A stretch of DNA of 64,000 nucleotides from Natronolimnohabitans sp. A-GB9 (GTDB taxonomy: Archaea > Halobacteriota > Halobacteria > Halobacteriales > Natrialbaceae), in assembly GCF_030848565.1 (NCBI RefSeq), contig NZ_JAVDDV010000001.1, forward strand, positions 248,001 to 312,000. Direction: 5' to 3'. Position 1 is the stretch's first letter; each line of letters begins with the position of its first letter. Positions 1-64,000 of this stretch are shown here, one piece after another. Made by a program: the position numbers and the translations under genes. Under the pieces are notes generated by a model. That model did not search any database and was not told the origin of the DNA. It worked only from the letters and a program-made list of their open reading frames with translations.

Positions 1-80
1 CCGTCGCCGATCGAACGATCGAAACCGACGCGGCCGAGATCGCCAAGCGACGCGAGACGATCGAGCGCGGCCTCGAGTAA
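1..80 (+). CDS. 3' end of an unidentified gene (partial)
   Basis: An open frame runs from base 3 to the TAA at 78-80 and encodes about 25 residues ending ETIERGLE. The residues are polar and charged, as at the C-terminus of a helical haloarchaeal protein. The gene begins outside the window, so its function cannot be given. It reads toward the halX-type gene and ends about 120 bases before it. Confidence 0.55.
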   Translation, partial: VADRTIETDAAEIAKRRETIERGLE

Positions 81-138
81 CCGACCGCGTCGAGTTGCGG
101 TTTCGAGACCGACTCGAGACGCCTCGGATCGAATTCCC

Positions 139-154
139 GGTATATTGATATACC
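139..154. promoter_or_regulatory. Perfect inverted repeat upstream of the response regulator
   Basis: GGTATAT-TG-ATATACC is a perfect palindrome with 7-base arms, 50-65 bases before the regulator ATG. It is AT-rich in a GC-rich context and contains TATA-like sequence, so it could be a core promoter element overlapped by an operator. This role is inferred from position and symmetry only. Confidence 0.4.
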
Positions 155-203
155 CAGAATACGAGTCTTTCGACGAACCGAAACTTCGGGTGCACACCGT
201 TCG

Positions 204-797
204 ATGGCTACTGACACGTCGTCCGTACTGATCGTCGAAGACGAGCCGGAGCTGGCAGACCTGTATGCCTCTTGGCTCGAGGACGCCTACGCCGTCGAGA
301 CGGCCGTCGACGGCGTAGGCGCCCTCGAGACGATCGACGACACCGTCGATGTCGTGCTCCTCGATCGACGGATGCCGGAGCTGTCCGGCGAGACGATTCT
401 CGGGGCGATCCGGGATCGGGGCGTCGACTGTCGAGTCGCGATGGTGACGGCGGTCGAACCCGACTTCGATATCGCCGAGTTAGGGATCGACGACTACCTC
501 GTCAAGCCGATCTCGAAAGCCGAGTTGTCGGAACTCGTCGAGCAGTTGCTGTTGCGCTCGAGTTACGACGAGCAGCTCCGGGAGTTCTTCTCGCTCGCCT
601 CGAAAAAGGCCGTGTTAGACGCCGAAAAGTCCGAAGCCGAACGCAAGTCGAGCGAAGAGTACGCCCGACTACAGGATCGACTGGCGGTGCTTCGGGCCCG
701 GGCCGACGAGACGATGTCGACACTGCTCGAACAGGACGGCTATCGGCGGCTCTGTCAAGACCTCGAGCGCGAACCGGGCGACCGGGGCGAGAAGTAA
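204..797 (+). CDS. HalX-type response regulator
   Basis: A 197-residue cytoplasmic signalling protein. Residues 7-115 form a receiver domain: acidic pair in IVEDEPE, phospho-acceptor Asp in VVLLDRRMPE near residue 54, conserved Thr in VTAVEPD and Lys in YLVKPI. The C-terminal part, from about residue 120 (SYDEQLREFFSLASKKA), is the helical HalX domain found in haloarchaeal regulators. There is no DNA-binding domain, so output is probably by protein contact. The adjacent convergent gene is a PAS/GAF sensor that seems unable to phosphorylate, which leaves the true partner kinase open. The family call is firm; the input signal is unknown. Confidence 0.93.
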   Translation: MATDTSSVLIVEDEPELADLYASWLEDAYAVETAVDGVGALETIDDTVDVVLLDRRMPELSGETILGAIRDRGVDCRVAMVTAVEPDFDIAELGIDDYLVKPISKAELSELVEQLLLRSSYDEQLREFFSLASKKAVLDAEKSEAERKSSEEYARLQDRLAVLRARADETMSTLLEQDGYRRLCQDLEREPGDRGEK

Positions 798-843
798 CAG
801 CACCACGGCCGCCACGCCTACCCACCCTTCCCACGTCTCGTTC

Positions 844-2718
844 TCATCCCGATCGCTCGAGGGTCGTCACGTCCCGTATCTCGAGTCGCGTCCCGCCGTG
901 GTCGCCGTTGTCGACGGACAGCCGCCAGCCGTGGGCTTCGGCGATGGCTCTGACGAGTGCGAGTCCCAGTCCGTCGGTGGTGAGATCGTCCGGATCGGCC
1001 GTTGGATCGAGGACCCGCTCGTGGGCCGCCGGCGGGATCTCGGCGGCGTCGTCGAGCAAGAAAAACCCCCGCGCCCCCTCTCGATCGTCGAGCCCGACGA
1101 GTCCGACCTGAATCGTCACCGTTCCGTCGGCGCGGGCCGCAGCATCGTCGAACGCCGTCTCGAGGAGGTGGACGAACCGGTCGGTGTCGGCCCGCAACGT
1201 CGCGTCCGTCTCGACGACGATACAGTCGCCGTCGAGCCGTGACCGTTCGCGGGCGTCGTCGATCGCGTCGGCGAGGTCGAGACGACTGCGCGGGCCGACC
1301 GTCGAGGCGTTCCGGGCGAACTCCCGAACGTCGTCGACGAGGCGCTCGGCCCGGTCTAACGTCTCGTCGACGGAATCCTCCTCGAGGGGAAACTCCCACT
1401 CGTCGACGGCGGCATCACCATCCCCCTCGAGGGCGTTTGCGACGTCAGAGAGCTGTGCCTTCAGATCGTTCGAGAGGACCTCCGCGACAGCCTCGAGGCG
1501 TTCAGTCTGGCGCTCGAGTTCGGCGGTCCGGTCCCGAAGGACTTGCTCGCGGTCGGCCCGATCCAGCGCCGCGCGGGTGTTCTCGACGAGCATCGAGACG
1601 AGTTCGACGTCGGTCTCGTCGAACTGATGGGGCTCGAGCGAGCCGGTCATAAGGATCCCGTGGGTGCCGATCGGCGCGATGATCTCCGAACGAATCGGCG
1701 TCGCCTGGTTGTAGATCCCATCGACGGTCTGCAAATCGTCGAACCGCTCGATCTCGCCGGATTCGAAGACGTCCCAGACCAGTCCCTCGCCGGGGTTGAA
1801 TCGGGGGAGACCACCGAACTCGTCGTAGGCGCCAGCGGTTCCGGCGACGGGCTCGAGATACCCTCGTTCGTCATCGAGCAGCCAGACGCCGCTGATCGGA
1901 AGCTCGAGCAGGTCACCGCCGGCGTGGACCGCGATCGCACAGATCTCCTCCGGATCGTCCGACTCGAGGAGCCAGCGCGTGATCTCGTGTAACGACGTAA
2001 CGACGCGTTCGTACTCGTGGCGGTCGGTTACATCCCGGATCACGCCGGCGACGGTCGCGACGTCGTCTTCGATCGGGACGAAGCGGAACTCGCCGATTCG
2101 GTCGGTCCCGTCGGCGTCGGTAAAGGACGCCTCGAGCGTGCGTTCGGCCGCCGAGCCGACGTCGACGTCGGTGATCGCCCGCCCGATCTCAACGGCGTCT
2201 GCGTCAGCGATACCGGCCCGTTCGATGAGCGCCTCGACGTGTTCGCCGGCGAGTGCCGTCCGGTCGACCCCGAGTGCCGTTTCGGCCGCGTCGTTGAGCG
2301 AGACGATCTCACGATTTCGGTCGAGGGTGACGACCGCGTCGTAGATCGCCTCGACGACGGCCGCATGCTGGGCGAGCGTCGTCTCCTGGGCCTTCTTCTC
2401 GGTGACGTCGCGCATGTACACCGAGAGCCCGTCCTCCGATGGGTAGGCCCGCGCCTCGAACCAGGTCTCGAGATGAGCGTGATAGATCTCGAAGGAGACG
2501 GGGACCTGTTCGTCCATCGCCCGATGGAACCCGTCGGGGAACTGAGTCTCGACTGTCTGTGGGAATTCGTCCCACATAACGCGGCCGATCAGCTCCTCGC
2601 GGGAGCGTTTCAACAGCGTCTCGGCGCGCTCGTTGAGGTAGGTAAACCGAAAGTCCGTATCGAGCGCGAAGAACGCGTCGGTGACCCGGTCGACGATCGG
2701 GACCGATCGCAGCGTCAC
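844..2718 (-). CDS. PAS-PAS-GAF sensor with degenerate histidine kinase core
   Basis: A 624-residue soluble sensor. PAS domains lie at about 8-105 and 115-235 (SVYMRDVTEKK, VAGVIRDVTDRHE), a GAF domain at about 240-390, and a kinase-like region from 400 to the end. The H-box reads EVLSNDLKAQL: the phospho-accepting His is Asn at residue 417 (AAC, one base from the His codon CAC). The N-box (LLETAFDDAAARA) and G1 box (LLDDAAEIPP) lack the expected Asn and Gly residues, while the G2 box DGLGLALV survives. It is therefore probably a pseudokinase that acts through its sensor domains. It ends about 45 bases from the convergent HalX regulator. Start chosen at MTLRSVPIVDRV. Confidence 0.9.
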   Translation of the reverse strand: MTLRSVPIVDRVTDAFFALDTDFRFTYLNERAETLLKRSREELIGRVMWDEFPQTVETQFPDGFHRAMDEQVPVSFEIYHAHLETWFEARAYPSEDGLSVYMRDVTEKKAQETTLAQHAAVVEAIYDAVVTLDRNREIVSLNDAAETALGVDRTALAGEHVEALIERAGIADADAVEIGRAITDVDVGSAAERTLEASFTDADGTDRIGEFRFVPIEDDVATVAGVIRDVTDRHEYERVVTSLHEITRWLLESDDPEEICAIAVHAGGDLLELPISGVWLLDDERGYLEPVAGTAGAYDEFGGLPRFNPGEGLVWDVFESGEIERFDDLQTVDGIYNQATPIRSEIIAPIGTHGILMTGSLEPHQFDETDVELVSMLVENTRAALDRADREQVLRDRTAELERQTERLEAVAEVLSNDLKAQLSDVANALEGDGDAAVDEWEFPLEEDSVDETLDRAERLVDDVREFARNASTVGPRSRLDLADAIDDARERSRLDGDCIVVETDATLRADTDRFVHLLETAFDDAAARADGTVTIQVGLVGLDDREGARGFFLLDDAAEIPPAAHERVLDPTADPDDLTTDGLGLALVRAIAEAHGWRLSVDNGDHGGTRLEIRDVTTLERSG

Positions 2719-2950
2719 GGCTCGTCGCCTCCGTCACCGTCCCGTGGCGATACCCTCGTCGTCGCCGCCTCGAGCCACTCGGCTCGTCCCGTCGCTTCGA
2801 TCATCGACAGCCAGTTAGTGCCCCTTTTGTGGAGAGAGTATTTCAGTGGCGTGACTGCGTGTTCGGCTGCGACAGCGGGACCTGCGTCCGGATCCTGCGC
2901 TCGAGTCGCGCTCGACGGTACCGACGAGAACGTCACCGAAGCCGTCGGTG

Positions 2951-2960
2951 ACTTTATCCC
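2951..2960 (+). promoter_or_regulatory. TATA-like box of the amidase gene
   Basis: ACTTTATCCC is centred about 28 bases before the ATG at 2983. That is the spacing of a leaderless haloarchaeal transcript, and it supports this start over longer in-frame extensions. Confidence 0.5.
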
Positions 2961-2982
2961 GTCAGGACTGGTCACGAATCCT

Positions 2983-4434
2983 ATGGGAATGGATGTCACT
3001 GCCTCGGCACGGGAGCGTGTAGCGGCGATCCAAAACGGCGCTGCGTCCTCGGCGAGCGCCGTCGGTGCCGCCCTCGAGCGGATCGACGCCATCGAAGATC
3101 TGAACGCCTTCGTGACGGTTCTCGAAGACGCCGCACGCGATCGCGCTCGCGACGCCGACGCCGCGGCCGACGACGGCGAGGATCGCGGGCCGCTTCACGG
3201 CGTGCCGGTCGCGGTCAAGGACCTCCGGGATCGCAAGGTCGGCGTCCGGAACACGCTCGGACTCGCGGCGCTGTCGGACAACGTCGCCGAGACCAATTCG
3301 ATCGCGGTCGAGCGTCTCGAGGCGGCCGGCGCGGTAATCGTCGGGACGACGAACACGCCCGCACTCGCCCACACGATCAAGACGGACAACCGACTCGTCG
3401 GCGCGACGGCCACGCCGTTCGACCACGAACGGTCGGCCGGCGGCTCGTCCGGCGGCTCCGCGGCGGCGGTCGCTGCAGGTTGTGTCCCCATCGCAACGGG
3501 ATCGGACATCGGCGGCTCGCTCCGAGTGCCGGCCGCCTGTTGTAACGTCGTCGGGCTCAAACCCTCCCACGGACGCGTCCCGTCGAACTCCCGGCTCGAC
3601 GCGTTCGACACCCACTCGCCGTTTATGGTCGGCGGGCCGATCGCACGTACCGTCGAGGACACCGCACTCGCCCTCGAGGTGCTTTCCGGGCCGGATCACC
3701 GCGACCCGTTTAGCGTGCCAGCAGGCGACGACGACTTCCTCAAGGCGATAGATCGGCCGGCAACCGAGCTGTCGATCGCGTACAGCCCCGACCTCGACCT
3801 TCAGCCCGTCGACCCGGTCGTCCGTGAGACCGTCGGCGACGCCGTCGCCGACCTCGAGGCGACGGGCGTGACGGTCCGGGACGCCGACGTCTCACTGCCC
3901 GATTCCGGGACGCTCCGGCAGGCCTACTACGCACAGGTCGGCGCCTACTTCGCCTCGGTTGCAGAACGCGTCGAGGACCGCTACGGGATCGACTTCGAGA
4001 CGGCCGACGTCGAGGAGACGCTTCGCTCGACGATCGCGCTGGGTCGAACCCTCGACTCGCTCGAGGAGCGACGGGCCAACGGACCGCGAACCGAGGCGTA
4101 TCACGCGATCGAAGCGGCGATGGGCGACGCCGACGCACTCGTTACGCCGACGCTTACCGTCCCACCGTACGGCAAACACCTCAGCGATCGGTATCCGACG
4201 GAGATCGACGGTCACGACGTCGACGGGATCCCGACCGACGCGATGCTCACCTGGGTGTTCAACCTGACCGGCCACCCGGTCGCGTCGGTGCCGGCCGGGC
4301 TCACCGACGACGGGCTCCCGGTCGGCCTCCAGGTCGTCGGTCGCCGGTACGCCGAATCGGACGTCCTGGCCGTCGCTGCGGCACTCGAGCGCGCACGGCC
4401 CTGGAGCCGACACTACCGCGACATCGACGGCTGA
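2983..4434 (+). CDS. Amidase signature family protein
   Basis: A 483-residue cytoplasmic amidase that hydrolyses an amide bond through a Ser-cisSer-Lys triad. The Lys is in VAVKDLRD (about residue 79), the cis-Ser in the Gly/Ser-rich GGSSGGSAAAVAAG (about 155) and the nucleophile Ser in GSDIGGSLR (about 179). Length is normal for the family. It could be a general amidase or a GatA relative, but no gatB or gatC lies nearby, so a stand-alone amidase is preferred; the substrate is not predictable. The frame stays open far upstream, but the composition there is antisense to the sensor gene. The start is set by the MGMDVTAS methionine with its TATA-like box. It overlaps the 3' end of the convergent acetyltransferase by 22 bases. 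Confidence 0.92.
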   Translation: MGMDVTASARERVAAIQNGAASSASAVGAALERIDAIEDLNAFVTVLEDAARDRARDADAAADDGEDRGPLHGVPVAVKDLRDRKVGVRNTLGLAALSDNVAETNSIAVERLEAAGAVIVGTTNTPALAHTIKTDNRLVGATATPFDHERSAGGSSGGSAAAVAAGCVPIATGSDIGGSLRVPAACCNVVGLKPSHGRVPSNSRLDAFDTHSPFMVGGPIARTVEDTALALEVLSGPDHRDPFSVPAGDDDFLKAIDRPATELSIAYSPDLDLQPVDPVVRETVGDAVADLEATGVTVRDADVSLPDSGTLRQAYYAQVGAYFASVAERVEDRYGIDFETADVEETLRSTIALGRTLDSLEERRANGPRTEAYHAIEAAMGDADALVTPTLTVPPYGKHLSDRYPTEIDGHDVDGIPTDAMLTWVFNLTGHPVASVPAGLTDDGLPVGLQVVGRRYAESDVLAVAAALERARPWSRHYRDIDG

Positions 4435-5660
4435 ACTCGAGCGGCGATCGGCGGACCGTCAGAAGAACTCACCGAGGTAGACGTCGGTCTTCGGGAACAG
4501 CGTCGCGAGCGTCTCGACGACGTCCGATCCGGCCGCCTCGAGTGACCCAGTTCGCTCGAGGGCGGCCGCCGAGCGAGCGCGGCGATATCCATCGACGCGT
4601 CGGCCTCGTCCGGAGCGGTGGCGGTCGATCGCTCGCAATCGCCACGCCCCGCCGAGACGGTAAGCTGGAACGAGCCGTCGTTCCAGTCGGCCAGCGGATC
4701 CTCGACGGCGATCGTCAGCGACGCTTCACAGTCCGGATACGACAGCGCCGAGAGCGTTTCGGCGACGTCGACGAGCCGGACCATCGGCCCGTTCGAGACT
4801 GTGGTGTCGATCTCGTCGGGATCGCGTGTGATTTCTCGCAGCGGGAGGGAGTCAGGAACCCGGAGCCTCACTCGCTGTACCTGTGATTCGTGGCGATAGC
4901 AGAACGCGAACAGCGCCAGAAGTGTATCGTAATCGACGCAGACGAGTTCGGAGACGGCCATCGTCCGGGCGCTCTCTTCGTCGTCGATCGTGTAGACGAG
5001 ATACCCACTCACGTCGCCGTCGCGTTCGTAGGCGTAGACGAACGGGTCGCGATCATGACCGCCGAACACCCGGTGGTGCCACCACGCGGCGTCGCGTTCG
5101 AGCGCAAGTCCATACCGCCGGCGGTGGCTCTCGTAGGCCGCCTCGAGGCGCTCGTAGTCGTCGGCCTCGAGACGCCGGAAGCGTCCGGTATCGTCCTGTT
5201 CTGTGGCCGCAAACGCCAGGGTCGCGGGCTCGCACTCGTGGGTGACGATCCGGTTTGCGGTGTCCCAACCGTACTGACGATAGAAGCGGTAGCGAAACGG
5301 CCACAGCACCGAGAACCGGACGTCGCGGTCGCGGTACTCGGCGAGCGAGCGGGCGAGTAACTCGCGGACGTATCCTCGACGGCGGTACTCGGGCGGCGTC
5401 GCGACCGACGCCAGGCCGGCCGTCCGGTGGGTATCGCCGCGGACGCGCGACTCGAGCCAGTAGTGGCGACAGATCGAGCGCGGTTCGGCGTCGTCGGTCG
5501 CGTCGCTCGGATAGACGGCGCGACGGGCTCCCAGCATGTCCCGCGGTGTCTCGTGTTCGTCGGGGTCGTACGTCGGTACGCCTTCCTCGGGCCGGAACGC
5601 GTAGCTGCGGTACTCGTGGAAGACGCCCCGTTCGTCTGGAAGGGGGCGATAGTCGACCAT
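4413..5660 (-). CDS. Eis-like GNAT acetyltransferase, frameshifted near the C-terminus
   Basis: A 415-residue frame starting MVDYRPLPDERG. Residues 1-150 are a GNAT domain (acetyl-CoA loop ATPPEYRRRGYVREL), followed by a second GNAT-like region and the start of the SCP2-like C-terminal domain, as in Eis-type acetyltransferases. After SMDIAALA (about base 4585) the frame becomes Arg/Ser-rich and unlike the family. A different minus frame of the same DNA encodes a typical Eis ending, from LERTGSLEAAG to TDVYLGEFF, with its stop at 4459-4461. Several residues expected between the two parts seem to be missing. A small deletion that is not a multiple of three, or a sequencing error, is likely. If real, the protein has an aberrant tail and may be inactive. 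Confidence 0.8.
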   Translation of the reverse strand: MVDYRPLPDERGVFHEYRSYAFRPEEGVPTYDPDEHETPRDMLGARRAVYPSDATDDAEPRSICRHYWLESRVRGDTHRTAGLASVATPPEYRRRGYVRELLARSLAEYRDRDVRFSVLWPFRYRFYRQYGWDTANRIVTHECEPATLAFAATEQDDTGRFRRLEADDYERLEAAYESHRRRYGLALERDAAWWHHRVFGGHDRDPFVYAYERDGDVSGYLVYTIDDEESARTMAVSELVCVDYDTLLALFAFCYRHESQVQRVRLRVPDSLPLREITRDPDEIDTTVSNGPMVRLVDVAETLSALSYPDCEASLTIAVEDPLADWNDGSFQLTVSAGRGDCERSTATAPDEADASMDIAALARRPPSSELGHSRRPDRTSSRRSRRCSRRPTSTSVSSSDGPPIAARVQPSMSR

Positions 5661-5696
5661 ACGGACGAGAGCGACAGCGATCGAGAAAACAGTTCG

Positions 5697-5712
5697 TGCT
5701 GTCCGACAGTAT
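5697..5712. repeat. Single terminus of the intergenic repeat family
   Basis: TGCTGTCCGACAGTAT matches the terminal sequence of the 109-base element found at 38041-38149. It lies three bases from the stop codon of the thioesterase gene. No partner terminus is seen, so this is a remnant or a minimal copy. Confidence 0.55.
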
Positions 5713-5714
5713 GA

Positions 5715-6116
5715 TCAAGGCGTGAAAATCGAGAACGAGCCGGTCGCTCGAGCGACCGACTCGTCATCTTGACGGAGGTCGGACTCGAGGTAGGCGATCG
5801 ATTTCCCTCTCGACTCGAGGATCGTCTCACAGGTCACGTCACCGTCGTGGACCGGCTGCAAGTAGTTGATCTTGAGTTCGATCGTCGCACACACCTCGTC
5901 CTCGCCGAGTTCGGGACTGAGCGCGGCTCCCATCCCCGTGTCGGCCATCGTGTAGAGGACGGCGCCGTGGAGCATGCCGTGTGGGTTCTTCAGATCGTCG
6001 GTCACCGTCAGCGTCCCGCGGCTATAGCCCGGTTCGACCTCAGTGATCGTCAGTCCGACGCGTTCGGAAAAGACCTGGGGGAACTCGGTCGTCATACCCG
6101 TCCCCAACTCTGTCAC
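5715..6116 (-). CDS. PaaI-type hotdog thioesterase
   Basis: A 133-residue hotdog-fold protein that probably hydrolyses an acyl-CoA thioester. The family motif is clear: NPHGMLHGAVLYTMADTG (catalytic region, about residues 43-62), followed by the sheet segments VCATIELKINYLQPV and SFSIF at the end. The length is normal. A second possible start is Met8 (MTTEFPQVF). The acetyltransferase gene follows on the same strand after 54 bases that contain a repeat terminus. The substrate is unknown. Confidence 0.88.
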   Translation of the reverse strand: MTELGTGMTTEFPQVFSERVGLTITEVEPGYSRGTLTVTDDLKNPHGMLHGAVLYTMADTGMGAALSPELGEDEVCATIELKINYLQPVHDGDVTCETILESRGKSIAYLESDLRQDDESVARATGSFSIFTP

Positions 6117-6194
6117 GCATATTGAAACCTCCCTCGAGCGCGGTCGAGGGAGCCCACGTCCGAATCGGGTTCCGACCGGTATCGGCCGGCGTCG

Positions 6195-7355
6195 TTACGT
6201 GTGCTCCTCGACGAACGCCTCGATCCGTGCGAGTGCTTCCCGGAGGTCCTCGAGACCCGTCGCATAGGAGATCCGCAGGTGGCCGTTACCGCCGGCGCCG
6301 AAGACGTCGCCGGGGACGACCGCGACACCCTGTTCGCGCAGCACTTCCTCGGCGAACTCTTCGGCGGTAAAGCCCTCGGGTACCTCGGGGAAACAGTAGA
6401 ACGCACCCTTGGCCTCGAAGACGTCCATCCCGATCTCTCTGAACCGCGAGAGGACGAACCGGCGGCGCCGGTCGTACTGACTCACCATCTCCCGGACGTC
6501 GCCGTCACAGGAGTCGAGCGCCTCGAGGGCGGCGTGTTGGGCCGTCGTCGGCGCCGAGAGCATCGTGTACTGGTGGATCTTGTTCATCGCGGCGATGGCG
6601 TCTGCGGGACCGAGCGCGTACCCCAGTCGCAGGCCGGTCATCGCGTGAGCCTTCGAGAAGCCGTTGAAGACGATGGTACGTTCGCGCATTCCCGGCAGCG
6701 TCGCGATCGAGACGTGTTCGTTCCCATCGTAGGTGAGTTCGGCGTAGATCTCGTCCGAGAGGACCGTCAGGTCGTGTTCGCGGACGAACTCCGCGACCGG
6801 CTCGAGATCCGCTTCCGTCATGATCGCCCCCGTGGGGTTGTTCGGGTAACAGAGCACGAGGGTGTCGGCCTCGTCGGCGCCGGCCGCCTCGAGGGCCTCG
6901 ACGGTGAGTCGGAAGTCGTCTTCCTCCGTCGTCGGGACGGGCAACACGTCGCCGCCGGCGAAGACGACGCCCGGTTCGTAGGAGATGTACGACGGCTGTG
7001 CGATGGCAACCGTATCGCCAGGATCGACGAACGCGCGGAAGGCCAGATCGACTGCTTCGCTGGCCCCGGCGGTGACGATGATCTCCTCGTCGGGGTCGTA
7101 GCCCAGTTCGAATCGGTCGGCGACGTAGTCCGAGATGGCCTCCCGGAGTTCGCGTTTGCCCCGGTTTGCCGTATACGACGTCTTGCCCTGCTCTAGAGAG
7201 GTGATCGCGGCGTCGCGAGCCGCCCACGGCGTCGCGAAGTCGGGTTCGCCGACGCCAAGCGAGATGACGTCGTCACGCTCCTCGGCGATTTCGAAGAACC
7301 GTCGAATGCCCGACGGTGGCACGGTTTGGACGCGATCGGAGAGTTCGAATCTCAT
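6195..7355 (-). CDS. PLP-dependent aminotransferase, class I/II
   Basis: A 386-residue cytoplasmic aminotransferase. The PLP lysine lies in FNGFSKAHAMTG (about residue 235), with the cofactor-binding YPNNPTGA and the late RISYATGLEDL containing the substrate-carboxylate Arg. It is probably an aspartate/aromatic-type enzyme of amino-acid synthesis, but sequence alone does not fix the substrate. It lies two bases after the Lrp/AsnC regulator gene on the same strand, so the two are co-transcribed and the regulator probably responds to a related amino acid. Confidence 0.92.
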   Translation of the reverse strand: MRFELSDRVQTVPPSGIRRFFEIAEERDDVISLGVGEPDFATPWAARDAAITSLEQGKTSYTANRGKRELREAISDYVADRFELGYDPDEEIIVTAGASEAVDLAFRAFVDPGDTVAIAQPSYISYEPGVVFAGGDVLPVPTTEEDDFRLTVEALEAAGADEADTLVLCYPNNPTGAIMTEADLEPVAEFVREHDLTVLSDEIYAELTYDGNEHVSIATLPGMRERTIVFNGFSKAHAMTGLRLGYALGPADAIAAMNKIHQYTMLSAPTTAQHAALEALDSCDGDVREMVSQYDRRRRFVLSRFREIGMDVFEAKGAFYCFPEVPEGFTAEEFAEEVLREQGVAVVPGDVFGAGGNGHLRISYATGLEDLREALARIEAFVEEHT

Positions 7356-7357
7356 GA

Positions 7358-7843
7358 TTACGGTGAGAACGAGAGCCGTTCGTCGTCTTCGCCGTCACCG
7401 AGTTCGATCCCGTTTTCCTTGTAGGAGGTCATCACGTAGTGAGTGACCGTCTGGGTGATCTCGGGAACGGGCGCGACCTTCTCGCTGATAAACTGCGAGA
7501 CCTCGCGGATGGAGTCGCCCTCGACTTCCATGTGGAAGTCGTAGTCGCCACTGACCAGCCGCAACGCCGTGACCTGTGGGAACCGGGCGAGGCGCTCGGC
7601 GATATCGTCGTAGCCCGTCTCCCGATCGAGGCGGACGTTCAACTCGACCTCGGCGCGGACGCGTTCCTGTTCCAGTTTATCCCAGTCGACGACCGCCTGG
7701 TACCCCCGGACCACGCCTGCTGCCTCGAGTTCCTCGATTACTGCCTCGACCTCGGTTTCCTCGAGGTCGGTCATTCGCGCGATATCGGCCGTCGAATACC
7801 GCGCGTTCTCACGAAGCAACTCGAGCACCTCGCGTTCGCTCAT
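7358..7843 (-). CDS. Lrp/AsnC family transcriptional regulator
   Basis: A 161-residue regulator. The N-terminal winged helix is at residues 1-60 (LLRENARYSTADIARMTDL, recognition helix TEVEAVIEELEAAGVVRGY), followed by a RAM/AsnC ligand domain (VTALRLVSGDYDFHMEVEG). The gene has a TATA-like CTTTAC about 28 bases before the ATG, indicating leaderless expression, and is first in an operon with the aminotransferase. Autoregulation and amino-acid sensing are known for the family and inferred here. Confidence 0.93.
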   Translation of the reverse strand: MSEREVLELLRENARYSTADIARMTDLEETEVEAVIEELEAAGVVRGYQAVVDWDKLEQERVRAEVELNVRLDRETGYDDIAERLARFPQVTALRLVSGDYDFHMEVEGDSIREVSQFISEKVAPVPEITQTVTHYVMTSYKENGIELGDGEDDERLSFSP

Positions 7844-7920
7844 ACAAACGGAAAGCGCGACCGTGAGTAAAGTTCTAACGTTGTTCGTCCGTCATACGAT
7901 CACGTACCACCGCGATCACG

Positions 7921-8034
7921 TCAATGGAGCGACGACTCACACCGCGGACAGATCCGCGACTGCATCGGGACCTGAGACCGGCAGTCGGGGCACGTGATAT
8001 CCTCCTCGAGCTGGAAGCGGTGTGCTCGGTTCAT
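7921..8034 (-). CDS. 37-residue two-CPxC zinc-ribbon protein
   Basis: A short open frame, MNRAHRFQLEED then ITCPDCRSQ, ending ICPRCESSLH. Two CPxC knuckles (Cys15/18 and Cys29/32) with 10 residues between them form a complete zinc-binding site. Small proteins of this kind are widespread in haloarchaea and usually lack a known function. The gene stands alone between the Lrp operon and an acidic hypothetical protein. Codon use matches its neighbours, and the spacing of the motifs makes chance unlikely. Confidence 0.75.
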   Translation of the reverse strand: MNRAHRFQLEEDITCPDCRSQVPMQSRICPRCESSLH

Positions 8035-8171
8035 CACAGTCGGTGCTACCACTCCCGACTACCTAAGCTCTCTCGAGGATGCGCCTGACTGTTCGCACGC
8101 AGTGTCGTTTCGGTCCACGGACCGGTGTTCGAGCGAACGGACGGTCCTCCAGTACCGTGTATGACCCCCGG

Positions 8172-8825
8172 TCAGCGATAGTTCTTGAACAGCAGCGCCC
8201 GAACGTCGTCTTTGGTCTGGACCTCCTCGGTCGTTCCGTCGGGGAGGTCGACGCTGTACCGGTAGTCAGAACTCGAAGACTCCTCCCATTTGTCGTCGTG
8301 AGTCTCGAGCAGGCTCATCATCTCGTTTAGCATGTCGTCGTCGTCGGCCGCGCCGTCGCCGTCGCTCTCGTCTCCGTCGGCGCCGTCCACGTCGTTTTCG
8401 TCGTCCTCGATTCCGTCTCCATCGATCGGTTCGTCGGTCACGTCAGGCGTGTCGGCCTCGCTCGCGGGGCCGACGTCGGGGCCCGTTTCACTACCGACGG
8501 TGAGGCCGTCCTCGCTGGCGTCGAGAGCCGACCGATCGTCTTCGTCGTTCTCGTCTTCGACGTAGGAGACTTCCTCGAGGTCAGCCGGCGACGAGTCGCC
8601 GTCGATCGCAGCGTCGACGGAGGTCGCGACGTCGTCGGTCGCCGAGGCGTCGGCCACGTCGAGCTCAACGTCGACCTCGGGATTGCCCTCGAGATTGTCG
8701 ATCAGAAACTGGATCGCGTCCTGCTCGCGGACGAAACCGTACTTGCCGACGACCCGTTCGGAGATCTCCGCGCGGAGTTGCTGGATGGCCGCGTACTGTT
8801 CGTCGGTGACCTCGAGCGTTTGCAT
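8172..8825 (-). CDS. Conserved haloarchaeal acidic protein, function unknown
   Basis: A 217-residue protein with a folded N-terminus of about 50 residues (LEVTDEQYAAIQQLRAEIS, AIQFLIDNLEG), a long Asp/Glu/Ser-rich linker (about 55-165), and a short C-terminal segment (SDYRYSVDLPDGTTEEVQT). The N-terminus resembles ribbon-helix-helix-like haloarchaeal proteins, but I would not call it DNA-binding. The start is the Met of MQTLEVTDEQ, which has an ATATTTG box about 28 bases upstream; the longer start adds an unlikely Arg/Pro-rich tail. Confidence 0.75.
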   Translation of the reverse strand: MQTLEVTDEQYAAIQQLRAEISERVVGKYGFVREQDAIQFLIDNLEGNPEVDVELDVADASATDDVATSVDAAIDGDSSPADLEEVSYVEDENDEDDRSALDASEDGLTVGSETGPDVGPASEADTPDVTDEPIDGDGIEDDENDVDGADGDESDGDGAADDDDMLNEMMSLLETHDDKWEESSSSDYRYSVDLPDGTTEEVQTKDDVRALLFKNYR

Positions 8826-8920
8826 ACCCCATCGATGTCGCGGCGGGTACAAATATCTGGGCAGTGTTTACTCTCTTTTTCGAATTCGTCCTGGAGATAT
8901 AAGATCCCAAAGCGAGTGGT

Positions 8921-8954
8921 ATACTGTCGACAGAACGATTCGACGAGCGGTCGC
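8921..8954. repeat. Truncated copy of the 109-base intergenic element
   Basis: Starting with ATACTGTCGACAG, these 34 bases follow the left end of the element at 38041 nearly base for base (ACGATTCGACGA then CGGTCGC), then diverge. The rest of the element is absent. Confidence 0.6.
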
Positions 8955-9028
8955 AAAAGGGCGGTATACACACCGAACGAACCGGACCGAACACGAAGCT
9001 TAAGGCCGATTACGGAAAACCGACGACC

Positions 9029-9598
9029 ATGACTCTGGAAGAGTCCGAATCCGAACTCGAGGCCGGCGACCCAGCTCCCGACTTCGAACTCGAGGGGACA
9101 GACGGCGACACCTACACGCTCGAGTCGTTTACCGACAACGAGGCACTGCTGGTCGTTTTCACGTGTAATCACTGTCCGTACGCCGAAGCGAAGTTCGACC
9201 TGTTGAACGATATCGCTGCCGAGTACGACGACGTCGCGGTCGTCGGCATCAACTCCAACGACGCCGAGGAGTATCCCGAAGACTCCATGGAGAAGATGCG
9301 CGAGTACGTCGACGACGGCCGAATCCAGTACGACGCCTACCTCCGAGACAAAAGTCAGGACGTCGCCGAGACCTACGGCGCAGTCTGTACGCCCGACCCG
9401 TTCCTGTTTCGCTGGTCCGACGACGATGGCGAGTTCCAACTGGCCTACCACGGTCGTCTCGACGACGCGTTAAATCCCGAGGACGAACCGACGCGATTCC
9501 ACATCCGAGAGGCGATCGACGCGATTCTGGCCGGCGAATCGGTCGACCTCGAGTGGCAGCCCTCCCAGGGGTGTTCGATCAAGTGGAGTAACGAGTAG
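9029..9598 (+). CDS. AhpC/TSA-type redoxin (thioredoxin-like fold)
   Basis: A 189-residue soluble protein with a redoxin domain: GDPAPDFELEGTDGDTYTLE, then VVFTCNHCPYAEAKFDLL, where Cys-x2-Cys occupies the thioredoxin active-site position (about residues 48-51). CNHCP is typical of a family annotated as thioredoxin-like/AhpC-TSA domain proteins. It probably takes part in thiol redox or peroxide reduction. A CTTAAGG box about 27 bases before the ATG indicates a leaderless transcript. It is a single gene with a repeat cluster directly after it. Confidence 0.88.
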   Translation: MTLEESESELEAGDPAPDFELEGTDGDTYTLESFTDNEALLVVFTCNHCPYAEAKFDLLNDIAAEYDDVAVVGINSNDAEEYPEDSMEKMREYVDDGRIQYDAYLRDKSQDVAETYGAVCTPDPFLFRWSDDDGEFQLAYHGRLDDALNPEDEPTRFHIREAIDAILAGESVDLEWQPSQGCSIKWSNE

Positions 9599-9630
9599 CG
9601 CGTTTTGCGTGTGCCGCACGCTCGATTCAG

Positions 9631-9772
9631 ACGGACTACTGTACGTCGGTACCGGCGCAACCGTGACCCGGGCTGCGGTTGCGCCGGGAAATCGGTACAG
9701 CAATCCGTATCAGACGGTCTGTACCGACGCCCTCGCGAACCGACGGGTCACTGACTGCTGTCCGGCAGTATA
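9631..9772. repeat. Composite intergenic repeat: third hairpin form plus a piece of the 109-base element
   Basis: At 9631-9710 the arms ACGGACTACTGTAC and GGTACAGCAATCCGTAT enclose a perfect 11-base stem, CCGGCGCAACC (9652-9662) with GGTTGCGCCGG (9677-9687). The bases to 9772 (CTCGCGAACCGACGG, ACTGACTGCTGTCCGGCAGTAT) match the end of the 109-base element. The same two modules lie side by side at 18767-18942. The site lies between convergent genes. Confidence 0.65.
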
Positions 9773-9839
9773 CCTGTGGAGTCGCCGGAACTGACGGCCA
9801 GTGGTCAGTGGTCCATCTCACGAGATCCGGCCGGCAGGC

Positions 9840-11048
9840 TCACGCTACCCAGAACAGCACCGACAGCGCAGCCGGAACGGCGACTAGTACCCAGGCGAGG
9901 CGGTTCCAGTCGTACACAACGCGTCCGTTGTACACGTCGAACGGCCAGACGACCGCGAGAATCTCGAGAACGACGTAGACGATCGCGACGGTAGTCACGG
10001 TCCGTTCGATCCGATCGGAGAGGTCGACGAACGGAACCGTGCCGTAAGCGACGATCGTTCCGAAGAGGCCGACAAACGCTAGCGCCGAGACGAAACTCGC
10101 AGGTCCGAGTCGGTCGAGTTTGTGACGATAGGTCCACTCCCGGCTTGCGGGCTCGAGACCGCCGGGCATCGGGAGATATCCACCCAGCGCCGCGATAGCG
10201 AGTCCGAACGGGTAGCTGTTTTCCCAGCTCCGGTACCGCCACGGCCCGTCGTCGACCGCCGTCGCAATCTGCCGGGGCAGGTGCCTGACCGCGAGAAAAC
10301 CGACGGCGACGAGTGCGATGGCGCCTGCGTGTGCAGCCGCCGTCCCGACGCCGGACGACGCCGCGACGACGACCCACAGCAAGACGACGTTCGCGATGAC
10401 CGCCTCGAGGAGCCGCCCCGCAGAACGCCATCGGCGGCTCGGCGACTCGGCGGCGGTCACAGTCTCCGCGGCGTGGGACGATCCGGTCGCTGCCGTCGCC
10501 TCCTTTCCGTTCGCTATCGTCGGCTCGACGCTGCCGTTTTCTGCCCCGTCCTCGTCGGTAGTCAGCGTTCGGGCCCACAGGTGATGGCCTGGTGCGATGT
10601 AGTAATGGAGCCACCACCACAGCGACACCGTCCCTCCGAGACCGTAGGAGTCGACGGTTTCGCGGGTCGAGATCGGTGTGAACCCCCTGGTCGCGAACAG
10701 CTTGCTCGAGCTCGTGTTCTTCCATTCGACGATCGCCAGCACGCGCTCACAGCCGCGGTCGTCGAAGTACTCGATCGCCGACTCGAGTAGCCGTTGGCCC
10801 ACTCCCGCTCCCCGGACGCTGTCGGCCGTGAATATCCACTGCACCAGGCCGACGCGGGATTCCGGACGGGGCTCCCGAATCTTCAGTACCGCACCGCCGA
10901 CGATTCCACCCTCGCGTCTGGCAACCAGCGTGTGTTCCGTCGTCGAGACCAACCGTCCCTGGAGGGTCGGAAACGCCTCACGGCCGAGTCGTTCGACGGC
11001 CGCACGCGTCTCGAGGTCGTCGGGCGACACGCGGGATACGGCGACCAT
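9840..11048 (-). CDS. GNAT acetyltransferase fused to a membrane domain
   Basis: A 402-residue protein. Residues 1-150 form a GNAT domain with the acetyl-CoA loop DSVRGAGVGQRLLE and the late strand/helix SSSKLFATRGFTPI. After a Ser/Ala/Glu linker (about 165-210), the C-terminal half has about five or six hydrophobic helices (VIANVVLLWVVVAAS, GAIALVAVGFLAVR, VTTVAIVYVVLEILAVVW, LVAVPAALSVLFWVA). The segment LAIAALGGYLPMPGGLEP recalls site-2-protease-like membrane proteins, but there is no HExxH, so proteolysis is not supported. The enzyme presumably acetylates a small molecule or peptide at the membrane. Function unknown. Confidence 0.8.
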   Translation of the reverse strand: MVAVSRVSPDDLETRAAVERLGREAFPTLQGRLVSTTEHTLVARREGGIVGGAVLKIREPRPESRVGLVQWIFTADSVRGAGVGQRLLESAIEYFDDRGCERVLAIVEWKNTSSSKLFATRGFTPISTRETVDSYGLGGTVSLWWWLHYYIAPGHHLWARTLTTDEDGAENGSVEPTIANGKEATAATGSSHAAETVTAAESPSRRWRSAGRLLEAVIANVVLLWVVVAASSGVGTAAAHAGAIALVAVGFLAVRHLPRQIATAVDDGPWRYRSWENSYPFGLAIAALGGYLPMPGGLEPASREWTYRHKLDRLGPASFVSALAFVGLFGTIVAYGTVPFVDLSDRIERTVTTVAIVYVVLEILAVVWPFDVYNGRVVYDWNRLAWVLVAVPAALSVLFWVA

Positions 11049-11183
11049 GCGCGAACGTGTTGACCATACAATATAAATGTGGGCGCTCGAGAAGCAAACA
11101 GCTCTACGGCGAGAGCTCGTCCCGACGGGTTGCGACTGCCGGGGTCGTTCTCAACCGGAGTGGATTAGTATGCCCACCGCCGA

Positions 11184-12356
11184 ATGGTTGGTCCGACTTC
11201 GATCCTCCCCTCGCATGCTGCGACGTTGCGACCAGCACCGATCCCGCGGCTCCAAGAAACGTATCTCTCCACGGTCGGTGCACAGATACTCGCGACGCTC
11301 CTGCTCGTAGCCCTCGTCCTCTTCGGTCTCTGGACCGCTTCTCGACTCCGGGACAGCCTCGAGCGACACTACGGAACGCAGATCGCCGAAGCCGGCTCCG
11401 TCGTGCTCCTCGGTAGTCTCGTCGTGGTCGGCGTCTACCTCTTCGTCGTGATCTGGCAGGTCACCTACATCCTCGAGTACACGCTACGGACGATGGCGAT
11501 CGATCGATGGCTGGCCGCCCAACAGCTCGTAACCGGAGCCATCGCAGTGACAGCCTACCTCTCGATCAGATTCGTCAACCGCTCGATCGACAAACTCGCC
11601 CAGACGGACGCGCTGACGAAACACCAGAGCGAGGTCGCGTACCACGTCTCGGACGTCGCGATCGTCGGCGTTGCTGCGACGATGATCCTGACACTGTGGG
11701 GAATCGATCTCACGAACATCTTCATCGGTGCCGGCGCGATCACCGCACTCGTCGGGTTGACTGCTCGCGAGACGCTGGCAGCGATGCTTGCCGGGTTCGT
11801 GTTGCTGTTCGCTCGTCCGTTTCACGTCGGCGACTGGATCGAGGTCAACGAGACGACCGGAATCGTCACCGACGTCACCATCTTCAGTACCAAGATCCAG
11901 ACGTTCGACGACAGACACGTACTGGTTCCTAACGACGAGGTGACCGACAGCCAGCTTACGAACTACTCACAGAACGAGCAGTTGCGTGTCGATCTGGAGG
12001 TCGGAATCGACTACGACACGGATCCAGAGCACGCTCGATCGGTCATCACCGACGCCGTCGCCGACCTCGAGTCGGTCAAGAACAATCCGACACCACAGGT
12101 GATCGCGCGGGGGTTCGACGACTCGTCGATCCTACTCGAGTGTCGGGTCTGGATCGCGAAGCCGACGATGCGGCGGAAACTCCACACTCGGACCGCGATG
12201 ATCGAAGCGATCGTCAGTGCCTTCGACAGCGAGGGACTCGAGATTCCGTACCCACAACGCGTCCACGACACGCGCGACGATGGCTTTCCGATCGATGGAC
12301 CTCGCAACGTCGACGGCCAGTTCCCGACGCTCGAGGACGAAGACGGACTGCTGTAA
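11184..12356 (+). CDS. MscS-family mechanosensitive channel
   Basis: A 390-residue membrane protein. Hydrophobic helices lie at about 30-55, 68-95, 108-130 and 155-175, followed by the pore-lining TM3 (IFIGAGAITALVGLTARETL) and the beta-domain (LFARPFHVGDWIEVNETTG). It opens under membrane tension to release ions and osmolytes after hypo-osmotic shock, an obvious need in a halophile. The last 25 residues are acidic. The start at MVGPTSILPS is used; a start a few codons later is possible. It is convergent with the cupredoxin gene. Confidence 0.92.
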   Translation: MVGPTSILPSHAATLRPAPIPRLQETYLSTVGAQILATLLLVALVLFGLWTASRLRDSLERHYGTQIAEAGSVVLLGSLVVVGVYLFVVIWQVTYILEYTLRTMAIDRWLAAQQLVTGAIAVTAYLSIRFVNRSIDKLAQTDALTKHQSEVAYHVSDVAIVGVAATMILTLWGIDLTNIFIGAGAITALVGLTARETLAAMLAGFVLLFARPFHVGDWIEVNETTGIVTDVTIFSTKIQTFDDRHVLVPNDEVTDSQLTNYSQNEQLRVDLEVGIDYDTDPEHARSVITDAVADLESVKNNPTPQVIARGFDDSSILLECRVWIAKPTMRRKLHTRTAMIEAIVSAFDSEGLEIPYPQRVHDTRDDGFPIDGPRNVDGQFPTLEDEDGLL

Positions 12357-12413
12357 CCATTGACCCGTCTGTAGGTGTCGGGATCCGGGTCTGGGTCTGG
12401 CGGACCGTATCGA

Positions 12414-12845
12414 TCACTCGACGACGAGATGGCCGATCTGGTCGGACGAGTGGAGGGTACAGACGTAGTTTGCCATCTCGGGATCGGCCGTAAACTCGAG
12501 CGTGTCGCCCTCGCCGTCGGCACCGACCTCGTCGGTGATCAGGTCGTCGACGATCTCGCCGTCGTCGTCCCAGATCGCGAGATCGTGCATCATGTCGCCG
12601 CTGTTGATCCACTCCATCGTGTACGATTCCCCCGCCTCGAGAACGAGCGTCGGATTCCGGACGTCCGCGATGGGGTCTGGTTCGATCCCCACCCAGTGGG
12701 AGACGTACCCCTCGAGGACGATCTCGTCCTCGGGGGCGATCTCGTACGTTTCGTCGTCGTCGCTTCCGAGACAGCCAGCGACGGCGATCGCGATCGCGGA
12801 GCCACCGGCGGCGTTCAACAGGGCCCGTCGCGTGTGTTCGACCAT
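12414..12845 (-). CDS. Cupredoxin-like lipoprotein
   Basis: A 143-residue exported protein: twin-Arg N-terminus (TRRALLNAAGGSAIAIAVAGC) with a lipobox Cys near residue 25, so it is probably Tat-exported and lipid-anchored. The remainder is a cupredoxin fold. Likely copper ligands are His in GDMMHDLAIWD and Cys plus His in VCTLHSSDQIGH. The usual axial Met after the last His is absent; Gln or Ile occupies that place, so redox behaviour may differ from halocyanin, or copper may not be bound. It may be an electron carrier or a copper-binding protein. Confidence 0.78.
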   Translation of the reverse strand: MVEHTRRALLNAAGGSAIAIAVAGCLGSDDDETYEIAPEDEIVLEGYVSHWVGIEPDPIADVRNPTLVLEAGESYTMEWINSGDMMHDLAIWDDDGEIVDDLITDEVGADGEGDTLEFTADPEMANYVCTLHSSDQIGHLVVE

Positions 12846-12976
12846 CGTTGTCGGCCACTCGGTTCGCCCGAACGCTAAAAGAGACGCCGATTCCCACGTC
12901 GTGGGGAGGAATCCGGCCGACGTAACCGAGCGACGAACGCGCAGTACCTACCCGTGTCGGCGTCGACGACACGCCT

Positions 12977-13825
12977 ATGAACACGCCAACACCGATTCTG
13001 GATCGAGTCGACGCTTCCCGTCCGCTGTTGGGAATGGTACATCTCCCACCGTTGCCCGGGGCACCGGGGTACGACGGCGATCGCGATAACGTCCGCGCCC
13101 GCGCACTCGAGGACGCCCGCCGACTCGTGGCCGGCGGCATCGACGGCCTCGTCGTAGAGAACTTCGGGGACGCGCCGTTTCACCCTGATTCGGTCCCCAA
13201 ACACGTCGTCGCTGAGCTGACCGCGATCGCGACGGCAGTGACCGAGGACGTCGACGTCCCCGTCGGAATCAACGTGCTCAGAAACGATGCCGAAGCCGCG
13301 CTGTCGATCGCCGCGGCCGCCGGCGCCGACTTCGTCCGGGTCAACGTCCACGTCGGCACCGCGGCGACCGACCAGGGACTGCTCGAGGGACGGGCCCACG
13401 AGACGCTACGATTGCGCGATCGGATCGACGCCGACGTGGCCATCCTCGCGGACGTCCACGTCAAACACGCCACACCCATCGGCGACGCCGACATCGAACG
13501 GGCCGCACTCGAGACGGTCGAACGCGGCCGGGCCGACGGCGTCATCGTCTCCGGTCCGGGAACCGGCGCCGTGACCCCACTCGAGGACGTCGAACGGGTC
13601 GTCGAGGCGCTCGCAAGCCGAGACACGGACGACGCTCGGACGCCGGTCTTCGTCGGTAGCGGCGTCACGAGCGAGACGATCGATGACTGTTTCTCGGCCG
13701 GCGCCGACGGCGTCATCGTCGGGACGGCGCTCAAAGACGGCGGCGAAACGACGAACCCGGTCTCGCGCGACCGCGTCGAAGAACTCGTCTCGGCCGCTCG
13801 AGACGGGAAGCGAGACGAGCCCTGA
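12977..13825 (+). CDS. BtpA family (beta/alpha)8-barrel protein
   Basis: A 282-residue soluble protein with the family start LLGMVHLPPLPGAPGY, the barrel motifs GLVVENFGDAPF and VRVNVHVGTAATDQG, and the phosphate-binding ends VIVSGPGTG and GVIVGTALK. BtpA was named for photosystem I assembly in cyanobacteria, which cannot be its role here. Archaeal members probably act on a phosphorylated sugar or nucleoside. It lies near a PfkB sugar kinase and the GAPDH/PGK genes, consistent with sugar metabolism. The substrate remains unknown. Confidence 0.88.
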   Translation: MNTPTPILDRVDASRPLLGMVHLPPLPGAPGYDGDRDNVRARALEDARRLVAGGIDGLVVENFGDAPFHPDSVPKHVVAELTAIATAVTEDVDVPVGINVLRNDAEAALSIAAAAGADFVRVNVHVGTAATDQGLLEGRAHETLRLRDRIDADVAILADVHVKHATPIGDADIERAALETVERGRADGVIVSGPGTGAVTPLEDVERVVEALASRDTDDARTPVFVGSGVTSETIDDCFSAGADGVIVGTALKDGGETTNPVSRDRVEELVSAARDGKRDEP

Positions 13826-13899
13826 TTCCTGCGGTTCGTCGCCACCGGCGACGGTCGTCCAGATGCGATCGAGCGGTCATTGACTGTTTGCCGACACCA

Positions 13900-15147
13900 T
13901 CAGAACCCGATCAGTATCGGCCCGATCAACACGCCCATCAGGTGGACGCGACGGGCCCGAAACCGGACCGGAACCATACCGATCGCCGCCGCCACGGCGA
14001 AGACGACGATTCCGACGGGCCCCGTAAAGAGATACGAGAGTACCAGCAGGAGTGTGAGGACGGCGACCGATATCTTCCAGTACGCCAGCCGGCCGACGAG
14101 ATCGAGGTAGGCGTCCCCGACGACGATGACGACGACGAACCCGAACACGCCGGCGAGGACGACTCCCGCGAGCAGGATCGGTATCTCGAGCGGCGCGCCG
14201 ACGGTCTCGAAGGCGACCATCACGCCGGTTCGGGGTTGTCCGATCGCGACCAGGGCAAACAACGCGAAGATGGTGTTTGCCGTGTCGACGCCGCTCGTCG
14301 CGACGACGTAGCCGCGGTCGCCCGACTGGCCGGGGACGAACACCAGTACCGCGACGGCGGCAATAGCCGCCGAAATGCCCGGGATGTAGCCGACGACCGC
14401 ACCCGCGACGGCGCCGGCGAGTGCCGTCGTCCCGACCAGCGGCCGGGACATCGTGACAGCGGTGTCGTCCTGTGGTGGTACCCCGCTTCCCCGAATTGCG
14501 TCGATCAACACCGGCGCGCCGAAAAGCCCGGCGAACAATGGGGCGAGCATGCCACCGGCCTCGAGCGGCGCGTCCGGCGAGAGATCGAGCGTCAGGACAC
14601 CGAGAACGGCGGCGAGGACGAACGAACAGATGGCGCCGACGCGGGCCCGCCACGTATACTCCGAAGCGACCAGCGCGACGACGACCGCCGCCAACACGAG
14701 CGCGAGGTTGTCCCTGATCGTCGGATACGCCGCGGTCACACCCCACGTGATCGGCAGCGCCAGCGGAATCGCCGCCAGTACCGCAAGCAAGCTCCCCAGC
14801 GCCGACAGGCGAAGCGCCTCGTACCCCCGTCCCTCGAGGACCAACCGGTGGGCCGGCAAGGCGGTGACGGCCATCTCCGCGTCGGGAACCCCAAGCGCCA
14901 TCGCGGGGACGACGTTGACGAACGTGTGGACGACGCCGGCGGCGAGCATCGCACAGCCGACGAACAGCGGCGGTCCGGGAACCGACGGCGCGACCCCGGC
15001 GAGGAGAAGCGCGAAGTTGTTCGCGTGAAGCCCCGGGACGAGTCCACTACAGCAGCCGAGGACCGCACCCGCCGCGATCCACGCGAGCAATCGCAGCGAC
15101 AGCGACGGGTCGGCGGCGAACTCGACGACCGCGGGTGTGACCTCCAT
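13900..15147 (-). CDS. TctA-like (DUF112-type) membrane permease
   Basis: A 415-residue integral membrane protein with about 10-12 hydrophobic helices. The N-terminal GCCSGLVPGLHANNFALLL and the repeated AGAVVGYIPGISAAIAAVAV carry the Gly/Pro hairpin motifs of the TctA permease family. TctA normally works with TctB and a TctC binding protein; neither is present here, as in other archaeal members, so the transport mode is uncertain. GTTTAACC about 28 bases before the ATG marks a leaderless promoter. The stop codon lies in a decayed copy of the intergenic repeat terminus (ACACCATCA). Confidence 0.85.
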   Translation of the reverse strand: MEVTPAVVEFAADPSLSLRLLAWIAAGAVLGCCSGLVPGLHANNFALLLAGVAPSVPGPPLFVGCAMLAAGVVHTFVNVVPAMALGVPDAEMAVTALPAHRLVLEGRGYEALRLSALGSLLAVLAAIPLALPITWGVTAAYPTIRDNLALVLAAVVVALVASEYTWRARVGAICSFVLAAVLGVLTLDLSPDAPLEAGGMLAPLFAGLFGAPVLIDAIRGSGVPPQDDTAVTMSRPLVGTTALAGAVAGAVVGYIPGISAAIAAVAVLVFVPGQSGDRGYVVATSGVDTANTIFALFALVAIGQPRTGVMVAFETVGAPLEIPILLAGVVLAGVFGFVVVIVVGDAYLDLVGRLAYWKISVAVLTLLLVLSYLFTGPVGIVVFAVAAAIGMVPVRFRARRVHLMGVLIGPILIGF

Positions 15148-15204
15148 CGCTCATCCTGGCCGCGGCTTGACGGTTAAACTCGAGGACGGAAGCGGGCTCG
15201 ACGA

Positions 15205-16158
15205 TCAGCGGGAGATCGTCTCGTGTTCGCCCTCTACGACGCGGTCGACCTCCTCGCGGTCGACGAGCGCGACGTCGCCGGGGATCGTTCGTTTGAGTGC
15301 GGCGACGGCCGCCCCGTACTCGAGTGCCGTACCGACATCGGAGCCGGACAGTCGACTCGCGACGAAGCCGCCGACGAAGGCGTCTCCGGTGCCGACTGGA
15401 GCGACCGTCTCCGTCTCGAACGCCGGCCGGTCGACGGTCGTCCCCTCGTGGTATGCCGTCGCGCCGTCCGCACCGCGGGTGATCACCACCGTGTCGAACC
15501 CCCACCGGTCGGCCAGCGCCGTCGCGACGTCGTCGGCCGTGCCCGCTTCCCCCAGGACGGTGTGGGCGTCACGGACTGGCGTGACGAGTACGTCGATCGA
15601 CGGGAAGTACGTCTCGAGCGTTTCGCGAGCCGTCTCCGGCTCCCACAGCTTGCTTCGGTAGTTTACGTCGAGGGCGGTTCGGACGTCTGCCTCCTGTGCG
15701 ACCTCGAAGAGGTCACCGACCGTCTCCTCGAGCGTCGACGACAGCGCGGGCGTGATCCCGCTGGTGAGAAACAGCTCCGCATCCCGGATCGTCTCCGTCG
15801 CGAGTTCGTCGGCGGTCGCCGACGTCACCGCGGCGTCGGCACGATCGTAGACGACGTCGGTCTCCCGCGGCGCGCCGGCGAGCTCGAGGTAGTAGGTACC
15901 CTGTCGTCCCGAGTCGGACCAGACGACGTCGACGTCGAGACCGTATCGGTTGAGGTCGGCGACCACACGACGGCCAAGCGGGGAATCGGGGAGTTTCGAG
16001 AGCCACGTCGCGTCCGCACCCAGACGAGTCGCGGCGACCGCGACGTTGCTTTCGGCGCCGCCGGGATGGACCGCGAGCGACGTCGCGGTCTCGAGGCGTT
16101 CGTGGCGAGGCGGCGATAGCCGAAGCATCGTCTCACCGAACGTGACGAGGCCGGTCAT
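15205..16158 (-). CDS. kdgK: PfkB-family sugar kinase, probably 2-keto-3-deoxygluconate kinase
   Basis: A 317-residue ribokinase-fold kinase. The N-terminal LVTFGETMLRLSPP and GGAESNVAVAATRLG are typical of KDG kinases, and the catalytic anion-hole motif VAPVGTGDAFVGGFVA contains the base Asp (about residue 257). It would phosphorylate KDG in the semi-phosphorylative Entner-Doudoroff pathway used by haloarchaea. The closely following GAPDH and PGK genes fit this role. Other sugars (ribose, fructose) cannot be excluded. The start is the Met of MTGLVTFG rather than a longer form. Confidence 0.85.
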   Translation of the reverse strand: MTGLVTFGETMLRLSPPRHERLETATSLAVHPGGAESNVAVAATRLGADATWLSKLPDSPLGRRVVADLNRYGLDVDVVWSDSGRQGTYYLELAGAPRETDVVYDRADAAVTSATADELATETIRDAELFLTSGITPALSSTLEETVGDLFEVAQEADVRTALDVNYRSKLWEPETARETLETYFPSIDVLVTPVRDAHTVLGEAGTADDVATALADRWGFDTVVITRGADGATAYHEGTTVDRPAFETETVAPVGTGDAFVGGFVASRLSGSDVGTALEYGAAVAALKRTIPGDVALVDREEVDRVVEGEHETISR

Positions 16159-16201
16159 AGCCAACCCGTCCACGACGGCCGGCATAATGCAACGGGGTCT
16201 C

Positions 16202-16282
16202 ATACGGACTGCTGTAACTATTTACCGCCGATCGCCGACCCCGTCCTGGCGATCGGCGGTAATCGACTACAGTAGACCGTAT
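16202..16282. repeat. Intergenic hairpin element, form A
   Basis: An 81-base element with terminal inverted repeats ATACGGACTGCTGT (16202-16215) and ACAGTAGACCGTAT (16269-16282), matching at 12 of 14 positions. A central stem of 15 base pairs (TTACCGCCGATCGCC, 16222-16236, with its complement at 16248-16262) has an 11-base loop. The same layout recurs at 27559, 43352, 56041 and 59475. It lies between the divergent kinase and GAPDH genes. Confidence 0.8.
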
Positions 16283-16346
16283 CAGGCGGTGTATTGGACA
16301 TGCAGTCTGAAAGTGTGGTTTTATTCAGTGTTGTTCCGGGGCAAAC

Positions 16347-16355
16347 AAATTTAAT
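16347..16355 (+). promoter_or_regulatory. TATA box of gap
   Basis: AAATTTAAT is centred 26 bases before the ATG at 16378. This is the textbook spacing for a leaderless haloarchaeal promoter, and it fixes the start codon over the earlier in-frame Met codons. Confidence 0.65.
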
Positions 16356-16377
16356 GCCGGAGGTGGGCCGATCAACT

Positions 16378-17451
16378 ATGAGAGACAGACTACGCGGTGA
16401 CGGCGCGGGCACGGACGAGACGATCCGAATCGGCCTCAACGGCTTCGGACGGGTCGGCCGGTGTCTCCTCCGTGCGTCGCTTACGTACGATACCGTCGAG
16501 ATCGTCGCCATCAACGACGTGATGGACGACGACGATATGGAGTATCTGCTCCGGTACGACTCGGTTCACGGCCGGCTCAGCGGCGTCTCTCGCGAGGGCT
16601 CGACCCTCTATGTCGGCGGTGACGAGATCCAACTCTACTCCGAGCCCGAACCCTCGGAGTTGCCGTGGGACGAGCTCGACGTCGACGTCGCCTTCGAGGC
16701 GACGGGGCTGTTCCGGACACGCGAGGAGGCCGCCCAGCACCTCGAGGCCGGTGCCGACAAGGTCGTCATCTCGGCCCCACCGAAAGGCGAAGAGTCGGTG
16801 CCGATGTTCGTCTACGGCGTCAACCACGAGGAGTACGACGGCGCGGACGTCGTTTCGAACGCCTCCTGTACGACCAACTCCGTCGCACCGGTCTTGCAGG
16901 TCCTCGAGTCGGAGTTCGGCATCGTCTCCGGCCTGCTCATGACCGTCCACGCGTACACCGGCAGTCAGGGACTGGTCGACGGACCACTCGATAAACGCCG
17001 GCGTGGCCGTGCAGCCGCCGAGAACATCGTGCCGACGACGACGGGTGCCGCGGGTGCGACCACCGAGATCCTCCCTGCTCTCGAGGGGAAACTCGACGGA
17101 ATGGCGATGCGCGTCCCGGTGCCAAACGGCTCGATCACCGACCTCACCGTCAACGTCGAGGCCGACGTCACGAAAGCAGAAGTAGAAGACGCCCTCCGGG
17201 CCGCGGCCGACGACGGCCTCGCCGGGGTCCTCGGCTACACGGACGACGAGATCGTCTCCCGGGACATCGTCGGACTGCCGTTTGCATCGTACGTCGACCT
17301 CGAGTCCATGATGGTCGTCGCGAACGACCTCGTCAAAGTCCTCGCCTGGTACGACAACGAGTACGGCTTCTCGGTCCAGATGCTCGAACTCGCACAGTAC
17401 GTCGCGGGTGAATCCGAGACGATCGACACCGACAGGGCGGTCGTGCGTTGA
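16378..17451 (+). CDS. gap: Glyceraldehyde-3-phosphate dehydrogenase, type I (phosphorylating)
   Basis: A 357-residue glycolytic enzyme that makes 1,3-bisphosphoglycerate from glyceraldehyde-3-phosphate. It has the Rossmann start IRIGLNGFGRVGR, catalytic Cys in SNASCTTNSVAP, His in LMTVHAYTGSQ, and the C-terminal WYDNEYGFSVQML. It is the bacterial-type GAPDH, which many haloarchaea have instead of the archaeal type II form. A 15-residue extension (MRDRLRGDGAG) precedes the fold. pgk follows after 57 bases, so the two probably form an operon. Confidence 0.95.
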   Translation: MRDRLRGDGAGTDETIRIGLNGFGRVGRCLLRASLTYDTVEIVAINDVMDDDDMEYLLRYDSVHGRLSGVSREGSTLYVGGDEIQLYSEPEPSELPWDELDVDVAFEATGLFRTREEAAQHLEAGADKVVISAPPKGEESVPMFVYGVNHEEYDGADVVSNASCTTNSVAPVLQVLESEFGIVSGLLMTVHAYTGSQGLVDGPLDKRRRGRAAAENIVPTTTGAAGATTEILPALEGKLDGMAMRVPVPNGSITDLTVNVEADVTKAEVEDALRAAADDGLAGVLGYTDDEIVSRDIVGLPFASYVDLESMMVVANDLVKVLAWYDNEYGFSVQMLELAQYVAGESETIDTDRAVVR

Positions 17452-17508
17452 CGCCGCCCGTTTCAGTAGCCAGGCGACTGCAACACCGGTATCTACATCC
17501 ATTCCACT

Positions 17509-18720
17509 ATGACCACGTTTCGAACCATCGACGACATCGACGCGACACAGCAGTTACTGGTCCGTATCGACGTCAACGCGCCCGTCGAGAACGGAGTCGT
17601 ACAGGACAGCCGTCGGTTCGACCGCCACGCCGAGACGATCTCGGAACTGCTCGCGGACGACCACGCGGTCGCCTTACTCGCCCACCAGGGGCGGCCGGGT
17701 CGGGAAACGTTCGTCTCGCTCGAGGACCACGCCGAGATCCTCGCCGAGTATCTCGGTGACGAGGTCGAGTTCGTCGCCGATACCTGCGGCGAGGACGCGC
17801 TCGCAGCGATCGACGACCTCGAGTCCGGTTCGGTACTGCTGCTCGAGAACGTCCGGATGTGCGAGGGAGAGCTGCCCGAAGCACCCCCGGCAGTCAAAGC
17901 CGAGACGGACCTCGTCAGGACTCTCGCTCCCGAGTTCGACGCGTACGTCGGCGACGCGTACTCGACGGCCCACCGTTCGCACGCTTCGATCGTCGGCTTT
18001 CCGTACGTAATGGACGCCTACGCGGGTCGCGTGATGGTCGAGGAGTATACGGCGAACTCGGCCGTCCAGGAGCGGACGTTCGACGGCACCGTCACGATGG
18101 TTCTCGGCGGCACGAAAGCCGAAGATTCAATCCCGGTGATCGAACGGGTCGACGACACCGTCGACCAGTTCTGTCTCGGCGGCGTCGTCGGCGAACTCTT
18201 CTTGCGGGCCGACGGCCACGACGTCGGCTACGACGTCGAGGGAACGTCGCTTTTCGACCACCAGTGGGACGACCACCGGGAGACGCTCGACCGCGTCCTC
18301 GAGACCTACGGCGATCAGCTCCACCTCCCGACCGATCTCGCCTACGAGGACGGCGACGGCGAGCGCGCAGAGACAGCCGTCGAGGACGTCACGAAAGAGA
18401 CGTCCTTCCTTGACGTCGGCTCCGAGACGGCCACGCGTTACGCCGACCTCGTCTCCGAGTCCGAGGCCGTCTTCGTCAAGGGCGCACTCGGCGTCTTCGA
18501 GGACGACCGGTTTGCCGACGGCACTCTCGAGGTCCTCTCGACGATCGCCGACACCGACTGTTTCTCGGTCGTCGGCGGCGGCGACACCGCTCGTGTGGTC
18601 GAACTGTACGACGTCGACGAGGACGACTTCTCGCGTGTCTCGATCGCCGGCGGAGCGTACGTCCGAGCACTCACCGGCCGGCCGCTCGTCGGAATCGACG
18701 TCCTCGAGCGAGACGAGTAA
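17509..18720 (+). CDS. pgk: Phosphoglycerate kinase
   Basis: A 403-residue cytoplasmic kinase that transfers phosphate from 1,3-bisphosphoglycerate to ADP. The N-domain has LVRIDVNAPVENG, LLAHQGRPGR and VLLLENVRM; the C-domain has TMVLGGTKAEDSI, AVFVKGALGVFED and the nucleotide-binding VVGGGDTARVVE. Length is typical. Downstream of gap on the same strand, it completes the lower glycolytic step. A composite repeat (109-base element plus hairpin C) follows the stop codon. Confidence 0.95.
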   Translation: MTTFRTIDDIDATQQLLVRIDVNAPVENGVVQDSRRFDRHAETISELLADDHAVALLAHQGRPGRETFVSLEDHAEILAEYLGDEVEFVADTCGEDALAAIDDLESGSVLLLENVRMCEGELPEAPPAVKAETDLVRTLAPEFDAYVGDAYSTAHRSHASIVGFPYVMDAYAGRVMVEEYTANSAVQERTFDGTVTMVLGGTKAEDSIPVIERVDDTVDQFCLGGVVGELFLRADGHDVGYDVEGTSLFDHQWDDHRETLDRVLETYGDQLHLPTDLAYEDGDGERAETAVEDVTKETSFLDVGSETATRYADLVSESEAVFVKGALGVFEDDRFADGTLEVLSTIADTDCFSVVGGGDTARVVELYDVDEDDFSRVSIAGGAYVRALTGRPLVGIDVLERDE

Positions 18721-18766
18721 TACCGCTATCGACGTTTTCGAGGGTGGATACAGACGAACGACTGTC

Positions 18767-18875
18767 ATACTGTCAGACAGCAGTCAGTGAGCCGTCGGTC
18801 GCGAACGCGCGGCCGTCACCGTCGGGACGGCCGCAGTCGCGCGACCGATCGTCGAATCGTGCTGTCCAACGGTAT
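18767..18875. repeat. 109-base MITE-like element, form B, copy 1
   Basis: Bounded by ATACTGTCAGACAGCA and TGCTGTCCAACGGTAT. Compared base by base with the reverse complement of 38041-38149, it differs at about 4 of 109 positions. The centre (GGCCGTCACCGTCGGGACGGCC) is itself palindromic, so the whole can fold on itself. No coding frame. It lies between pgk and the convergent rpl12. Confidence 0.85.
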
Positions 18876-18877
18876 CA

Positions 18878-18942
18878 GTACCGGCACACCCGCGACTCGG
18901 GCTGTGATCGCGCCGGTATATTGGTACAGCAATCCGTATCAG
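18878..18942. repeat. Third hairpin form (C) abutting the 109-base element
   Basis: GTACCGGCACACCCGCG, a short loop, CGCCGGTATATTGGTAC and the terminus AGCAATCCGTATCA closely follow the copy at 9631-9710, with several substitutions in the stem. It starts two bases after the end of the 109-base element. Confidence 0.6.
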
Positions 18943-18968
18943 CCGACGCTGTTGGAGCGTGGCGTCGA

Positions 18969-18980
18969 ATAAAAAATCGA
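18969..18980 (-). terminator. Oligo-T stretch after rpl12
   Basis: On the minus strand a run of six T follows the rpl12 stop codon by about 30 bases. T-rich tracts end transcription in archaea. No strong hairpin precedes it. Confidence 0.4.
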
Positions 18981-19005
18981 GATCGCCGAATCGTCGACTC
19001 GCGAC

Positions 19006-19353
19006 TTAGCCGAAGAGCTCGCCGAGGCCCTCGCCGCCGGCGTCTTCGTCTTCGTCGTCGTCCTCGTCTTCGTCCGTCGTGTCCGGGACGTCGCTGGTCT
19101 CTTCGGCTTCGTCCTCGTCGCCTGCGGCCTCACTGGCAGCGGCGCCGCCAGCGGCGGCTCCGGCTGCGGCGGGTGCAGCGGCGGCTTCTTCGACGGCCTC
19201 GTCGATGTCGACGTCCTCGAGTGCGGCGACGAGCGCCTTGACACGGGACTCTTCGACGTCGACGCCAGCAGCGTCGAGCACGTCGGTGAGGTTGTCTTCG
19301 TTGATCTCTTCGTCCGTCTCGTTCAGGATGAGTGCAGCGTAAACGTATTCCAT
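19006..19353 (-). CDS. rpl12: 50S ribosomal stalk protein P1/L12
   Basis: A 115-residue stalk protein. The N-terminal dimerisation helices are [18 protein letters not shown] and [17 protein letters not shown], followed by an Ala/Gly hinge (about 60-80), an acidic segment, and the translation-factor-binding tail [10 protein letters not shown]. It recruits elongation factors to the ribosome. It is the last gene of the rpl1-rpl10-rpl12 operon, 21 bases after rpl10, with which it shares the C-terminal tail. Confidence 0.96.
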
Positions 19354-19374
19354 TGTAAGTTCCTCCAGTAGTGG

Positions 19375-20415
19375 TTATCCGAACATTTCGCCGAGCCCTT
19401 CCGCGCCGTCACCGTCGTCGTCGTCATCGTCGTCGGTGTCGTCGTCCGCTTCGGCCTCGGCGTCAGTGTCTTCGTCTGCCGATTCGTCTTCGCCCTCGTC
19501 GTCAGCCACCGGCTGAGCGGCGACCTCGACGTCCTGCAGTTCCTCGGGCAGGGCCTCCTCGTCGTCGATCTGGGCCGCAAGTGCACGCAGCTGTGCGTCG
19601 GCCTTGCTGACGAGGTCGGGCATGAGCTCTTCGTCCTCGACTGCGGCCTGCAGGCCGAGGCTCTTGGCCTCGCCCGTGGCCTTGGCGATGAGCGTCGGGG
19701 CCGTCGTCGCGGTCGGGAAGCTCGCGTTGACCGAGAGGTTCCGAGCGCGGGCGGCGGCCGTCGACACGTCGCTCTGGTAGGCCTCGATGTCGATGTCGAG
19801 GTCTTCGGGACTGAACAGGACGCCGTCTGCGACGGCGGCCCGGAGGTCGAGCCCGACTTCCTTGGGCTCGATCCCCAGCTCGTTGAGGACGTTCGCCAGA
19901 TCAGCAGTGACTTCCTCGCCGGCCTCTAAGACCGTCGAGTCTTCCATGACCTGGATCGAACCGTCCTCGATCCGTGCGTTGGCACCGATACTCTGGAGTT
20001 CGCCGACGAACGGACCCGGATCGACACCGGTGTCACCCTCGGGGATGACGATGTCGTTCGGGGCGACTTCGCCCTCGTTGATCGGTGCGGGCGTCTTCGA
20101 TGCCTCGAGCTCTTTGTACAGCGAGAACGGGTTCTCGTTCGTGCCGATGATCCCGACCTGGCCCTCGACGTTTTCGACGAGGTCACCGAGGCCGGTCTCC
20201 TCGAGTGCACGGACCTGCAGGGTGTTGCGGCTGACGCGCAACTCGGCGGTGCCGTGAAGGTCACGGCGCATGTCCTGGAGCTGCTTGCTCGGAATGCCGG
20301 CGATGCCGACGATGCCGACGCTCTCGTAGCTCTCGATGAGCTCTTCGAGCTCGGCGACTTCCTCTTTCTTCCACTGGGGAAGGTTTTCGGTCTTGCGTTC
20401 AGCCTGTGCGCTCAT
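19375..20415 (-). CDS. rpl10: 50S ribosomal protein uL10 (P0)
   Basis: A 346-residue stalk base protein. The N-terminal rRNA-binding domain ([34 protein letters not shown]) is followed by the archaeal insertion domain, then helices that bind L12 dimers, and a very acidic tail ending EGLGEMFG, close to the tail of L12. The gene begins one base after the rpl1 stop codon. Confidence 0.96.
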
Positions 20416-20416
20416 A

Positions 20417-21049
20417 TTAGGCCACCTCCACGGACGGCCCCATCGTCGTCTTTACGTAGACGGCGTCGATGTTCTGGGGCCCCTTCTCGAGGTCCGCGTG
20501 CAGGCGTCGCAGGATGACGTCGATGTTGTCGGCGATGTCTTCGGCATCCATGTCTTCGGCGCCGACGAGCGTGTGGAACGTTCGTCGGTCACCGGAGCGA
20601 ATCTGCACGGTGTTCTTGAGCCGGTTGACGGTCTCGACGACGTCGTCGTCGGGCGCAAGCGGGTCCGGCATCTTCCCCCGGGGACCGAGGATGGTACCCA
20701 GGTGCCGGGCGATATCTTGCATCATCGCCTCTTCGGCGATGAAGAAGTCCGTCTCGTCGGCCATATCCTTGGCCTCGTCATCGTCCAGATCGGCCACGTC
20801 GTCCTCCGAGAGTACCTCGTCCGCGGCCTCTTCGGCGCGGACGGCGGTTTCTCCCTCGGCAATGACGACGATACGCGTCTCCTGGCCGGTTCCGGACGGC
20901 AAGACGACGGACTCGTCAACACGGTTCGACGGTTCGTTCAGGTCTAAGTCGCGCAGATTAATCGCGAGGTCGACCGTCTCGGTGAAGTTCCGATCGGGTG
21001 CGTCCTCGAGTGCGCGAGCGACTGCTGTTTCGATATCCGAATCTGCCAT
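20417..21049 (-). CDS. rpl1: 50S ribosomal protein uL1
   Basis: A 210-residue protein that forms the L1 stalk of the large subunit, near the exit tRNA. It has the start [22 protein letters not shown], the conserved [11 protein letters not shown], and a C-terminal [12 protein letters not shown]. First gene of the stalk operon. Unlike most genes here it has a 5' leader and a strong Shine-Dalgarno sequence, GGAGGTGA, six bases before the ATG. L1 is known to repress its own operon in archaea and bacteria by binding its mRNA. Confidence 0.96.
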
Positions 21050-21052
21050 CGT

Positions 21053-21142
21053 TCACCTCCGTAGTACGCAGGACTGCTCCTACGGGTCAGTGAAACAGGC
21101 TACGCCTGTCTCTGTTGAACGAAGTGCCATGCCGAACTTAAA
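21053..21142 (-). promoter_or_regulatory. rpl1 promoter and structured 5' leader (candidate L1 autoregulatory site)
   Basis: On the minus strand a TTTAAG box (21142-21137) predicts a transcript start near 21112 and a leader of about 60 bases. The leader has two short hairpins: ACAGGC/GCCTGT (21095-21109) and CCGTAG/CTACGG (21059-21085). The second overlaps the GGAGGTGA ribosome-binding sequence (21053-21060). Sequestering the site by L1 binding is known in this operon in other archaea; here it is inferred from structure. Confidence 0.55.
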
Positions 21143-21315
21143 CCCGTCGAAGCGAGACGCCCGATCCGCTCGTTGCCGTCTCACACACCGGACGAGCGCC
21201 ACAGCCGCCGAGCGAACGAGCCCTCAAGACGAGCCGTCGAACTCGACACGTAGTATTATAGCTAAGACAACACGTTTCGAAACTACTATGTAGAGTGATT
21301 TTATAACTATCCTGT

Positions 21316-21921
21316 ATGCGGCCATTAGATTTATATCCCTTTATTAAAACAGAATTCGGATCGGCTATACCGCTGGCGGTCGCCGAGGGCAGGTTCGAGA
21401 CGTATCAGGCTCTGACGGGGCTCGAGCGGGCGGGACTACAGTTCGGCGTGACGCTCGTCGCCGCGTTAGTCGTCCTCGGATTGCTCCAGGAGTACGGACC
21501 ACGGACCGTCTCGAAGGCGCGGCAAAGCCCAGTCATCTCGAGTTGTATCGGACTGCCGAGTCTGCTCGTCGTCGTTGGGCTCACGAGCGCCGGCTACGTG
21601 TTCATCGGCACCAGTTTGGGAACGTTCTTCGGGGTTCCGATGGTCGTGGTCGGCGGGACGATCGTGCCGGTGTTGACGGTACTTGGGTTCGTCGCGATCG
21701 GCCGCTCGCTTGCGGCACAGTTCGGTCGTGATCGGCTCTGGATCGGCGCCGTGATCGGCAGCGTTCTCGCCGGACTCGTCGGGTTCTCCCTGCTCGCGAC
21801 GGCTGCCGCTGCGGTCCTCGTCGGCGCGCTCGGCGTCGGCGCCGGCGTCCGCGTGATCGTCGGCTCCGGCAGCGCCAGTCGGCCGGACGAACGGACCGTT
21901 CCGCCAGCGAACAAGATCTGA
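21316..21921 (+). CDS. Membrane protein of unknown function
   Basis: A 201-residue protein with four or five hydrophobic helices (LQFGVTLVAALVVLGLL, LPSLLVVVGLTSAGYVFIG, MVVVGGTIVPVLTVLGFVAI, and a long Ala/Gly/Val segment at about 140-180), then a short polar tail. The arrangement recalls haloarchaeal integral membrane proteins of unknown role. The upstream 60 bases are strikingly AT-rich and hold TATA-like sequence. It opens a plus-strand block inserted between rpl1 and rpl11. Confidence 0.7.
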   Translation: MRPLDLYPFIKTEFGSAIPLAVAEGRFETYQALTGLERAGLQFGVTLVAALVVLGLLQEYGPRTVSKARQSPVISSCIGLPSLLVVVGLTSAGYVFIGTSLGTFFGVPMVVVGGTIVPVLTVLGFVAIGRSLAAQFGRDRLWIGAVIGSVLAGLVGFSLLATAAAAVLVGALGVGAGVRVIVGSGSASRPDERTVPPANKI

Positions 21922-22017
21922 CGCCCATCAGCACGGAAACGAGCCATCGATACGAGACACCCCACCTCGACTCAAACCGACGAAAGACGTTTTTCCGCTG
22001 CCGTTGGCCGCCCTCGT

Positions 22018-22392
22018 ATGGCGACGTCCGACGATAGCCACTCCCTCGCTCTCGAGTCCCTCTCGGTACTGCACTGGATCGGAATCGGACTGGCGCTCGT
22101 GACCGCGCTCGTTCACCTGCTCCTCGGAATCGGATTTCTCCCCCACTGGATGGGGGCTGCCTTCCTCGTCGCGACCGCCGGGTTCTGTCTCGGAATCGCC
22201 TTCGTCCTGATCGACTATCGACGGCGAACCGTCTACCTGCTCGGAATCCCGTTTACCGCCGCCCAGATCGTGCTCTGGTACGTCGTCAACCAGCCCGCGA
22301 GCGTCGGCGACCTCTCGGTTGCCGGCGCCGTCGACAAGGTCGCACAAGCGTTGCTCCTCGTCGTTCTGGTGGTGCTCTACCGCCGTGAGTGA
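22018..22392 (+). CDS. Small four-helix membrane protein (haloarchaeal conserved)
   Basis: A 124-residue protein with about four hydrophobic helices (VLHWIGIGLALVTALVHLLL, FLVATAGFCLGIAFVLI, RTVYLLGIPFTAAQIVLWYV, VDKVAQALLLVVLVVLY). It overlaps the start of the CDP-alcohol phosphatidyltransferase gene by eight bases, so the two are translationally coupled. A membrane partner of the transferase is plausible but unproven. Confidence 0.75.
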   Translation: MATSDDSHSLALESLSVLHWIGIGLALVTALVHLLLGIGFLPHWMGAAFLVATAGFCLGIAFVLIDYRRRTVYLLGIPFTAAQIVLWYVVNQPASVGDLSVAGAVDKVAQALLLVVLVVLYRRE

Positions 22393-23152
22393 TAGTCCAC
22401 TCGAGCGAGCGCGAGCGCTGCCCCGCTGGAGTCGCGTCACCGCCGGCAACGCCGCGCTGGTCGCGCTCGCGCTGGTCGTGCTCGCGTCGCTGTGGCCCGA
22501 CGGTCCGACGGCTGGATTTCTCGTCGCCGTCGGCGTCGTCCTCGGTCTCGAGTCGCTGCTCGTGGTCGGCCTGCTCGAGGGGTGGGGCCGTGCCGATGCT
22601 CGTCGCGAGCAGCCGGTAACGCTCGCGACGTGGGTGACGCTCGCTCGCGGCGGCGCGGTCGCCGTCCTCGCCGGATTCGCCGCGACGGGCTTGCCGTCGG
22701 GGACGGGCGCGTGGGTCCCGGCAGCGCTGTTCGCCGTCGCGGCCGCGCTCGACGCCTTTGATGGCGTCCTCGCCAGGGCGACCGACAGTGTCACCGACCT
22801 CGGTTCGCGACTCGACGTCGAAATCGACGGGCTGGTCGTGCTCGTGGGAACACTTGTCGCCGTCGTCGACGGGGCGCTTCCGGTCGTCTTTCTGGCCGTC
22901 GCCGGTGCACGATATCTGTTCGTCGCCGGCCGATTGTGGCGGCGGCGTCGAAACCGGCCGGTCTACGAACTACCCCCGAACCCGCTTCGACGCCCCCTCG
23001 GTGCGCTCGCGATGGTCGCGGTGTGGCTCGCCCTGCTGCCGATCCTCAGTGACGGTGTTTCGCGCGCGTTCGCGACGCTCGTTCTCGTGCCGTTTCTGGC
23101 GAACTTCGGCTGGGACTGGCTGGCCGTTACCGGTCGAGTCGGCGTCGAGTAG
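22385..23152 (+). CDS. CDP-alcohol phosphatidyltransferase family protein
   Basis: A 255-residue membrane enzyme. The family motif is intact at about residues 124-150: DAFDGVLAR, then GSRLDVEID, matching DxxDGxxAR with GxxxDxxxD, which binds Mg and the CDP-linked lipid. It would transfer a phosphate-linked lipid or alcohol group. GTG at 22385 is chosen as start because it overlaps the preceding gene and begins just before the conserved region; the longer frame is Ser/Trp-rich and unlikely. It stands beside the reductase/PTPS/glycosyltransferase/methyltransferase genes. Substrates are unknown. Confidence 0.85.
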   Translation: MSDSPLERARALPRWSRVTAGNAALVALALVVLASLWPDGPTAGFLVAVGVVLGLESLLVVGLLEGWGRADARREQPVTLATWVTLARGGAVAVLAGFAATGLPSGTGAWVPAALFAVAAALDAFDGVLARATDSVTDLGSRLDVEIDGLVVLVGTLVAVVDGALPVVFLAVAGARYLFVAGRLWRRRRNRPVYELPPNPLRRPLGALAMVAVWLALLPILSDGVSRAFATLVLVPFLANFGWDWLAVTGRVGVE

Positions 23153-23363
23153 GGATCTGGCTCCGGCTCACGTCGCCGGTTCCCGTCGTGTCGGCGCCGG
23201 AAATGCCACAGAGTGCGATTCCAGGCCGTCGTGCGGTCGAATTTAGCGTCCGGAAACTCGCACGAACGATCAAGTGGCTCCCCAGTGAACGACGTCTCAT
23301 CGTGATCGATCGGTACCGCAGGCGGCGTTCGGGCGGCAGTCGACGACCGCGAGGCGAGTCTCG

Positions 23364-24377
23364 ATGAGTGCGCGATCGCTCTATTTTACGGCCCCGCGGA
23401 CGGTCGCCGTCAGATCCCGTCCCGTTCCGGAGCCCGGGCCAGCCGAGGTCCGCGTTCGAGCGACGGCATCGGCGATCAGCGCCGGCACTGAGGGGTTGAT
23501 CTACCGCGGTGAGGCCCCCAAGGAGCTCCCGGCCGACGAGGAACTCGAGACGGTCGACGGCGATCTCTCCTTTCCGCTCCAGTACGGCTACGCCGCGGTC
23601 GGCGAGGTCACCGCTGTCGGAGACGACGTCGACACGGCGTGGCGTGGCCGGACCGTCTTCGCGTACAACGGCCACGAGAGTCACTTTCTGGCCCGTCCGG
23701 AGACCCTGCTGACTGTTCCCGACGGCGTCTCGCCGCGAGCGGCGACGCTCTTTGCCAATCTCGAGACGGCTGTCACCTTCCTGCTCGACGGCGAACCGCT
23801 GCTGGGCGAGCACGCGGCCGTCTTCGGCCAGGGGACCGTCGGTCTGTTGACGACGGCGCTGCTCGCCGAGAGTCCCCTCGAGACGCTTGTCACGCTCGAA
23901 CCGTACGCCAACCGACGGGAGCGCTCGCGGGCGTTTGGCGCCGACCGGGTGCTTGACCCCGACGACTGTTCGATCCCCGACGCCGTCGAGGGAGCTGCCG
24001 GCGGGCGAGCCGATCTGACCTACGAACTCTCTGGCGATCCCGACGCCCTCGACGACGCCATCGCGGCGACCGGCTTCGACGGTCGCGTCCTCGTGGGCTC
24101 GTGGTACGGGACGAAGCCGGCGACACTCGACCTCGGCGGACGCTTTCACCGCGATCGGATCGAGGTCCGGAGTAGTCAAGTGAGCACGATCGATCCCCGC
24201 CTCTCCGGTCGCTGGTCTCGCAAGCGGCGACACGAACTCACCTGGGACTGGCTCGAGCGCCTCGAGGTCGCCTCGCTCGTCACCCACGAGATTCCACTCG
24301 AGGACGCCGGCAACGCCTACGAGATGCTCGAGAACCGGCCGGGCGAGGCGATTCAGGTGGTGTTGACCTACGACTGA
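23364..24377 (+). CDS. Medium-chain dehydrogenase/reductase, BchC-like, without zinc ligands
   Basis: A 337-residue MDR-fold oxidoreductase. The N-terminal GroES-like domain has SAISAGTEGLIYRGEAP and LQYGYAAVGEVTAVGDD; the Rossmann motif is FGQGTVGLLTT (about residue 155). Where zinc alcohol dehydrogenases have catalytic Cys/His there is AGTEG, so catalytic zinc is not expected. Similarity is to the BchC/threonine-dehydrogenase-like branch. It probably oxidises or reduces a sugar or lipid hydroxyl in a pathway with its neighbours. Its stop codon is the first three bases of an intergenic repeat at 24375. Confidence 0.85.
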   Translation: MSARSLYFTAPRTVAVRSRPVPEPGPAEVRVRATASAISAGTEGLIYRGEAPKELPADEELETVDGDLSFPLQYGYAAVGEVTAVGDDVDTAWRGRTVFAYNGHESHFLARPETLLTVPDGVSPRAATLFANLETAVTFLLDGEPLLGEHAAVFGQGTVGLLTTALLAESPLETLVTLEPYANRRERSRAFGADRVLDPDDCSIPDAVEGAAGGRADLTYELSGDPDALDDAIAATGFDGRVLVGSWYGTKPATLDLGGRFHRDRIEVRSSQVSTIDPRLSGRWSRKRRHELTWDWLERLEVASLVTHEIPLEDAGNAYEMLENRPGEAIQVVLTYD

Positions 24378-24402
24378 TACGGACTGCTGTCCGACAGTAT
24401 CA
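24375..24402. repeat. Minimal copy of the intergenic element: two termini back to back
   Basis: TGATACGGACTGCTGT joined directly to CCGACAGTATCA, with no centre. The first TGA is the stop codon of the reductase gene. It is the shortest copy in the window and joins the two terminus types seen in the longer forms. Confidence 0.7.
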
Positions 24403-24455
24403 CTCGATGCGATACCGGCCTGGGAACTTAGCCCGTCGCCGTCGTATCGCCGTCC

Positions 24456-24833
24456 ATGTACGCGGTTTCGGTTTCCCGATCCCTCGTCGCCCAACACTAC
24501 CTGACCGTCCCGAATCCCGGTCCCGAAGGCGAGTTACACTCACATCACTTTACCATCGAAGCGACCTTCCGCGGCCCCGAACTCGGCGAGTACGAGTACC
24601 TGTTCGACATCGACGACCTGACCGCGGCGATGGACGACCTCGCCGACTATTATCGGGACCGCACGCTCAACGACCTCCCGGCGTTCGAGGGCGTGAATCC
24701 GAGTGCAGAACGGTTCGCCCGCGCGTTCGGTGATCGGCTACTCGAGCGTCTCGAGCCCGACGGCGTCACCGAACTCCGAATCGAGATCGAGGAAGACGAC
24801 GTAGCCCGCGTGGCCCACGAACGACCGCTCTGA
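24456..24833 (+). CDS. 6-pyruvoyl-tetrahydropterin synthase-like (QueD fold) protein
   Basis: A 125-residue T-fold protein. Zinc-ligand histidines are kept: His in SLVAQHYL and the HxH pair in GELHSHHFTIE. FDIDDL and PSAERFARAFGDRLLE match the later family motifs. The protein has no cysteine at all, so the catalytic Cys of PTPS is absent, and LNDL replaces the LDH catalytic segment. It is therefore unlikely to be true PTPS or QueD. The glycosyltransferase gene starts four bases downstream. An ACTTAG box about 28 bases upstream gives its own promoter. Confidence 0.85.
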   Translation: MYAVSVSRSLVAQHYLTVPNPGPEGELHSHHFTIEATFRGPELGEYEYLFDIDDLTAAMDDLADYYRDRTLNDLPAFEGVNPSAERFARAFGDRLLERLEPDGVTELRIEIEEDDVARVAHERPL

Positions 24834-24837
24834 CCCC

Positions 24838-25971
24838 ATGAATATCGGACTGGTGATCGACGGCGATCTCGAGGAAACGTCGGGCGGCTACCGGTACGAC
24901 CGCAAGCTCGTCGCGGCGCTCGAGCGACGTGGGGACGAGGTCGACGTGACCTCGCTGTCGCAGTTACCGACCGAAACGGCAGCAAGCCTCGACGGGGAGA
25001 CTGAGACGCCGTCCGATGCGGTCGTTCACGATCGACTCGATAGACCGTACGACGTGCTCCTGCAGGACGAACTCTGTTACCCGACGCTGGTCGAGCACAA
25101 TCGGCACCTCACCGAACCGACGGCAGTTCTGTCGATCGTGCATCTCCTACAGGCCGGCGATCCCGCGGTCGACGACCCCGTGGTTCGGCGGCGGGAGCGA
25201 CGGTACCTCGAGACCGTCGATGGAATCGTCTGTCCGAGCGCGGACACGCGCGAGCGAGTGCTAGCGCTCATCAACGACGAGATCCCGACGCTCGTCGCAC
25301 CTCCGGGGGGCCGCCACGAGGATGCGGCGCTGTCGGCTCCCACCGTCGACGCGCGTGCCCGATCGACGCCGTTCCGACTCGTCTACGTGGGTACAGTCGT
25401 CCCGCGAAAGCAGCTGACGACGCTGCTCGAGGCGCTCTGTCGGGCCGATGGCGCGATCGACGACTGGCGACTGACCGTCGTCGGTGATCTCGACGCCGAT
25501 CCCGCGTACGTCCGGCGTGCTCGCGCGCTGGCCGACGAACGCGGGCTGGACGACCGAGTGGCGTTCAGGGGGCGTCTCGAAACCGCTGCCCTCGAGTCGC
25601 TCCTCGAGCGATCCCACGTCCTCGCCGTCCCCTCACGTTACGAGAGCTTCGGCATGGTCTACCTCGAGGCGATGGAGTACGGCGTCGTCCCGATCGCGGG
25701 TCACGTCGGCGGCGCAAGCGAGTTCGTCGCCGACGGGCGAAACGGCGCCGTCGTCGATTCGACGGACCCGGCTGCCCTCGCGGCTCGACTCGAGACTCTC
25801 GCAGCCGATCGCGACCGCCTCGCGTCACTGGGTACTGCGGCGCTTCGTACCGCAGCGGCACACCCGGCCTGGGAGGAAACCCTCGAGCGGGTACGGACGT
25901 TCTGTCGGCGCCGGTGTCGGCTCGAGGGGGCGTCGAACTCGTTCGACGATGGGAGGGGTGAGCCGGGATGA
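24838..25971 (+). CDS. Glycosyltransferase, GT4 family
   Basis: A 377-residue GT-B enzyme. It has the N-terminal Gly-rich turn LEETSGGYRYDRKLV, the second-domain start RLVYVGTVVPRKQL (about residue 183), and the nucleotide-sugar motif VPSRYESFGMVYLEAMEYG with the two Glu of the EX7E type (about residues 267-275). It transfers a sugar from a nucleotide donor to an unknown acceptor. It overlaps the methyltransferase start by four bases (ATGA), so they are translated together. Confidence 0.9.
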   Translation: MNIGLVIDGDLEETSGGYRYDRKLVAALERRGDEVDVTSLSQLPTETAASLDGETETPSDAVVHDRLDRPYDVLLQDELCYPTLVEHNRHLTEPTAVLSIVHLLQAGDPAVDDPVVRRRERRYLETVDGIVCPSADTRERVLALINDEIPTLVAPPGGRHEDAALSAPTVDARARSTPFRLVYVGTVVPRKQLTTLLEALCRADGAIDDWRLTVVGDLDADPAYVRRARALADERGLDDRVAFRGRLETAALESLLERSHVLAVPSRYESFGMVYLEAMEYGVVPIAGHVGGASEFVADGRNGAVVDSTDPAALAARLETLAADRDRLASLGTAALRTAAAHPAWEETLERVRTFCRRRCRLEGASNSFDDGRGEPG

Positions 25972-26930
25972 ACGAGTCGAAACTCGCCTACCTGGCGGCC
26001 AAACGCACCGTCGACGACCGCGCGCTGAATCGCCACACATTCGATCGGTTCGCGAACGAACTGGCGACCCGCGAGGAACCGGTTCGGATCGTCGAACTCG
26101 GTGCCGGCGTCGGCACGATGATCGGCCGCCTGGTCACACGAGACGCGCTGCCGGATCGGGTCTCCTACCGCGCCGTCGACCGGGATCCGGCCTGTATCGA
26201 CTACGCTCGAGAGCGAGTGCCCGAGTGGGTAGCTGCCGCCGGATACGAGATCGAAGCCAAACACCGGGACCGGCCCGGTACGACGACGTTCGTCGCCCGT
26301 GACGACGATCGACGACTCGAGATCACCCTCGAGACGGCCGACGGGTTCGCGATCGACGACCGAGCCGATGCGGTACTCGGTGCCGCGTTCTTCGACCTCG
26401 TCGATCTCGAGACCGCGATTCCGGCCGTCGAAGACCTGCTCGCGCCCGATGGCGTGCTCTACGCACCGATTACCTTCGACGGCGGCACGTCGTTCGCGCC
26501 GCGGGATCCACTCGACGAGCGCCTCGAGCGCTGGTATCACCGCCACATGGACGAGATCCGGGACGGAGGGAGCAGTCGGGCGGGTCAGGCCCTCCTGACG
26601 ACGCTTCCGGCACGCGGCTGGGACGTCCTCGCGGCCGGTGGCTCGGACTGGGTCGTTCGTCCGGCCGGCGGCGCCGATGAGGGCGACGGCGACGGGATGG
26701 GTTATCCGGCGCGGGAACGCGTCGTCGTCTCTCATCTGCTCGAGACGATCGAGAACGCGACCGCGGCGTTCGTTCCCGACCGGCTCGATGCCGACGAGCG
26801 AACGCGGTGGCTCGAGCGACGGCGGTGCGAACTCGCGGCCGACGAACTCGTCGCTGTCGCCCACAACCTCGACGTCCTCGCGCGGTTCGCAGGCGATACG
26901 CGTCGCTTGCGAACTATGGGTCGCACATAA
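25968..26930 (+). CDS. Class I SAM-dependent methyltransferase
   Basis: A 320-residue methyltransferase. Motif I is IVELGAGVGTMIGRL (about residues 40-52), and the acidic end of strand 2 is in YRAVDRDPACIDYARE. A later segment, LLAPDGVLYAPITFDG, matches motif III. The last 100 residues form an extra helical domain. It is co-translated with the glycosyltransferase and probably methylates its product or acceptor. Confidence 0.88.
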   Translation: MNESKLAYLAAKRTVDDRALNRHTFDRFANELATREEPVRIVELGAGVGTMIGRLVTRDALPDRVSYRAVDRDPACIDYARERVPEWVAAAGYEIEAKHRDRPGTTTFVARDDDRRLEITLETADGFAIDDRADAVLGAAFFDLVDLETAIPAVEDLLAPDGVLYAPITFDGGTSFAPRDPLDERLERWYHRHMDEIRDGGSSRAGQALLTTLPARGWDVLAAGGSDWVVRPAGGADEGDGDGMGYPARERVVVSHLLETIENATAAFVPDRLDADERTRWLERRRCELAADELVAVAHNLDVLARFAGDTRRLRTMGRT

Positions 26931-26956
26931 ATCGCAGAAAACTCGAGTCGTGACGA

Positions 26957-27445
26957 TTACGCTTCAGCGCCTTCGGCCAGCACGTCGTCGTACTCGCCGT
27001 CGTCGACTCGCTTCTTGAACTCGCGGGCGTCGTTGCCCTCGATGGTGACACCCATCGAGGCACAGGTACCGACGACCTCCTTCGCGGCGTTTTTGACGTC
27101 GTAGGCGAGCAGGTCAGGGTGTTTCTGCTCGGCGATCTGTTTGACCTGATCGACCGACAGGTCAGCGACGAAGTCCTCCTGAGGTTCGCCGCTGCCGGTC
27201 TCGAAACCGGCCTCGTCTTTGACCAGTTCGGCCGTCGGCGGTACACCGACGTCGATTTCGAAGGAGCCGTCGTCCTCGTAATCGACGGTGACGGGGACTT
27301 CGGTGCCGTCGAAAGCTTCGGTCTGGTCGTTGATCTCTTGGACGACCGCCTGTACGTCGACGGGCGTCGGTCCGAGCTCGGGACCGAGCGGTGGGCCAGG
27401 GTTGGCCTGGCCACCCGGAACGAGCACTTCGATGGTTCCAGCCAT
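26957..27445 (-). CDS. rpl11: 50S ribosomal protein uL11
   Basis: A 162-residue protein that, with L10-L12, forms the GTPase-associated centre. The N-terminal IEVLVPGGQANPGPPLGPEL is diagnostic, and the C-terminal rRNA-binding domain contains VVGTCASMGVTIEG. The start is the Met of MAGTIEVLV, with a TTAAAA box about 30 bases upstream. It lies on the same strand as rpl1 but about 5.9 kb upstream of it, separated by plus-strand genes; in other archaea it is usually close to rpl1. Confidence 0.96.
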   Translation of the reverse strand: MAGTIEVLVPGGQANPGPPLGPELGPTPVDVQAVVQEINDQTEAFDGTEVPVTVDYEDDGSFEIDVGVPPTAELVKDEAGFETGSGEPQEDFVADLSVDQVKQIAEQKHPDLLAYDVKNAAKEVVGTCASMGVTIEGNDAREFKKRVDDGEYDDVLAEGAEA

Positions 27446-27539
27446 ACCCGTCACAACCCGTGCGCGAGTTTTAAGGGTTGCTTTTTCGCGCAGTTACGCC
27501 TGTGATATGGTGTCACAGCAGCGTGGTCTGGGGTGCGTG

Positions 27540-27631
27540 ACTGCTGTCCGACAGTATCATACGTTCTACTGTCGTCACGTACCGCCGATCGCCAGGGCGG
27601 GGTCGGCGATCGGCGGGACAGCAGTCCGTAT
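27540..27631. repeat. Intergenic hairpin element, form A, with adjoining terminus
   Basis: The element proper is 27559-27631: ATACGTTCTACTGT, a perfect 12-base-pair stem (CCGCCGATCGCC at 27582-27593 with its complement at 27605-27616), and ACAGCAGTCCGTAT. Its loop is the reverse complement of that at 16202, so the copy is inverted. An extra terminus, TGCTGTCCGACAGTAT, precedes it at 27542-27557. The final T is the first base of the cutA stop codon. Confidence 0.8.
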
Positions 27632-27933
27632 CACTCGACGGACTTCGCTCGCCACTCGGCGAACGACTCGAGGACGTGGCTCTCGTCGAAGCGTTCGATA
27701 CACGGGACGTCGTATGGGTGGAGTTCGGTGACGCGGTCGACGAGGTCGTCGTAAGCGTCGTCGGTCGTCTTCGCGAGCAGGACGGCCTCGTCGTCGTGGT
27801 GGATCTCGCCCTCCCAGCGGTACGTCGAGGTCGTCGACAGCCGGTTGACACAGGCCGCGAGTCGCTCGTCGACGAGCGCTTCGGCGATTCCGTCGGCGTC
27901 TTCCGGCGGTGCCGTGATGTAGACGGTCGGCAT
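27631..27933 (-). CDS. cutA: CutA1 family protein
   Basis: A 100-residue ferredoxin-like trimer-forming protein of the CutA divalent-cation tolerance family. It contains MPTVYITAPPED, LAACVNRLSTTSTYRWEGEI and ELHPYDVPCIERFD, all at the usual positions and with normal length. The exact function is unsettled in all organisms; a link to copper tolerance was proposed in bacteria. The TGA stop coincides with the end of an intergenic repeat. Confidence 0.93.
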   Translation of the reverse strand: MPTVYITAPPEDADGIAEALVDERLAACVNRLSTTSTYRWEGEIHHDDEAVLLAKTTDDAYDDLVDRVTELHPYDVPCIERFDESHVLESFAEWRAKSVE

Positions 27934-28138
27934 GCTCGGCGGTAGCTACGCTCGAGACAGGGAAAAGCGCCCCGACGTTCATCCGGGCTGCTGTATCGCT
28001 GTCCCGCCGACCACACTCCCGATCACGACGCCGTCCGGCGATCAGATACGTAGCGATTGCAGTAGCGACTCCAAAACAGCGACTCGAACCGGCGGGCTTC
28101 GATCGATCACTGGCGGCCGGCAGCCACCGCTTGACCGA

Positions 28139-28327
28139 TCACTCGGGGTCTGCGACGGGATTGAACGTTCCGTTGATGTCCCACTCGTGGAGGCAATGTG
28201 GATTGCCGACCTGCTTCTCGCCGTCTTCGCGGGCGAGTTGCCAGGCCTCGAGGTCGTCGTCCCATCGTTCTGCGCGGCCACAGCGTTCACAGACGCGGAC
28301 CGAGGGTGTTCGTACTTTCGTACTCAT
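28139..28327 (-). CDS. HEWD-type small zinc-binding protein
   Basis: A 62-residue protein with VCERCGRAERW (Cys-x2-Cys), then VGNPHCLHEWDINGTF near the C-terminus. The HEWD motif and the Cys pair identify a conserved haloarchaeal family of unknown function. The start at MSTKVRTPSV is chosen; the longer frame adds residues unlike the family. The AT-rich DNA upstream contains TATA-like sequence. Confidence 0.8.
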   Translation of the reverse strand: MSTKVRTPSVRVCERCGRAERWDDDLEAWQLAREDGEKQVGNPHCLHEWDINGTFNPVADPE

Positions 28328-28652
28328 TACCCGATATGGGAACTGGACGCATATAACATTATTCTTGTAGCCCAATTTCTGGCCCACTTTTGTGTATCAC
28401 TATCGTAAATTCAAAACTCCAGTTGCAAAACGAAGTGGTAGCGGGACAGTAGTCCGTATCAGAACTGATCGTCGTCGTCCCCGAACTGGCGTCTCGCGTC
28501 GGCGGCCGTCGTTCGACCGAACACGAGGCCCGCAGTTTCGATCGACTGGAGTCGTCCCGCCAGCGGCGATTTGTACCACGCGATCAGCATCCACACGACC
28601 GACGTCGCCAGCAATCCGATCGCAGAGAACGTCATTCCGAGCGTGTGAAGTA

Positions 28653-28674
28653 CCGCGGGCGAGGTGGCCCGCGG
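28653..28674. repeat. Right-end hairpin of the insertion sequence
   Basis: CCGCGGGC-GAGGTG-GCCCGCGG, a perfect 8-base-pair stem with a six-base loop, at the edge of the interrupted gene. Subterminal hairpins of this kind are recognised by the transposases of the IS200/IS605 superfamily. Confidence 0.75.
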
Positions 28675-28850
28675 CGTCCGTGTTTAGTCTTGCACTGCTG
28701 ACGCAACGGACTTTGATTCCCCTCGCACTTGCCCCTTGACTGAGGCTTGTGTCGCCTTTCCGCGGCGATGAACACCCGAACCACATACTGGTCCGTGAGG
28801 GTCGGCCCCTCCACCAGGGCCCGATACCGTCCGTCTCACCTTCTTCACTT
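28654..28850 (-). ncRNA. Possible omega/reRNA at the right end of the TnpB element
   Basis: TnpB nucleases are guided by an RNA from the 3' end of the gene and the right end of the element. This stretch covers the last tnpB codons and the right-end hairpin on the tnpB strand, and the guide would be copied from DNA just beyond 28654. The limits are inferred from the family, not seen as a motif. Confidence 0.3.
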
Positions 28851-30036
28851 TTGGAAGGGTGTTGAGAGACGGCACATTCTCATCTCTATCCCACAACCAC
28901 TCCTGCACTACGCACACTGCTGCTTTCCGATCTGCATGATCCTGGAACGAACAATCCGTACGCTTGAACCGCTTCTTCCTGCGGTTCGCACGAACTTTGT
29001 GTAGGCAGTCAGTGCATGGGCAGCGCTGACTCGTATATTCTGGATCAACGATTTGGCTTGGGATACCGTTCCAGGCAGCTTTGTACGAGATGAAGTTGCG
29101 GAGTTTGTTGAACGGGAGGCTGTGGAGGCGTCGGTTCATTCTGGTGCCGTAGTCGATGTCCTCTCGCATGTCTTTGAGGTCCTCAAAGACAACAACTGGA
29201 TTCTCGAATTGCGAGAGCCACTCGACCACGTCCCGTGAAACCTTGTGAAGCTGATCGTGAACGAAGTCCCGTTCCTCAGTCTGCACTACCGCATCCATCG
29301 CACTCTGGCCTGCCTCTTGCATGCGCTTGCGCTTCGTGAAGAACCCGTGACGGACCCGTTTGATATCAGGATATTCGATTACCGTGGAATCGATGACGCC
29401 GTCATTACGGGTCAGGGCGGCGAGTGCAATGCAGTCTTCGTTAATATCGATACCGACGATTGTGTCAGCGGTCTCTGGTGAGGCAACTGTGTGCGTTTCG
29501 TGCGTGGTGGTGACGTGAAGACGCCATTCGTCGTGTTTGTACACGAGTTCGGCAGTTCCAACACGCCAGTCATCACTGGTAAGTGCGGTCTTCACTCGTT
29601 CACGGTGATCTGGGCTGCCTTGGAGAGTGCCGCGAACGTAGTTGTACGGTTTGTAACTGATGCGGAACGCAACCTCTCCATTTTCGTTGAGTGTAAGCGC
29701 GTACCCTTCGTTGTGATTCATCCGCACTGGGTACGGTTCATCGATGTACGTTCGCGGGCGACCCCAGTCAAGACGATCGGCGTCTTTGTGTTCGTGGTAA
29801 GTTTCGATCTCTTGGAGAGCCTTATCGATGAGTTGTTGGGTGGTGTTTTTGACGTGGTTAGCGCGCTCAGTGATTGGGGTTTCGATGTCGTCCCAGTCCC
29901 ACCCTTGCCGGTCGAGACGGTTGACTTCGTTACGGATACGTCTGGCTTCAAGCGACGCCTCACGCAAGTTGGCAGGCTCACCCTCAGTACTGTCGAGACC
30001 GAACGACAGCGAGTGGGTGAGCTCTGCCTCTTGCAT
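28684..30036 (-). CDS. tnpB: TnpB-family RNA-guided nuclease homologue
   Basis: A 450-residue protein. RuvC motifs are present: Asp in VGIDINEDCIALA, Glu in VVVFEDLKDM and Asp in QDHADRKAAVCV. The zinc finger reads RCPCTDC then FKRTDCSF: the first Cys of the second pair is Arg (CGT at 28960-28962, one transition from TGT), so metal binding is probably damaged. The start at MQEAELTHSL is preferred because a TTTTATA box lies about 28 bases upstream. TnpB cuts DNA next to a short motif under RNA guidance and helps retain the element. Confidence 0.9.
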   Translation of the reverse strand: MQEAELTHSLSFGLDSTEGEPANLREASLEARRIRNEVNRLDRQGWDWDDIETPITERANHVKNTTQQLIDKALQEIETYHEHKDADRLDWGRPRTYIDEPYPVRMNHNEGYALTLNENGEVAFRISYKPYNYVRGTLQGSPDHRERVKTALTSDDWRVGTAELVYKHDEWRLHVTTTHETHTVASPETADTIVGIDINEDCIALAALTRNDGVIDSTVIEYPDIKRVRHGFFTKRKRMQEAGQSAMDAVVQTEERDFVHDQLHKVSRDVVEWLSQFENPVVVFEDLKDMREDIDYGTRMNRRLHSLPFNKLRNFISYKAAWNGIPSQIVDPEYTSQRCPCTDCLHKVRANRRKKRFKRTDCSFQDHADRKAAVCVVQEWLWDRDENVPSLNTLPKVKKVRRTVSGPGGGADPHGPVCGSGVHRRGKATQASVKGQVRGESKSVASAVQD

Positions 30037-30109
30037 ATGTCTATCATTTGGATAATCCATTATAAAACTACAGACCAGCAGTGAGAGGTGCACTGAGTGA
30101 CGGCATTCA

Positions 30110-30133
30110 GCCCCGGGCACGGTGGCCCGGGGC
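30110..30133. repeat. Left-end hairpin of the insertion sequence
   Basis: GCCCCGGGC-ACGGTG-GCCCGGGGC, a perfect 9-base-pair stem with a six-base loop, about 15 bases inside the left limit of the element. It resembles the right-end hairpin in stem sequence and loop length. Confidence 0.75.
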
Positions 30134-30411
30134 ACTCTGCCTACTACCTATGTAGACGATCGCGAGGCCGACCTTCGGGAGACTCGTCTCGAGCGGAATC
30201 CGTGCCTCGAGATCGCGTATCGTCGGGAGCAACACGACGACCGTCAGCAAACTCCCACCGAGAAAGATCAGATCTTGCCAATCCATATAGCGATAACTCC
30301 GTATCGAGTAAATAGCGTTTCGGTCGGATCGGGGAGAAAGCGTCGATTCGACGGGTGGGGAGATACGTCCGACAGCGGTTCGGCTACCGACACAATGTCG
30401 GTTGGCTCCGA

Positions 30412-31923
30412 TCAGTAGACGGCGGCTTTGATCTCCTCGCGAAGTTCGTCGAACTGCTCGAGATACTCGCGTCGTTCGGCCCGTAGCTCCGCGACGGCCT
30501 CGTCGTAGTCGTCGACGTGATCGGGGACGTAGTACTCCTCGATGTCCAGTCCGGGGACGGTCTCGGGGATGGTCAGCGACGTGCGGTCGTCGTCGGTCCA
30601 CTCGATCCGGCCGCGTGCGGCCTCAGTGAGGATCGTCACCGACTCCTCGACGCCGACGTCTTTGGACTTCTCGCCGAGATAGCCCGTGTTGATGACGTAA
30701 CACTCGACGTCCAGTTCGTCGATGAGGTCACGGAAGATGTTTCCTTCCTCGCCTTCCGGACCGATGATGAACGGGTTGGTCCCGACGACGCGGATCGACT
30801 CGCCCGCACGGGACGGGTCACCGGCGCTGGTCTCGATCGACTCACCGAGCATGAAGGCGACGGCGGCCTGTTCCTCGGAGAGTTTCGCGACCGGCGGCAT
30901 CAGGGGGTTGCGCGTGATGAAAAAGACCTGATCCATCCGATCCAGGTCGATCTCCTCGTCGGCACTCTCGAGACAATCGCGCTGGACGATCGCCCGTGAG
31001 TTCGACGTGTAACGGTCCTCGTCGAAGTGGACCGTGCCGTCGTCGTCGACCGCGACGTTCTCTAAGATCGCCGACTCGTCGGTCGCTGCGTCGTAGAGTT
31101 CGGGCTGTTCGTCCTCGCCGAGTCCGATCGTCTTGATGAACAGACCCTTGCCCTCGCTGCCAGCGACGGAGCCGGTGGGCAGGAGGCCACAGACGTCGTC
31201 CTGGAGCATCGACGCGTCTTCGGGCTCCTCGAGCCAGCAGCCGTGGGAGGTGAGTGTCGACTTGCCGGTCGCCGAAAGCCCCATGAACACCTGTCCGACG
31301 GTACGCAGTTCGTCATCGTCGTCGCGGACGCGGACGCGCTTGCTGCCGGCGTGAAGGCCCAGTCCACCCTGTTCTTTGATCCGGAACATGAACAGCCGGA
31401 GGAACGACTTCTTGGCTTCGCCGGTGTAGTCGCTGCCCAACACGGCGGTGACGCCCTCGTCGGGGAGCACGCGGATCGCAGTCTCGTCGTAGTCGGGATC
31501 CTGGACGGTGTACAGGTCCGGCTCTCGGCCGTCGGTCGGCTCGAACAGGTTCGCCCACGCCAGCGCGATACGGGCGTGATCGACGGGAACGAACAGGCGG
31601 CAACAGAAGGTCGCGTCAGGGTGGCGTCCCATCAGGCGATCGACACAGAGCATCTCGCGGTCGCCCGCGCGGTCGATCGCGTCGTCGACGAGTGCGTGAT
31701 CATCGGCGGTGAACTCGTCGTCGACGGTGTTTTTCGTCCGGTCGGAGCTTCGCGATCGATACTCGCTGACGTACGACGGCGACCCGAACTCGGTCGTCGT
31801 CTCTTCGTCGGCCGCGAGTTCACGAAGTTCCTCGAGCGACGGGTTGTACCGAACGTTCGACGCTGTCGTTGGGTCGGGAAGCTGTCGGCCCAGCGGACGG
31901 GTCTCCGCCCCGGTTTCGGACAT
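30412..31923 (-). CDS. pckA: Phosphoenolpyruvate carboxykinase, ATP type
   Basis: A 503-residue gluconeogenic enzyme that converts oxaloacetate and ATP to PEP, CO2 and ADP. The kinase-1a loop is FMGLSATGKSTLTSHG (about residues 215-230), followed by the Mg/Mn site ASMLQDDVCGLLPTG and the active-site ITRNPLMPPVAKL. The C-terminal 60 residues are helical and charged. It is a single gene with a leaderless promoter. An inverted repeat and a possible TrmB site lie upstream. The enzyme is expected to be induced without sugars. Confidence 0.93.
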   Translation of the reverse strand: MSETGAETRPLGRQLPDPTTASNVRYNPSLEELRELAADEETTTEFGSPSYVSEYRSRSSDRTKNTVDDEFTADDHALVDDAIDRAGDREMLCVDRLMGRHPDATFCCRLFVPVDHARIALAWANLFEPTDGREPDLYTVQDPDYDETAIRVLPDEGVTAVLGSDYTGEAKKSFLRLFMFRIKEQGGLGLHAGSKRVRVRDDDDELRTVGQVFMGLSATGKSTLTSHGCWLEEPEDASMLQDDVCGLLPTGSVAGSEGKGLFIKTIGLGEDEQPELYDAATDESAILENVAVDDDGTVHFDEDRYTSNSRAIVQRDCLESADEEIDLDRMDQVFFITRNPLMPPVAKLSEEQAAVAFMLGESIETSAGDPSRAGESIRVVGTNPFIIGPEGEEGNIFRDLIDELDVECYVINTGYLGEKSKDVGVEESVTILTEAARGRIEWTDDDRTSLTIPETVPGLDIEEYYVPDHVDDYDEAVAELRAERREYLEQFDELREEIKAAVY

Positions 31924-31936
31924 ATACGTAAACCAC

Positions 31937-31956
31937 CATCAGCCTGATGCATAAAC
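31937..31956 (-). promoter_or_regulatory. pckA TATA box with inverted repeat
   Basis: On the minus strand GTTTAT (31956-31951) lies about 30 bases before the pckA ATG. The repeat CATCAG-C-CTGATG (31937-31949) falls between this box and the start codon, where a bound repressor would block the transcript start. Its regulator is not known. Confidence 0.45.
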
Positions 31957-32095
31957 ATGGAGGTTTCTTATCGCTGTGTGTCAAGTCTTCCCCAACGATC
32001 GAGTGACATATCGACGTTGAAACGCTATATCGTCCCATAATCGGCAGTTCGGTACACTCTCACATATTATCCAGAAACAGATAATTAGAGGATGG

Positions 32096-32112
32096 TACTC
32101 GAGTCAGAAGTA
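32096..32112 (-). promoter_or_regulatory. Candidate TrmB binding site upstream of pckA
   Basis: The minus strand reads TACT-TCTGACTC-GAGTA, matching the TACT-(N7-8)-GAGTA consensus described for the haloarchaeal sugar regulator TrmB. It lies about 170 bases upstream of the pckA ATG, in a 330-base intergenic stretch that otherwise shows only AT-rich sequence and a decayed repeat near 32220. The distance is larger than usual. Confidence 0.4.
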
Positions 32113-32253
32113 ATTCTTATCGGGAGTTCGTAACGCTGTACACGGCGCTTATCGTCGGCGAATCCGAACGGGTATCGACCCGAAGCGGAACGTCGACCCG
32201 ATTCGAACGGCGAGAGAGTGGCGATCAGCGGGACATTCGCACAGCAGTCCGTA

Positions 32254-32700
32254 TCAGTCGGTGACGACGACCGTCCCGATCATGCCGCCGTTGACGTGAG
32301 GCTCACAGATATAGGTGTACTCACCGGGCACCTCGAAGGTGTGTTCGTACGTCTCACGGACGTCGATTTTGCCGCCCTGGTACGTGTGCCAGGCATCGAT
32401 AGCGGTCTCTTCGTCGTCGTATCCGCCGGAAGCGAAGTAGTCGGCACCCTCCGGCAGGCTGCTTTCACGGGCCGTTACCGTATGGAGGGCACCGCTCGTG
32501 TTCTTCCAGACTACGGTCTCGCCGACGGTCGCCTCGTACTCGGCGGGAAGGAACTCGTTGCGGGACATCCCGATGTCACACTCGTCGCCACTGCAGGGTT
32601 CGCCGTCGTCGTCGGTGAAGGTACCCATGACGGTCGAACAGCCCGCCAGCCCGGCGGTAGCAGCGGAGCCGACGGCGGCGAGATAGACGCGCCGATTCAT
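32254..32700 (-). CDS. Halocyanin (blue copper lipoprotein)
   Basis: A 148-residue exported cupredoxin. The signal VYLAAVGSAATAGLAGC ends in a lipobox Cys (about residue 21), so it is membrane-anchored on the outside. Copper ligands are His in NTSGALHTVTA and Cys/His/Met in YICEPHVNGGMIG. It probably carries electrons between respiratory complexes. An insertion (about residues 88-115) separates the two ligand regions. The start is at MNRRVYLAAV. The TGA stop lies in a decayed form-A repeat. Confidence 0.9.
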   Translation of the reverse strand: MNRRVYLAAVGSAATAGLAGCSTVMGTFTDDDGEPCSGDECDIGMSRNEFLPAEYEATVGETVVWKNTSGALHTVTARESSLPEGADYFASGGYDDEETAIDAWHTYQGGKIDVRETYEHTFEVPGEYTYICEPHVNGGMIGTVVVTD

Positions 32701-32820
32701 ACAGATGGCTTGGGAACATCGCGGTATAACCGCCCCGGTTCGATCCTCGAAACTGGGAACGGTGGGTGTGCCGTGTGGAAACGAAAACACGTAAGGTACC
32801 TCCCGGCCGAATCCGCGAGT

Positions 32821-33564
32821 ATGCTTCCCCGGTTCGTCGGGCGTCTCGGCGTCGCCGACGCGGTGACGATCGCTAACGCTGCTCTGGGGTTTATCGCCGT
32901 CGTCGTCGCGTTCGTCGACATCGATTTAGCCGCCCGACTCATCCTCCTTGCGGCCGTCGCGGACGGCCTCGACGGAATCCTTGCGCGCCGCTATGGCGGT
33001 ACCGACGCCGGGCCGTATCTCGACTCGCTGGCCGACGTCGCCTCCTTCGCAGTCGCTCCTGCCGTCCTCGCGTTCGTCGTCGTTACTGACGGCCTCGAGG
33101 GCGGTTTCGATCCGGCCACCGGCGCGCTCGTGATCACTGGCGAACTGTTGCTCGTCACGGCAGTCTGTGCGTTGTTCGTCGCCATGGCCGTCACCCGTCT
33201 CGGGATGTACACGGCCTACGACGTCTCCGGTAGCTACACCGAAGGTATCCAGACGACGCTCGCGGCGACGATTCTCGGTGCGGCGATCCTCGCCGGCGAA
33301 ACGCATCCGTGGCTCGTCCTCGCGGTGACCGGGGCGTTCTGTTATCTGATGGTCTCTCGCATCGAGTATCCCGACTTGCTCGCCCGTGATGCAGCACTCA
33401 TGGGTGTCGTCCACGTACTCGCGATTCTCATCCCCGAGTTCGCGGGTCGAACCTTCCCCTACGCGCTGTTGACACTCGGTATCGCCTACATGACGCTCAG
33501 TCCGTTGTTCTACTGGCGCGAGGACCCGGCATCGCCGGAACCCGACGTGCATGGAAACGCTTAG
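32821..33564 (+). CDS. pssA: Archaetidylserine synthase-like CDP-alcohol phosphatidyltransferase
   Basis: A 247-residue membrane enzyme with about seven helices. The catalytic motif is intact: DGLDGILARRYGGTDAG, then LDSLADV (residues about 45-72). The positions and helix pattern fit PssA, which makes (arch)aetidylserine from CDP-archaeol and serine. The nearby HEAT-repeat gene gives no further clue. Another CDP-alcohol transferase at 22385 differs in sequence and context. The start MLPRFVGRLG is set by family length. Confidence 0.87.
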   Translation: MLPRFVGRLGVADAVTIANAALGFIAVVVAFVDIDLAARLILLAAVADGLDGILARRYGGTDAGPYLDSLADVASFAVAPAVLAFVVVTDGLEGGFDPATGALVITGELLLVTAVCALFVAMAVTRLGMYTAYDVSGSYTEGIQTTLAATILGAAILAGETHPWLVLAVTGAFCYLMVSRIEYPDLLARDAALMGVVHVLAILIPEFAGRTFPYALLTLGIAYMTLSPLFYWREDPASPEPDVHGNA

Positions 33565-33636
33565 GGCGCTGCTTGGACGACCGTAGGATATGCACACTGC
33601 CACGCGTCGGCGTCATCACCAACTCCAGGTGGTACC

Positions 33637-34959
33637 ATGAGCGATGACGAGGCAGCCGAGGACGGAGCGGAGGAACCGGTCGATCTCGAGGCCATCCGTG
33701 ACTCTCTCGAGCGCTTCGAGGGCGAGGTCGACGACCTCGAGTCGGATCTCGACGCCGCCGAGACGGAAGACGACCTAGACGTCGTCGAGGCGGACATCGA
33801 CTCCCTGCAGGAAGACCTGGAGGCGGTCGAGATTCCGGAGCCGCCCGAACCCGAGGACGAAGACGAGGAAGACGAAGACGAGACCACACCCGAAGAGGAG
33901 CTCCAGGACCGGTACGACGACATCGAGAGCGACGTTTCCGACCTCGAGTCCGATCTGGAGGACCAGCGCGGTCCCTATGCCGAGGACGTCGTCGGCGAGA
34001 TCGACGGCGCCAGCGCCACGATCACGGGCACCCGCTGGACCGAAGAGGGGAACACCGAACTGAACGAGGCCGTCGAGGCGTTCCTCGACGATCTCAACGA
34101 CGTTCTCGGAACCTCCGTCACACTGCGCAGCGACGGCGAGAACGTCGCCGACCAACTCGACGCGACGCTCGATGCGGCGGCCGACGCCGTCGAGGCAGCG
34201 GGACTCGATCCCGACGACGACGCCGAGCGGATCGCCACGCTCCTCGAGGCCACGGACGCCCTCGAGTCGGATATCGACGACGCGACCGAGTGGACCGACC
34301 TCGAGGTCCGCGAGCAACTGCGCCGGGAAGGGTTCTACGACGTCCTCGACCACGTCAAGGACTATCCTCCGGAGTGGCACGCGCTCAAGGTCCACGAGAA
34401 ACGTGGTAACGTCGACATGATCTTGCTCGCCTACGAGACCTTCGACTCCGAGTACATGGAGGAACACTGTCTCGAGGCCTTAGAGCGGATGGGACCCGAG
34501 GAGGCCATCGATCCGATGCTCCAGAAGGCAAACCGGCGTGACGAGGCGGCCATGCGCATCCTCGGGAAGATCGGCGTCGAAGACGACGAGGTCGTCGACA
34601 CCGTACTCGACTACGTCGACTCCAACCCGACGCTCCAGCAGCCGTCGTTCCGTGCGCTCGGTGAGATCGGCGCCGAAGACGCCGTCGAACCGATCGCTCA
34701 GCAGCTGGTTGCCGACAACCCAGACGTGCGCAGCTGGGCCGCTCGCGCGCTCGGTCTGATCGGCGACACTCGCGCGATCGATCCCCTCGCCGACGTTCTC
34801 GCCGAGGACGACGCGAACCGCGCCCGAGCCAGCGCCGCCTGGGCGCTCAACCAGATCGGTACCGAACGCGCCCTCGAGATCGTCGCCGAGTATCGCGACG
34901 ACCGGGCGTATCTCGTCCAGGCAGAGGCCGAGAAGGCGACACTCGAGCCGGCGACGTAG
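33637..34959 (+). CDS. HEAT-repeat protein with coiled-coil N-terminus
   Basis: A 440-residue acidic soluble protein. Residues 10-120 form heptad-rich helices (LERFEGEVDDLESDLDAAET, SDVSDLESDLEDQ) with a Glu/Asp/Pro linker at about 68-90. From about 250 to the end are PBS-lyase-type HEAT repeats of about 30 residues (AAMRILGKIGVEDDEV, PSFRALGEIGAEDAVEPI, WAARALGLIGDTRAIDPL, SAAWALNQIGTERALEIV). Such proteins serve as protein-binding scaffolds. It is conserved in haloarchaea, but its partner is unknown. Confidence 0.87.
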   Translation: MSDDEAAEDGAEEPVDLEAIRDSLERFEGEVDDLESDLDAAETEDDLDVVEADIDSLQEDLEAVEIPEPPEPEDEDEEDEDETTPEEELQDRYDDIESDVSDLESDLEDQRGPYAEDVVGEIDGASATITGTRWTEEGNTELNEAVEAFLDDLNDVLGTSVTLRSDGENVADQLDATLDAAADAVEAAGLDPDDDAERIATLLEATDALESDIDDATEWTDLEVREQLRREGFYDVLDHVKDYPPEWHALKVHEKRGNVDMILLAYETFDSEYMEEHCLEALERMGPEEAIDPMLQKANRRDEAAMRILGKIGVEDDEVVDTVLDYVDSNPTLQQPSFRALGEIGAEDAVEPIAQQLVADNPDVRSWAARALGLIGDTRAIDPLADVLAEDDANRARASAAWALNQIGTERALEIVAEYRDDRAYLVQAEAEKATLEPAT

Positions 34960-35016
34960 CGACGATTCGATTTTCGGTCCGAGAGTTTACGTACTATCAG
35001 GCGCCCAGAGCGGGCG

Positions 35017-36807
35017 ATGGATCCACGGCCGGTCGTCCTCGTCGCGCTCGTCGGCCTCACGCTCTGTACCGGCGGAGCGATGCTCCAGGCGACGTCTCCT
35101 CCCACGTTCAGTGGCGACGAAGTGAGCGCGTCTACAGTTTCTCCCACCCCGCTCGAGACCGAGCCCACCTGTCCCCGTGCTGTAACCGAGCCGATCGAGG
35201 GGAACGATACGGGCTCGAATACCACTCCAACGGAGCCACGCATCGTCGAACTCTACCCGAACCCGACGATCCGTGACAACGTCGGCGAGTATCTCGTCCT
35301 CGAGGTGCCCGCCGAGACGACTCTCGGGAACTGGACGCTCACTGACGGTCACACGACCGCGACCTTCCCAAACGAGACTGTCTCCGGTCGCGTCGCGTTG
35401 AGTCTCGAACCAACCGTCACTGCGGAGCTGACCGACGACCCCGTCTACGAACTCGAGGGCCACGTCCGGCTGGCCGCAGACGGTGACGAACTCGAACTGC
35501 GAAACGAGACGACGACGGTCGATACGGTCGCCTACGACCGCGCACCGCTGGCCGAACGGTGGTACCGAAGCGATAGCGACGGCGACGCGGCCGTCGAGAC
35601 GCCCGCCGAGGGAACGTGGCATCCACGCGGTGGGACCTGTCTCCCGGTCTCGACGGCCGACGTCGACGCGGCGACGGCGTTCGTCCTTCCTGACGGACCA
35701 GAGACACCACGGGAGGCGATCCACGAGGCCGACGAGCGCCTTCTGGTCGCCGGCTACACGATCACGTCCGAGACGATCGCCGACGACCTCGTCGCAGCCG
35801 CCGACCGTGGCGTCGACGTCAGGGTCCTCGTCGAGTCCGGCCCCGTCGGCGGGACGCCGGCGGCGACCGAGGACGTCCTCGAGACGCTCACGGCTGGCGA
35901 CGTCGAGGTTCGCGCGATCGGCGGTGAAGGGGCTCGCTATCGATACCACCACCCGAAGTACGCCGTCGCCGACGACCGCGTCATCGTCACCACCGAGAAC
36001 TGGAAGCCAGCAGGCGTCGGCGGCGAGGGGAGCCGCGGCTGGGGGGTCGTCCTCGAGGACGAGACGCTCGCGGGCGACCTCGCAGCGGTGTTTGCGGCCG
36101 ACTACGGCGGCTGGGACACCGACTCCGGAACTGCCTTTCTGTCCGACGCCACGTTCGTCGAGGACGACGGCGACGTGGCGCCGTCCCGGTCGTACCCAAC
36201 CGAACACGAACCGGAGACGGTCCCCGTCGAGACCGCCGAACTGCTCGTCGCGCCCGACAACGCCGAGACGCAGCTGACGGAGCTTCTCGCCGGGGCCGAC
36301 GAGGAGATCCTCGTCAAGCAAGCCAGTATCGATGCCGACGCCGCCGTCCTCGAGGAGACGATCGAGGCGGCCCGCCGCGGTGTCGACGTTACGATCCTCC
36401 TCGACTCGACGTGGTACCACGAGGACGAAAACGCCGCGCTGGCCAGCGACCTCGAGGAACTCGCTGCCGCCGAGTCACTCTCACTCGAGGTCGCCCTCGT
36501 CGAGGAAACCGACCGCTTCGAGAAGATCCACGCCAAGGGCGTCGTCGTCGACCGCGAGGTCGCCGTCGTCGGCAGCGCAAACTGGAACGCAAACGCCTTC
36601 GAGAACAATCGGGAAGTGCTCCTTGCGCTCCACGGGGAGGCGGTCGCGAACTACTACGCGACCGTCTTCGAGGACGACTGGACGGGCGACGGCCGATGGA
36701 CGCTCCCATTCGGCGTCAGCGTTACGGTCATCGTTGTACTCGCGCTCGCCGCACTCGTGGGCCGACGATACGTTCGGTTCGGCGAATCCGGTTCCAGAGA
36801 TGAGTGA
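35017..36807 (+). CDS. Exported phospholipase D-like protein with lamin-tail domain
   Basis: A 596-residue surface protein. A signal-like N-terminus (VVLVALVGLTLCTGGAML) leads into a lamin-tail-like domain (RIVELYPNPTIRDNVGEYLV, about 75-165), then two PLD catalytic halves with HxK motifs: YHHPKYAVADD (about residue 310) and KIHAKGVVVD (about 502), each followed by an Asn-Trp segment (TTENWK, GSANWN). A C-terminal helix (VTVIVVLALAALVGRRY) should anchor it with the catalytic domains outside. It could cleave phosphodiesters of DNA or lipids; the substrate is not known. Confidence 0.88.
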   Translation: MDPRPVVLVALVGLTLCTGGAMLQATSPPTFSGDEVSASTVSPTPLETEPTCPRAVTEPIEGNDTGSNTTPTEPRIVELYPNPTIRDNVGEYLVLEVPAETTLGNWTLTDGHTTATFPNETVSGRVALSLEPTVTAELTDDPVYELEGHVRLAADGDELELRNETTTVDTVAYDRAPLAERWYRSDSDGDAAVETPAEGTWHPRGGTCLPVSTADVDAATAFVLPDGPETPREAIHEADERLLVAGYTITSETIADDLVAAADRGVDVRVLVESGPVGGTPAATEDVLETLTAGDVEVRAIGGEGARYRYHHPKYAVADDRVIVTTENWKPAGVGGEGSRGWGVVLEDETLAGDLAAVFAADYGGWDTDSGTAFLSDATFVEDDGDVAPSRSYPTEHEPETVPVETAELLVAPDNAETQLTELLAGADEEILVKQASIDADAAVLEETIEAARRGVDVTILLDSTWYHEDENAALASDLEELAAAESLSLEVALVEETDRFEKIHAKGVVVDREVAVVGSANWNANAFENNREVLLALHGEAVANYYATVFEDDWTGDGRWTLPFGVSVTVIVVLALAALVGRRYVRFGESGSRDE

Positions 36808-36874
36808 TCAGTACATGAGTTCCGGCGTGCTCACAGGATAGGCAGCGCTCGTGTCAGGAACTCGTCACACCGGA

Positions 36875-37309
36875 TCAGTCGGCACCGCCGTCGGTACCGG
36901 CCTCGAGTCGCTCACAGTAGTCCCGCTCGGGGTCGAAACAGTCCGGACACTCCCCGGGCCGGTCGATGATCGTATCGAGGCGCTCGGCGACGGTGTCGTC
37001 GATGACACTCTCTAGGGCGCGGGCTTCCTCCCGAAACTCCTCGACCTCGAGGACGTTCGCGAGGAACCGTTCGATGATACAGTACGTCTGGAGGGCGTCG
37101 TGGGCCCGCTCGAGTCCCTCCTCGGTGAGGCTCGCACCCTTGTACTTCTCGTGGTCGACGAGTCCGCGGTCCTCGAGTTTGCCGACCATCTCGTTGACGC
37201 TGGCTGGACTGACCTCGAGGATGTCCGCGAGCGTGCCGGTCGACGCGGGGCCGTCCTCGATCCGCTGTGCGAGATAGATTGCCTTGAGATATTGGTCTGC
37301 CGTGTTCAT
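36875..37309 (-). CDS. DtxR/SirR-family metal-dependent regulator
   Basis: A 144-residue repressor. The N-terminal winged helix is TADQYLKAIYLAQRIED with TGTLADILEVSPASVNEMV, followed by the metal-binding/dimerisation domain LTEEGLERAHDALQTYCIIE and EEARALESVIDD. The C-terminal tail has four Cys (GECPDCFDPERDYC), an extra possible metal site. Members bind Fe or Mn and repress uptake genes. A Shine-Dalgarno GGAGG lies six bases before the ATG. The ferritin-like gene lies upstream on the same strand. Confidence 0.92.
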   Translation of the reverse strand: MNTADQYLKAIYLAQRIEDGPASTGTLADILEVSPASVNEMVGKLEDRGLVDHEKYKGASLTEEGLERAHDALQTYCIIERFLANVLEVEEFREEARALESVIDDTVAERLDTIIDRPGECPDCFDPERDYCERLEAGTDGGAD

Positions 37310-37466
37310 CGCGTTCCTCCGTAGCTATCTGCCGCCGTGTGTGTTCCCTGAACGGCCCGGTTCACGTTTAGTGGTGTCACGAGGGGTCGTGACGAATCGT
37401 GAGAGTGTGTGCCCGAACGCGCTCGCGTTCGCGTTCGTTTTGCTGGTACAGTCGCCACTGCCCCGA

Positions 37467-37961
37467 TCATGCTCTCCGTTCCATTATCTCGGTCACTTCT
37501 TCGACGCCCTCTTTTTCTTCTTCGCGGATGTCGTACAGCGTCTCGAGCAGCCGATCGCGATCGATAGCGAACTCCCCTTCGGAGGCCTCTATCGCCTCGA
37601 TCAGATCGTCGTAGAACTTGTAGGCCGTCTCCTCGTTTGCCAACTGGTCGTAGAGGACGCCGTCGGTGTCCTCCGGCGGCCCGTAACGGGCGTCGACCAG
37701 TGCGTTGATCTCTTCGTAGGAAACGGTATCGGCGTCGAGCTCGTCGATCAGCGCCTCGAGTCGCTCGCGGTGGTCGGCCGACTCCGCGGCGGCCTCCTCG
37801 AGCAACTCGCGTACCTCCTCGTCGAGCGCGTCCCGTTCGGCCGGCGGGAGCGAGTCGAGGTGGTGGGCGGCGCGTGACTCGACGACCTCCTCCAGTACGA
37901 CCCCGATCTGGAGTAGTCGGGTCAACTGGTGGTCGCTCGAGACGCGCTGTCCCAGACTCAT
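37467..37961 (-). CDS. Ferritin-like/rubrerythrin-type helical protein
   Basis: A 164-residue all-helical protein: QLTRLLQIGVVLEEVVESRAA, ELLEEAAAESADHRERLEAL, NEETAYKFYDDLIEAIEASE and REEEKEGVEEVTEIMERRA. Glu and His at helix positions (EEVVESRAAHH, ESADHRE, EETAYKF) fit a ferritin-like di-iron four-helix bundle. It probably stores iron or handles oxidants. The DtxR gene follows on the same strand, about 157 bases away. The start at MSLGQRVSSD removes an Arg/Ser-rich stretch that belongs to the repeat at 38041. Confidence 0.8.
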   Translation of the reverse strand: MSLGQRVSSDHQLTRLLQIGVVLEEVVESRAAHHLDSLPPAERDALDEEVRELLEEAAAESADHRERLEALIDELDADTVSYEEINALVDARYGPPEDTDGVLYDQLANEETAYKFYDDLIEAIEASEGEFAIDRDRLLETLYDIREEEKEGVEEVTEIMERRA

Positions 37962-38040
37962 ACCAGTTCGTCCGGGCCGCTGATACTTAACGCTCCCTAC
38001 TCGCGTGGTCCGGTAACGCCACGGCGACCGGTCGGAGGTC

Positions 38041-38149
38041 ATACTGTTGGACAGCACGATTCGACGATCGGTCGCGCGACTGCGGCCGTCCCGACGGTGA
38101 CGGCCGCGCGTTCGCGACCGACCGCGCACTGACTGCTGTCCGACAGTAT
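38041..38149. repeat. 109-base MITE-like element, form B, copy 2
   Basis: Bounded by ATACTGTTGGACAGCA and TGCTGTCCGACAGTAT (15 of 16 bases match as inverted repeats). It is about 96% identical to the inverted copy at 18767-18875 and has exactly the same length. Its last T starts the stop codon of the downstream ribbon-helix-helix gene. Confidence 0.85.
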
Positions 38150-39267
38150 CAGTCACGAAATCGCCAGACGCGTGCCCCTTCACCGCCCTCGACCGCCTCG
38201 ACCTGTTTGAGCCCCGTTTTGACGCATTCCCACCAGCTATCGGCTGTCTCGTAGCCGGCGGGACACTCGCCATAGAGCGCGTCGACGAAATCGGACCGGC
38301 GTGCACGTCCCTCGTCCCGGAGGTACGCCAGCGCACGGCCGACGGCGTGGCGTCGCTTCTCGAGTGTCTCGGCCGATCGGCCCGGAATCGACAGCTCGTC
38401 GAGGTCGGCGATATCCTCGCCAGGACGGACGCCGCCGCCGGTCAGTCGGGTCGAGGACGCGTACTCGAGGCCGGTCTGGACGTCCCTGTCGAGTCGCTTT
38501 CGTGTCGTGGCGACCGCACGCCGGGAGAGTTCGTCGAGTCGCTCGGCTTCGACGCTCCCGAGGACGCCGGCGTCCTCGTGGACCGGGTCCTCCGGGATCC
38601 GCGCGACGCGTTCCGGGGAGATCGGGGCCGGTCTGCCCGACGCCGACGGGGACCGGTCCACCGACTCCGGACCCGAATCCACCGCGGTTCGTTTCGCGTC
38701 GTCTTCGTTCGAACGGTCACCGTCACCTGTCTCCGTCCCGTCTACCGACGCCGTCCGTTCGTTCTCGTCCGGTCGGATTCGTGAGTCCGGCCCCTGTCGA
38801 ACCGTTCTCGGTGCGCCACGGACCTCGAGTTCCGGCTCGCGGTCCGCCGTCGCCTCGGCCGTGCCGTCCCGTCGCGGTCGTCTCTCCCGCGACAGTGGCT
38901 GGTCGTCGCCGCTCCGTGCTCGACTCGAGTTGGAATCCGTTCCGGTCGACTCGCCGCGTACCGTCCGCTCGTCGGATTCGGCAGGCTCGTCGGACGCCCG
39001 TGTCTCAGCCCTCCCGTCGCCGGCGACCTCGACCGTCTCTTCGAGGACCGCGACTCGTTTTTCGAGTCGTGCGATGCGCTCGCCGTGGTCGGTAAGCACC
39101 CGATCCTGCTTTACGTCGTGATCGGGCTCGCGCTCGGCTTCGATCGAGCCACGGTTCGCGATGATCCACCGGACGTACGCCCCCCGGCTCTCGAAGCCGA
39201 ACAGTTCCCGCTCGGCCTCGAGTGCGTCGACGGTTTCGTCCTCGAGTTCGATGGTGAGGGCCCGCAT
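38149..39267 (-). CDS. Ribbon-helix-helix protein with disordered middle and winged-helix-like C-terminus
   Basis: A 372-residue protein. The N-terminus ALTIELEDETVDALEAERE with YVRWIIANRGSI fits a ribbon-helix-helix DNA-binding fold. A short coiled coil follows (ERIARLEKRVAVLEETVEVA), then about 150 residues of Arg/Ser/Asp/Glu-rich, probably disordered sequence. The end (TLEKRRHAVGRALAYLRDEG, RRSDFVDALYGECPAGYE, DSWWECVKTGLKQVEAVEGG) resembles a winged helix. It is a likely regulator of unknown target. The start is the Met of MRALTIELE. Confidence 0.8.
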   Translation of the reverse strand: MRALTIELEDETVDALEAERELFGFESRGAYVRWIIANRGSIEAEREPDHDVKQDRVLTDHGERIARLEKRVAVLEETVEVAGDGRAETRASDEPAESDERTVRGESTGTDSNSSRARSGDDQPLSRERRPRRDGTAEATADREPELEVRGAPRTVRQGPDSRIRPDENERTASVDGTETGDGDRSNEDDAKRTAVDSGPESVDRSPSASGRPAPISPERVARIPEDPVHEDAGVLGSVEAERLDELSRRAVATTRKRLDRDVQTGLEYASSTRLTGGGVRPGEDIADLDELSIPGRSAETLEKRRHAVGRALAYLRDEGRARRSDFVDALYGECPAGYETADSWWECVKTGLKQVEAVEGGEGARVWRFRD

Positions 39268-39377
39268 CGTCTCCGGATAGCCGATCATCCTATAAAAGTC
39301 GTTGTCAGACGCGACGATGACGGGTCGACAGAACGAACGCCGAAACGCGAACGGAAAGAGGAGCTCGATTCGAGCGT

Positions 39378-40592
39378 CTATTCTCGCTTGCGAAGACGTG
39401 CAGCGATCTGTTCCTCGAGATCCTCGCGCAGTTCGTCGACGGCGATCTCTTCTAAGACGGGCACGAAGAAGCCCTCGACGAGCATGTTACGCGCGGTGCG
39501 CGGGTCGACACCGCGGGAGGTCATATACAGCAGATCCTCCTGGTCGATCTGGCCGACCGTCGCGGAGTGGCTCGCTTCGGTGTCGTGGTTGTTGATGATC
39601 AGCTTCGGCGAGGCGTCGGCCTCGCTGTCGTCGGACAGCATCAGCGTGTTCTCACGCTGGTAGGAGCTGGTGTCCCAGGCGTCGCGACCGACGTCCTGGA
39701 CGCCCTCGTAGACCGAACGGGCGACGTCGTCGGTGACGCCGCGGGTCACGAGGTCGGCGGTGGTGTGTTCGGCGCGGTGCCAGACCTTCGCGTCGAGATC
39801 GAAGTGCTGGTCGTTGTGGCCGTAGAACGCGCCGACGATCTGCGTCTCGGAGGAGTCGCCGTTGAGCTCCGTCGAGACCTCCGTCTTCGTCAGCTGGGTG
39901 CCGAGGTTGGCCTCGATCCAGTCGATCGTGGCGTACGTGTCGGTCTCGCCGCGCTTGACGGTGAAGTTGTAGGCGTCCTCCGAGAGGTTCTGGAGGCTAC
40001 CGTACTGGACTGAACTGTTCTCGCCGGCGACGATCTCGACGACCCCGCTGTAGTACTGCTCGTCCTGCTCGGTGCCGGTCGACTGGCGCTCTAAGATCGT
40101 GACCGAGGACGATTCCTCGGTGACGACGAGCGTGTAGTTAAACAGCGAGCGGGAGTTTTGCTCGGTCCGGATGGTGACGTCCTCAGCGTCGACGCCCTCA
40201 GGGACGTAGACGACCGTTCCGGTGCTAAACAGCGCCGTCGACAGCGCCGTCAGATAGTTCTCCTGGGGATCGACGACGGAACCGAAGTGGTCCTCGAGGA
40301 GTGCTTCGTGTTCGTCGACCGCGTCGGCCCACGAGAGCACGTCGACCTCGTCGGGACCGAGCTGGTCTTTGTCCTCGGCGGCGTTCAGCGGATCCACGAG
40401 CGACTCGTAGTCGAGTTCGTGGAGATTCGTCCAGTCCCGACCCGGCGTCCGGATGACGTCGGGCATCTCCAGTTCTTCGAGCGCCTCGAGGGCCTCGAGA
40501 CGCGTCTCTAAGAGCCAGTCGGGCTCGTCTAAGTCGCCCGAAATCTGGCGTACCTGTTCCTCCGTGAGATTGGCGTGTACCTGCGTGCTCAT
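39378..40592 (-). CDS. sufD: Fe-S cluster assembly protein SufD
   Basis: A 404-residue scaffold subunit of the SUF machinery. The N-terminal helical part (LTEEQVRQISGDLDEPDWLL) is followed by the right-handed beta-helix core (GTVVYVPEGVDAEDVTI, YATIDWIEANLGTQL) and the conserved HNDQHFDLDAKVWH, SDDSEADASPKLIINNHD and ASHSATVGQID. It works with SufB and the ATPase SufC to build and transfer Fe-S clusters. Last gene of sufC-sufB-sufD, 14 bases after sufB. Confidence 0.96.
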   Translation of the reverse strand: MSTQVHANLTEEQVRQISGDLDEPDWLLETRLEALEALEELEMPDVIRTPGRDWTNLHELDYESLVDPLNAAEDKDQLGPDEVDVLSWADAVDEHEALLEDHFGSVVDPQENYLTALSTALFSTGTVVYVPEGVDAEDVTIRTEQNSRSLFNYTLVVTEESSSVTILERQSTGTEQDEQYYSGVVEIVAGENSSVQYGSLQNLSEDAYNFTVKRGETDTYATIDWIEANLGTQLTKTEVSTELNGDSSETQIVGAFYGHNDQHFDLDAKVWHRAEHTTADLVTRGVTDDVARSVYEGVQDVGRDAWDTSSYQRENTLMLSDDSEADASPKLIINNHDTEASHSATVGQIDQEDLLYMTSRGVDPRTARNMLVEGFFVPVLEEIAVDELREDLEEQIAARLRKRE

Positions 40593-40606
40593 GTCTGGTC
40601 TCGGGG

Positions 40607-42037
40607 TTATCCGAGGCTTCCCTCCATCTCGAGTTCGATGAGGCGGTTGAGTTCGACCGCGTACTCGATGGGCAGTTCCTCCGTGATCGGCTCGATGAAG
40701 CCGGCGACGATCATCTTCTTGGCGTCGTCGTCGTCCAGACCGCGGCTCTGGAGATAGAAGATGTCCTCGTCACCGATCTTGCCGACGGTCGCCTCGTGGG
40801 CGACGTCGACTTTCGACTCCTCGATCTCCATGTACGGCATGGTGTCCGACGTCGACTCGTTGTCGAACATCAGGGCGTCACACTCGACTGCCGTCGAGGA
40901 GTCCTCGGCGCCGTCGGCGATGTGGACGAGACCGCGGTAGTTGGTGCGGCCGCCGTCTTTGGAGATCGACTTGGACTCGATGGTCGAACTCGTCTCGGGC
41001 GCGTTGTGGTAGACCTTCGCGCCGGTGTCGATGTCCTGACCCTCGCCGGCGAAGGCGATGGTGATGTGGGTGTCGGTCGCCCCTCGCCCTTTGAGGATCG
41101 AACACGGGTAGAGCATGGTGGCCTTCGAGCCCATGCTGCCCGAAATCCACTCCATCGTCCCGTTCTCCTCGACGATGGCGCGTTTCGTGTTAAGGTTGTA
41201 GGTGTTTTTCGACCAGTTCTGGACTGTCGAGTACTGGACGTGGGCGTCTTCCTTGACGAAGACTTCCACGCCGCCGCTGTGGAGGTTGTGAGCACCGTAC
41301 TTCGGTGCGGAACAGCCCTCGATGTAGTGGACTTCCGAACCCTCCTCGGCGATGATGAGCGTGTGCTCGAACTGGCCCATCCCTTCCGAGTTCATCCGGA
41401 AGTACGCCTGGACGGGCATCTCGACGGTGACGCCCTCGGGGACGTAGACGAACGAGCCGCCCGACCAGACGGCGCCGTGCAGCGCCGCGAACTTGTTGTC
41501 GCTTGGCGGCACGCAGGTCGTCATGAAGTGCTCTTTGACGAGTTCGGGGTGTTCCTGGACCGCACGGTCCATGTTCATGAAGATGACACCCTTCTCCTCC
41601 CACTGCTCTTGCATGTTCTGGTAGACGACCTCGGACTCGTACTGGGCGCCGACGCCGGAGAGGGCGTTTTTCTCGGCTTCCGGAATGCCCAGCTTGTCGA
41701 AGGTGTCTTTGATCTCGTCGGGCAGCTCCGTCCAGTCGTCGACGCCTTCGCGCTTGTCGACGTCAGGGCGGATGTAGGGGACGATCTCTTCGATCTCCAG
41801 GCCCGAGAGGTCCGGCTGGCCGGGCCAGTCCGTCGGCATCGGCATGTTCTGGTACTGCTTGAGCGCACGGAGCCGTCGCTCGAGCATCCAGTCGGGCTCG
41901 TCCTTGTCCTCGGAGATCATGCGGATGACCTCCTCGGTCAGGCCCTTGTCGGATTTGACCGCGGCGTTCTGTTCTTTCTTGAACTCGAACCGCGCTTCAG
42001 TGTCAGTTTCTTTGAGGTGATCTTGTTCGGAACTCAT
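40607..42037 (-). CDS. sufB: Fe-S cluster assembly protein SufB
   Basis: A 476-residue scaffold protein. It starts with charged residues and EEVIRMISEDKDEPDWMLER, then GGSFVYVPEGVTVEMPVQAY, VHYIEGCSAPKYGAHNLHSG and the C-terminal ESKVDVAHEATVGKIGDE with YLQSRGLDDDDAKKM. The Cys in EGCSAPKYG belongs to the cluster-assembly region. It forms the SufBC2D complex with its neighbours. Second gene of the operon, 61 bases after sufC. Confidence 0.97.
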   Translation of the reverse strand: MSSEQDHLKETDTEARFEFKKEQNAAVKSDKGLTEEVIRMISEDKDEPDWMLERRLRALKQYQNMPMPTDWPGQPDLSGLEIEEIVPYIRPDVDKREGVDDWTELPDEIKDTFDKLGIPEAEKNALSGVGAQYESEVVYQNMQEQWEEKGVIFMNMDRAVQEHPELVKEHFMTTCVPPSDNKFAALHGAVWSGGSFVYVPEGVTVEMPVQAYFRMNSEGMGQFEHTLIIAEEGSEVHYIEGCSAPKYGAHNLHSGGVEVFVKEDAHVQYSTVQNWSKNTYNLNTKRAIVEENGTMEWISGSMGSKATMLYPCSILKGRGATDTHITIAFAGEGQDIDTGAKVYHNAPETSSTIESKSISKDGGRTNYRGLVHIADGAEDSSTAVECDALMFDNESTSDTMPYMEIEESKVDVAHEATVGKIGDEDIFYLQSRGLDDDDAKKMIVAGFIEPITEELPIEYAVELNRLIELEMEGSLG

Positions 42038-42098
42038 GATTTGATTGTGTATATGGTTACGGCTGTAGGGTTATTACCGTTGTTCTAGCCGAAAGTGG

Positions 42099-43007
42099 TT
42101 ACGCGGTGCCGTAGACCTCTTCGCGGACCCAGTCGTACCCCTTGTCCTCGAGTTCCTCGGCGAGTTCGGGACCGCCGCTTTTGGCGATCTGACCGTCGAG
42201 CATCACGTGGACGCGGTCGGGTTCGACGTAGTCGAGGATACGCTGGTAGTGGGTGATCTGGAGAACGCCCGTACCCTGCTCGTCGCGCAGGGCGTTGATA
42301 CCGTCCGAAACGTCCTGGAGGCGGTCGATGTCGAGCCCGGAGTCGATCTCGTCGAGCACGGCGATCGACGGCTCGAGGATGGCAGCCTGCAGGACTTCGT
42401 TCTGTTTCTTCTCACCGCCGGAGAAGCCGGCGTTGAGATAGCGCTGTGCGAACTTCTCGTCCATGTCCAGTTGCTCCATCTTCTCCTGGAGGATCTGCTG
42501 GAACTCGGCGACGCCGACTTCGCCATCGTCTGCGGGGCCTTCCATCGGCGAGGACTCGAAGCCTTCGTCCTCTTCTTCTTCATCTTCGCCGTCGTCCTCC
42601 TCGAAGAGTTCCTCGCGCTCCTCGATCTTGGCGTTGAGTGCCGTCCGCAGGAAGTTCGTCATCGTCACGCCTTCGATCTCGGCGGGGTACTGGAACGCGA
42701 GGAAGATCCCGAGCGCGGCGCGCTCGTTGGGTTCGAGCTCGAGGAGATCCCAGGTGCGCTGGTCCTCGTCGATCTCGATCTCCTCACCGAACTCGTCTTC
42801 CTCGAGGTGAAGCAGCACTTCCCCCTCCGTGAGCTCGTAGGCTGGATGGCCGGCGATGACCTTCGCGGTCGTCGACTTCCCGGAGCCGTTGGGACCCATC
42901 AGTGCGTGGATCTCGCCCGACTCGACTTCGAGGTCGACGCCCTCGAGAATCTTCTCGTCGCCCTCCGCTACCTCCGCGTGCAGGTTGTTTAGTTCGAGAC
43001 GTGCCAT
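42099..43007 (-). CDS. sufC: Fe-S cluster assembly ATPase SufC
   Basis: A 302-residue ABC-type ATPase. Walker A is LMGPNGSGKSTTAKVIAGH (about residues 35-47), the signature is NAGFSGGEKKQNEVLQ, and Walker B is IAVLDEIDSGLDIDRL. An acidic insert of about 35 residues (FEEDDGEDEEEEDEG) before the signature is a halophilic addition. It is longer than bacterial SufC (about 250) mainly for this reason. First gene of the operon; its upstream region holds two inverted repeats. Confidence 0.97.
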   Translation of the reverse strand: MARLELNNLHAEVAEGDEKILEGVDLEVESGEIHALMGPNGSGKSTTAKVIAGHPAYELTEGEVLLHLEEDEFGEEIEIDEDQRTWDLLELEPNERAALGIFLAFQYPAEIEGVTMTNFLRTALNAKIEEREELFEEDDGEDEEEEDEGFESSPMEGPADDGEVGVAEFQQILQEKMEQLDMDEKFAQRYLNAGFSGGEKKQNEVLQAAILEPSIAVLDEIDSGLDIDRLQDVSDGINALRDEQGTGVLQITHYQRILDYVEPDRVHVMLDGQIAKSGGPELAEELEDKGYDWVREEVYGTA

Positions 43008-43054
43008 AGTACTCTGTCGTGTAAACCGTGGGTCGTGTGACTGATAACGGTTTC

Positions 43055-43098
43055 GTATCCCACTGGATACGGTTTCCCTCTGGGAAAATAATTTCCCA
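43055..43098 (-). promoter_or_regulatory. suf operon upstream region with two inverted repeats
   Basis: Two perfect inverted repeats lie 50-90 bases before sufC: GTATCC-CACT-GGATAC (43055-43070) and TGGGAAA-ATAA-TTTCCCA (43081-43098). The second overlaps TATA-like sequence on the minus strand (ATATTTGG). They are good candidates for binding of an Fe-S- or redox-responsive regulator. The regulator is not identifiable. Confidence 0.5.
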
Positions 43099-43193
43099 AA
43101 TATAGAAGCTCAGTTTTTCGGTCTCTATCTAACGACCCTGATTTGAAAACCGTATTCCAGTATGACTTAAACCCCCACCGTTCGACGGTTCGA

Positions 43194-43334
43194 GTGAGTC
43201 AACGTGTCGACGATCGAACGAACGGTCCCGTTGGGACGACGGGTACGGTCCGCTACCCCGGCGCCCTCACAGGCGGTTGTGGGTCGCCGGCACCGACGGA
43301 CGGCGGTCCATCTGCCGAGCAATCACCTGGCTAA
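43194..43334 (+). CDS. Possible 46-residue protein
   Basis: A GTG-started frame (SQRVDDRTNGPVG to GPSAEQSPG) has a CTTAAAC box centred about 25 bases upstream, as in leaderless haloarchaeal genes. Its TAA stop overlaps the start of a repeat (AATACTGTC). Composition is Gly/Pro/Thr-rich and no family is recognised. It lies in the 577-base gap between sufC and polB, which otherwise holds only repeats. It may be a small gene or a non-coding transcript. Confidence 0.3.
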   Translation: MSQRVDDRTNGPVGTTGTVRYPGALTGGCGSPAPTDGGPSAEQSPG

Positions 43335-43432
43335 TACTGTCTGACAGTATGATACGGTCTCCTGTCGTCACTGACCGCCGATCGCCGACCCCGTACTGGC
43401 GATCGGCGGGACATAGTTACAGCAGTCCGTAT
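43334..43432. repeat. Intergenic hairpin element, form A, with adjoining palindrome
   Basis: At 43334-43350 the palindrome ATACTGTC-T-GACAGTAT abuts an 81-base form-A element (43352-43432): ATACGGTCTCCTGT, a perfect 12-base-pair stem (CCGCCGATCGCC, 43375-43386, with 43398-43409) and ACAGCAGTCCGTAT. The order (short palindrome then form A) is the same at 27540. Confidence 0.8.
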
Positions 43433-43584
43433 GAGTCGAGAACCGAAGTAGGGCGGCTGGTCGGAACTGTCTCTCGGTACGATCCATCGTATGGAGCCGG
43501 GAGCTTTCACCTCGAAACGCTGTAACCCTTACAGCAACCCGTACGATGCGACGAGGCGTAGTGTGACACTCGAGTAGAGGACAG

Positions 43585-46500
43585 TCACATGAAGCTGTCG
43601 AGACCCTTCTGCTCCTGGCCGCTTTTGACCTCTTGCCAGGAAACGTCCAGTGCCTCGAGGATCCGGGATATCGGCCCCTTCAGGGTCTTCTCGAGCATGG
43701 TGTCGTAGTCGACCTCGAACTCCTCGGGGATCTGGTCTTCGTACTCGAAGCAGATGACGTCGGGATCGCGCTTGAACGCGCCGTAGAGCGGATCGTGCTG
43801 GGGATCGAACCCTTCTTCGTCCTCCATTCGGCGGAAGAAGGCGGGGTCGACCCGCTCGAGGTAGAGCCGTTTGGGCTTGCTCCCGCGCTGGAAGTTGGTA
43901 CCGAGCAGCAGGTTCGCGTACTTCGCGCCCCGGACCTGTGCGGTGTCGGTGTCGTAGTTGTCCAGGCGCTTGCCGATGCCGCCGGGGATGGCGATCTCCT
44001 CGAGCGAGACCTCGCCCGTCCGGACGTCCTCGATGAGTTCGTTGACGTACTCCTTGGCCCCTTCGACGTCGCCCTCCTTGACGATCATCTCGATGACCCG
44101 GTGCTGGACCTCCTTGGTGATCGGGGCGATGTCCGATCGCTGGTACTCGAAGCCGACGATGTCGACGTCGTCGACCTCCTTGCCCTCCTTCCAGGTGATG
44201 TGGCCGGCGTAACGTTTCTTCTTTCCAGCCTGGAAGAACCGCCGGTAGAGTTTCTCGAACTCGATCTGGAAGCGATGGAACTCTGCGTTTAGTTCGTCCC
44301 GTGCGAAGTCGTCGTACCGGTCGTTGATGTGCTCCTCGATCTCGAAGGACGTCTCGAGCGCCTCCTCCTTCGAGACGTCGGGTCCGAGCTCGAGCATTAC
44401 GCTGTCGGTGTCTCCGTACGTAACCTCGTATCCCTCTTCGTTCGCAGCAGTTTCGGTGAATTCGATGACTTCACGGCCTGTAGCTGTGATCGCCGATGCG
44501 GCTTCCTTGTCGTACAGACGGAACTGTTCCCAACCGGAGACGCCGTATAGAGATTGGCCGACGAACTGGAACGTTCCGTTCCGTCCGGCAAGCAACGTAT
44601 GGTTATCCTCGACAGTGACACAGTAGACGCCATTCTCGGCCGTACTTTCGGACGCACTCCGATGCATCCGAAGCGTGTTCTTCGCGTTCTCCGTAACGTA
44701 GATACGCCACGTTCCGCTGTCTCGACTGTAGTTCGCCGTCAAACCGAGATGTGCACAGAGTCGAAGAACGTCGTCTCGCAGCAGGTCACTAGCGGTCGAG
44801 TACCGCCACGAGTTCACCTGTCGGTCTCCGTCGCCATCGACGAGAACATCGAGGAACCGTCGCTTCTGTCGGCGGCTACACTCGAAAACGAACTCGGGAA
44901 TTCGTTTCTCGAAGCTATCTTCCCCACAGAGCGACGTCAGAAGATTGCCGAGGAGTTTCGACGTGATCGTGTAGGAGCGATCGTCAACGTAGTAGTCGAA
45001 CTCCATGTCATCGAGCAATTCACCGATCGTTGCGTGGTGATCGACGCCGCCGTCAGCGATCGGGAGTTTGTCCTGAGCCAGTTTAACGGTCGTAGCAGAG
45101 CCACGGAAGTTTTCGCCGAACTGCTTGTTGTCGGACGTGTAAACGTTCCCTTCCGTTATGAACCACGCGAGTAGATCGAGGAAATCGTCGCCGTCGTAGG
45201 TTCGCGGAATCCACTTTCGTCCGGATTCACGGTGAACGAAGCTCGTCTCACAAACCTCCTCGATGTACTCGCGGTGTTCCTCGAACTCTTCGGCCGTGAA
45301 AACGTAGCCCGTTTGTTCGACGTCGGCTTTCGGCACGCGACGTGGCGTCCAGCCCAGTTCTGCCGTGAACGTGTGACCGTGGACGGACGGTCTAACCCAA
45401 ACCTCATACTCGCCGTCGATGAGTTCCGTGAGATCGACTTCCTCGAGTTCGTCTCCGTCAGGGCCGTCCCAGTCGTGGGGTAGTTCGTAGTTCGTCGCTC
45501 GATCGAGTTTCCCGGCCTCGACGAAACTGTACTCGTCTTCCGTGATTCCGTTCGTCTCGTTTTTGCGGACGAGCATTCGGTGGTTCGGCGTGACACGGAA
45601 GTCTATCTTACTCGTCTCGATATCGATCAGCTCGCCGTCGTAGTCCGGATATGCGTGGGTTTCGACGACGGGTTTGACTTCTAACTCTTCAGTCTCCGGA
45701 TCGAGCGAATATACGTCGTCGCCGACTTCGAGATCTGTAATGTTGCGCACACCATCCGGAGTTAAAACCTCCGTGTCCGGCGTGAAGCAGTTCATGATGA
45801 CCTTCACTGCGCCCTGCTGGCGGTCGTACTGCTCGTACTCGGGCGTACCGGGCTCGTGTTGATTCCGGAGTTCCTTCTTCTCCTCGCGCTCGGCGAGCAG
45901 TTCCTCGATCATCTGGCGGTTCACGCCGTCGGGCTCCTTCCGGAAGTGAGTCCCCGTCGGCGCCTCGTACGTCTCGCCGTCGTAGGTCTCGGGATCGACC
46001 TTCGTCTCCGGTGACGCGTTAACAGTCACCATGCACATAGGATACAAACTTTTCAGGTCCAGCACGGTGACGTTCTCCTTGACGCCCGTGATCGGTTCGA
46101 AGACGGCGCCGCCCTCGTACTCCTCGCCGGCCTCCTGCTGGCCCTTCGACGGAAGCGCGAACTCGCCGTGGGCCTGGTGGAGGACGTACATGTCGACCGC
46201 GTCGCCGGGCGTCGGCGCGTCCTCGAGTTTACAGCCGACGAACGAGCGCACCTCGTCCCAGAACGCGATGATCTCCTGCTGGCGGTCGAGTTCGACACAG
46301 AGTTCGACGTCCCGGAGGTTGTACGCGAGCAGTTGCGTGGGGTCGTCTTCCCAGAGGTCGCCGATGTCGCCGGCGTAGCGTTCCTTGCCGACGCCGAGTT
46401 CGGCCTCGCCGACGGCGTCGAGCCGATACGAGTCGAGTTCGGAGAACACCATCCGCTGGTAGCCATACAGCAGGTCGAAGACGACCCGGCCTTTGATGTC

Positions 46501-47544
46501 GGGTCCGCCCCAGTTACTGCGCCAGACCTCGTCGACCCGCGAGAGGCGATCGATCTCGAGGTCGTACTCGTGGTGGGGGCCCTGGAGTTCCTCGAGGCGG
46601 TCGAGGAAGTACGGCGCGTCGAAGTCCTCGAAGTTCCACCCGGTGAGGACGTCTGGATCGGTCTCCCGGATGTAGTCGACGAAGGCCTCGAGCATCGCTT
46701 CCTCCTCCTTGAAGGCCCGAACCTCGTGGTCGATCTCGCCTTCGATCGGCTCGTACTCGGTGATCTCGTCGGGGATCGGCCCGTCGCCGATCGGTGCCTC
46801 GTAGAGCCACATGAGATACTCGTCGCGGTAGGAGTCGTGGCTCGTGAGACAGACGATCGGTTCCTCGCCGTCTTCGGGAAAGCCCGAGCGATCGTCGACC
46901 TCGATGTCGAAGGTACAGACGCGTGGATCGGCGTCGACGTCTGCGGCCTCGACCTCCTCGTGGGGGACGACCAGCGAGTCGTCCTCGGCGCGGCGTTCGG
47001 GCACTCGAATCCCGCTGCGGACGTCCTTGTCGATCAGAAACCGGTTCGGAAAGAGGATGTCGGCCTCGTAGTGGTCGAAGTCGTCGCGCACCTGTCCGAC
47101 GTCCCGGGGCGTCTGGCCGAAGATCTTCGTCAGCTTCTCGCCGCGGATGCTCTCGTAGGGCTCGCCGTTCCGGTCGAACTCACGGCTGTCGGTCAGCCGA
47201 TCGTACTCCTCTTCGGGCGGTCGCTCGAGGCTGTCGGTCGGCGCGTAGAAGTAGGGACGAAAGCCGACGACCTGGACGTGCTCGAGTTCGCCATCGGGTG
47301 TCCGCCCGAAGACGTGCATGATCGGTCGTTCCTCGTCGCCGTAGCCGGCGATCGTGTAGTCGACCTGCATCACTGCGAGGTCGAGTTTGCCGTCGGGTTC
47401 CGGGAGGGTCTCTTCGACGACGTCGATCACTTCGGCGGCACTCGAGCCGCCGTTGCCCGCGACGTGGGCCGCCTCTTCGGGTGGTCGCTCCGTGGACTCG
47501 TCGGCTGAAAACTCCGCGAGTCCGGTTTGGCCCGCCTCAGTCAT
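43585..47544 (-). CDS. polB: Family-B DNA polymerase with intein
   Basis: A 1319-residue precursor; about 907 residues after splicing. It is the replicative B polymerase: exonuclease motifs CTFDIEVDDR and NFEDFDAPYFLDRL, polymerase motif A VLDLKSLYPMC, motif B KVIMN/SLYG (interrupted by the intein) and motif C VTYGDTDSVM. The C-terminus QKGLDSFM fits a PCNA-binding PIP box (QxxLxxFM). The start MTEAGQTGLAEF is supported by a TTTTATCC box about 28 bases upstream; the upstream extension in the frame is not protein-like. No other replication gene adjoins it. Confidence 0.95.
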   Translation of the reverse strand: MTEAGQTGLAEFSADESTERPPEEAAHVAGNGGSSAAEVIDVVEETLPEPDGKLDLAVMQVDYTIAGYGDEERPIMHVFGRTPDGELEHVQVVGFRPYFYAPTDSLERPPEEEYDRLTDSREFDRNGEPYESIRGEKLTKIFGQTPRDVGQVRDDFDHYEADILFPNRFLIDKDVRSGIRVPERRAEDDSLVVPHEEVEAADVDADPRVCTFDIEVDDRSGFPEDGEEPIVCLTSHDSYRDEYLMWLYEAPIGDGPIPDEITEYEPIEGEIDHEVRAFKEEEAMLEAFVDYIRETDPDVLTGWNFEDFDAPYFLDRLEELQGPHHEYDLEIDRLSRVDEVWRSNWGGPDIKGRVVFDLLYGYQRMVFSELDSYRLDAVGEAELGVGKERYAGDIGDLWEDDPTQLLAYNLRDVELCVELDRQQEIIAFWDEVRSFVGCKLEDAPTPGDAVDMYVLHQAHGEFALPSKGQQEAGEEYEGGAVFEPITGVKENVTVLDLKSLYPMCMVTVNASPETKVDPETYDGETYEAPTGTHFRKEPDGVNRQMIEELLAEREEKKELRNQHEPGTPEYEQYDRQQGAVKVIMNCFTPDTEVLTPDGVRNITDLEVGDDVYSLDPETEELEVKPVVETHAYPDYDGELIDIETSKIDFRVTPNHRMLVRKNETNGITEDEYSFVEAGKLDRATNYELPHDWDGPDGDELEEVDLTELIDGEYEVWVRPSVHGHTFTAELGWTPRRVPKADVEQTGYVFTAEEFEEHREYIEEVCETSFVHRESGRKWIPRTYDGDDFLDLLAWFITEGNVYTSDNKQFGENFRGSATTVKLAQDKLPIADGGVDHHATIGELLDDMEFDYYVDDRSYTITSKLLGNLLTSLCGEDSFEKRIPEFVFECSRRQKRRFLDVLVDGDGDRQVNSWRYSTASDLLRDDVLRLCAHLGLTANYSRDSGTWRIYVTENAKNTLRMHRSASESTAENGVYCVTVEDNHTLLAGRNGTFQFVGQSLYGVSGWEQFRLYDKEAASAITATGREVIEFTETAANEEGYEVTYGDTDSVMLELGPDVSKEEALETSFEIEEHINDRYDDFARDELNAEFHRFQIEFEKLYRRFFQAGKKKRYAGHITWKEGKEVDDVDIVGFEYQRSDIAPITKEVQHRVIEMIVKEGDVEGAKEYVNELIEDVRTGEVSLEEIAIPGGIGKRLDNYDTDTAQVRGAKYANLLLGTNFQRGSKPKRLYLERVDPAFFRRMEDEEGFDPQHDPLYGAFKRDPDVICFEYEDQIPEEFEVDYDTMLEKTLKGPISRILEALDVSWQEVKSGQEQKGLDSFM
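44554..45789 (-). other. Intein in PolB motif B (in-frame, with LAGLIDADG endonuclease)
   Basis: 412 residues (586-997 of the precursor) between Asn and Ser of KVIMN/SLYG. The N-terminal splicing block is CFTPDTEVLTPDGVR with block B FRVTPNHRMLV; the LAGLIDADG motifs are LLAWFITEGNVY and FLDVLVDGDGDR. The C-terminal block is VEDNHTLLAG then FQFVGQ, followed by host Ser. The last residue is Gln, not Asn, and Gly replaces the penultimate His, an uncommon but known type. The DNA is less GC-rich and has different codon use than the host polymerase, consistent with horizontal gain. Confidence 0.92.
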
Positions 47545-47661
47545 GGTGTCGGGCTTGGGAGCCACCGGATAAAAACCCACACACTTCGACCGACCTGCCA
47601 CCGTGAGAATATTGGGAGAGCACAAAGACATATAATGCGGTAACACATAACACACTATCAG

Positions 47662-47844
47662 GTGATCGAAGTGTCCATCGATGCCGACGATACGACGGAT
47701 AGCAGCGAGCCGCGTAGTATCCCCGAGGGCACCGCGACGGTCGAATCTTACGAGACGGAAGACGGTGTCGTCTTCTACGACGCCGAGAATCCGCTGGCGT
47801 GGGTCGAGACCTCTCGAACACTTACGCTTGCGGAGCTCGCCTGA
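47662..47844 (+). CDS. Small conserved haloarchaeal acidic protein
   Basis: A 60-residue protein ending VESYETEDGVVFYDAENPLA then WVETSRTLTLAELA, a conserved haloarchaeal small-protein family of unknown function. GTG at 47662 (or GTG at 47671) is the start; CATATAATG about 30 bases upstream is the TATA box. It is divergent from polB. The TGA stop is part of TGATACGG, a decayed repeat terminus. Confidence 0.7.
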   Translation: MIEVSIDADDTTDSSEPRSIPEGTATVESYETEDGVVFYDAENPLAWVETSRTLTLAELA

Positions 47845-47950
47845 TACGGCTCGTCGGAACTGACCGACAGCCGGCGTTCCGTCAGCCGAAATCGACTTCC
47901 GGCTACGCCGAACGCGAACGCTTTTTTGATGGCTCGTCCTCCGTTGGTGT

Positions 47951-48481
47951 GTGGACTCCGACCGGTCCGAGGACGAACCCGACGAGTACGATCCCGAGGC
48001 GGAGTTTCGGGATCCCGAGAGCGACTCCATTACGATTCCGGAGGTACCGACCGAGAACGCGGGGTCGGATCTGTTCTCGGATCTCCGCTCCGATATGGAA
48101 TCGGAGGCGGAAGCGGAACTGGCGACGACCACTGAGACGTCGCTCAGCGAATCCGACGTGCCAAGCGATCTCCTGGAGGCGTTCTGGGCGCTGGTGCTCG
48201 TCCTCAACGGCGCAATTTTGGCATACGCGCTTGCCGGGCTGTTTCTGGTCTTCGAAGGCGAGACGACGTACGCCAGTTTCCTCTTCGCTGCCGGGCTCGT
48301 ACTTACCGGGTTCGCCGTTCGTCGCTACCGAAGCGTCAAGCGACAGGATTTCTCGGTGGACGACGAGAGTGACGAAGATGACGCAAGCGACGAGGGCGAC
48401 GAAGGCAACACGCCCGCTGCCGGCGAAGACGACGCGGACGACAACGCCGACGAAACCGACCCGAATCGGTCACCGGACTGA
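47951..48481 (+). CDS. Acidic membrane protein of unknown function
   Basis: A 176-residue protein (GTG start). An acidic N-terminus of about 85 residues precedes two hydrophobic helices (LVLVLNGAILAYALAGLFLV and ASFLFAAGLVLTGFAV), then a basic stretch RRYRSVKRQ and an Asp/Glu tail. It resembles conserved haloarchaeal two-helix membrane proteins. No role can be given. Confidence 0.7.
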   Translation: MDSDRSEDEPDEYDPEAEFRDPESDSITIPEVPTENAGSDLFSDLRSDMESEAEAELATTTETSLSESDVPSDLLEAFWALVLVLNGAILAYALAGLFLVFEGETTYASFLFAAGLVLTGFAVRRYRSVKRQDFSVDDESDEDDASDEGDEGNTPAAGEDDADDNADETDPNRSPD

Positions 48482-48550
48482 CCGTCGGATAGCCGAAACT
48501 ACTTCAGGCACGCTCGGCCAACACCTGGTACCGGACGTTCCAACCCGACT

Positions 48551-49039
48551 ATGAAAACCGTCCAAGACGACACCGGCAGACGATATCTCCTTCTCAAACG
48601 ATCCGAGCACGCGAGTCTCGTCCGCGATCCACAGAGCGGAAACGAGTGTTACGTTCAAAACGACCGCCTCGAGGACGTCGACGAATCGGCCCTCGAGCTC
48701 GCGGCTCAGACCGTCGACGACCCGGTCCGAGCGCTGCTGACGAACGTACACGACGAGACAACGCTCGGCCTGTTGATCGAACTCGCCGACCGCGGTCCGC
48801 TCGGCGTCAGAACGCTGCTCGACAGCTACGACATCTGTGAGAGCGACCTGCATGGTCGACTTACGGTCCTGTCAGCCGCTGGGCTGCTCGAGGAGCCCGA
48901 CGTCGCCGGCGAACGCGGCTATCGAACCACGGCCGACTGTGATCGCGCACTCGAGGTGGTCCGAGTCGACGCCGACGCTATCGAAACCGACGTCAGCGCC
49001 GACAACGAGACGAGCACACCGGCCGAGAAACACTCCTGA
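48551..49039 (+). CDS. Winged-helix-like haloarchaeal protein
   Basis: A 162-residue soluble protein. The start MKTVQDDTGRRYLLLKRSEH with LVRDPQSGNECYVQNDRLED is a small beta-rich domain. Residues 75-140 (LGLLIELADRGPLGVRTLLD, ESDLHGRLTVLSAAGLLEEP) look like a winged helix. It is conserved in haloarchaea; DNA binding is possible but not shown. It lies after the membrane protein and converges with rad50. Confidence 0.72.
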   Translation: MKTVQDDTGRRYLLLKRSEHASLVRDPQSGNECYVQNDRLEDVDESALELAAQTVDDPVRALLTNVHDETTLGLLIELADRGPLGVRTLLDSYDICESDLHGRLTVLSAAGLLEEPDVAGERGYRTTADCDRALEVVRVDADAIETDVSADNETSTPAEKHS

Positions 49040-49109
49040 AACGAGCCGAACGAGTCGATTCTGGAGGTGCGCCACGTCGGACAGCCACGCGGCCGCTCGT
49101 ACCGATGTC

Positions 49110-49163
49110 TCGGCACCCGGACCCAGCTGCGGTAAGCCGGGACTGACCGACAGTGGGCCGTAT
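49110..49163. repeat. Decayed intergenic repeat (form C-like) at the rad50 stop
   Basis: CCCGGACCCAGCTGCGG, AAGCCGGGACTGACCGACAG and GGGCCGTATCA follow the form-C copy at 9660-9713 with several changes. The terminal GTATCA supplies the rad50 stop codon. Confidence 0.45.
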
Positions 49164-51868
49164 CAGTCGGACGCGAGCAGCTCGGACTCGGGCGGACGCC
49201 CCCGCTCGAGGCGCGACCGGTTCGAGGTGGCGTCTTTTTCGACACGGACGAGCGAATCGGCCGCCCCGACGAGCTCTTCGTCGTGGCTGACGACGACGAT
49301 CTGTTCGACGCCCAAGTCGCGCATGGATTCGACCAGCGAGACGAGTTGGGTGACGTGACCTGAGTCCAGGAAGACGGTCGGTTCGTCCAGGATCAGCGGC
49401 GGCATCGGCGCCGCGCCTTCGACGCCCTCCGCGAGCAGCCGGTAGATCGCACACCGCAGGCTGAGGTTGAACAGCGCCCGCTCGCCGCCGGAGAGCTGTT
49501 CTGGCTCGAGGGGTTCACCGTCCTTCTGATAGACCGTCAGCCGGTACTCGCCGTCGAGGTCGATTCCGGCGTAGGAATCGTTCTGGTAGACCAACTCGAA
49601 CGTCTCGTTGAGCAACCGCTCTAGGGTCTCGACGTTACGCTGGCGCAGCTCCGACCGAAGGTCGGCGTACGTCGCCTGTAACGTCTCGGCCTCGTCGTAC
49701 AGTGATTCGAGTCGCTCACACCGCTTCTCGACGGCGTCGAGACGGTCGCGAAGCTCCTCGAGTTCCTCGAGTTCCCGCTCGGCGGCACCGATCGCGTTCT
49801 GGAGATTCGTCCGTTTCTCCTCGAGGTCGGCGAGTTTGTCGTCGACCTTCTCGAGGTACTGCTCGGCGTTTTGTTTGTCTTCGCGGGCGGTCTCGACGCG
49901 GTCCTCGTCGAACTCCGACTCGAGGTCGCGCTTGCGCTCGCGCTTGTTCGAGAGGGTTTCGCGGCGTTCGTCGTTCATCGTCTGCCAGTCCCGGCGGCGT
50001 TCGCGCCGGGTCTCGATCTCGGCGGCGAGGGCCTCGCGTTCGTCGTCGATCTCGGCGATCCGGCGGAGCGACTCCAGTGTGTCCCTGATATCGCCGCGTT
50101 CGCCGTTGATCTCACCGAGTTCGGCTCGCTTCGTCGCGACCGACTCCTCGAGGTCGGCGGCTTCGGTCCGTTTCGCTTCGGCGTCGTTCTCGTACTCCGT
50201 GGCGTCCTCGAGCAGTCGATCGCGCTGTTCCCGTCGATCAGCGAGCGTCTCGCGTTTCTCCGCGAGCAGCTGCTCGACGTTGTCGCGGTTCTCCTCGAGC
50301 CGGTCGACCCGTCGTTCGGCCTCGCGTAGCTCCTCGGCGCGGTCGATCCGATCGTCGACGTCGTCGCGCTCGGCCTCGAGGGCGTCGAGTCGTTCCTCGA
50401 GGGCGGCCAGTTCCTCACGTTTCTCGTCTAAGACGTTGACGTGGGGCGAGTCCTCGACGGACTGACCGCACTCGGGACACTTCCCTTCCTCGAGCAACTG
50501 CTCGCCCTCCTCGATCGCGTTCTCGACGGTTCGGATGTCGGCGGTGACGTCGCCGATCTCGTCGGTCAACGCCTCGCGCTCGGCCTCGAGCGCCTCGAGA
50601 TGGCTCTCCGTGTCGCCGAAGTCGATCGGTGCGTCCTCGAACTGTTCACGCGCGGCGTCGATCTCCGCCTCGAGATCGTCGAGTTTTGCCTCCCGGTCTT
50701 CGATCGCCGCTTCGTCGGCCTCGAGTTTCGTCTCGAGGTCGCCGGCCTCCTCGCGGGCCTGCTCGGCTTTGGCCTCGAGGTCGTCGGCCTCCTCGCGCAG
50801 CCGTTCGATCTCACCGTTGGTTTCGGTGATCGCGACGCGAACCGCCTCTAACTCGTCACGGAGTTCCTCGTCGCGTGTCTCGAGTTCGTCGATCCGCGTC
50901 CCGACTGCGTCTGCGTCCGCATCCGCGTCCGCGTCGCCGCCTTCGGTACTCCTGAGATCGACCTTGGCGAGTAGGTCTTCGCGTTCGGCCGCGAGCTCCG
51001 TGCGTCGCTCCTCGAGGTCGCGGATCTCGGTTTTCGCGTCCTCGCGTTTGTCTTCGGTCTCGGAGATCTTCTCGCGGAGGTCGTCGATCTCCGCTCCGAG
51101 CCGGTCGATCTCCTCGCGGGTCTCCTCGTGGCGCTCGAGGACGTCTTCGGCGGTCTCGAGCGTGTTGCGGGCCTGCTCGCGTTGTGTCTCGAAGTGCTCG
51201 ATCTCCTCGTCGACGTCGGCTCGACGGGACTCGAGGCCGTTCAACCGCTCGTGGAGGTCCTTCGTCTCCTTCTTTTCGACCTGCTGGCGAACGTTCTCGA
51301 GGACCTCTCGCTGGCCGTCGAGGACCGTCTTGACGCCGAGACGGGCATCGCTTGCACGTTCGCGGTACTCCTCGAGCGCGCCGAGTTGTAGGAGGTCGTC
51401 GATCATGTCCTGGCGGTCACTCGGCGAGGCGTGGATGAGCTTGTTGACCTCGCCTTGACGGACGTAGGCGCAGTTGACGAACGCCTCGGCGTCCATTCGC
51501 AGGAGTTCGGTCACCTCGCGGCGGACGTCACGGGCCCCCTCGATCGTTTCGGTCGGCGTCTCGAGGACGCATTTGGTCGTCGACGCCCGATCGCCCCGGA
51601 GTTTGAGGTGGCGCTCGACGCTGTAGTCGCGGCCGTCGTGGGTAAAGTGGAGTTCGACTTCGGCCTCCTCCTCGCCGGTCGTGATCACGTCGTCTAACGT
51701 GCGGTCGTCGAGCGCTTTCGAGCCGTACAGCGCGAAGAAGACCGCTTCGAGCAGCGTCGACTTCCCGCTGCCGTTAACGCCGTGGACGACGGTGACGCCA
51801 CGCTCGAGTCCGAGGTCGGCCTCGCCATAGCACTTGAAGTTCAGCAGGCGAATGCGGTCGACCTTCAT
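49163..51868 (-). CDS. rad50: DNA double-strand break repair ATPase Rad50
   Basis: A 901-residue SMC-like ATPase. Walker A is VHGVNGSGKSTLLEAVFFAL (about residues 30-42). A long antiparallel coiled coil carries the zinc hook KCPECGQ (about 464-468). The C-terminal half has the signature QLSGGERALFNLSL and Walker B PLILDEPTVFLD. It dimerises through the hook, tethers DNA ends and drives Mre11. The start overlaps the end of mre11 by four bases, so they are co-translated. Its stop lies in a repeat terminus. Confidence 0.96.
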   Translation of the reverse strand: MKVDRIRLLNFKCYGEADLGLERGVTVVHGVNGSGKSTLLEAVFFALYGSKALDDRTLDDVITTGEEEAEVELHFTHDGRDYSVERHLKLRGDRASTTKCVLETPTETIEGARDVRREVTELLRMDAEAFVNCAYVRQGEVNKLIHASPSDRQDMIDDLLQLGALEEYRERASDARLGVKTVLDGQREVLENVRQQVEKKETKDLHERLNGLESRRADVDEEIEHFETQREQARNTLETAEDVLERHEETREEIDRLGAEIDDLREKISETEDKREDAKTEIRDLEERRTELAAEREDLLAKVDLRSTEGGDADADADADAVGTRIDELETRDEELRDELEAVRVAITETNGEIERLREEADDLEAKAEQAREEAGDLETKLEADEAAIEDREAKLDDLEAEIDAAREQFEDAPIDFGDTESHLEALEAEREALTDEIGDVTADIRTVENAIEEGEQLLEEGKCPECGQSVEDSPHVNVLDEKREELAALEERLDALEAERDDVDDRIDRAEELREAERRVDRLEENRDNVEQLLAEKRETLADRREQRDRLLEDATEYENDAEAKRTEAADLEESVATKRAELGEINGERGDIRDTLESLRRIAEIDDEREALAAEIETRRERRRDWQTMNDERRETLSNKRERKRDLESEFDEDRVETAREDKQNAEQYLEKVDDKLADLEEKRTNLQNAIGAAERELEELEELRDRLDAVEKRCERLESLYDEAETLQATYADLRSELRQRNVETLERLLNETFELVYQNDSYAGIDLDGEYRLTVYQKDGEPLEPEQLSGGERALFNLSLRCAIYRLLAEGVEGAAPMPPLILDEPTVFLDSGHVTQLVSLVESMRDLGVEQIVVVSHDEELVGAADSLVRVEKDATSNRSRLERGRPPESELLASD

Positions 51869-53208
51869 GCGAAATCACCCAGCGAGGCGGTGTCAGGATC
51901 GGCGGGGTCCTCGGACTCGCCTGCTTCCTGTGACGTGGATTCGCCGTCGGCCGCCGTCGTCTCGTCGGCAGCCGGTTCGGGTCCGTCGTCGGCCGCCGAC
52001 GTGGTGGCTTCGGATTCGCTTTCGGTTTCACTCTCGAGCTGGTCGGCGACCGTCGTTACGTCCTCGTCGTCGGGACTCCGTTCGGGTGCGGGTTCGAACG
52101 CCGACGCGTCGTCCTCGAGGAGGTCCCGAACGCGATTCTCGACGGTCTCACGGACGTTCGAGTCGGGGAGGTCGCCGTTGCGGACAGTCTCGTCGATGCT
52201 GCGAGCTGCGTCGCTAAGCCCCAGTTCGCGAACGCGTTCCCGGACGGCGGCGTCGGGGTCAGCGAAGCTCACGGAGACATCGTCGGCTTCGTCGGGCAGT
52301 TCCCGCCGGTCGTTGACGCGAGCGACGAGCGCCCCGCGATCGATGGCAGCCTCCTCGATCGTCGCGGGCGTAATCGGCCGTCCGTCGCCTTCGATCGTGA
52401 CGACGACGACCGCGTCCTCGAGGTCGTGTTGACGGACGCGTTCCTGGACGCGGTCGACGCCCTCGCCGTCCTCGAGTTCGACGTCGACGAAGACGAACTC
52501 GCGGGTGTCGGTCAGTCCGCGACGGCTGATCGCGACGCGCTCCTCGAAGTCGACGAGGTTGTAGCCCCGCTCCTCGCGTTCGCTCGCGCTTGCACGTTCG
52601 GTCGACCCACAGTAGGTGACCCAGGTGTCACGTACCTCCGCGGTGTCGGGTTTGTGGTTGTCGCCGAGCAAGACGGCGTCGAAGTCGACCGTCGACTCGG
52701 AGAGCAGCCGTTCAGTGTCCCAGTCGGCGTGGGCGAAGGGTTCGAACAGACCGTGGCTCACGAGCGTCGCGTGCTCAGCCTCCGCTGGAAGGGGTTCGAA
52801 GTCGTACTCGAGGGCGTCGCGACGCGAGCGCGGAACGAAGTCGAGCCCGTACACCGCGACGTCGTCGACCAGTACGGGTTCGGCGCCGAGTCGCGTCGCC
52901 AGTCCGAGGTCGGAGAAGAGATCGAGCCACTGGGCGTCACGTTTCGACTCGTGGTTGCCGACGACGGCCAGAAACGGGATGTCGGCCTCCTCGAGGGTCC
53001 GTAACACGTCGATGGTCCCCTGGAGATCGATCAGTCCCGGCCGCCGATCGTGAAAGAGGTCGCCGGCGTGGATCACGGCGTCGACGTCGTCGGCGACCGC
53101 GTCCTCGACGACCGAGCGAAAGGCCTCGAGGAAGTCCTGTCGTCGCTCGGGCGAGTTGTACTGCTGGTACCCGATGTGGGTATCGCCCGTATGGATAACC
53201 CGCGTCAT
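51865..53208 (-). CDS. mre11: DNA double-strand break repair nuclease Mre11
   Basis: A 447-residue Mn-dependent nuclease. Phosphoesterase motifs are RVIHTGDTHIGYQQYN, VIHAGDLFHDRRPG, VVGNHESKRDA, TLVSHGLFEP and DAVLLGDNHKPD. A capping domain follows to about residue 335, then an acidic Ser/Glu/Ala tail of about 110 residues, common in haloarchaea. It works with Rad50 in break repair. The start is the Met of MTRVIHTGD, two codons inside the longest frame. Confidence 0.95.
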   Translation of the reverse strand: MTRVIHTGDTHIGYQQYNSPERRQDFLEAFRSVVEDAVADDVDAVIHAGDLFHDRRPGLIDLQGTIDVLRTLEEADIPFLAVVGNHESKRDAQWLDLFSDLGLATRLGAEPVLVDDVAVYGLDFVPRSRRDALEYDFEPLPAEAEHATLVSHGLFEPFAHADWDTERLLSESTVDFDAVLLGDNHKPDTAEVRDTWVTYCGSTERASASEREERGYNLVDFEERVAISRRGLTDTREFVFVDVELEDGEGVDRVQERVRQHDLEDAVVVVTIEGDGRPITPATIEEAAIDRGALVARVNDRRELPDEADDVSVSFADPDAAVRERVRELGLSDAARSIDETVRNGDLPDSNVRETVENRVRDLLEDDASAFEPAPERSPDDEDVTTVADQLESETESESEATTSAADDGPEPAADETTAADGESTSQEAGESEDPADPDTASLGDFA

Positions 53209-53283
53209 TGGCACGTCGTTGGCGAGCCCGCCCTAAAGGGGTTCCGCGACCGGAGTGAAAGTAAAACCGGAACGTCACTCGTA

Positions 53284-53481
53284 TCAGCGATCGAGCGACG
53301 TCGATCCGACCGCATCGTTGTACCCCTCGAGGACGAATTTGCCGATCCAGAGGAGTGCGACGACGACGCCGACGAGGACGACGAGCGCCTGTGCGATGCC
53401 CTCGAGGGCGCCTGCTGCGGACACCGTTACGCCGAGAACGACGAGCACCCCGATCGTATCGCGAAGCGTCCAATCGGTCAT
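53284..53481 (-). CDS. Small membrane protein (65 residues)
   Basis: MTDWTLRDTIGVLVVLGVTV followed by AQALVVLVGVVVALLWIGKF gives two hydrophobic helices and a short polar tail (EGYNDAVGSTSLDR). It resembles conserved small haloarchaeal membrane proteins. Function unknown. The TGA stop lies in GTATCA, the hexamer shared with repeat termini, although no full element is seen. Confidence 0.68.
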   Translation of the reverse strand: MTDWTLRDTIGVLVVLGVTVSAAGALEGIAQALVVLVGVVVALLWIGKFVLEGYNDAVGSTSLDR

Positions 53482-53580
53482 ACGAGTCCCTTTCGTCGGC
53501 ACTCCTATATACATTTCGTTGCAGCGACATATCTGAACGAAGCTCCGAACGGTGGTGCCACGTTCGGCGAGCATCCGCAG

Positions 53581-53850
53581 CTACGATTCGATATCCAGAC
53601 TGTACAGTCGCTTGCGGGCGTCCGAGAACGAGAACCGCGAGTCGATGACGTTTTCCTCGTCGAGGCGGTTTAACGCGTATCGAACCGTTCGCGAGGGCAG
53701 CAGCGTCTCGTCGGCGATCTGCTGTTGGGTCATCGTGTCGTTGTACTCGAGAACCTTTGCGACGAGTTTGGCACTCGGTGGAAGCTCGCGGACGTCGTCC
53801 CAGGTTCCTCGCTGGTCGGCGTCACCGTGGACCGTCTCTGAAGCACTCAT
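53581..53850 (-). CDS. Helix-turn-helix regulator divergent from pan
   Basis: An 89-residue winged-helix protein: LPPSAKLVAKVLEYND, the helix-turn-helix TMTQQQIADETLLPSRTVRY and the wing VIDSRFSFSDARKRLYSLDI. It belongs to the MarR/TrmB-like helix-turn-helix families, without a ligand domain. It shares an AT-rich divergent upstream region with the proteasome-activating nucleotidase gene, which it might regulate. Start at MSASETVHGD. Confidence 0.82.
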   Translation of the reverse strand: MSASETVHGDADQRGTWDDVRELPPSAKLVAKVLEYNDTMTQQQIADETLLPSRTVRYALNRLDEENVIDSRFSFSDARKRLYSLDIES

Positions 53851-53973
53851 TACCCGCCCATTTCGAATACAGGGTGATAATATTTTCTGTTTCGAAAAAT
53901 ACGCACTAGTTATTTTCTCGTGAGGGTGTACCGACCCGAAGCCTCTTATGAAGCAACACCCAAGGGACGGGTG

Positions 53974-55191
53974 ATGAGCGACACTGTGGACGACGTCGAC
54001 CTCCCCTACGACGAGGACGAGGCGTCCCAACAGGAGAAGATCCAGGCGCTCGAGGAACGGCTGGAGGTCCTCGAGGCGCAAAACGAGGAGATGCGTGACA
54101 AACTCCTCGATGCGAACGCCGAGAACAACAAGTACCAGCAGAAACTCGAGCGGCTGACCCACGAGAACAAGAAACTCAAGCAGTCCCCGCTGTTCGTCGC
54201 CACAGTCCAGGAGATCACGGACGAAGGCGTCATCATCAAACAGCACGGGAACAATCAGGAAGCGCTGACCGAGGTCACCGACGAGATGCGATCGGAGCTC
54301 GAGCCCGACGACCGCGTCGCGGTCAACAACTCCCTCTCGATCGTCAAGCCCCTCTCGAACGAGACGGACGTCCGCGCTCGCGTGATGGAAGTCACCGAGA
54401 GCCCCGACGTCAGTTACGAGGATATCGGTGGACTCGAAGAACAGATGCAGGAGGTCCGCGAGACCGTCGAGATGCCACTGGAAAAACCCGACATGTTCGA
54501 CGACGTCGGGATCGATCCACCAAGTGGCGTCTTGCTGTACGGGCCGCCGGGGACGGGCAAGACGATGCTCGCCAAGGCCGTCGCCAACGAGACCGACGCG
54601 ACCTTCATCAAGATGGCCGGCTCCGAGCTGGTCCACAAGTTCATCGGTGAAGGCGCGAAACTCGTCCGCGACCTCTTCGACGTCGCCCGCGAGCACGAGC
54701 CCGCGGTCATCTTCATCGACGAGATCGACGCCATCGCGGCCAAGCGCACGGAGTCGAAGACCTCCGGCGACGCCGAGGTCCAGCGAACGATGATGCAACT
54801 GCTCTCGGAGATGGACGGCTTCGAGGAACGTGGCGAGATCCGCATCATCGCCGCCACGAACCGCTTCGACATGCTCGACCGCGCGATCCTGCGCCCGGGC
54901 CGGTTCGACCGCCTCATCGAAGTGCCAAAGCCAAGCGCCGACGGTCGCGAGATCATCTTCCAGATCCACACCCGCAACATGAACGTCGCCGACGAGGTCG
55001 ACTTCGCGGAACTGGCCGAGGAGGCCGAGGAAGCCTCCGGCGCCGATATCAAGGCGATCTGTACCGAAGCCGGGATGTTCGCTATCCGTGACGACCGAAC
55101 CGAGATCCAGATGGAGGACTTCCGCAACGCCTGGGACAAGGTCCAGGCCGACTCGAGCGACACCGAGGACGTCTCGAAGACCTTCGCCTAG
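53974..55191 (+). CDS. pan: Proteasome-activating nucleotidase (AAA ATPase)
   Basis: A 405-residue ATPase that unfolds proteins for the 20S proteasome. It has an N-terminal coiled coil (QALEERLEVLEAQNEEMRDK), an OB domain (SPLFVATVQEITDEGVIIKQ), Walker A YGPPGTGKTMLAKAVA, Walker B VIFIDEIDAIA, and the arginine finger region RPGRFDRLIEVPK. The C-terminus reads SKTFA instead of the canonical hydrophobic-Tyr-any (HbYX) motif that opens the proteasome gate; Phe may substitute for Tyr. The start MSDTVDDVD is supported by CTTATGA about 26 bases upstream. Confidence 0.96.
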   Translation: MSDTVDDVDLPYDEDEASQQEKIQALEERLEVLEAQNEEMRDKLLDANAENNKYQQKLERLTHENKKLKQSPLFVATVQEITDEGVIIKQHGNNQEALTEVTDEMRSELEPDDRVAVNNSLSIVKPLSNETDVRARVMEVTESPDVSYEDIGGLEEQMQEVRETVEMPLEKPDMFDDVGIDPPSGVLLYGPPGTGKTMLAKAVANETDATFIKMAGSELVHKFIGEGAKLVRDLFDVAREHEPAVIFIDEIDAIAAKRTESKTSGDAEVQRTMMQLLSEMDGFEERGEIRIIAATNRFDMLDRAILRPGRFDRLIEVPKPSADGREIIFQIHTRNMNVADEVDFAELAEEAEEASGADIKAICTEAGMFAIRDDRTEIQMEDFRNAWDKVQADSSDTEDVSKTFA

Positions 55192-55334
55192 ACGGGCTTT
55201 CTCTCCGTTTTTCGCGACTCGGAAGCGACGCGTTCGACTTCCGATCGGATCGGCAGCGTCCCGTGTTCTCGGACGGGCTGGTGTCCCGACGTTCTGGCCC
55301 AGCCCAGCCGGGTCGCGGGATAACAGAACTGCCT

Positions 55335-55350
55335 ACAGCAGTACGTATCA
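55335..55350. repeat. Single terminus of the intergenic repeat family
   Basis: ACAGCAGTACGTATCA differs from the consensus terminus ACAGCAGTCCGTATCA at one base. No second terminus or hairpin is visible in the gap after pan. Confidence 0.5.
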
Positions 55351-55434
55351 GGAACGGAGGCGTCTCGAGCACTTGCTACTGAAAAAGTAGAGACCGAACC
55401 CGGGATTCCGATCGCCCGGCGTCGCCCTCGAGCG

Positions 55435-55572
55435 CTACAGCGTCGCGAAGACGAGCCACGGGATGATAAACAGCGCGACCGTCAACACGGCGAGGATCAG
55501 CAGATAGCCGATACCTGTACCGGCCGCGGCGATCCACGACGGATGATCGAACTCACTGAGATCGACTGCCAT
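55435..55572 (-). CDS. Small single-helix membrane protein (45 residues)
   Basis: MAVDLSEFDHPSWIAAAGTG followed by GYLLILAVLTVALFIIPWLV. One long hydrophobic helix fills the C-terminal half. The pattern of a polar start, a Trp and a long helix is found in conserved haloarchaeal small proteins. Function unknown. Two genes upstream (57-residue protein) on the same strand could be co-transcribed. Confidence 0.65.
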   Translation of the reverse strand: MAVDLSEFDHPSWIAAAGTGIGYLLILAVLTVALFIIPWLVFATL

Positions 55573-55674
55573 ACAGATAGCTCCAGTGAGACGAGTATAA
55601 ACGTACCGGAAAGAAAAGCGGGTCCGCACTCGGGATCGTCGAGCCCGACTGCTCAGCCGTCGTCTCGGTGGCGG

Positions 55675-55848
55675 CTATCGCCACTCCTCGAGCGAGACGG
55701 CGTTTCGCTCGGCCATCGAGAGCCAGACGTCGTCCCGCCCGATGTCGGCGATGACGAGATGAGGGCGTCCGTCGATCTCATCGACCGCAGCGACGACGTC
55801 GCTGTCGTCTGCGGGCTGACTCCCGGCCGTGTGGGCCTCGAGTGTCAT
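55675..55848 (-). CDS. Small conserved haloarchaeal protein (57 residues)
   Basis: The frame MTLEAHTAGSQPADDSDVVA continues through IDGRPHLVIADIGRDDVWLS to VSLEEWR and TAG. The order of an acidic start, GRPHLVIADI and a Trp-ending tail fits a known haloarchaeal small-protein family without assigned function. Codon use is typical. It is too short to be certain, but it has no rival frame. Confidence 0.65.
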   Translation of the reverse strand: MTLEAHTAGSQPADDSDVVAAVDEIDGRPHLVIADIGRDDVWLSMAERNAVSLEEWR

Positions 55849-56040
55849 ACCTGCCGATAGTTACCACTCATGTATGAACGTTCTGGTATTGTCTCGATCG
55901 GTGGTTGAACATCTGGTAATATTGACCCATATTGATCACAAACTGAATCTAATCGATGATCATACCAACAAGTTAAACCGAGGTATCGGCAAACGTAGCC
56001 AGTACGTGGGAGACGACGATGACGGCCTACCAGGATGTCA

Positions 56041-56120
56041 CTACGGTCTACTGTCGTCAATTCCCGCCGATCATCGACCCCGTGCTGACGATTGACGGTA
56101 ACTCGTTACAGCAGTCCGTC
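56041..56120. repeat. Decayed form-A intergenic element
   Basis: CTACGGTCTACTGTCGTCA, the stem arms CCGCCGATCATC and GACGATTGACGG (several mismatches) around GACCCCGTGCT, then ACAGCAGTCCGTCA. The layout equals the copy at 43352. It lies between two divergent genes; the remaining part of the gap (55849-56040) is AT-rich with nothing recognisable. Confidence 0.6.
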
Positions 56121-56180
56121 ACGACGGGGCGAGATCGGTTTTCGGACCGTTTTTACCGGGTGACTCGCTAGGCCCCTGCA

Positions 56181-56732
56181 ATGACGAAGATCGTCGTGGT
56201 GGACAACCACGGACAGTTCACCCACCTGGAGCAACGAGCGCTTCGCGACCTCGGGGTCGAAACGGAGCTGATCGACAACGAGACCCCACCCGAAGACATC
56301 GACGCCGACGGCGTCGTCCTCTCCGGCGGTCCCGAGATGGACCGAACCGGCCGCTCGGCCGAGTATCTCGAGGCCGACGTCCCCGTCCTCGGTATCTGTC
56401 TCGGTATGCAACTGATCGCCGCGGAGCTGGGCGGTCGCGTCGGAAGCGGCGACTACGGCGGGTACGCCGACGTGAACGTCGACATCGTCGACGACGACGA
56501 CCCACTGACCGGCACCCTCGCCCCCGAGACCCGCGTCTGGGCGAGCCACGCCGACGAAGTCAAAGAGCTCCCCGAGGGATTCGAGTTGACGGCCCGCAGT
56601 GACGTCTGTGACGTCGAGGCGATGAGCGATACCGACCGCGACCTCTACGGCGTCCAGTGGCATCCCGAGGTCGCCCACACCGAAGAGGGCGACGTCATCT
56701 TCGAGAACTTCCTCGAGATCTGCAGACAGTAA
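56181..56732 (+). CDS. guaAA: GMP synthase subunit A (glutamine amidotransferase)
   Basis: A 183-residue class I glutaminase that supplies ammonia to the separate GuaB-type synthetase subunit, making GMP from XMP. The nucleophile Cys is in LGICLGMQLIAAE (about residue 74), and the His-Glu pair in VQWHPEVAHTEEG (about 160-162). The archaeal split arrangement is normal; the partner subunit is outside the window. TTTTTACC about 27 bases before the ATG gives a leaderless promoter. Confidence 0.94.
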   Translation: MTKIVVVDNHGQFTHLEQRALRDLGVETELIDNETPPEDIDADGVVLSGGPEMDRTGRSAEYLEADVPVLGICLGMQLIAAELGGRVGSGDYGGYADVNVDIVDDDDPLTGTLAPETRVWASHADEVKELPEGFELTARSDVCDVEAMSDTDRDLYGVQWHPEVAHTEEGDVIFENFLEICRQ

Positions 56733-56927
56733 CGGTCTCGAGTCGCGCAGCGACGGCTTTCTGTCGTTCAACTGTCCGTTTTGAGGGCTGTCCGAAACCA
56801 CCACGGAACGGCCGTCGGGGCGGTCGTCTCGAGCGAATCGCGTTCGGGAAGCGAGACGCTCACGAGAGAACTCGAAACGTGAGAAGCCCGTCGGCCGTCG
56901 ACCGGCCCGAAGCGTTGGCCGGCAGTC

Positions 56928-57194
56928 TTAGGTCGACTCCTCGAACAGTTCGTCGACGGCCTCGCGTGCGGTACGCGCGGCAGCGTCGGCGACCTGTTCC
57001 GGATCGGGGCCGGGGTCGTCCTCGGCTTCCGGGACGTTCAGATAGACGTCGACCTCGAGGACGCCGTCCTCGAAGGTGACGGTGACGTCACAGTCACGGA
57101 CGCTCGATTGCTTGTACCGCGAGAAGATCAGGCCCTCCGCGGCGTCCGAGGCCGTCTGCACGACCTCGTCATCGGTCGGTTCGTCGGCTGGCAT
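56928..57194 (-). CDS. DUF3194 family protein
   Basis: An 88-residue acidic protein: DDEVVQTASDAAEGLIFSRY, then VTVTFEDGVLEVDVYLN and VADAAARTAREAVDELFEE. It is the small archaeal family that normally follows prefoldin beta, as here: the start codon directly abuts the prefoldin stop codon. Its function is unknown; the conserved position suggests a link to protein folding or to the Pcc1/RpoP operon. Confidence 0.88.
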   Translation of the reverse strand: MPADEPTDDEVVQTASDAAEGLIFSRYKQSSVRDCDVTVTFEDGVLEVDVYLNVPEAEDDPGPDPEQVADAAARTAREAVDELFEEST

Positions 57195-57596
57195 TTATGC
57201 GCCGCCGGCGCCCGGACCGCCCGGGCCGGCCGGACCGCCCATGCCGCCGCCAGCGCCGCCGAGCAGTTCTTCGAGTTCGTCCTGCAGATCCTCGAACTGA
57301 TCCTGGACGCGTTCTTCCTGCTTTTCGAGGGTCTCGAGGCGAATCTCGAGCGAGTCGACCTTGTCGTCGAGGTCGTCTTCGGCGTCGTCGTACTCGGTCT
57401 CGACGAGGAGTTCGCCGACCTTGCGGTACATCTGGGTGTCCTCGTCGATTTCCTCGAGCTCTTCGAGGGCGTTCTGGGCTTCGGTGAGGTTCGATTCGGC
57501 CTCCTGTTTCTGGACGGCGACCTGCTGTGCCGTCTCCTGAAGGTCCTGTAGCTGTTCGATCTTTTCCTGCGCTTCCGGCGGCAGATTACCCTGCAT
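57195..57596 (-). CDS. pfdB: Prefoldin subunit beta
   Basis: A 133-residue chaperone subunit. Two long helices forming a coiled coil ([20 protein letters not shown] and [20 protein letters not shown]) flank a beta hairpin ([20 protein letters not shown]). The Gly/Ala-rich tail (about 115-133) is a halophilic addition. Together with prefoldin alpha it forms a hexamer that hands unfolded proteins to the thermosome. DUF3194 follows without gap. Confidence 0.95.
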
Positions 57597-57702
57597 ATCT
57601 CGACCCTCGCCCTCCGGACTGATAAAGCCAAGCTTTGTCGTCGATGACGGGCCGGCGACGGCAGCCCGGTCGGCTTTCGGGATCGTCGGCGTTACGACGG
57701 GT

Positions 57703-58794
57703 ATGCGACGGCGCGCAGCGCTGGCTGCCGGGGGATCGCTGCTCGTGGGACTGTCGGCCGGCTGTCTCGATCTCGAGCGTCTCCGTCGCGAAGACGCCTG
57801 GCGCGAACTCGTCGTCGATCCACCCGACGGCGCCTACGTCCCGTCCCACGCAGACGAGATGGTGACATACGGGATGGCGACCGAAGCCGGCCGCGAGATC
57901 ACGCTCGCGGCGACCCGTCCCCACTCGTTTTGGGTCGTCGCCGACGGCGAGCGAAATCGGGCCGACGTCCGCTCGCGACACGCGGTCCACCTGATGGTCG
58001 ACGTCCGCGACGCCGAAACAGGGCAGTTCCTGCCGGCACCGGTGACGACGACACTCGAGACGCGAGCCGGCGACTGGTCGGACGATCGATCCCTCTGGCC
58101 GATGCTCTCACAGCAGATGGGTGCCCACTACGGCGACAACGTTCCGCTCGACGGCGACGGCGCGTACGTGGCAACGGTCGAAGTCGGCACGACGGGTGCG
58201 GACGTACTCGGCGAGGGCGCCGCCGATCTCGTGGACCCAGCGACCGCCGAACTCGAGTTCGAGTACGAAAGCGACGAGATCGAGGAACTCGAACGCCGGC
58301 TGATCGACGAAGACGAGGGTCGTGGCGAACCCGGCGCACTCGAGCCCATGGCACACGATACTGACGATCACGACGAATTCGACCACGAGCGCGCCGCGTC
58401 GACTCGAATCGGCACTGCGACGGCCGACGACGTCGAGTACACGGCGACGCTCGTCGGCAGGGACGATCGGTCCGACGCGGCCGAGTCGGAACTCGCGATG
58501 ACGGCGCGGACGGCGTACAACGCGTATCCGCTTCCGTTCGCGTCTCTCTCCGCGGCGGTCTCCCGGGCTGGCGAGCGGATCGCCGGCGGAGCGCTCCGGG
58601 AAACTATCGGTCCGGAACTCGGTCATCACTACCGAACGGCCGTCGACCCGTCCGTTCTCGAGCGTGGCGACGAACTGACGATCAGTGTCGAGAGTCCCCC
58701 ACAGCTGTCGCGCCACGAGGGATACGAGAACGCGTTTCTCGAGACGGAATCCGTGGGAATCGGACTCGAGTCACTCAGTCACAGCGACGTGTGA
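57703..58794 (+). CDS. Exported lipoprotein, Tp34/P19-like iron transport family
   Basis: A 363-residue lipoprotein ([17 protein letters not shown], lipobox Cys at about residue 21). The domain at about 40-180 contains [33 protein letters not shown] and [11 protein letters not shown], similar to the P19/Tp34 metal-binding proteins that help iron uptake. A second half (about 220-345) with [20 protein letters not shown] seems to repeat the fold. It might bind ferrous or copper ions outside the cell. It is divergent from prefoldin and overlaps the 3' end of the convergent DUF2243 gene by 16 bases. Confidence 0.75.
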
Positions 58795-59252
58795 CCGTCG
58801 GCCCTCCGCAGAAGCCACAGGCCGACAGCGAGCATGAGAACGCTTACGGCGAGCCAGTGGGGGTTCCACGCCTCGGTCCCGTGGACCACGTTGTGCAGAT
58901 CGAGGACGTAGTGGCTGACGACACCGTCGATGACGTTGAACGTCCCCATTCCGACGACGATCGCGCCGACGAGATATGTCGTCGAGAACCGGCGATCGGT
59001 ACCGTTGGCGAGTCGCCAGAGGAGCCCGAGCCCGACGGCCATAATCGACAGCATTCCGAGCGTGAACAGCCCGTCGAACATGACGTTCGTTCGCAGCCCA
59101 TCGAGACTGTAGGGATCGTAGAACCCGGAGAGGAGGTGATGCGTCTGGAAGATCTGATGGAAGAGCACGACGTCGATGACGGCGCCGAAGCCGAACCCGA
59201 TCGTCCCACCCGACAGCAGTAGCCGACGTCGCGTTCCGGTTCCCGTTGCCAT
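58779..59252 (-). CDS. DUF2243 membrane protein
   Basis: A 157-residue protein with four helices (SGGTIGFGFGAVIDVVLFHQ, MFDGLFTLGMLSIMAVGLGL, TYLVGAIVVGMGTFNVIDGV and WLAVSVLMLAVGLWLLRR). Conserved His and Asp residues within the membrane (LFHQIFQTHHLL, VIDGVVSHYVLDLHNVVHG) suggest metal or heme binding. Function unknown. It is paired tail-to-tail with the Tp34/P19-like gene, supporting a possible metal link. Confidence 0.87.
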   Translation of the reverse strand: MATGTGTRRRLLLSGGTIGFGFGAVIDVVLFHQIFQTHHLLSGFYDPYSLDGLRTNVMFDGLFTLGMLSIMAVGLGLLWRLANGTDRRFSTTYLVGAIVVGMGTFNVIDGVVSHYVLDLHNVVHGTEAWNPHWLAVSVLMLAVGLWLLRRADGHTSL

Positions 59253-59474
59253 ACGACCCGATTCACGCCGAGATCCAAAAATCGAAAACCGGCGACTGCT
59301 ACCCGGCTAGTGGCGGTCCACGCCTGCACTGCTGGGGCGAATCCTGCGGTGTCGTCCGATTCGACCGATCAGTCGACGGGTGGAACGGTACTCGTAGTCG
59401 TGATCGACAGTCGCGGTGCTTTGTACGTCTCGAGTCGAGACGACTTGCGCCAACTCGCGTCGAATGGGCCTACT

Positions 59475-59556
59475 CGGACGGTCTCCTGTCGTCACGTCTC
59501 GCCGATCGCCGACCCCACCCTGGCGATCGGCGGGAGATCGGGACGGCAGTCCGTAT
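59475..59556. repeat. Intergenic hairpin element, form A
   Basis: ACGGTCTCCTGTCGTCACG, a perfect 11-base-pair stem (CGCCGATCGCC, 59500-59510, with 59522-59532) and GGCAGTCCGTAT. The left terminus is partly decayed. The last T begins the pcc1 stop codon. It lies between pcc1 and the DUF2243 gene. Confidence 0.75.
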
Positions 59557-59822
59557 CAGGACGACTCGAGCGTTCGGTCGCCGATATCGGCTGCCTGTTC
59601 GGCGACGTCGACCAGCGTAAACCAGGTGTTCAGTGCCGCTCGCAGTGCGATCACGTCGGCGGCGTCGATCTCGACGCGAACGGTCGAACCCTCACAGTCG
59701 ATAGTCGTCTGGGAGCGTTCGTCGTCGATTTCGCCGATCTCGCGGGCGACGCTGTCGGCGACGAGACGTGCGCGAGACGGCGTCTCGTAGTCGAACTCGA
59801 GGGTCGCGTCGTGAGAAGACAC
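59556..59822 (-). CDS. pcc1: KEOPS complex subunit Pcc1
   Basis: An 88-residue dimerisation subunit of KEOPS, which makes threonylcarbamoyl-adenosine in tRNA. It has SRARLVADSVAREIGEIDDE, STVRVEIDAADVIALRAALN and WFTLVDVAEQAADI. The start is GTG (59820-59822), three bases after the rpoP stop codon. The L37Ae-RpoP-Pcc1 order is widely conserved in archaea and often continues into prefoldin beta, which here is displaced by about 2 kb. Confidence 0.92.
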   Translation of the reverse strand: MSSHDATLEFDYETPSRARLVADSVAREIGEIDDERSQTTIDCEGSTVRVEIDAADVIALRAALNTWFTLVDVAEQAADIGDRTLESS

Positions 59823-59825
59823 GCG

Positions 59826-59960
59826 CTACTCGACGCCGACTTCCTTGACGTCGCGGCTGCGCTCTTTCAGAAGGACGCGGTGACCACAGTACGGACAGCG
59901 GACGCCACCGTACTCGTCGATCTGGACGTCGCGTTTACAGCGAGAGCACTTGTAACTCAT
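59826..59960 (-). CDS. rpoP: RNA polymerase subunit P (Rpb12-like)
   Basis: A 44-residue zinc-ribbon subunit: [32 protein letters not shown]. Two Cys pairs (Cys5/8 and Cys22/25) bind zinc. It takes part in promoter opening and assembly of RNA polymerase. It lies between rpl37ae and pcc1 on the same strand, 17 bases after the first and three before the second. Confidence 0.94.
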
Positions 59961-59977
59961 ACTGGATCGAGGAAGTG

Positions 59978-60241
59978 TTATTCGTCGTCCTCGGCGAGTG
60001 CGGCACGAATCGACCGCTTGACGGTTCGGCCGGCGGGGGTCTCCGGACGGTAGGCACCGCCGGTGAAGACCTCACCGGTCTCTTCGTTCTTCCAGATGCC
60101 GGTGCCAACGCGGGTGACGTCGTCACCGTCGACCTGGGCGTTTTGCATGTCGTCTTCGATCTCACTGACGCGACGTCGGGCAACGCGACCGTAGCGTGCG
60201 CCAAAGCGGCCCGCGCTACCGACTTTTCCTTTCTCGGCCAT
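59978..60241 (-). CDS. rpl37ae: 50S ribosomal protein L37Ae lacking the zinc ribbon cysteines
   Basis: An 87-residue protein with [20 protein letters not shown] and [20 protein letters not shown], both diagnostic. The usual CPxC...CxxC zinc ribbon is gone: the segment reads [20 protein letters not shown] then [11 protein letters not shown], with no cysteine. The loss must be compensated by other contacts or by salt. It is first in the operon with rpoP and pcc1; TTTAAG about 30 bases upstream is the promoter. Confidence 0.92.
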
Positions 60242-60283
60242 AGTAAGGCTAGCTATCGTCAGCGGATTCTTAAACCTGTTGAG

Positions 60284-60496
60284 TTAGGCCGATTCCTCGT
60301 CCGCTCGCTCGGCGATCGGCCCGGTAAGCAGTTCCCGGAAGACGAACACGAGCGCAGCGAGGTATCCGGCGGGGGCAAGCGGTGCGGCGAGCAACCCCGT
60401 CCCGATCCCCGTCGCCGCGATGACCGTTCGAAGGGCGAGTCCACTCAACGCGAGCAGCGGAATCGCAGCCAGGACGGCGTCGGGTCGCTCGAGCAT
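60284..60496 (-). CDS. Small membrane protein (70 residues)
   Basis: MLERPDAVLAAIPLLALSGL with LAAPLAPAGYLAALVFVFRE gives two hydrophobic helices separated by a short Gly-rich turn, and an acidic end (GPIAERADEESA). It resembles small haloarchaeal membrane proteins of unknown role. The upstream ATTATATCTAATTA is AT-rich promoter sequence. Co-transcription with rpl37ae, 42 bases downstream, is possible. Confidence 0.7.
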   Translation of the reverse strand: MLERPDAVLAAIPLLALSGLALRTVIAATGIGTGLLAAPLAPAGYLAALVFVFRELLTGPIAERADEESA

Positions 60497-60623
60497 GGCT
60501 AATTATATCTAATTACAGCCGTCCGGATAAGGGGCTGACAACCAGCAGGCAGTGTCACTTCCATCGGACCGTGACAATATTCGCCCGATAGCGGTCAGAC
60601 ACGCAGGGTCCGATCGCCGGTCC

Positions 60624-61376
60624 TCACTGAAACTCCGCGTCGGTCAACACGTCGTTTAAGTCCTCTCGGATGTGTTCGCCCATCTCCCGGTCGCGAGCGG
60701 TCGTCACGACGCGGTTCTCCTGGACGCTCGAGCCGTCTCGGAGGAGCATGCGAACGTTGCCGCCGTCGTCGGCACGAGTCACCTTCGCTCGAAGTCCCGA
60801 CTGGGAGCCCTTGCCGCCGGCGTCGATCGGCCCTGGGATGACCTTCTTGACGTGGGGGTGTTCGGCGACAGTCTGGATGGCTCGCATGCCCGTACGGCCG
60901 CCGATGAGCGTCGAGTGGCTGCCGCCGATCTTCTCCGCCGGCGGGGTGTCGACCACGTCCAAGGCGCGGTCGCCTCGTCGCTCGAGGACGGCCTCGACGG
61001 GGTCGTCGTCTTCGACGCGGTAGAAGGGATGGTGGATGTCCTCACGGATCGCCTGAATCACCACCCGTTCGCCGCCGGCGTAGACCTCCTCGGGCCGTTT
61101 GCGGCGGATCTCGTCGCCGATCAGCCCCGCGAAGTTCCGGAGTTCGACGACCTCGTTCTCACCGTCTTCTGGTGTCGTAGTGATCGTCGTTTCACCCAGT
61201 ATTGGATCGTCATTTCCGGCCACGGCCGTATCTTCGTCGCCGTCGGCTGCAAGCATCGTCAGCGTCGCCCGGTCACGCCCCACCTCGAGGACGATCGCTT
61301 CGGTGTTGGTCTCCCGGCAGACGAGACAGAAGTCCCCGGGTTTCTCGAGCGGCGAGGCACAGTGGCGACACTCCAT
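60624..61376 (-). CDS. DUF2103 family protein with zinc-ribbon N-terminus
   Basis: A 250-residue soluble protein. The N-terminal MECRHCASPLEKPGDFCLVC has two Cys pairs forming a zinc ribbon. The core (KIGGSHSTLIGGRTGMRAIQ, KKVIPGPIDAGGKGSQSGL and VRMLLRDGSSVQENRVVTTA) is the conserved archaeal DUF2103 domain, likely nucleic-acid-related. It lies just upstream of the ribosomal/RNA polymerase operon. Function not established. Confidence 0.85.
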   Translation of the reverse strand: MECRHCASPLEKPGDFCLVCRETNTEAIVLEVGRDRATLTMLAADGDEDTAVAGNDDPILGETTITTTPEDGENEVVELRNFAGLIGDEIRRKRPEEVYAGGERVVIQAIREDIHHPFYRVEDDDPVEAVLERRGDRALDVVDTPPAEKIGGSHSTLIGGRTGMRAIQTVAEHPHVKKVIPGPIDAGGKGSQSGLRAKVTRADDGGNVRMLLRDGSSVQENRVVTTARDREMGEHIREDLNDVLTDAEFQ

Positions 61377-61451
61377 GAGCTAGGCACACGTTGGCGGTTC
61401 GGATGTAAAACCGCCGCGTTTTCGTTCGGACCGACAGCGCGGAACGAAATG

Positions 61452-62294
61452 CTAGAGGATCCGACCGAGAACGTTCCGAACCGCTTCGGTGTCGACGACG
61501 TCGTACGGCACCCGCATCGGGGAGATCGAGACGTCTCCCTCGAGGAGGGCGTGTCGATCGGTGTCTGCGGGATCGGGGATGTCCCGGTTGGCCATCTGCT
61601 GCCAGAGTCGGTTCGTAAGCTGGAACTCACCGTTTTCTTTGGCGGCGTCCATCTCGTAGACCTCGGTCGGGCGCGTGAGTTCGTAGCCGACCGACTCGAC
61701 GTCCGGTCGCGGAACGTTGACGTTCAGGTAGTCGACGCGGTCGAACAGTCCCGTCCCCGGCACGCCGCCGGCGAGCGTCGCGGCGATCTCCCCGGCGCGT
61801 TCGAAGTCTGCGGGCTCGAGATCGCCCTCGAGGCCCAGCGTGTCCATCGAAATCGCGATCGACGGCGTCCCGAGGAAAGCGGCTTCCATGGCGGCGCTGA
61901 CGGTTCCCGACCGCGAGAAGACGTAGGAACCGAGGTTCGCGCCGTCGTTACAGCCCGAGACGACGAGGTCGGGGTCGGGCTCGATGGCGTTGACGCCGAC
62001 GATGGCGCAGTCACAGGGCGTCCCGTTGACGGCGTAGCCGAGTTCGTGATCGGTGTGGGGAACCGGCGAGGTGAACATCCCGTCGGCCATGCTCGTCGCC
62101 AGGTCGGGGTCGTCGTCGTCCGAGGCCGTCCGGCCGTAGGACAGCGAGCGGCCGACCGCACTCTGATTTCGGTCGGGAGCGACGACGGTGACCGATCCGA
62201 CCTCGGTGAGCGCGTCGTACAGCGCGCGAATACCTGGTGCATCGATCCCGTCATCGTTCGTCAGGAGGATCTCCGGCTGGTCGTCGACGTCCAT
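61452..62294 (-). CDS. surE: 5'/3'-nucleotidase SurE
   Basis: A 280-residue metal-dependent phosphatase of nucleoside monophosphates. The metal site is ILLTNDDGIDAPGI (Asp pair at about residues 13-14) with Ser in RNQSAVGRSLSYG and Asn in VVSGCNDGANLGSYVFSR. It is longer than bacterial SurE (about 250) by an insert near residues 60-90. The truD gene lies 36 bases upstream on the same strand after the surE start, suggesting shared transcription. Confidence 0.94.
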   Translation of the reverse strand: MDVDDQPEILLTNDDGIDAPGIRALYDALTEVGSVTVVAPDRNQSAVGRSLSYGRTASDDDDPDLATSMADGMFTSPVPHTDHELGYAVNGTPCDCAIVGVNAIEPDPDLVVSGCNDGANLGSYVFSRSGTVSAAMEAAFLGTPSIAISMDTLGLEGDLEPADFERAGEIAATLAGGVPGTGLFDRVDYLNVNVPRPDVESVGYELTRPTEVYEMDAAKENGEFQLTNRLWQQMANRDIPDPADTDRHALLEGDVSISPMRVPYDVVDTEAVRNVLGRIL

Positions 62295-62330
62295 ACGGTC
62301 GATGTTGGGGTTCGGGCTGGATACGAGTGT

Positions 62331-63680
62331 CTATCCTAACTGGACCGGATCGACCTTCAGGAACTCCCGCAGGACGACCGTCGCGTACGATCCTTTCGGG
62401 AGCGCGAACTCGAGGGTCAGTGGATCCTGCTCGAGGGCCAGATCCGTCCGCACCAGAATGGCCCGTCGAGTGCCACTCGAGTAGAACTCGCCGGGGAGAT
62501 CGAAGTCCGCGGGCTCGAGGTCCAGTTCGTCGAGGACGGCCCGTTCTATCGCTCCTTGTTCGCCGTCGGCGAGTTCGGTTTCGGTGCCGACGAGTGGCGC
62601 GGTGACGAACGCTCGTCCGCGCTCGCAGTGCCGGGAGACCGAGCGGACGCGGCGTTCGTCGACCCGCTGGAGGCGGTCGGTATCCGGAAGCTCGAGGCCT
62701 TCGGGGGCGTCCGTATCGGCGAAGCAGACCACGTCGCCAGCTATGGGTTCGTCGAACGCCAGTCCACGCTCGAGGCGTTCGCTCAACATCAGGTTGAAGG
62801 CGTAGGATTGGGCGGCGTGGACGAACAGCCGCTGGAGGTTCGATGGGAGACGCTCGAGGGCGGCGCGGTACTCGGCGGGCTCGGGTTCGCCGTCGACTTC
62901 CGCGAGGCCGTGACAGAGCGAGCGCTCGTATCGGAGGCGGTTCGGAAACCGCTCGAGGGCATCGTCCCAGTCGCGGGTCTCTTCAACGAACGAACGGGCC
63001 GCCTGCGTGTCCTCGGGCTCGGCGTCCGTCGGATTCCCGAGGTAGGCCATCACGGCCCCCTCCCAGTCGCCGCGGACGATCTCGAGGCCGACCTCGTGGG
63101 TTACCGGCCGCCGGCTCCCGAAGCGTTGCTGCCCGAAGAAGTTGGGGACACCGATCGACGTCGCGTCGTCGCCGTCGGTCTCGAGACCGCCGAAATCGTG
63201 CAGTTCGTCGGTGATCTCCGCCGCCAGATCCGGCTCGTCGGGCTCGCTGACGACGAGTTCGAACTCGTTGCCCGCCAGATCGCCGAACTCGAGCGATCGT
63301 CCGGCCCGACCCAGGACTTCGATCTCGGCGCCGTCGATGTCCGGCAGATCCTCGAGGTCGGCGCCGTAGACCGAGAACAGCTGCGTAGTGACGGCGTACT
63401 TGTCCTTCGTGCCGGCCCAGTTGACGCGTTCTCGGGAGATCCCCAGCGCGTCCGAAAGCCGGGAGGCGAAGTCGTTGGTGTCCCAGCCCGACAGCGTCGC
63501 CCGGAAGACGAGGTGGGGGTAGGCGTCGACGTTCGAATCGACGGGTTCGGTCTCGAAACGCTCGAGTTCGCGCACCCGGAAGTGTTCGTCGTCTTCGCGC
63601 AGGTGACCGCCGACGCCGTCGGCGTCGCTGACGTAGTACTCCATACCGACGGCCTGCTCCGTAGGATGTGCCGGACGCAT
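62331..63680 (-). CDS. truD: tRNA pseudouridine(13) synthase TruD
   Basis: A 449-residue enzyme that converts U13 of some tRNAs to pseudouridine. The catalytic Asp is in [20 protein letters not shown] (about residue 88), and the family insert follows from about 155 ([20 protein letters not shown]). The end [20 protein letters not shown] completes the catalytic domain. The start is the Met of [11 protein letters not shown]; the longer frame runs through non-coding DNA with a repeat piece. It precedes surE. Confidence 0.93.
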
Positions 63681-63739
63681 GTGGTTGCTGGCGCTTGGAT
63701 CGCCGGGGATAAATCGGTTCGTTCTCGCGGCGCCCATCG

Positions 63740-63759
63740 GTACGGACTGCTGTACCGAC
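63740..63759. repeat. Single terminus of the intergenic repeat family (form C-like)
   Basis: TACGGACTGCTGTACCGACG matches the left terminus and first bases of the form-C copy at 9631. The centre and right terminus are missing. It lies just upstream of truD. Confidence 0.5.
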
Positions 63760-63905
63760 GTCCCGAGACCGTCGTAACGTCGAGAGCTGCAGCCACTCGA
63801 GTGGTGAATAGTGACAATAGATATAGATACGGCTCTGTTCGGGTGTGTTCCTATGTGGTATCGACACGTAGCGTCGCTGTGGAAACAGTGTGAGAACGCA
63901 CATCT

Positions 63906-64000
63906 AGGAGGCCGATAATGGGAACACACGAACGGAGAAGAGACGACGGACCGGGAGGACAGGCGCTCGAGAACCACGCCGACTCGAGTCTTCGCGTCGT
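63906..64000 (+). CDS. 5' end of an unidentified gene (partial)
   Basis: ATG at 63918 follows the Shine-Dalgarno-like AGGAGG (63906-63911) by six bases. The frame [20 protein letters not shown] continues to the edge of the window without a stop. Only about 27 residues are visible, so no family can be named. The true coding part starts at 63918. Confidence 0.5.

Follow-up and report, generated by a model that had tools for sequence, protein, structure and literature searches.

MITE families of a Natrialbaceae genome whose target-site duplication coincides with stop codons

Nine genes in the 64,000-nucleotide stretch of DNA analyzed here (the window) end in TGA followed by TAC. The initial annotation read this hexamer as the end of a dispersed intergenic element, which raises the question of whether the element supplies these stop codons, acts as a signal behind them or stands in some other relation to the gene ends. 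The window lies within the 4.30-Mb genome of a haloarchaeon of the Natrialbaceae (G000, 72 contigs), of which 1.19 Mb (28%) formed the main sample. The account that we favor, with a probability of roughly 0.88, is that MITE families insert with a TNA duplication at GAC-TSA-GTC, that the stop codon is the duplicated target and that gene ends are permissive sites. The observations beneath it are the element boundaries, the 3-bp direct duplications, the target motif, the position of copies on stop codons and the conservation of gene ends in relatives without the element.

Elements at gene ends in the window

TGATAC is present at all nine reported places, each of which is the stop codon of an open frame. 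Two of the stops (24375 and 47842) are on the plus strand and the other seven on the minus strand, where the number denotes the first plus-strand base of the complementary TCA. Six of the nine genes have Pfam matches (24375, 27631, 32254, 47842, 49163, and 59556), and an element arm adjoins seven of the stops (24375, 27631, 28459, 32254, 38149, 49163, and 59556) and is not clearly present at 47842 and 53284. Full copies with intact duplications are found at two of the genes; full elements and the hybrid described below are assigned no strand. The first is a family A element of 71 bp (27560–27630) with a TCA/TCA duplication, the right copy of which (27631–27633, minus strand) is the TGA stop of cutA1 (27631–27933, minus strand; CutA1 Pfam match). 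The second is a family B element of 107 bp (38042–38148), also with a TCA/TCA duplication, and its right copy at 38149–38151 is the stop of the minus-strand gene 38149–39288, a 379-aa ORF without a Pfam match. A further family A element of 79 bp (59477–59555) adjoins the TCA at 59556–59558 that is the stop of pcc1 (minus strand; Pcc1 Pfam match), and its distal flank has decayed to TCG.

At the remaining stops only parts of elements, or none, are seen. The TGA stop at 24375–24377 (plus strand) of a Zn-dehydrogenase gene (23364–24377; Pfam match) adjoins a 22-bp hybrid mini-element, TACGGACTGCTGTCCGACAGTA (24378–24399), in which an A arm overlaps a B arm. Its flanks, TGA on the left and TCA on the right, do not match, so that it has no intact duplication, and the 28-mer 24375–24402 (TGA...TCA) is this atypical hybrid plus its unmatched flanks. 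A single A arm, TACGGACTACTGT (28446–28458, minus strand), is located directly behind the TGA at 28459–28461 of a weak 58-aa ORF; half an A element, consisting of an arm and CCCGCTGATCGCC (32219–32253, minus strand), directly behind the TGA at 32254–32256 of a halocyanin-like gene (Pfam match); and a single A-like arm, TACGGCCCACTGT (49150–49162, minus strand), behind the TGA at 49163–49165 of a Rad50-like gene (Pfam match). The TGA at 47842–47844 (plus strand), the stop of a DUF7331 gene (Pfam match), is followed by TAC with no clear arm and is probably a coincidence or a remnant. The TGA at 53284–53286 (minus strand), which ends a weak ORF of 65–96 aa, is followed by TAC with no arm and is probably a coincidence.

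The window holds other copies as well. Three family A elements are positioned away from a stop, at 9630–9709 (second core type; TCA/TCA), 16203–16281 (79 bp; TCA/TCA), and 43353–43431 (79 bp; TGA/TGA). A family B element of 107 bp with a TCA/TCA duplication (18768–18874) is 96% complementary to the copy at 38042, and a 79-bp family A element at 56042–56120 has decayed flanks.

Element anatomy and the target-site duplication

The elements are related, non-coding MITE families with hundreds of copies in this genome. The dispersed intergenic element proposed from the window is borne out. TGATACKGNCNNNNGT has 200 exact matches genome-wide, compared with a single match for its reversed control, and TACTGTCSGACAGNA has 172. 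Family A elements are about 67–84 bp long, with a size class of 79–80 bp, have the terminal inverted repeat (TIR) TACGGWCTNCTGT and fall into two core types. Family B elements have the TIR TACTGYCSGACAG and are about 107 bp (B) or 78 bp (B') long; a few 22-bp hybrids complete the size classes with paired arms. Full elements span about 67–108 bp, well within 500 bp, and contain no transposase gene. One or the other TIR is present at both ends of 111 copies, with arms recurring at fixed spacings (79, 107, and 78 bp). Divergence is 3–5% in stems and arms compared with 20–32% in spacers and loop; as the 111 copies were selected by their arms, arm conservation is partly by construction, but this does not apply to the outer half of the inner stem, which played no part in the selection.

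Several features of individual copies were noted. In family A elements such as those at 16203–16281 and 43353–43431 the two ends, TACGGACTGCTGT and TACGGTCTCCTGT, can be told apart, and the central loop GACCCCGTCCT occurs in both orientations relative to them, as though copies differed by an inversion of the inner hairpin. The A and B arms of the 22-bp hybrids overlap in ACTGCTGT, in the window (24378–24399) and elsewhere in G000 (C1:493118, C12:211009, C4:53191, and C4:14887). Several hybrids directly adjoin a stop codon, and the TNA triplets on either side match in two of them, so that even an element this small may have moved as such, or may have arisen by deletion. Other palindromic repeats (CGTCCCCAGC...GCTGGGGACG, and some with ATGACCAGGAG arms) appear to be inserted inside elements as nested small repeats of different families (G000 C1:28824–28985, C2:21032–21213, and C12:236083–236203).

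When the arms were searched without TGA, conservation extended outward as T-S-A, with G and C sharing the S position, a hint that TGA lies outside the element. Perfect 3-bp direct repeats flank 80 of the 111 full copies (TGA/TGA 39, TCA/TCA 33, TTA/TTA 5, TAA/TAA 2, and AGT/AGT 1), and 79 of the 80 are TNA; two copies have inverted triplets. The TGA triplet therefore represents a target-site duplication (3 bp, TNA), and the element itself starts with TAC. The initial annotation had taken TGATAC for the terminus of the element on both sides, with TGA at both outer ends when read inward, so that insertion in either orientation would provide a stop. The more frequent occurrence of TGA (138) than TCA (69) before A arms would agree with that proposal, but the ratio of 80 direct to 2 inverted pairs refutes it, TTA/TTA and TAA/TAA pairs exist, one end of an intact copy is TGA and the other TCA, and the stop is present in relatives that have no element; we give it practically no weight. 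A surplus of TGA before the arms is to be expected, since the copy that serves as a stop is retained and its partner decays. With the flanks of intact copies joined, a palindromic target around GAC-TSA-GTC emerges, and the 43 copies away from stops show it too (TSA is preceded by C and followed by G in 55% each, with a GAC/GTC core).

Gene ends in other species, at 60–85% protein identity, are in line with duplication of an existing stop. Orthologues of cutA1 without the element end in ...LE then TGA in G013 and ...VE then TAG in G005, those of the halocyanin-like gene in ...VTE then TGA in G001, G002, and G013, and those of the Zn-dehydrogenase gene, at the same codon as in the window, in ...YE then TGA in G014 and ...YD then TAG in G005. 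The orthologues of the genes at 24375, 27631, and 32254 thus stop at the same position or a few codons away, which contradicts both the proposal that insertion supplies the stop and the suspicion that the affected proteins are shortened. The CutA1, Pcc1, DUF7331, and plastocyanin-fold domains reach the end of their Pfam profiles, and the completeness of these small domains indicates that the window genes concerned are not truncated.

Most of the relatives that carry the element belong to the Natrialbaceae. A 400-kb portion of G014, a member of another genus, yielded 39 pairs, of which 25 are flanked by direct triplets (each of them TGA or TCA) and one by inverse triplets; TAC follows 14 of 192 TGA stops, and 5 of the 25 copies (20%) are on stops against 10% expected, a weaker excess (p = 0.1). 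G015 carries a 167-bp family with the end TACTGTCGGAC in near-identical copies with TGA or TCA duplications (L216–L228; also L202 and L210). This near-identity is a sign of recent movement, and these loci are a good place to search for an active transposase. In G017, the TGA of a short ORF is directly followed by a 78-bp element whose ends are TACTGCCGGAC (L271, 1380–1460), and a second 78-bp copy follows about 770 bp downstream, beyond a cupin gene.

A transposase gene with these ends was not found at the PF01609 loci of six genomes (G000, G001, G013, G014, G015, and G017), which have other ends, nor between such ends when more than 2 Mb were searched by end structure, and PF13586 is absent from 25 genomes. 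Pairs of ends 0.5–3.5 kb apart were considered as candidate autonomous elements and rejected, as they enclose ordinary genes, for example between the two separate 78-bp MITEs of G017. Both ends of contig C21 of G000 (L184 and L185) stop inside what seems to be the same transposase fragment, indicating that the assembly is broken by insertion sequences and could lack an autonomous copy. Phage records gave no match, and among plasmids four haloarchaeal records were found. The element end sequences were not found in the relevant literature searched, which otherwise yielded only general MITE papers.

Preference for stop codons and its possible causes

In the 1.19-Mb sample, where gene calls are approximate because they come from a home-made codon model, TAC comes next after 109 of 617 predicted TGA stops (17.7%), 24 of 265 TAA stops and 9 of 250 TAG stops (3.6%), compared with about 1% expected by our estimate from base composition alone. 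The excess over chance postulated for the window is real and large, and the frequency of TGATAC at stops departs from what codon context would give. The contrast between TGA and TAG indicates that the type of stop obeys the TNA rule. Exactly on a predicted stop are 36 of the 79 copies with a TNA duplication, whereas 10.8% would be expected from a uniform choice among non-coding TNA sites and 19.3% after weighting by a motif trained only on copies not at stops (p = 1e-7; these models treat sites as independent). Target sequence alone, taken over all non-coding DNA, is thus insufficient to account for the pattern. When only the stop and the next 60 nt are considered, the split is 36:19 (36/55) compared with a motif expectation of 57%, with no significant excess (p = 0.12), and the residual excess is relative to promoter and far intergenic DNA. 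Convergent gaps hold 43 copies in 35 kb, tandem gaps 48 in 99 kb, and divergent gaps 20 in 59 kb. Although coding sequence contains 73% of TNA sites, a predicted CDS is overlapped by only 4 of the 111 copies. Both ends of the element face stops (21 versus 13 among scored A copies). No significant preference for an Asp codon at stops was seen (10 of 101 genes ending in GAC have the element compared with 35 of 516).

A simple sequence of events would produce this pattern. An element would insert at TNA, nearly always TGA or TCA, within the palindromic GAC-TSA-GTC and duplicate 3 bp. Where the target TGA is a stop codon, the copy on the gene side would remain the stop, the element would follow at TAC and a second TGA would stand behind it, leaving the protein intact since the stop itself is the duplicated target. 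Gene ends would offer the right sequence at a permissive site, while insertions into coding and promoter DNA would be lost, and the excess of TGATAC at stops may well have come about because harmless insertions survive. As the searches gave no transposase with these ends, we infer mobilization in trans, by a DDE transposase whose cut-and-paste reaction would, judging by the type of duplication, be IS5/IS1031-like. A motif together with survival at harmless sites is the simplest reading of the stop pattern.

The transposition machinery might instead seek out gene 3' ends actively, through termination structures or the transcription complex and beyond any DNA motif. The sharp spike at distance zero, 36 of 79 against 19% over all non-coding DNA, and the density of copies in convergent gaps are as such targeting would have it. 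However, the 36:19 split just past stops fits the motif, the palindromic target holds away from genes too, few of the G014 copies are at stops, and the depletion of divergent gaps is as selection against promoter damage would give, so that we consider active targeting unlikely. Of the 3'-end targeting suggested by the initial annotation, the real excess exactly at gene ends stands, whereas targeting beyond sequence preference is not needed to explain it.

The other function suggested there, that of a transcription terminator or RNA 3'-end processing signal kept behind stops for its usefulness, appears somewhat less probable still. The long nested palindromes have a stable predicted RNA fold (−41.8 kcal/mol, z −4.4; family B −72.3, z −6.9) and copies are concentrated in 3' regions, but any palindrome would give such a fold, the 27 A copies that were aligned have T-runs of 3 at most, a double compensatory change is seen in none of 55 changed pair cells, there is no Rfam match, half of the copies are away from stops and either end of the element can face the stop. 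Derivation from IS200/IS605 elements, as palindromic repeats of the PATE or REP-like type moved by a single-strand transposase, is very improbable. Strong palindromes, small size, intergenic position and an inner stem more conserved than the spacers would suit it, and PATEs are common in another haloarchaeon, but PATEs are without terminal inverted repeats or target duplications (PMC3119063), and both are present here.

Under the favored account of a TNA target motif with survival at harmless sites, the apparent gene-end signal is stop-codon-preserving insertion, by which an element can directly follow a gene and leave the protein unharmed. In the sampled 28% of the genome, TAC comes directly after about one in six predicted TGA stops, and the elements should therefore be masked in analyses of stop context, 3'UTRs and terminators in Natrialbaceae. 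They also provide a system in which to ask whether mobile elements have target motifs tuned to harmless sites. A bolder idea, which we hold to be doubtful, is that the palindromic target (GAC-TGA-GTC) evolved to match the commonest gene end of the host, Asp GAC plus TGA, as a built-in safe-site strategy. Were it true, insertion would regenerate the stop, with an element beside a sizeable share of the TGA-ended genes of a host with acidic proteins.

Comparison with known mobile elements

Among described systems, the IS5 family, in its IS1031 subgroup, uses a TNA target with a 3-bp direct repeat, as exemplified by ISLrh at TGA (PMC12016507). The elements described here share the 3-bp TNA duplication with TGA among the targets. 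In contrast, the ISLrh ends (GAACCTGTCTAG...) are unlike TACGGWCTNCTGT or TACTGYCSGACAG, and no IS1031-type transposase was found between such ends in the sequence examined. Because no transposase with these ends was found, the elements can be said to work like IS5/IS1031 and PIF/Harbinger elements, and membership is not claimed. PIF, like these elements, has a palindromic target. PIF/Harbinger elements and plant Tourist MITEs make a 3-bp TTA/TAA duplication and depend on an IS5-related transposase (PMC2213677). The 3-bp duplication and MITEs moved in trans are points of likeness, whereas the elements of this archaeon differ in their ends and in a target that is mainly TSA rather than TWA (72 versus 7).

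Classes defined by other properties were rejected. T-runs of 3 at most, zero double changes and the lack of an Rfam match speak against intrinsic terminators or structured RNAs. In Haloquadratum (PMC3119063), PATEs have neither inverted repeats nor duplications, SMRs have no duplications, and HqIRS MITEs have both inverted repeats and duplications. By these definitions the present elements are not PATEs, as they carry TIRs and a target duplication, and not SMRs, as they carry a target duplication. Numerous transposase-free repeats in a haloarchaeon are common to both cases; a coincidence with stop codons is not described in the passages of PMC3119063 consulted. The elements resemble the prokaryotic MITEs reviewed in PMC10969869 in being short, non-coding, intergenic and high in copy number, with TIRs and decaying target duplications. 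They differ in that no parental IS was found and in being GC-rich with nested palindromes, and in nearly half of the intact copies the duplications coincide with stop codons. Together they form a new and abundant group of MITEs, with a target duplication that can double as the stop codon of a gene.
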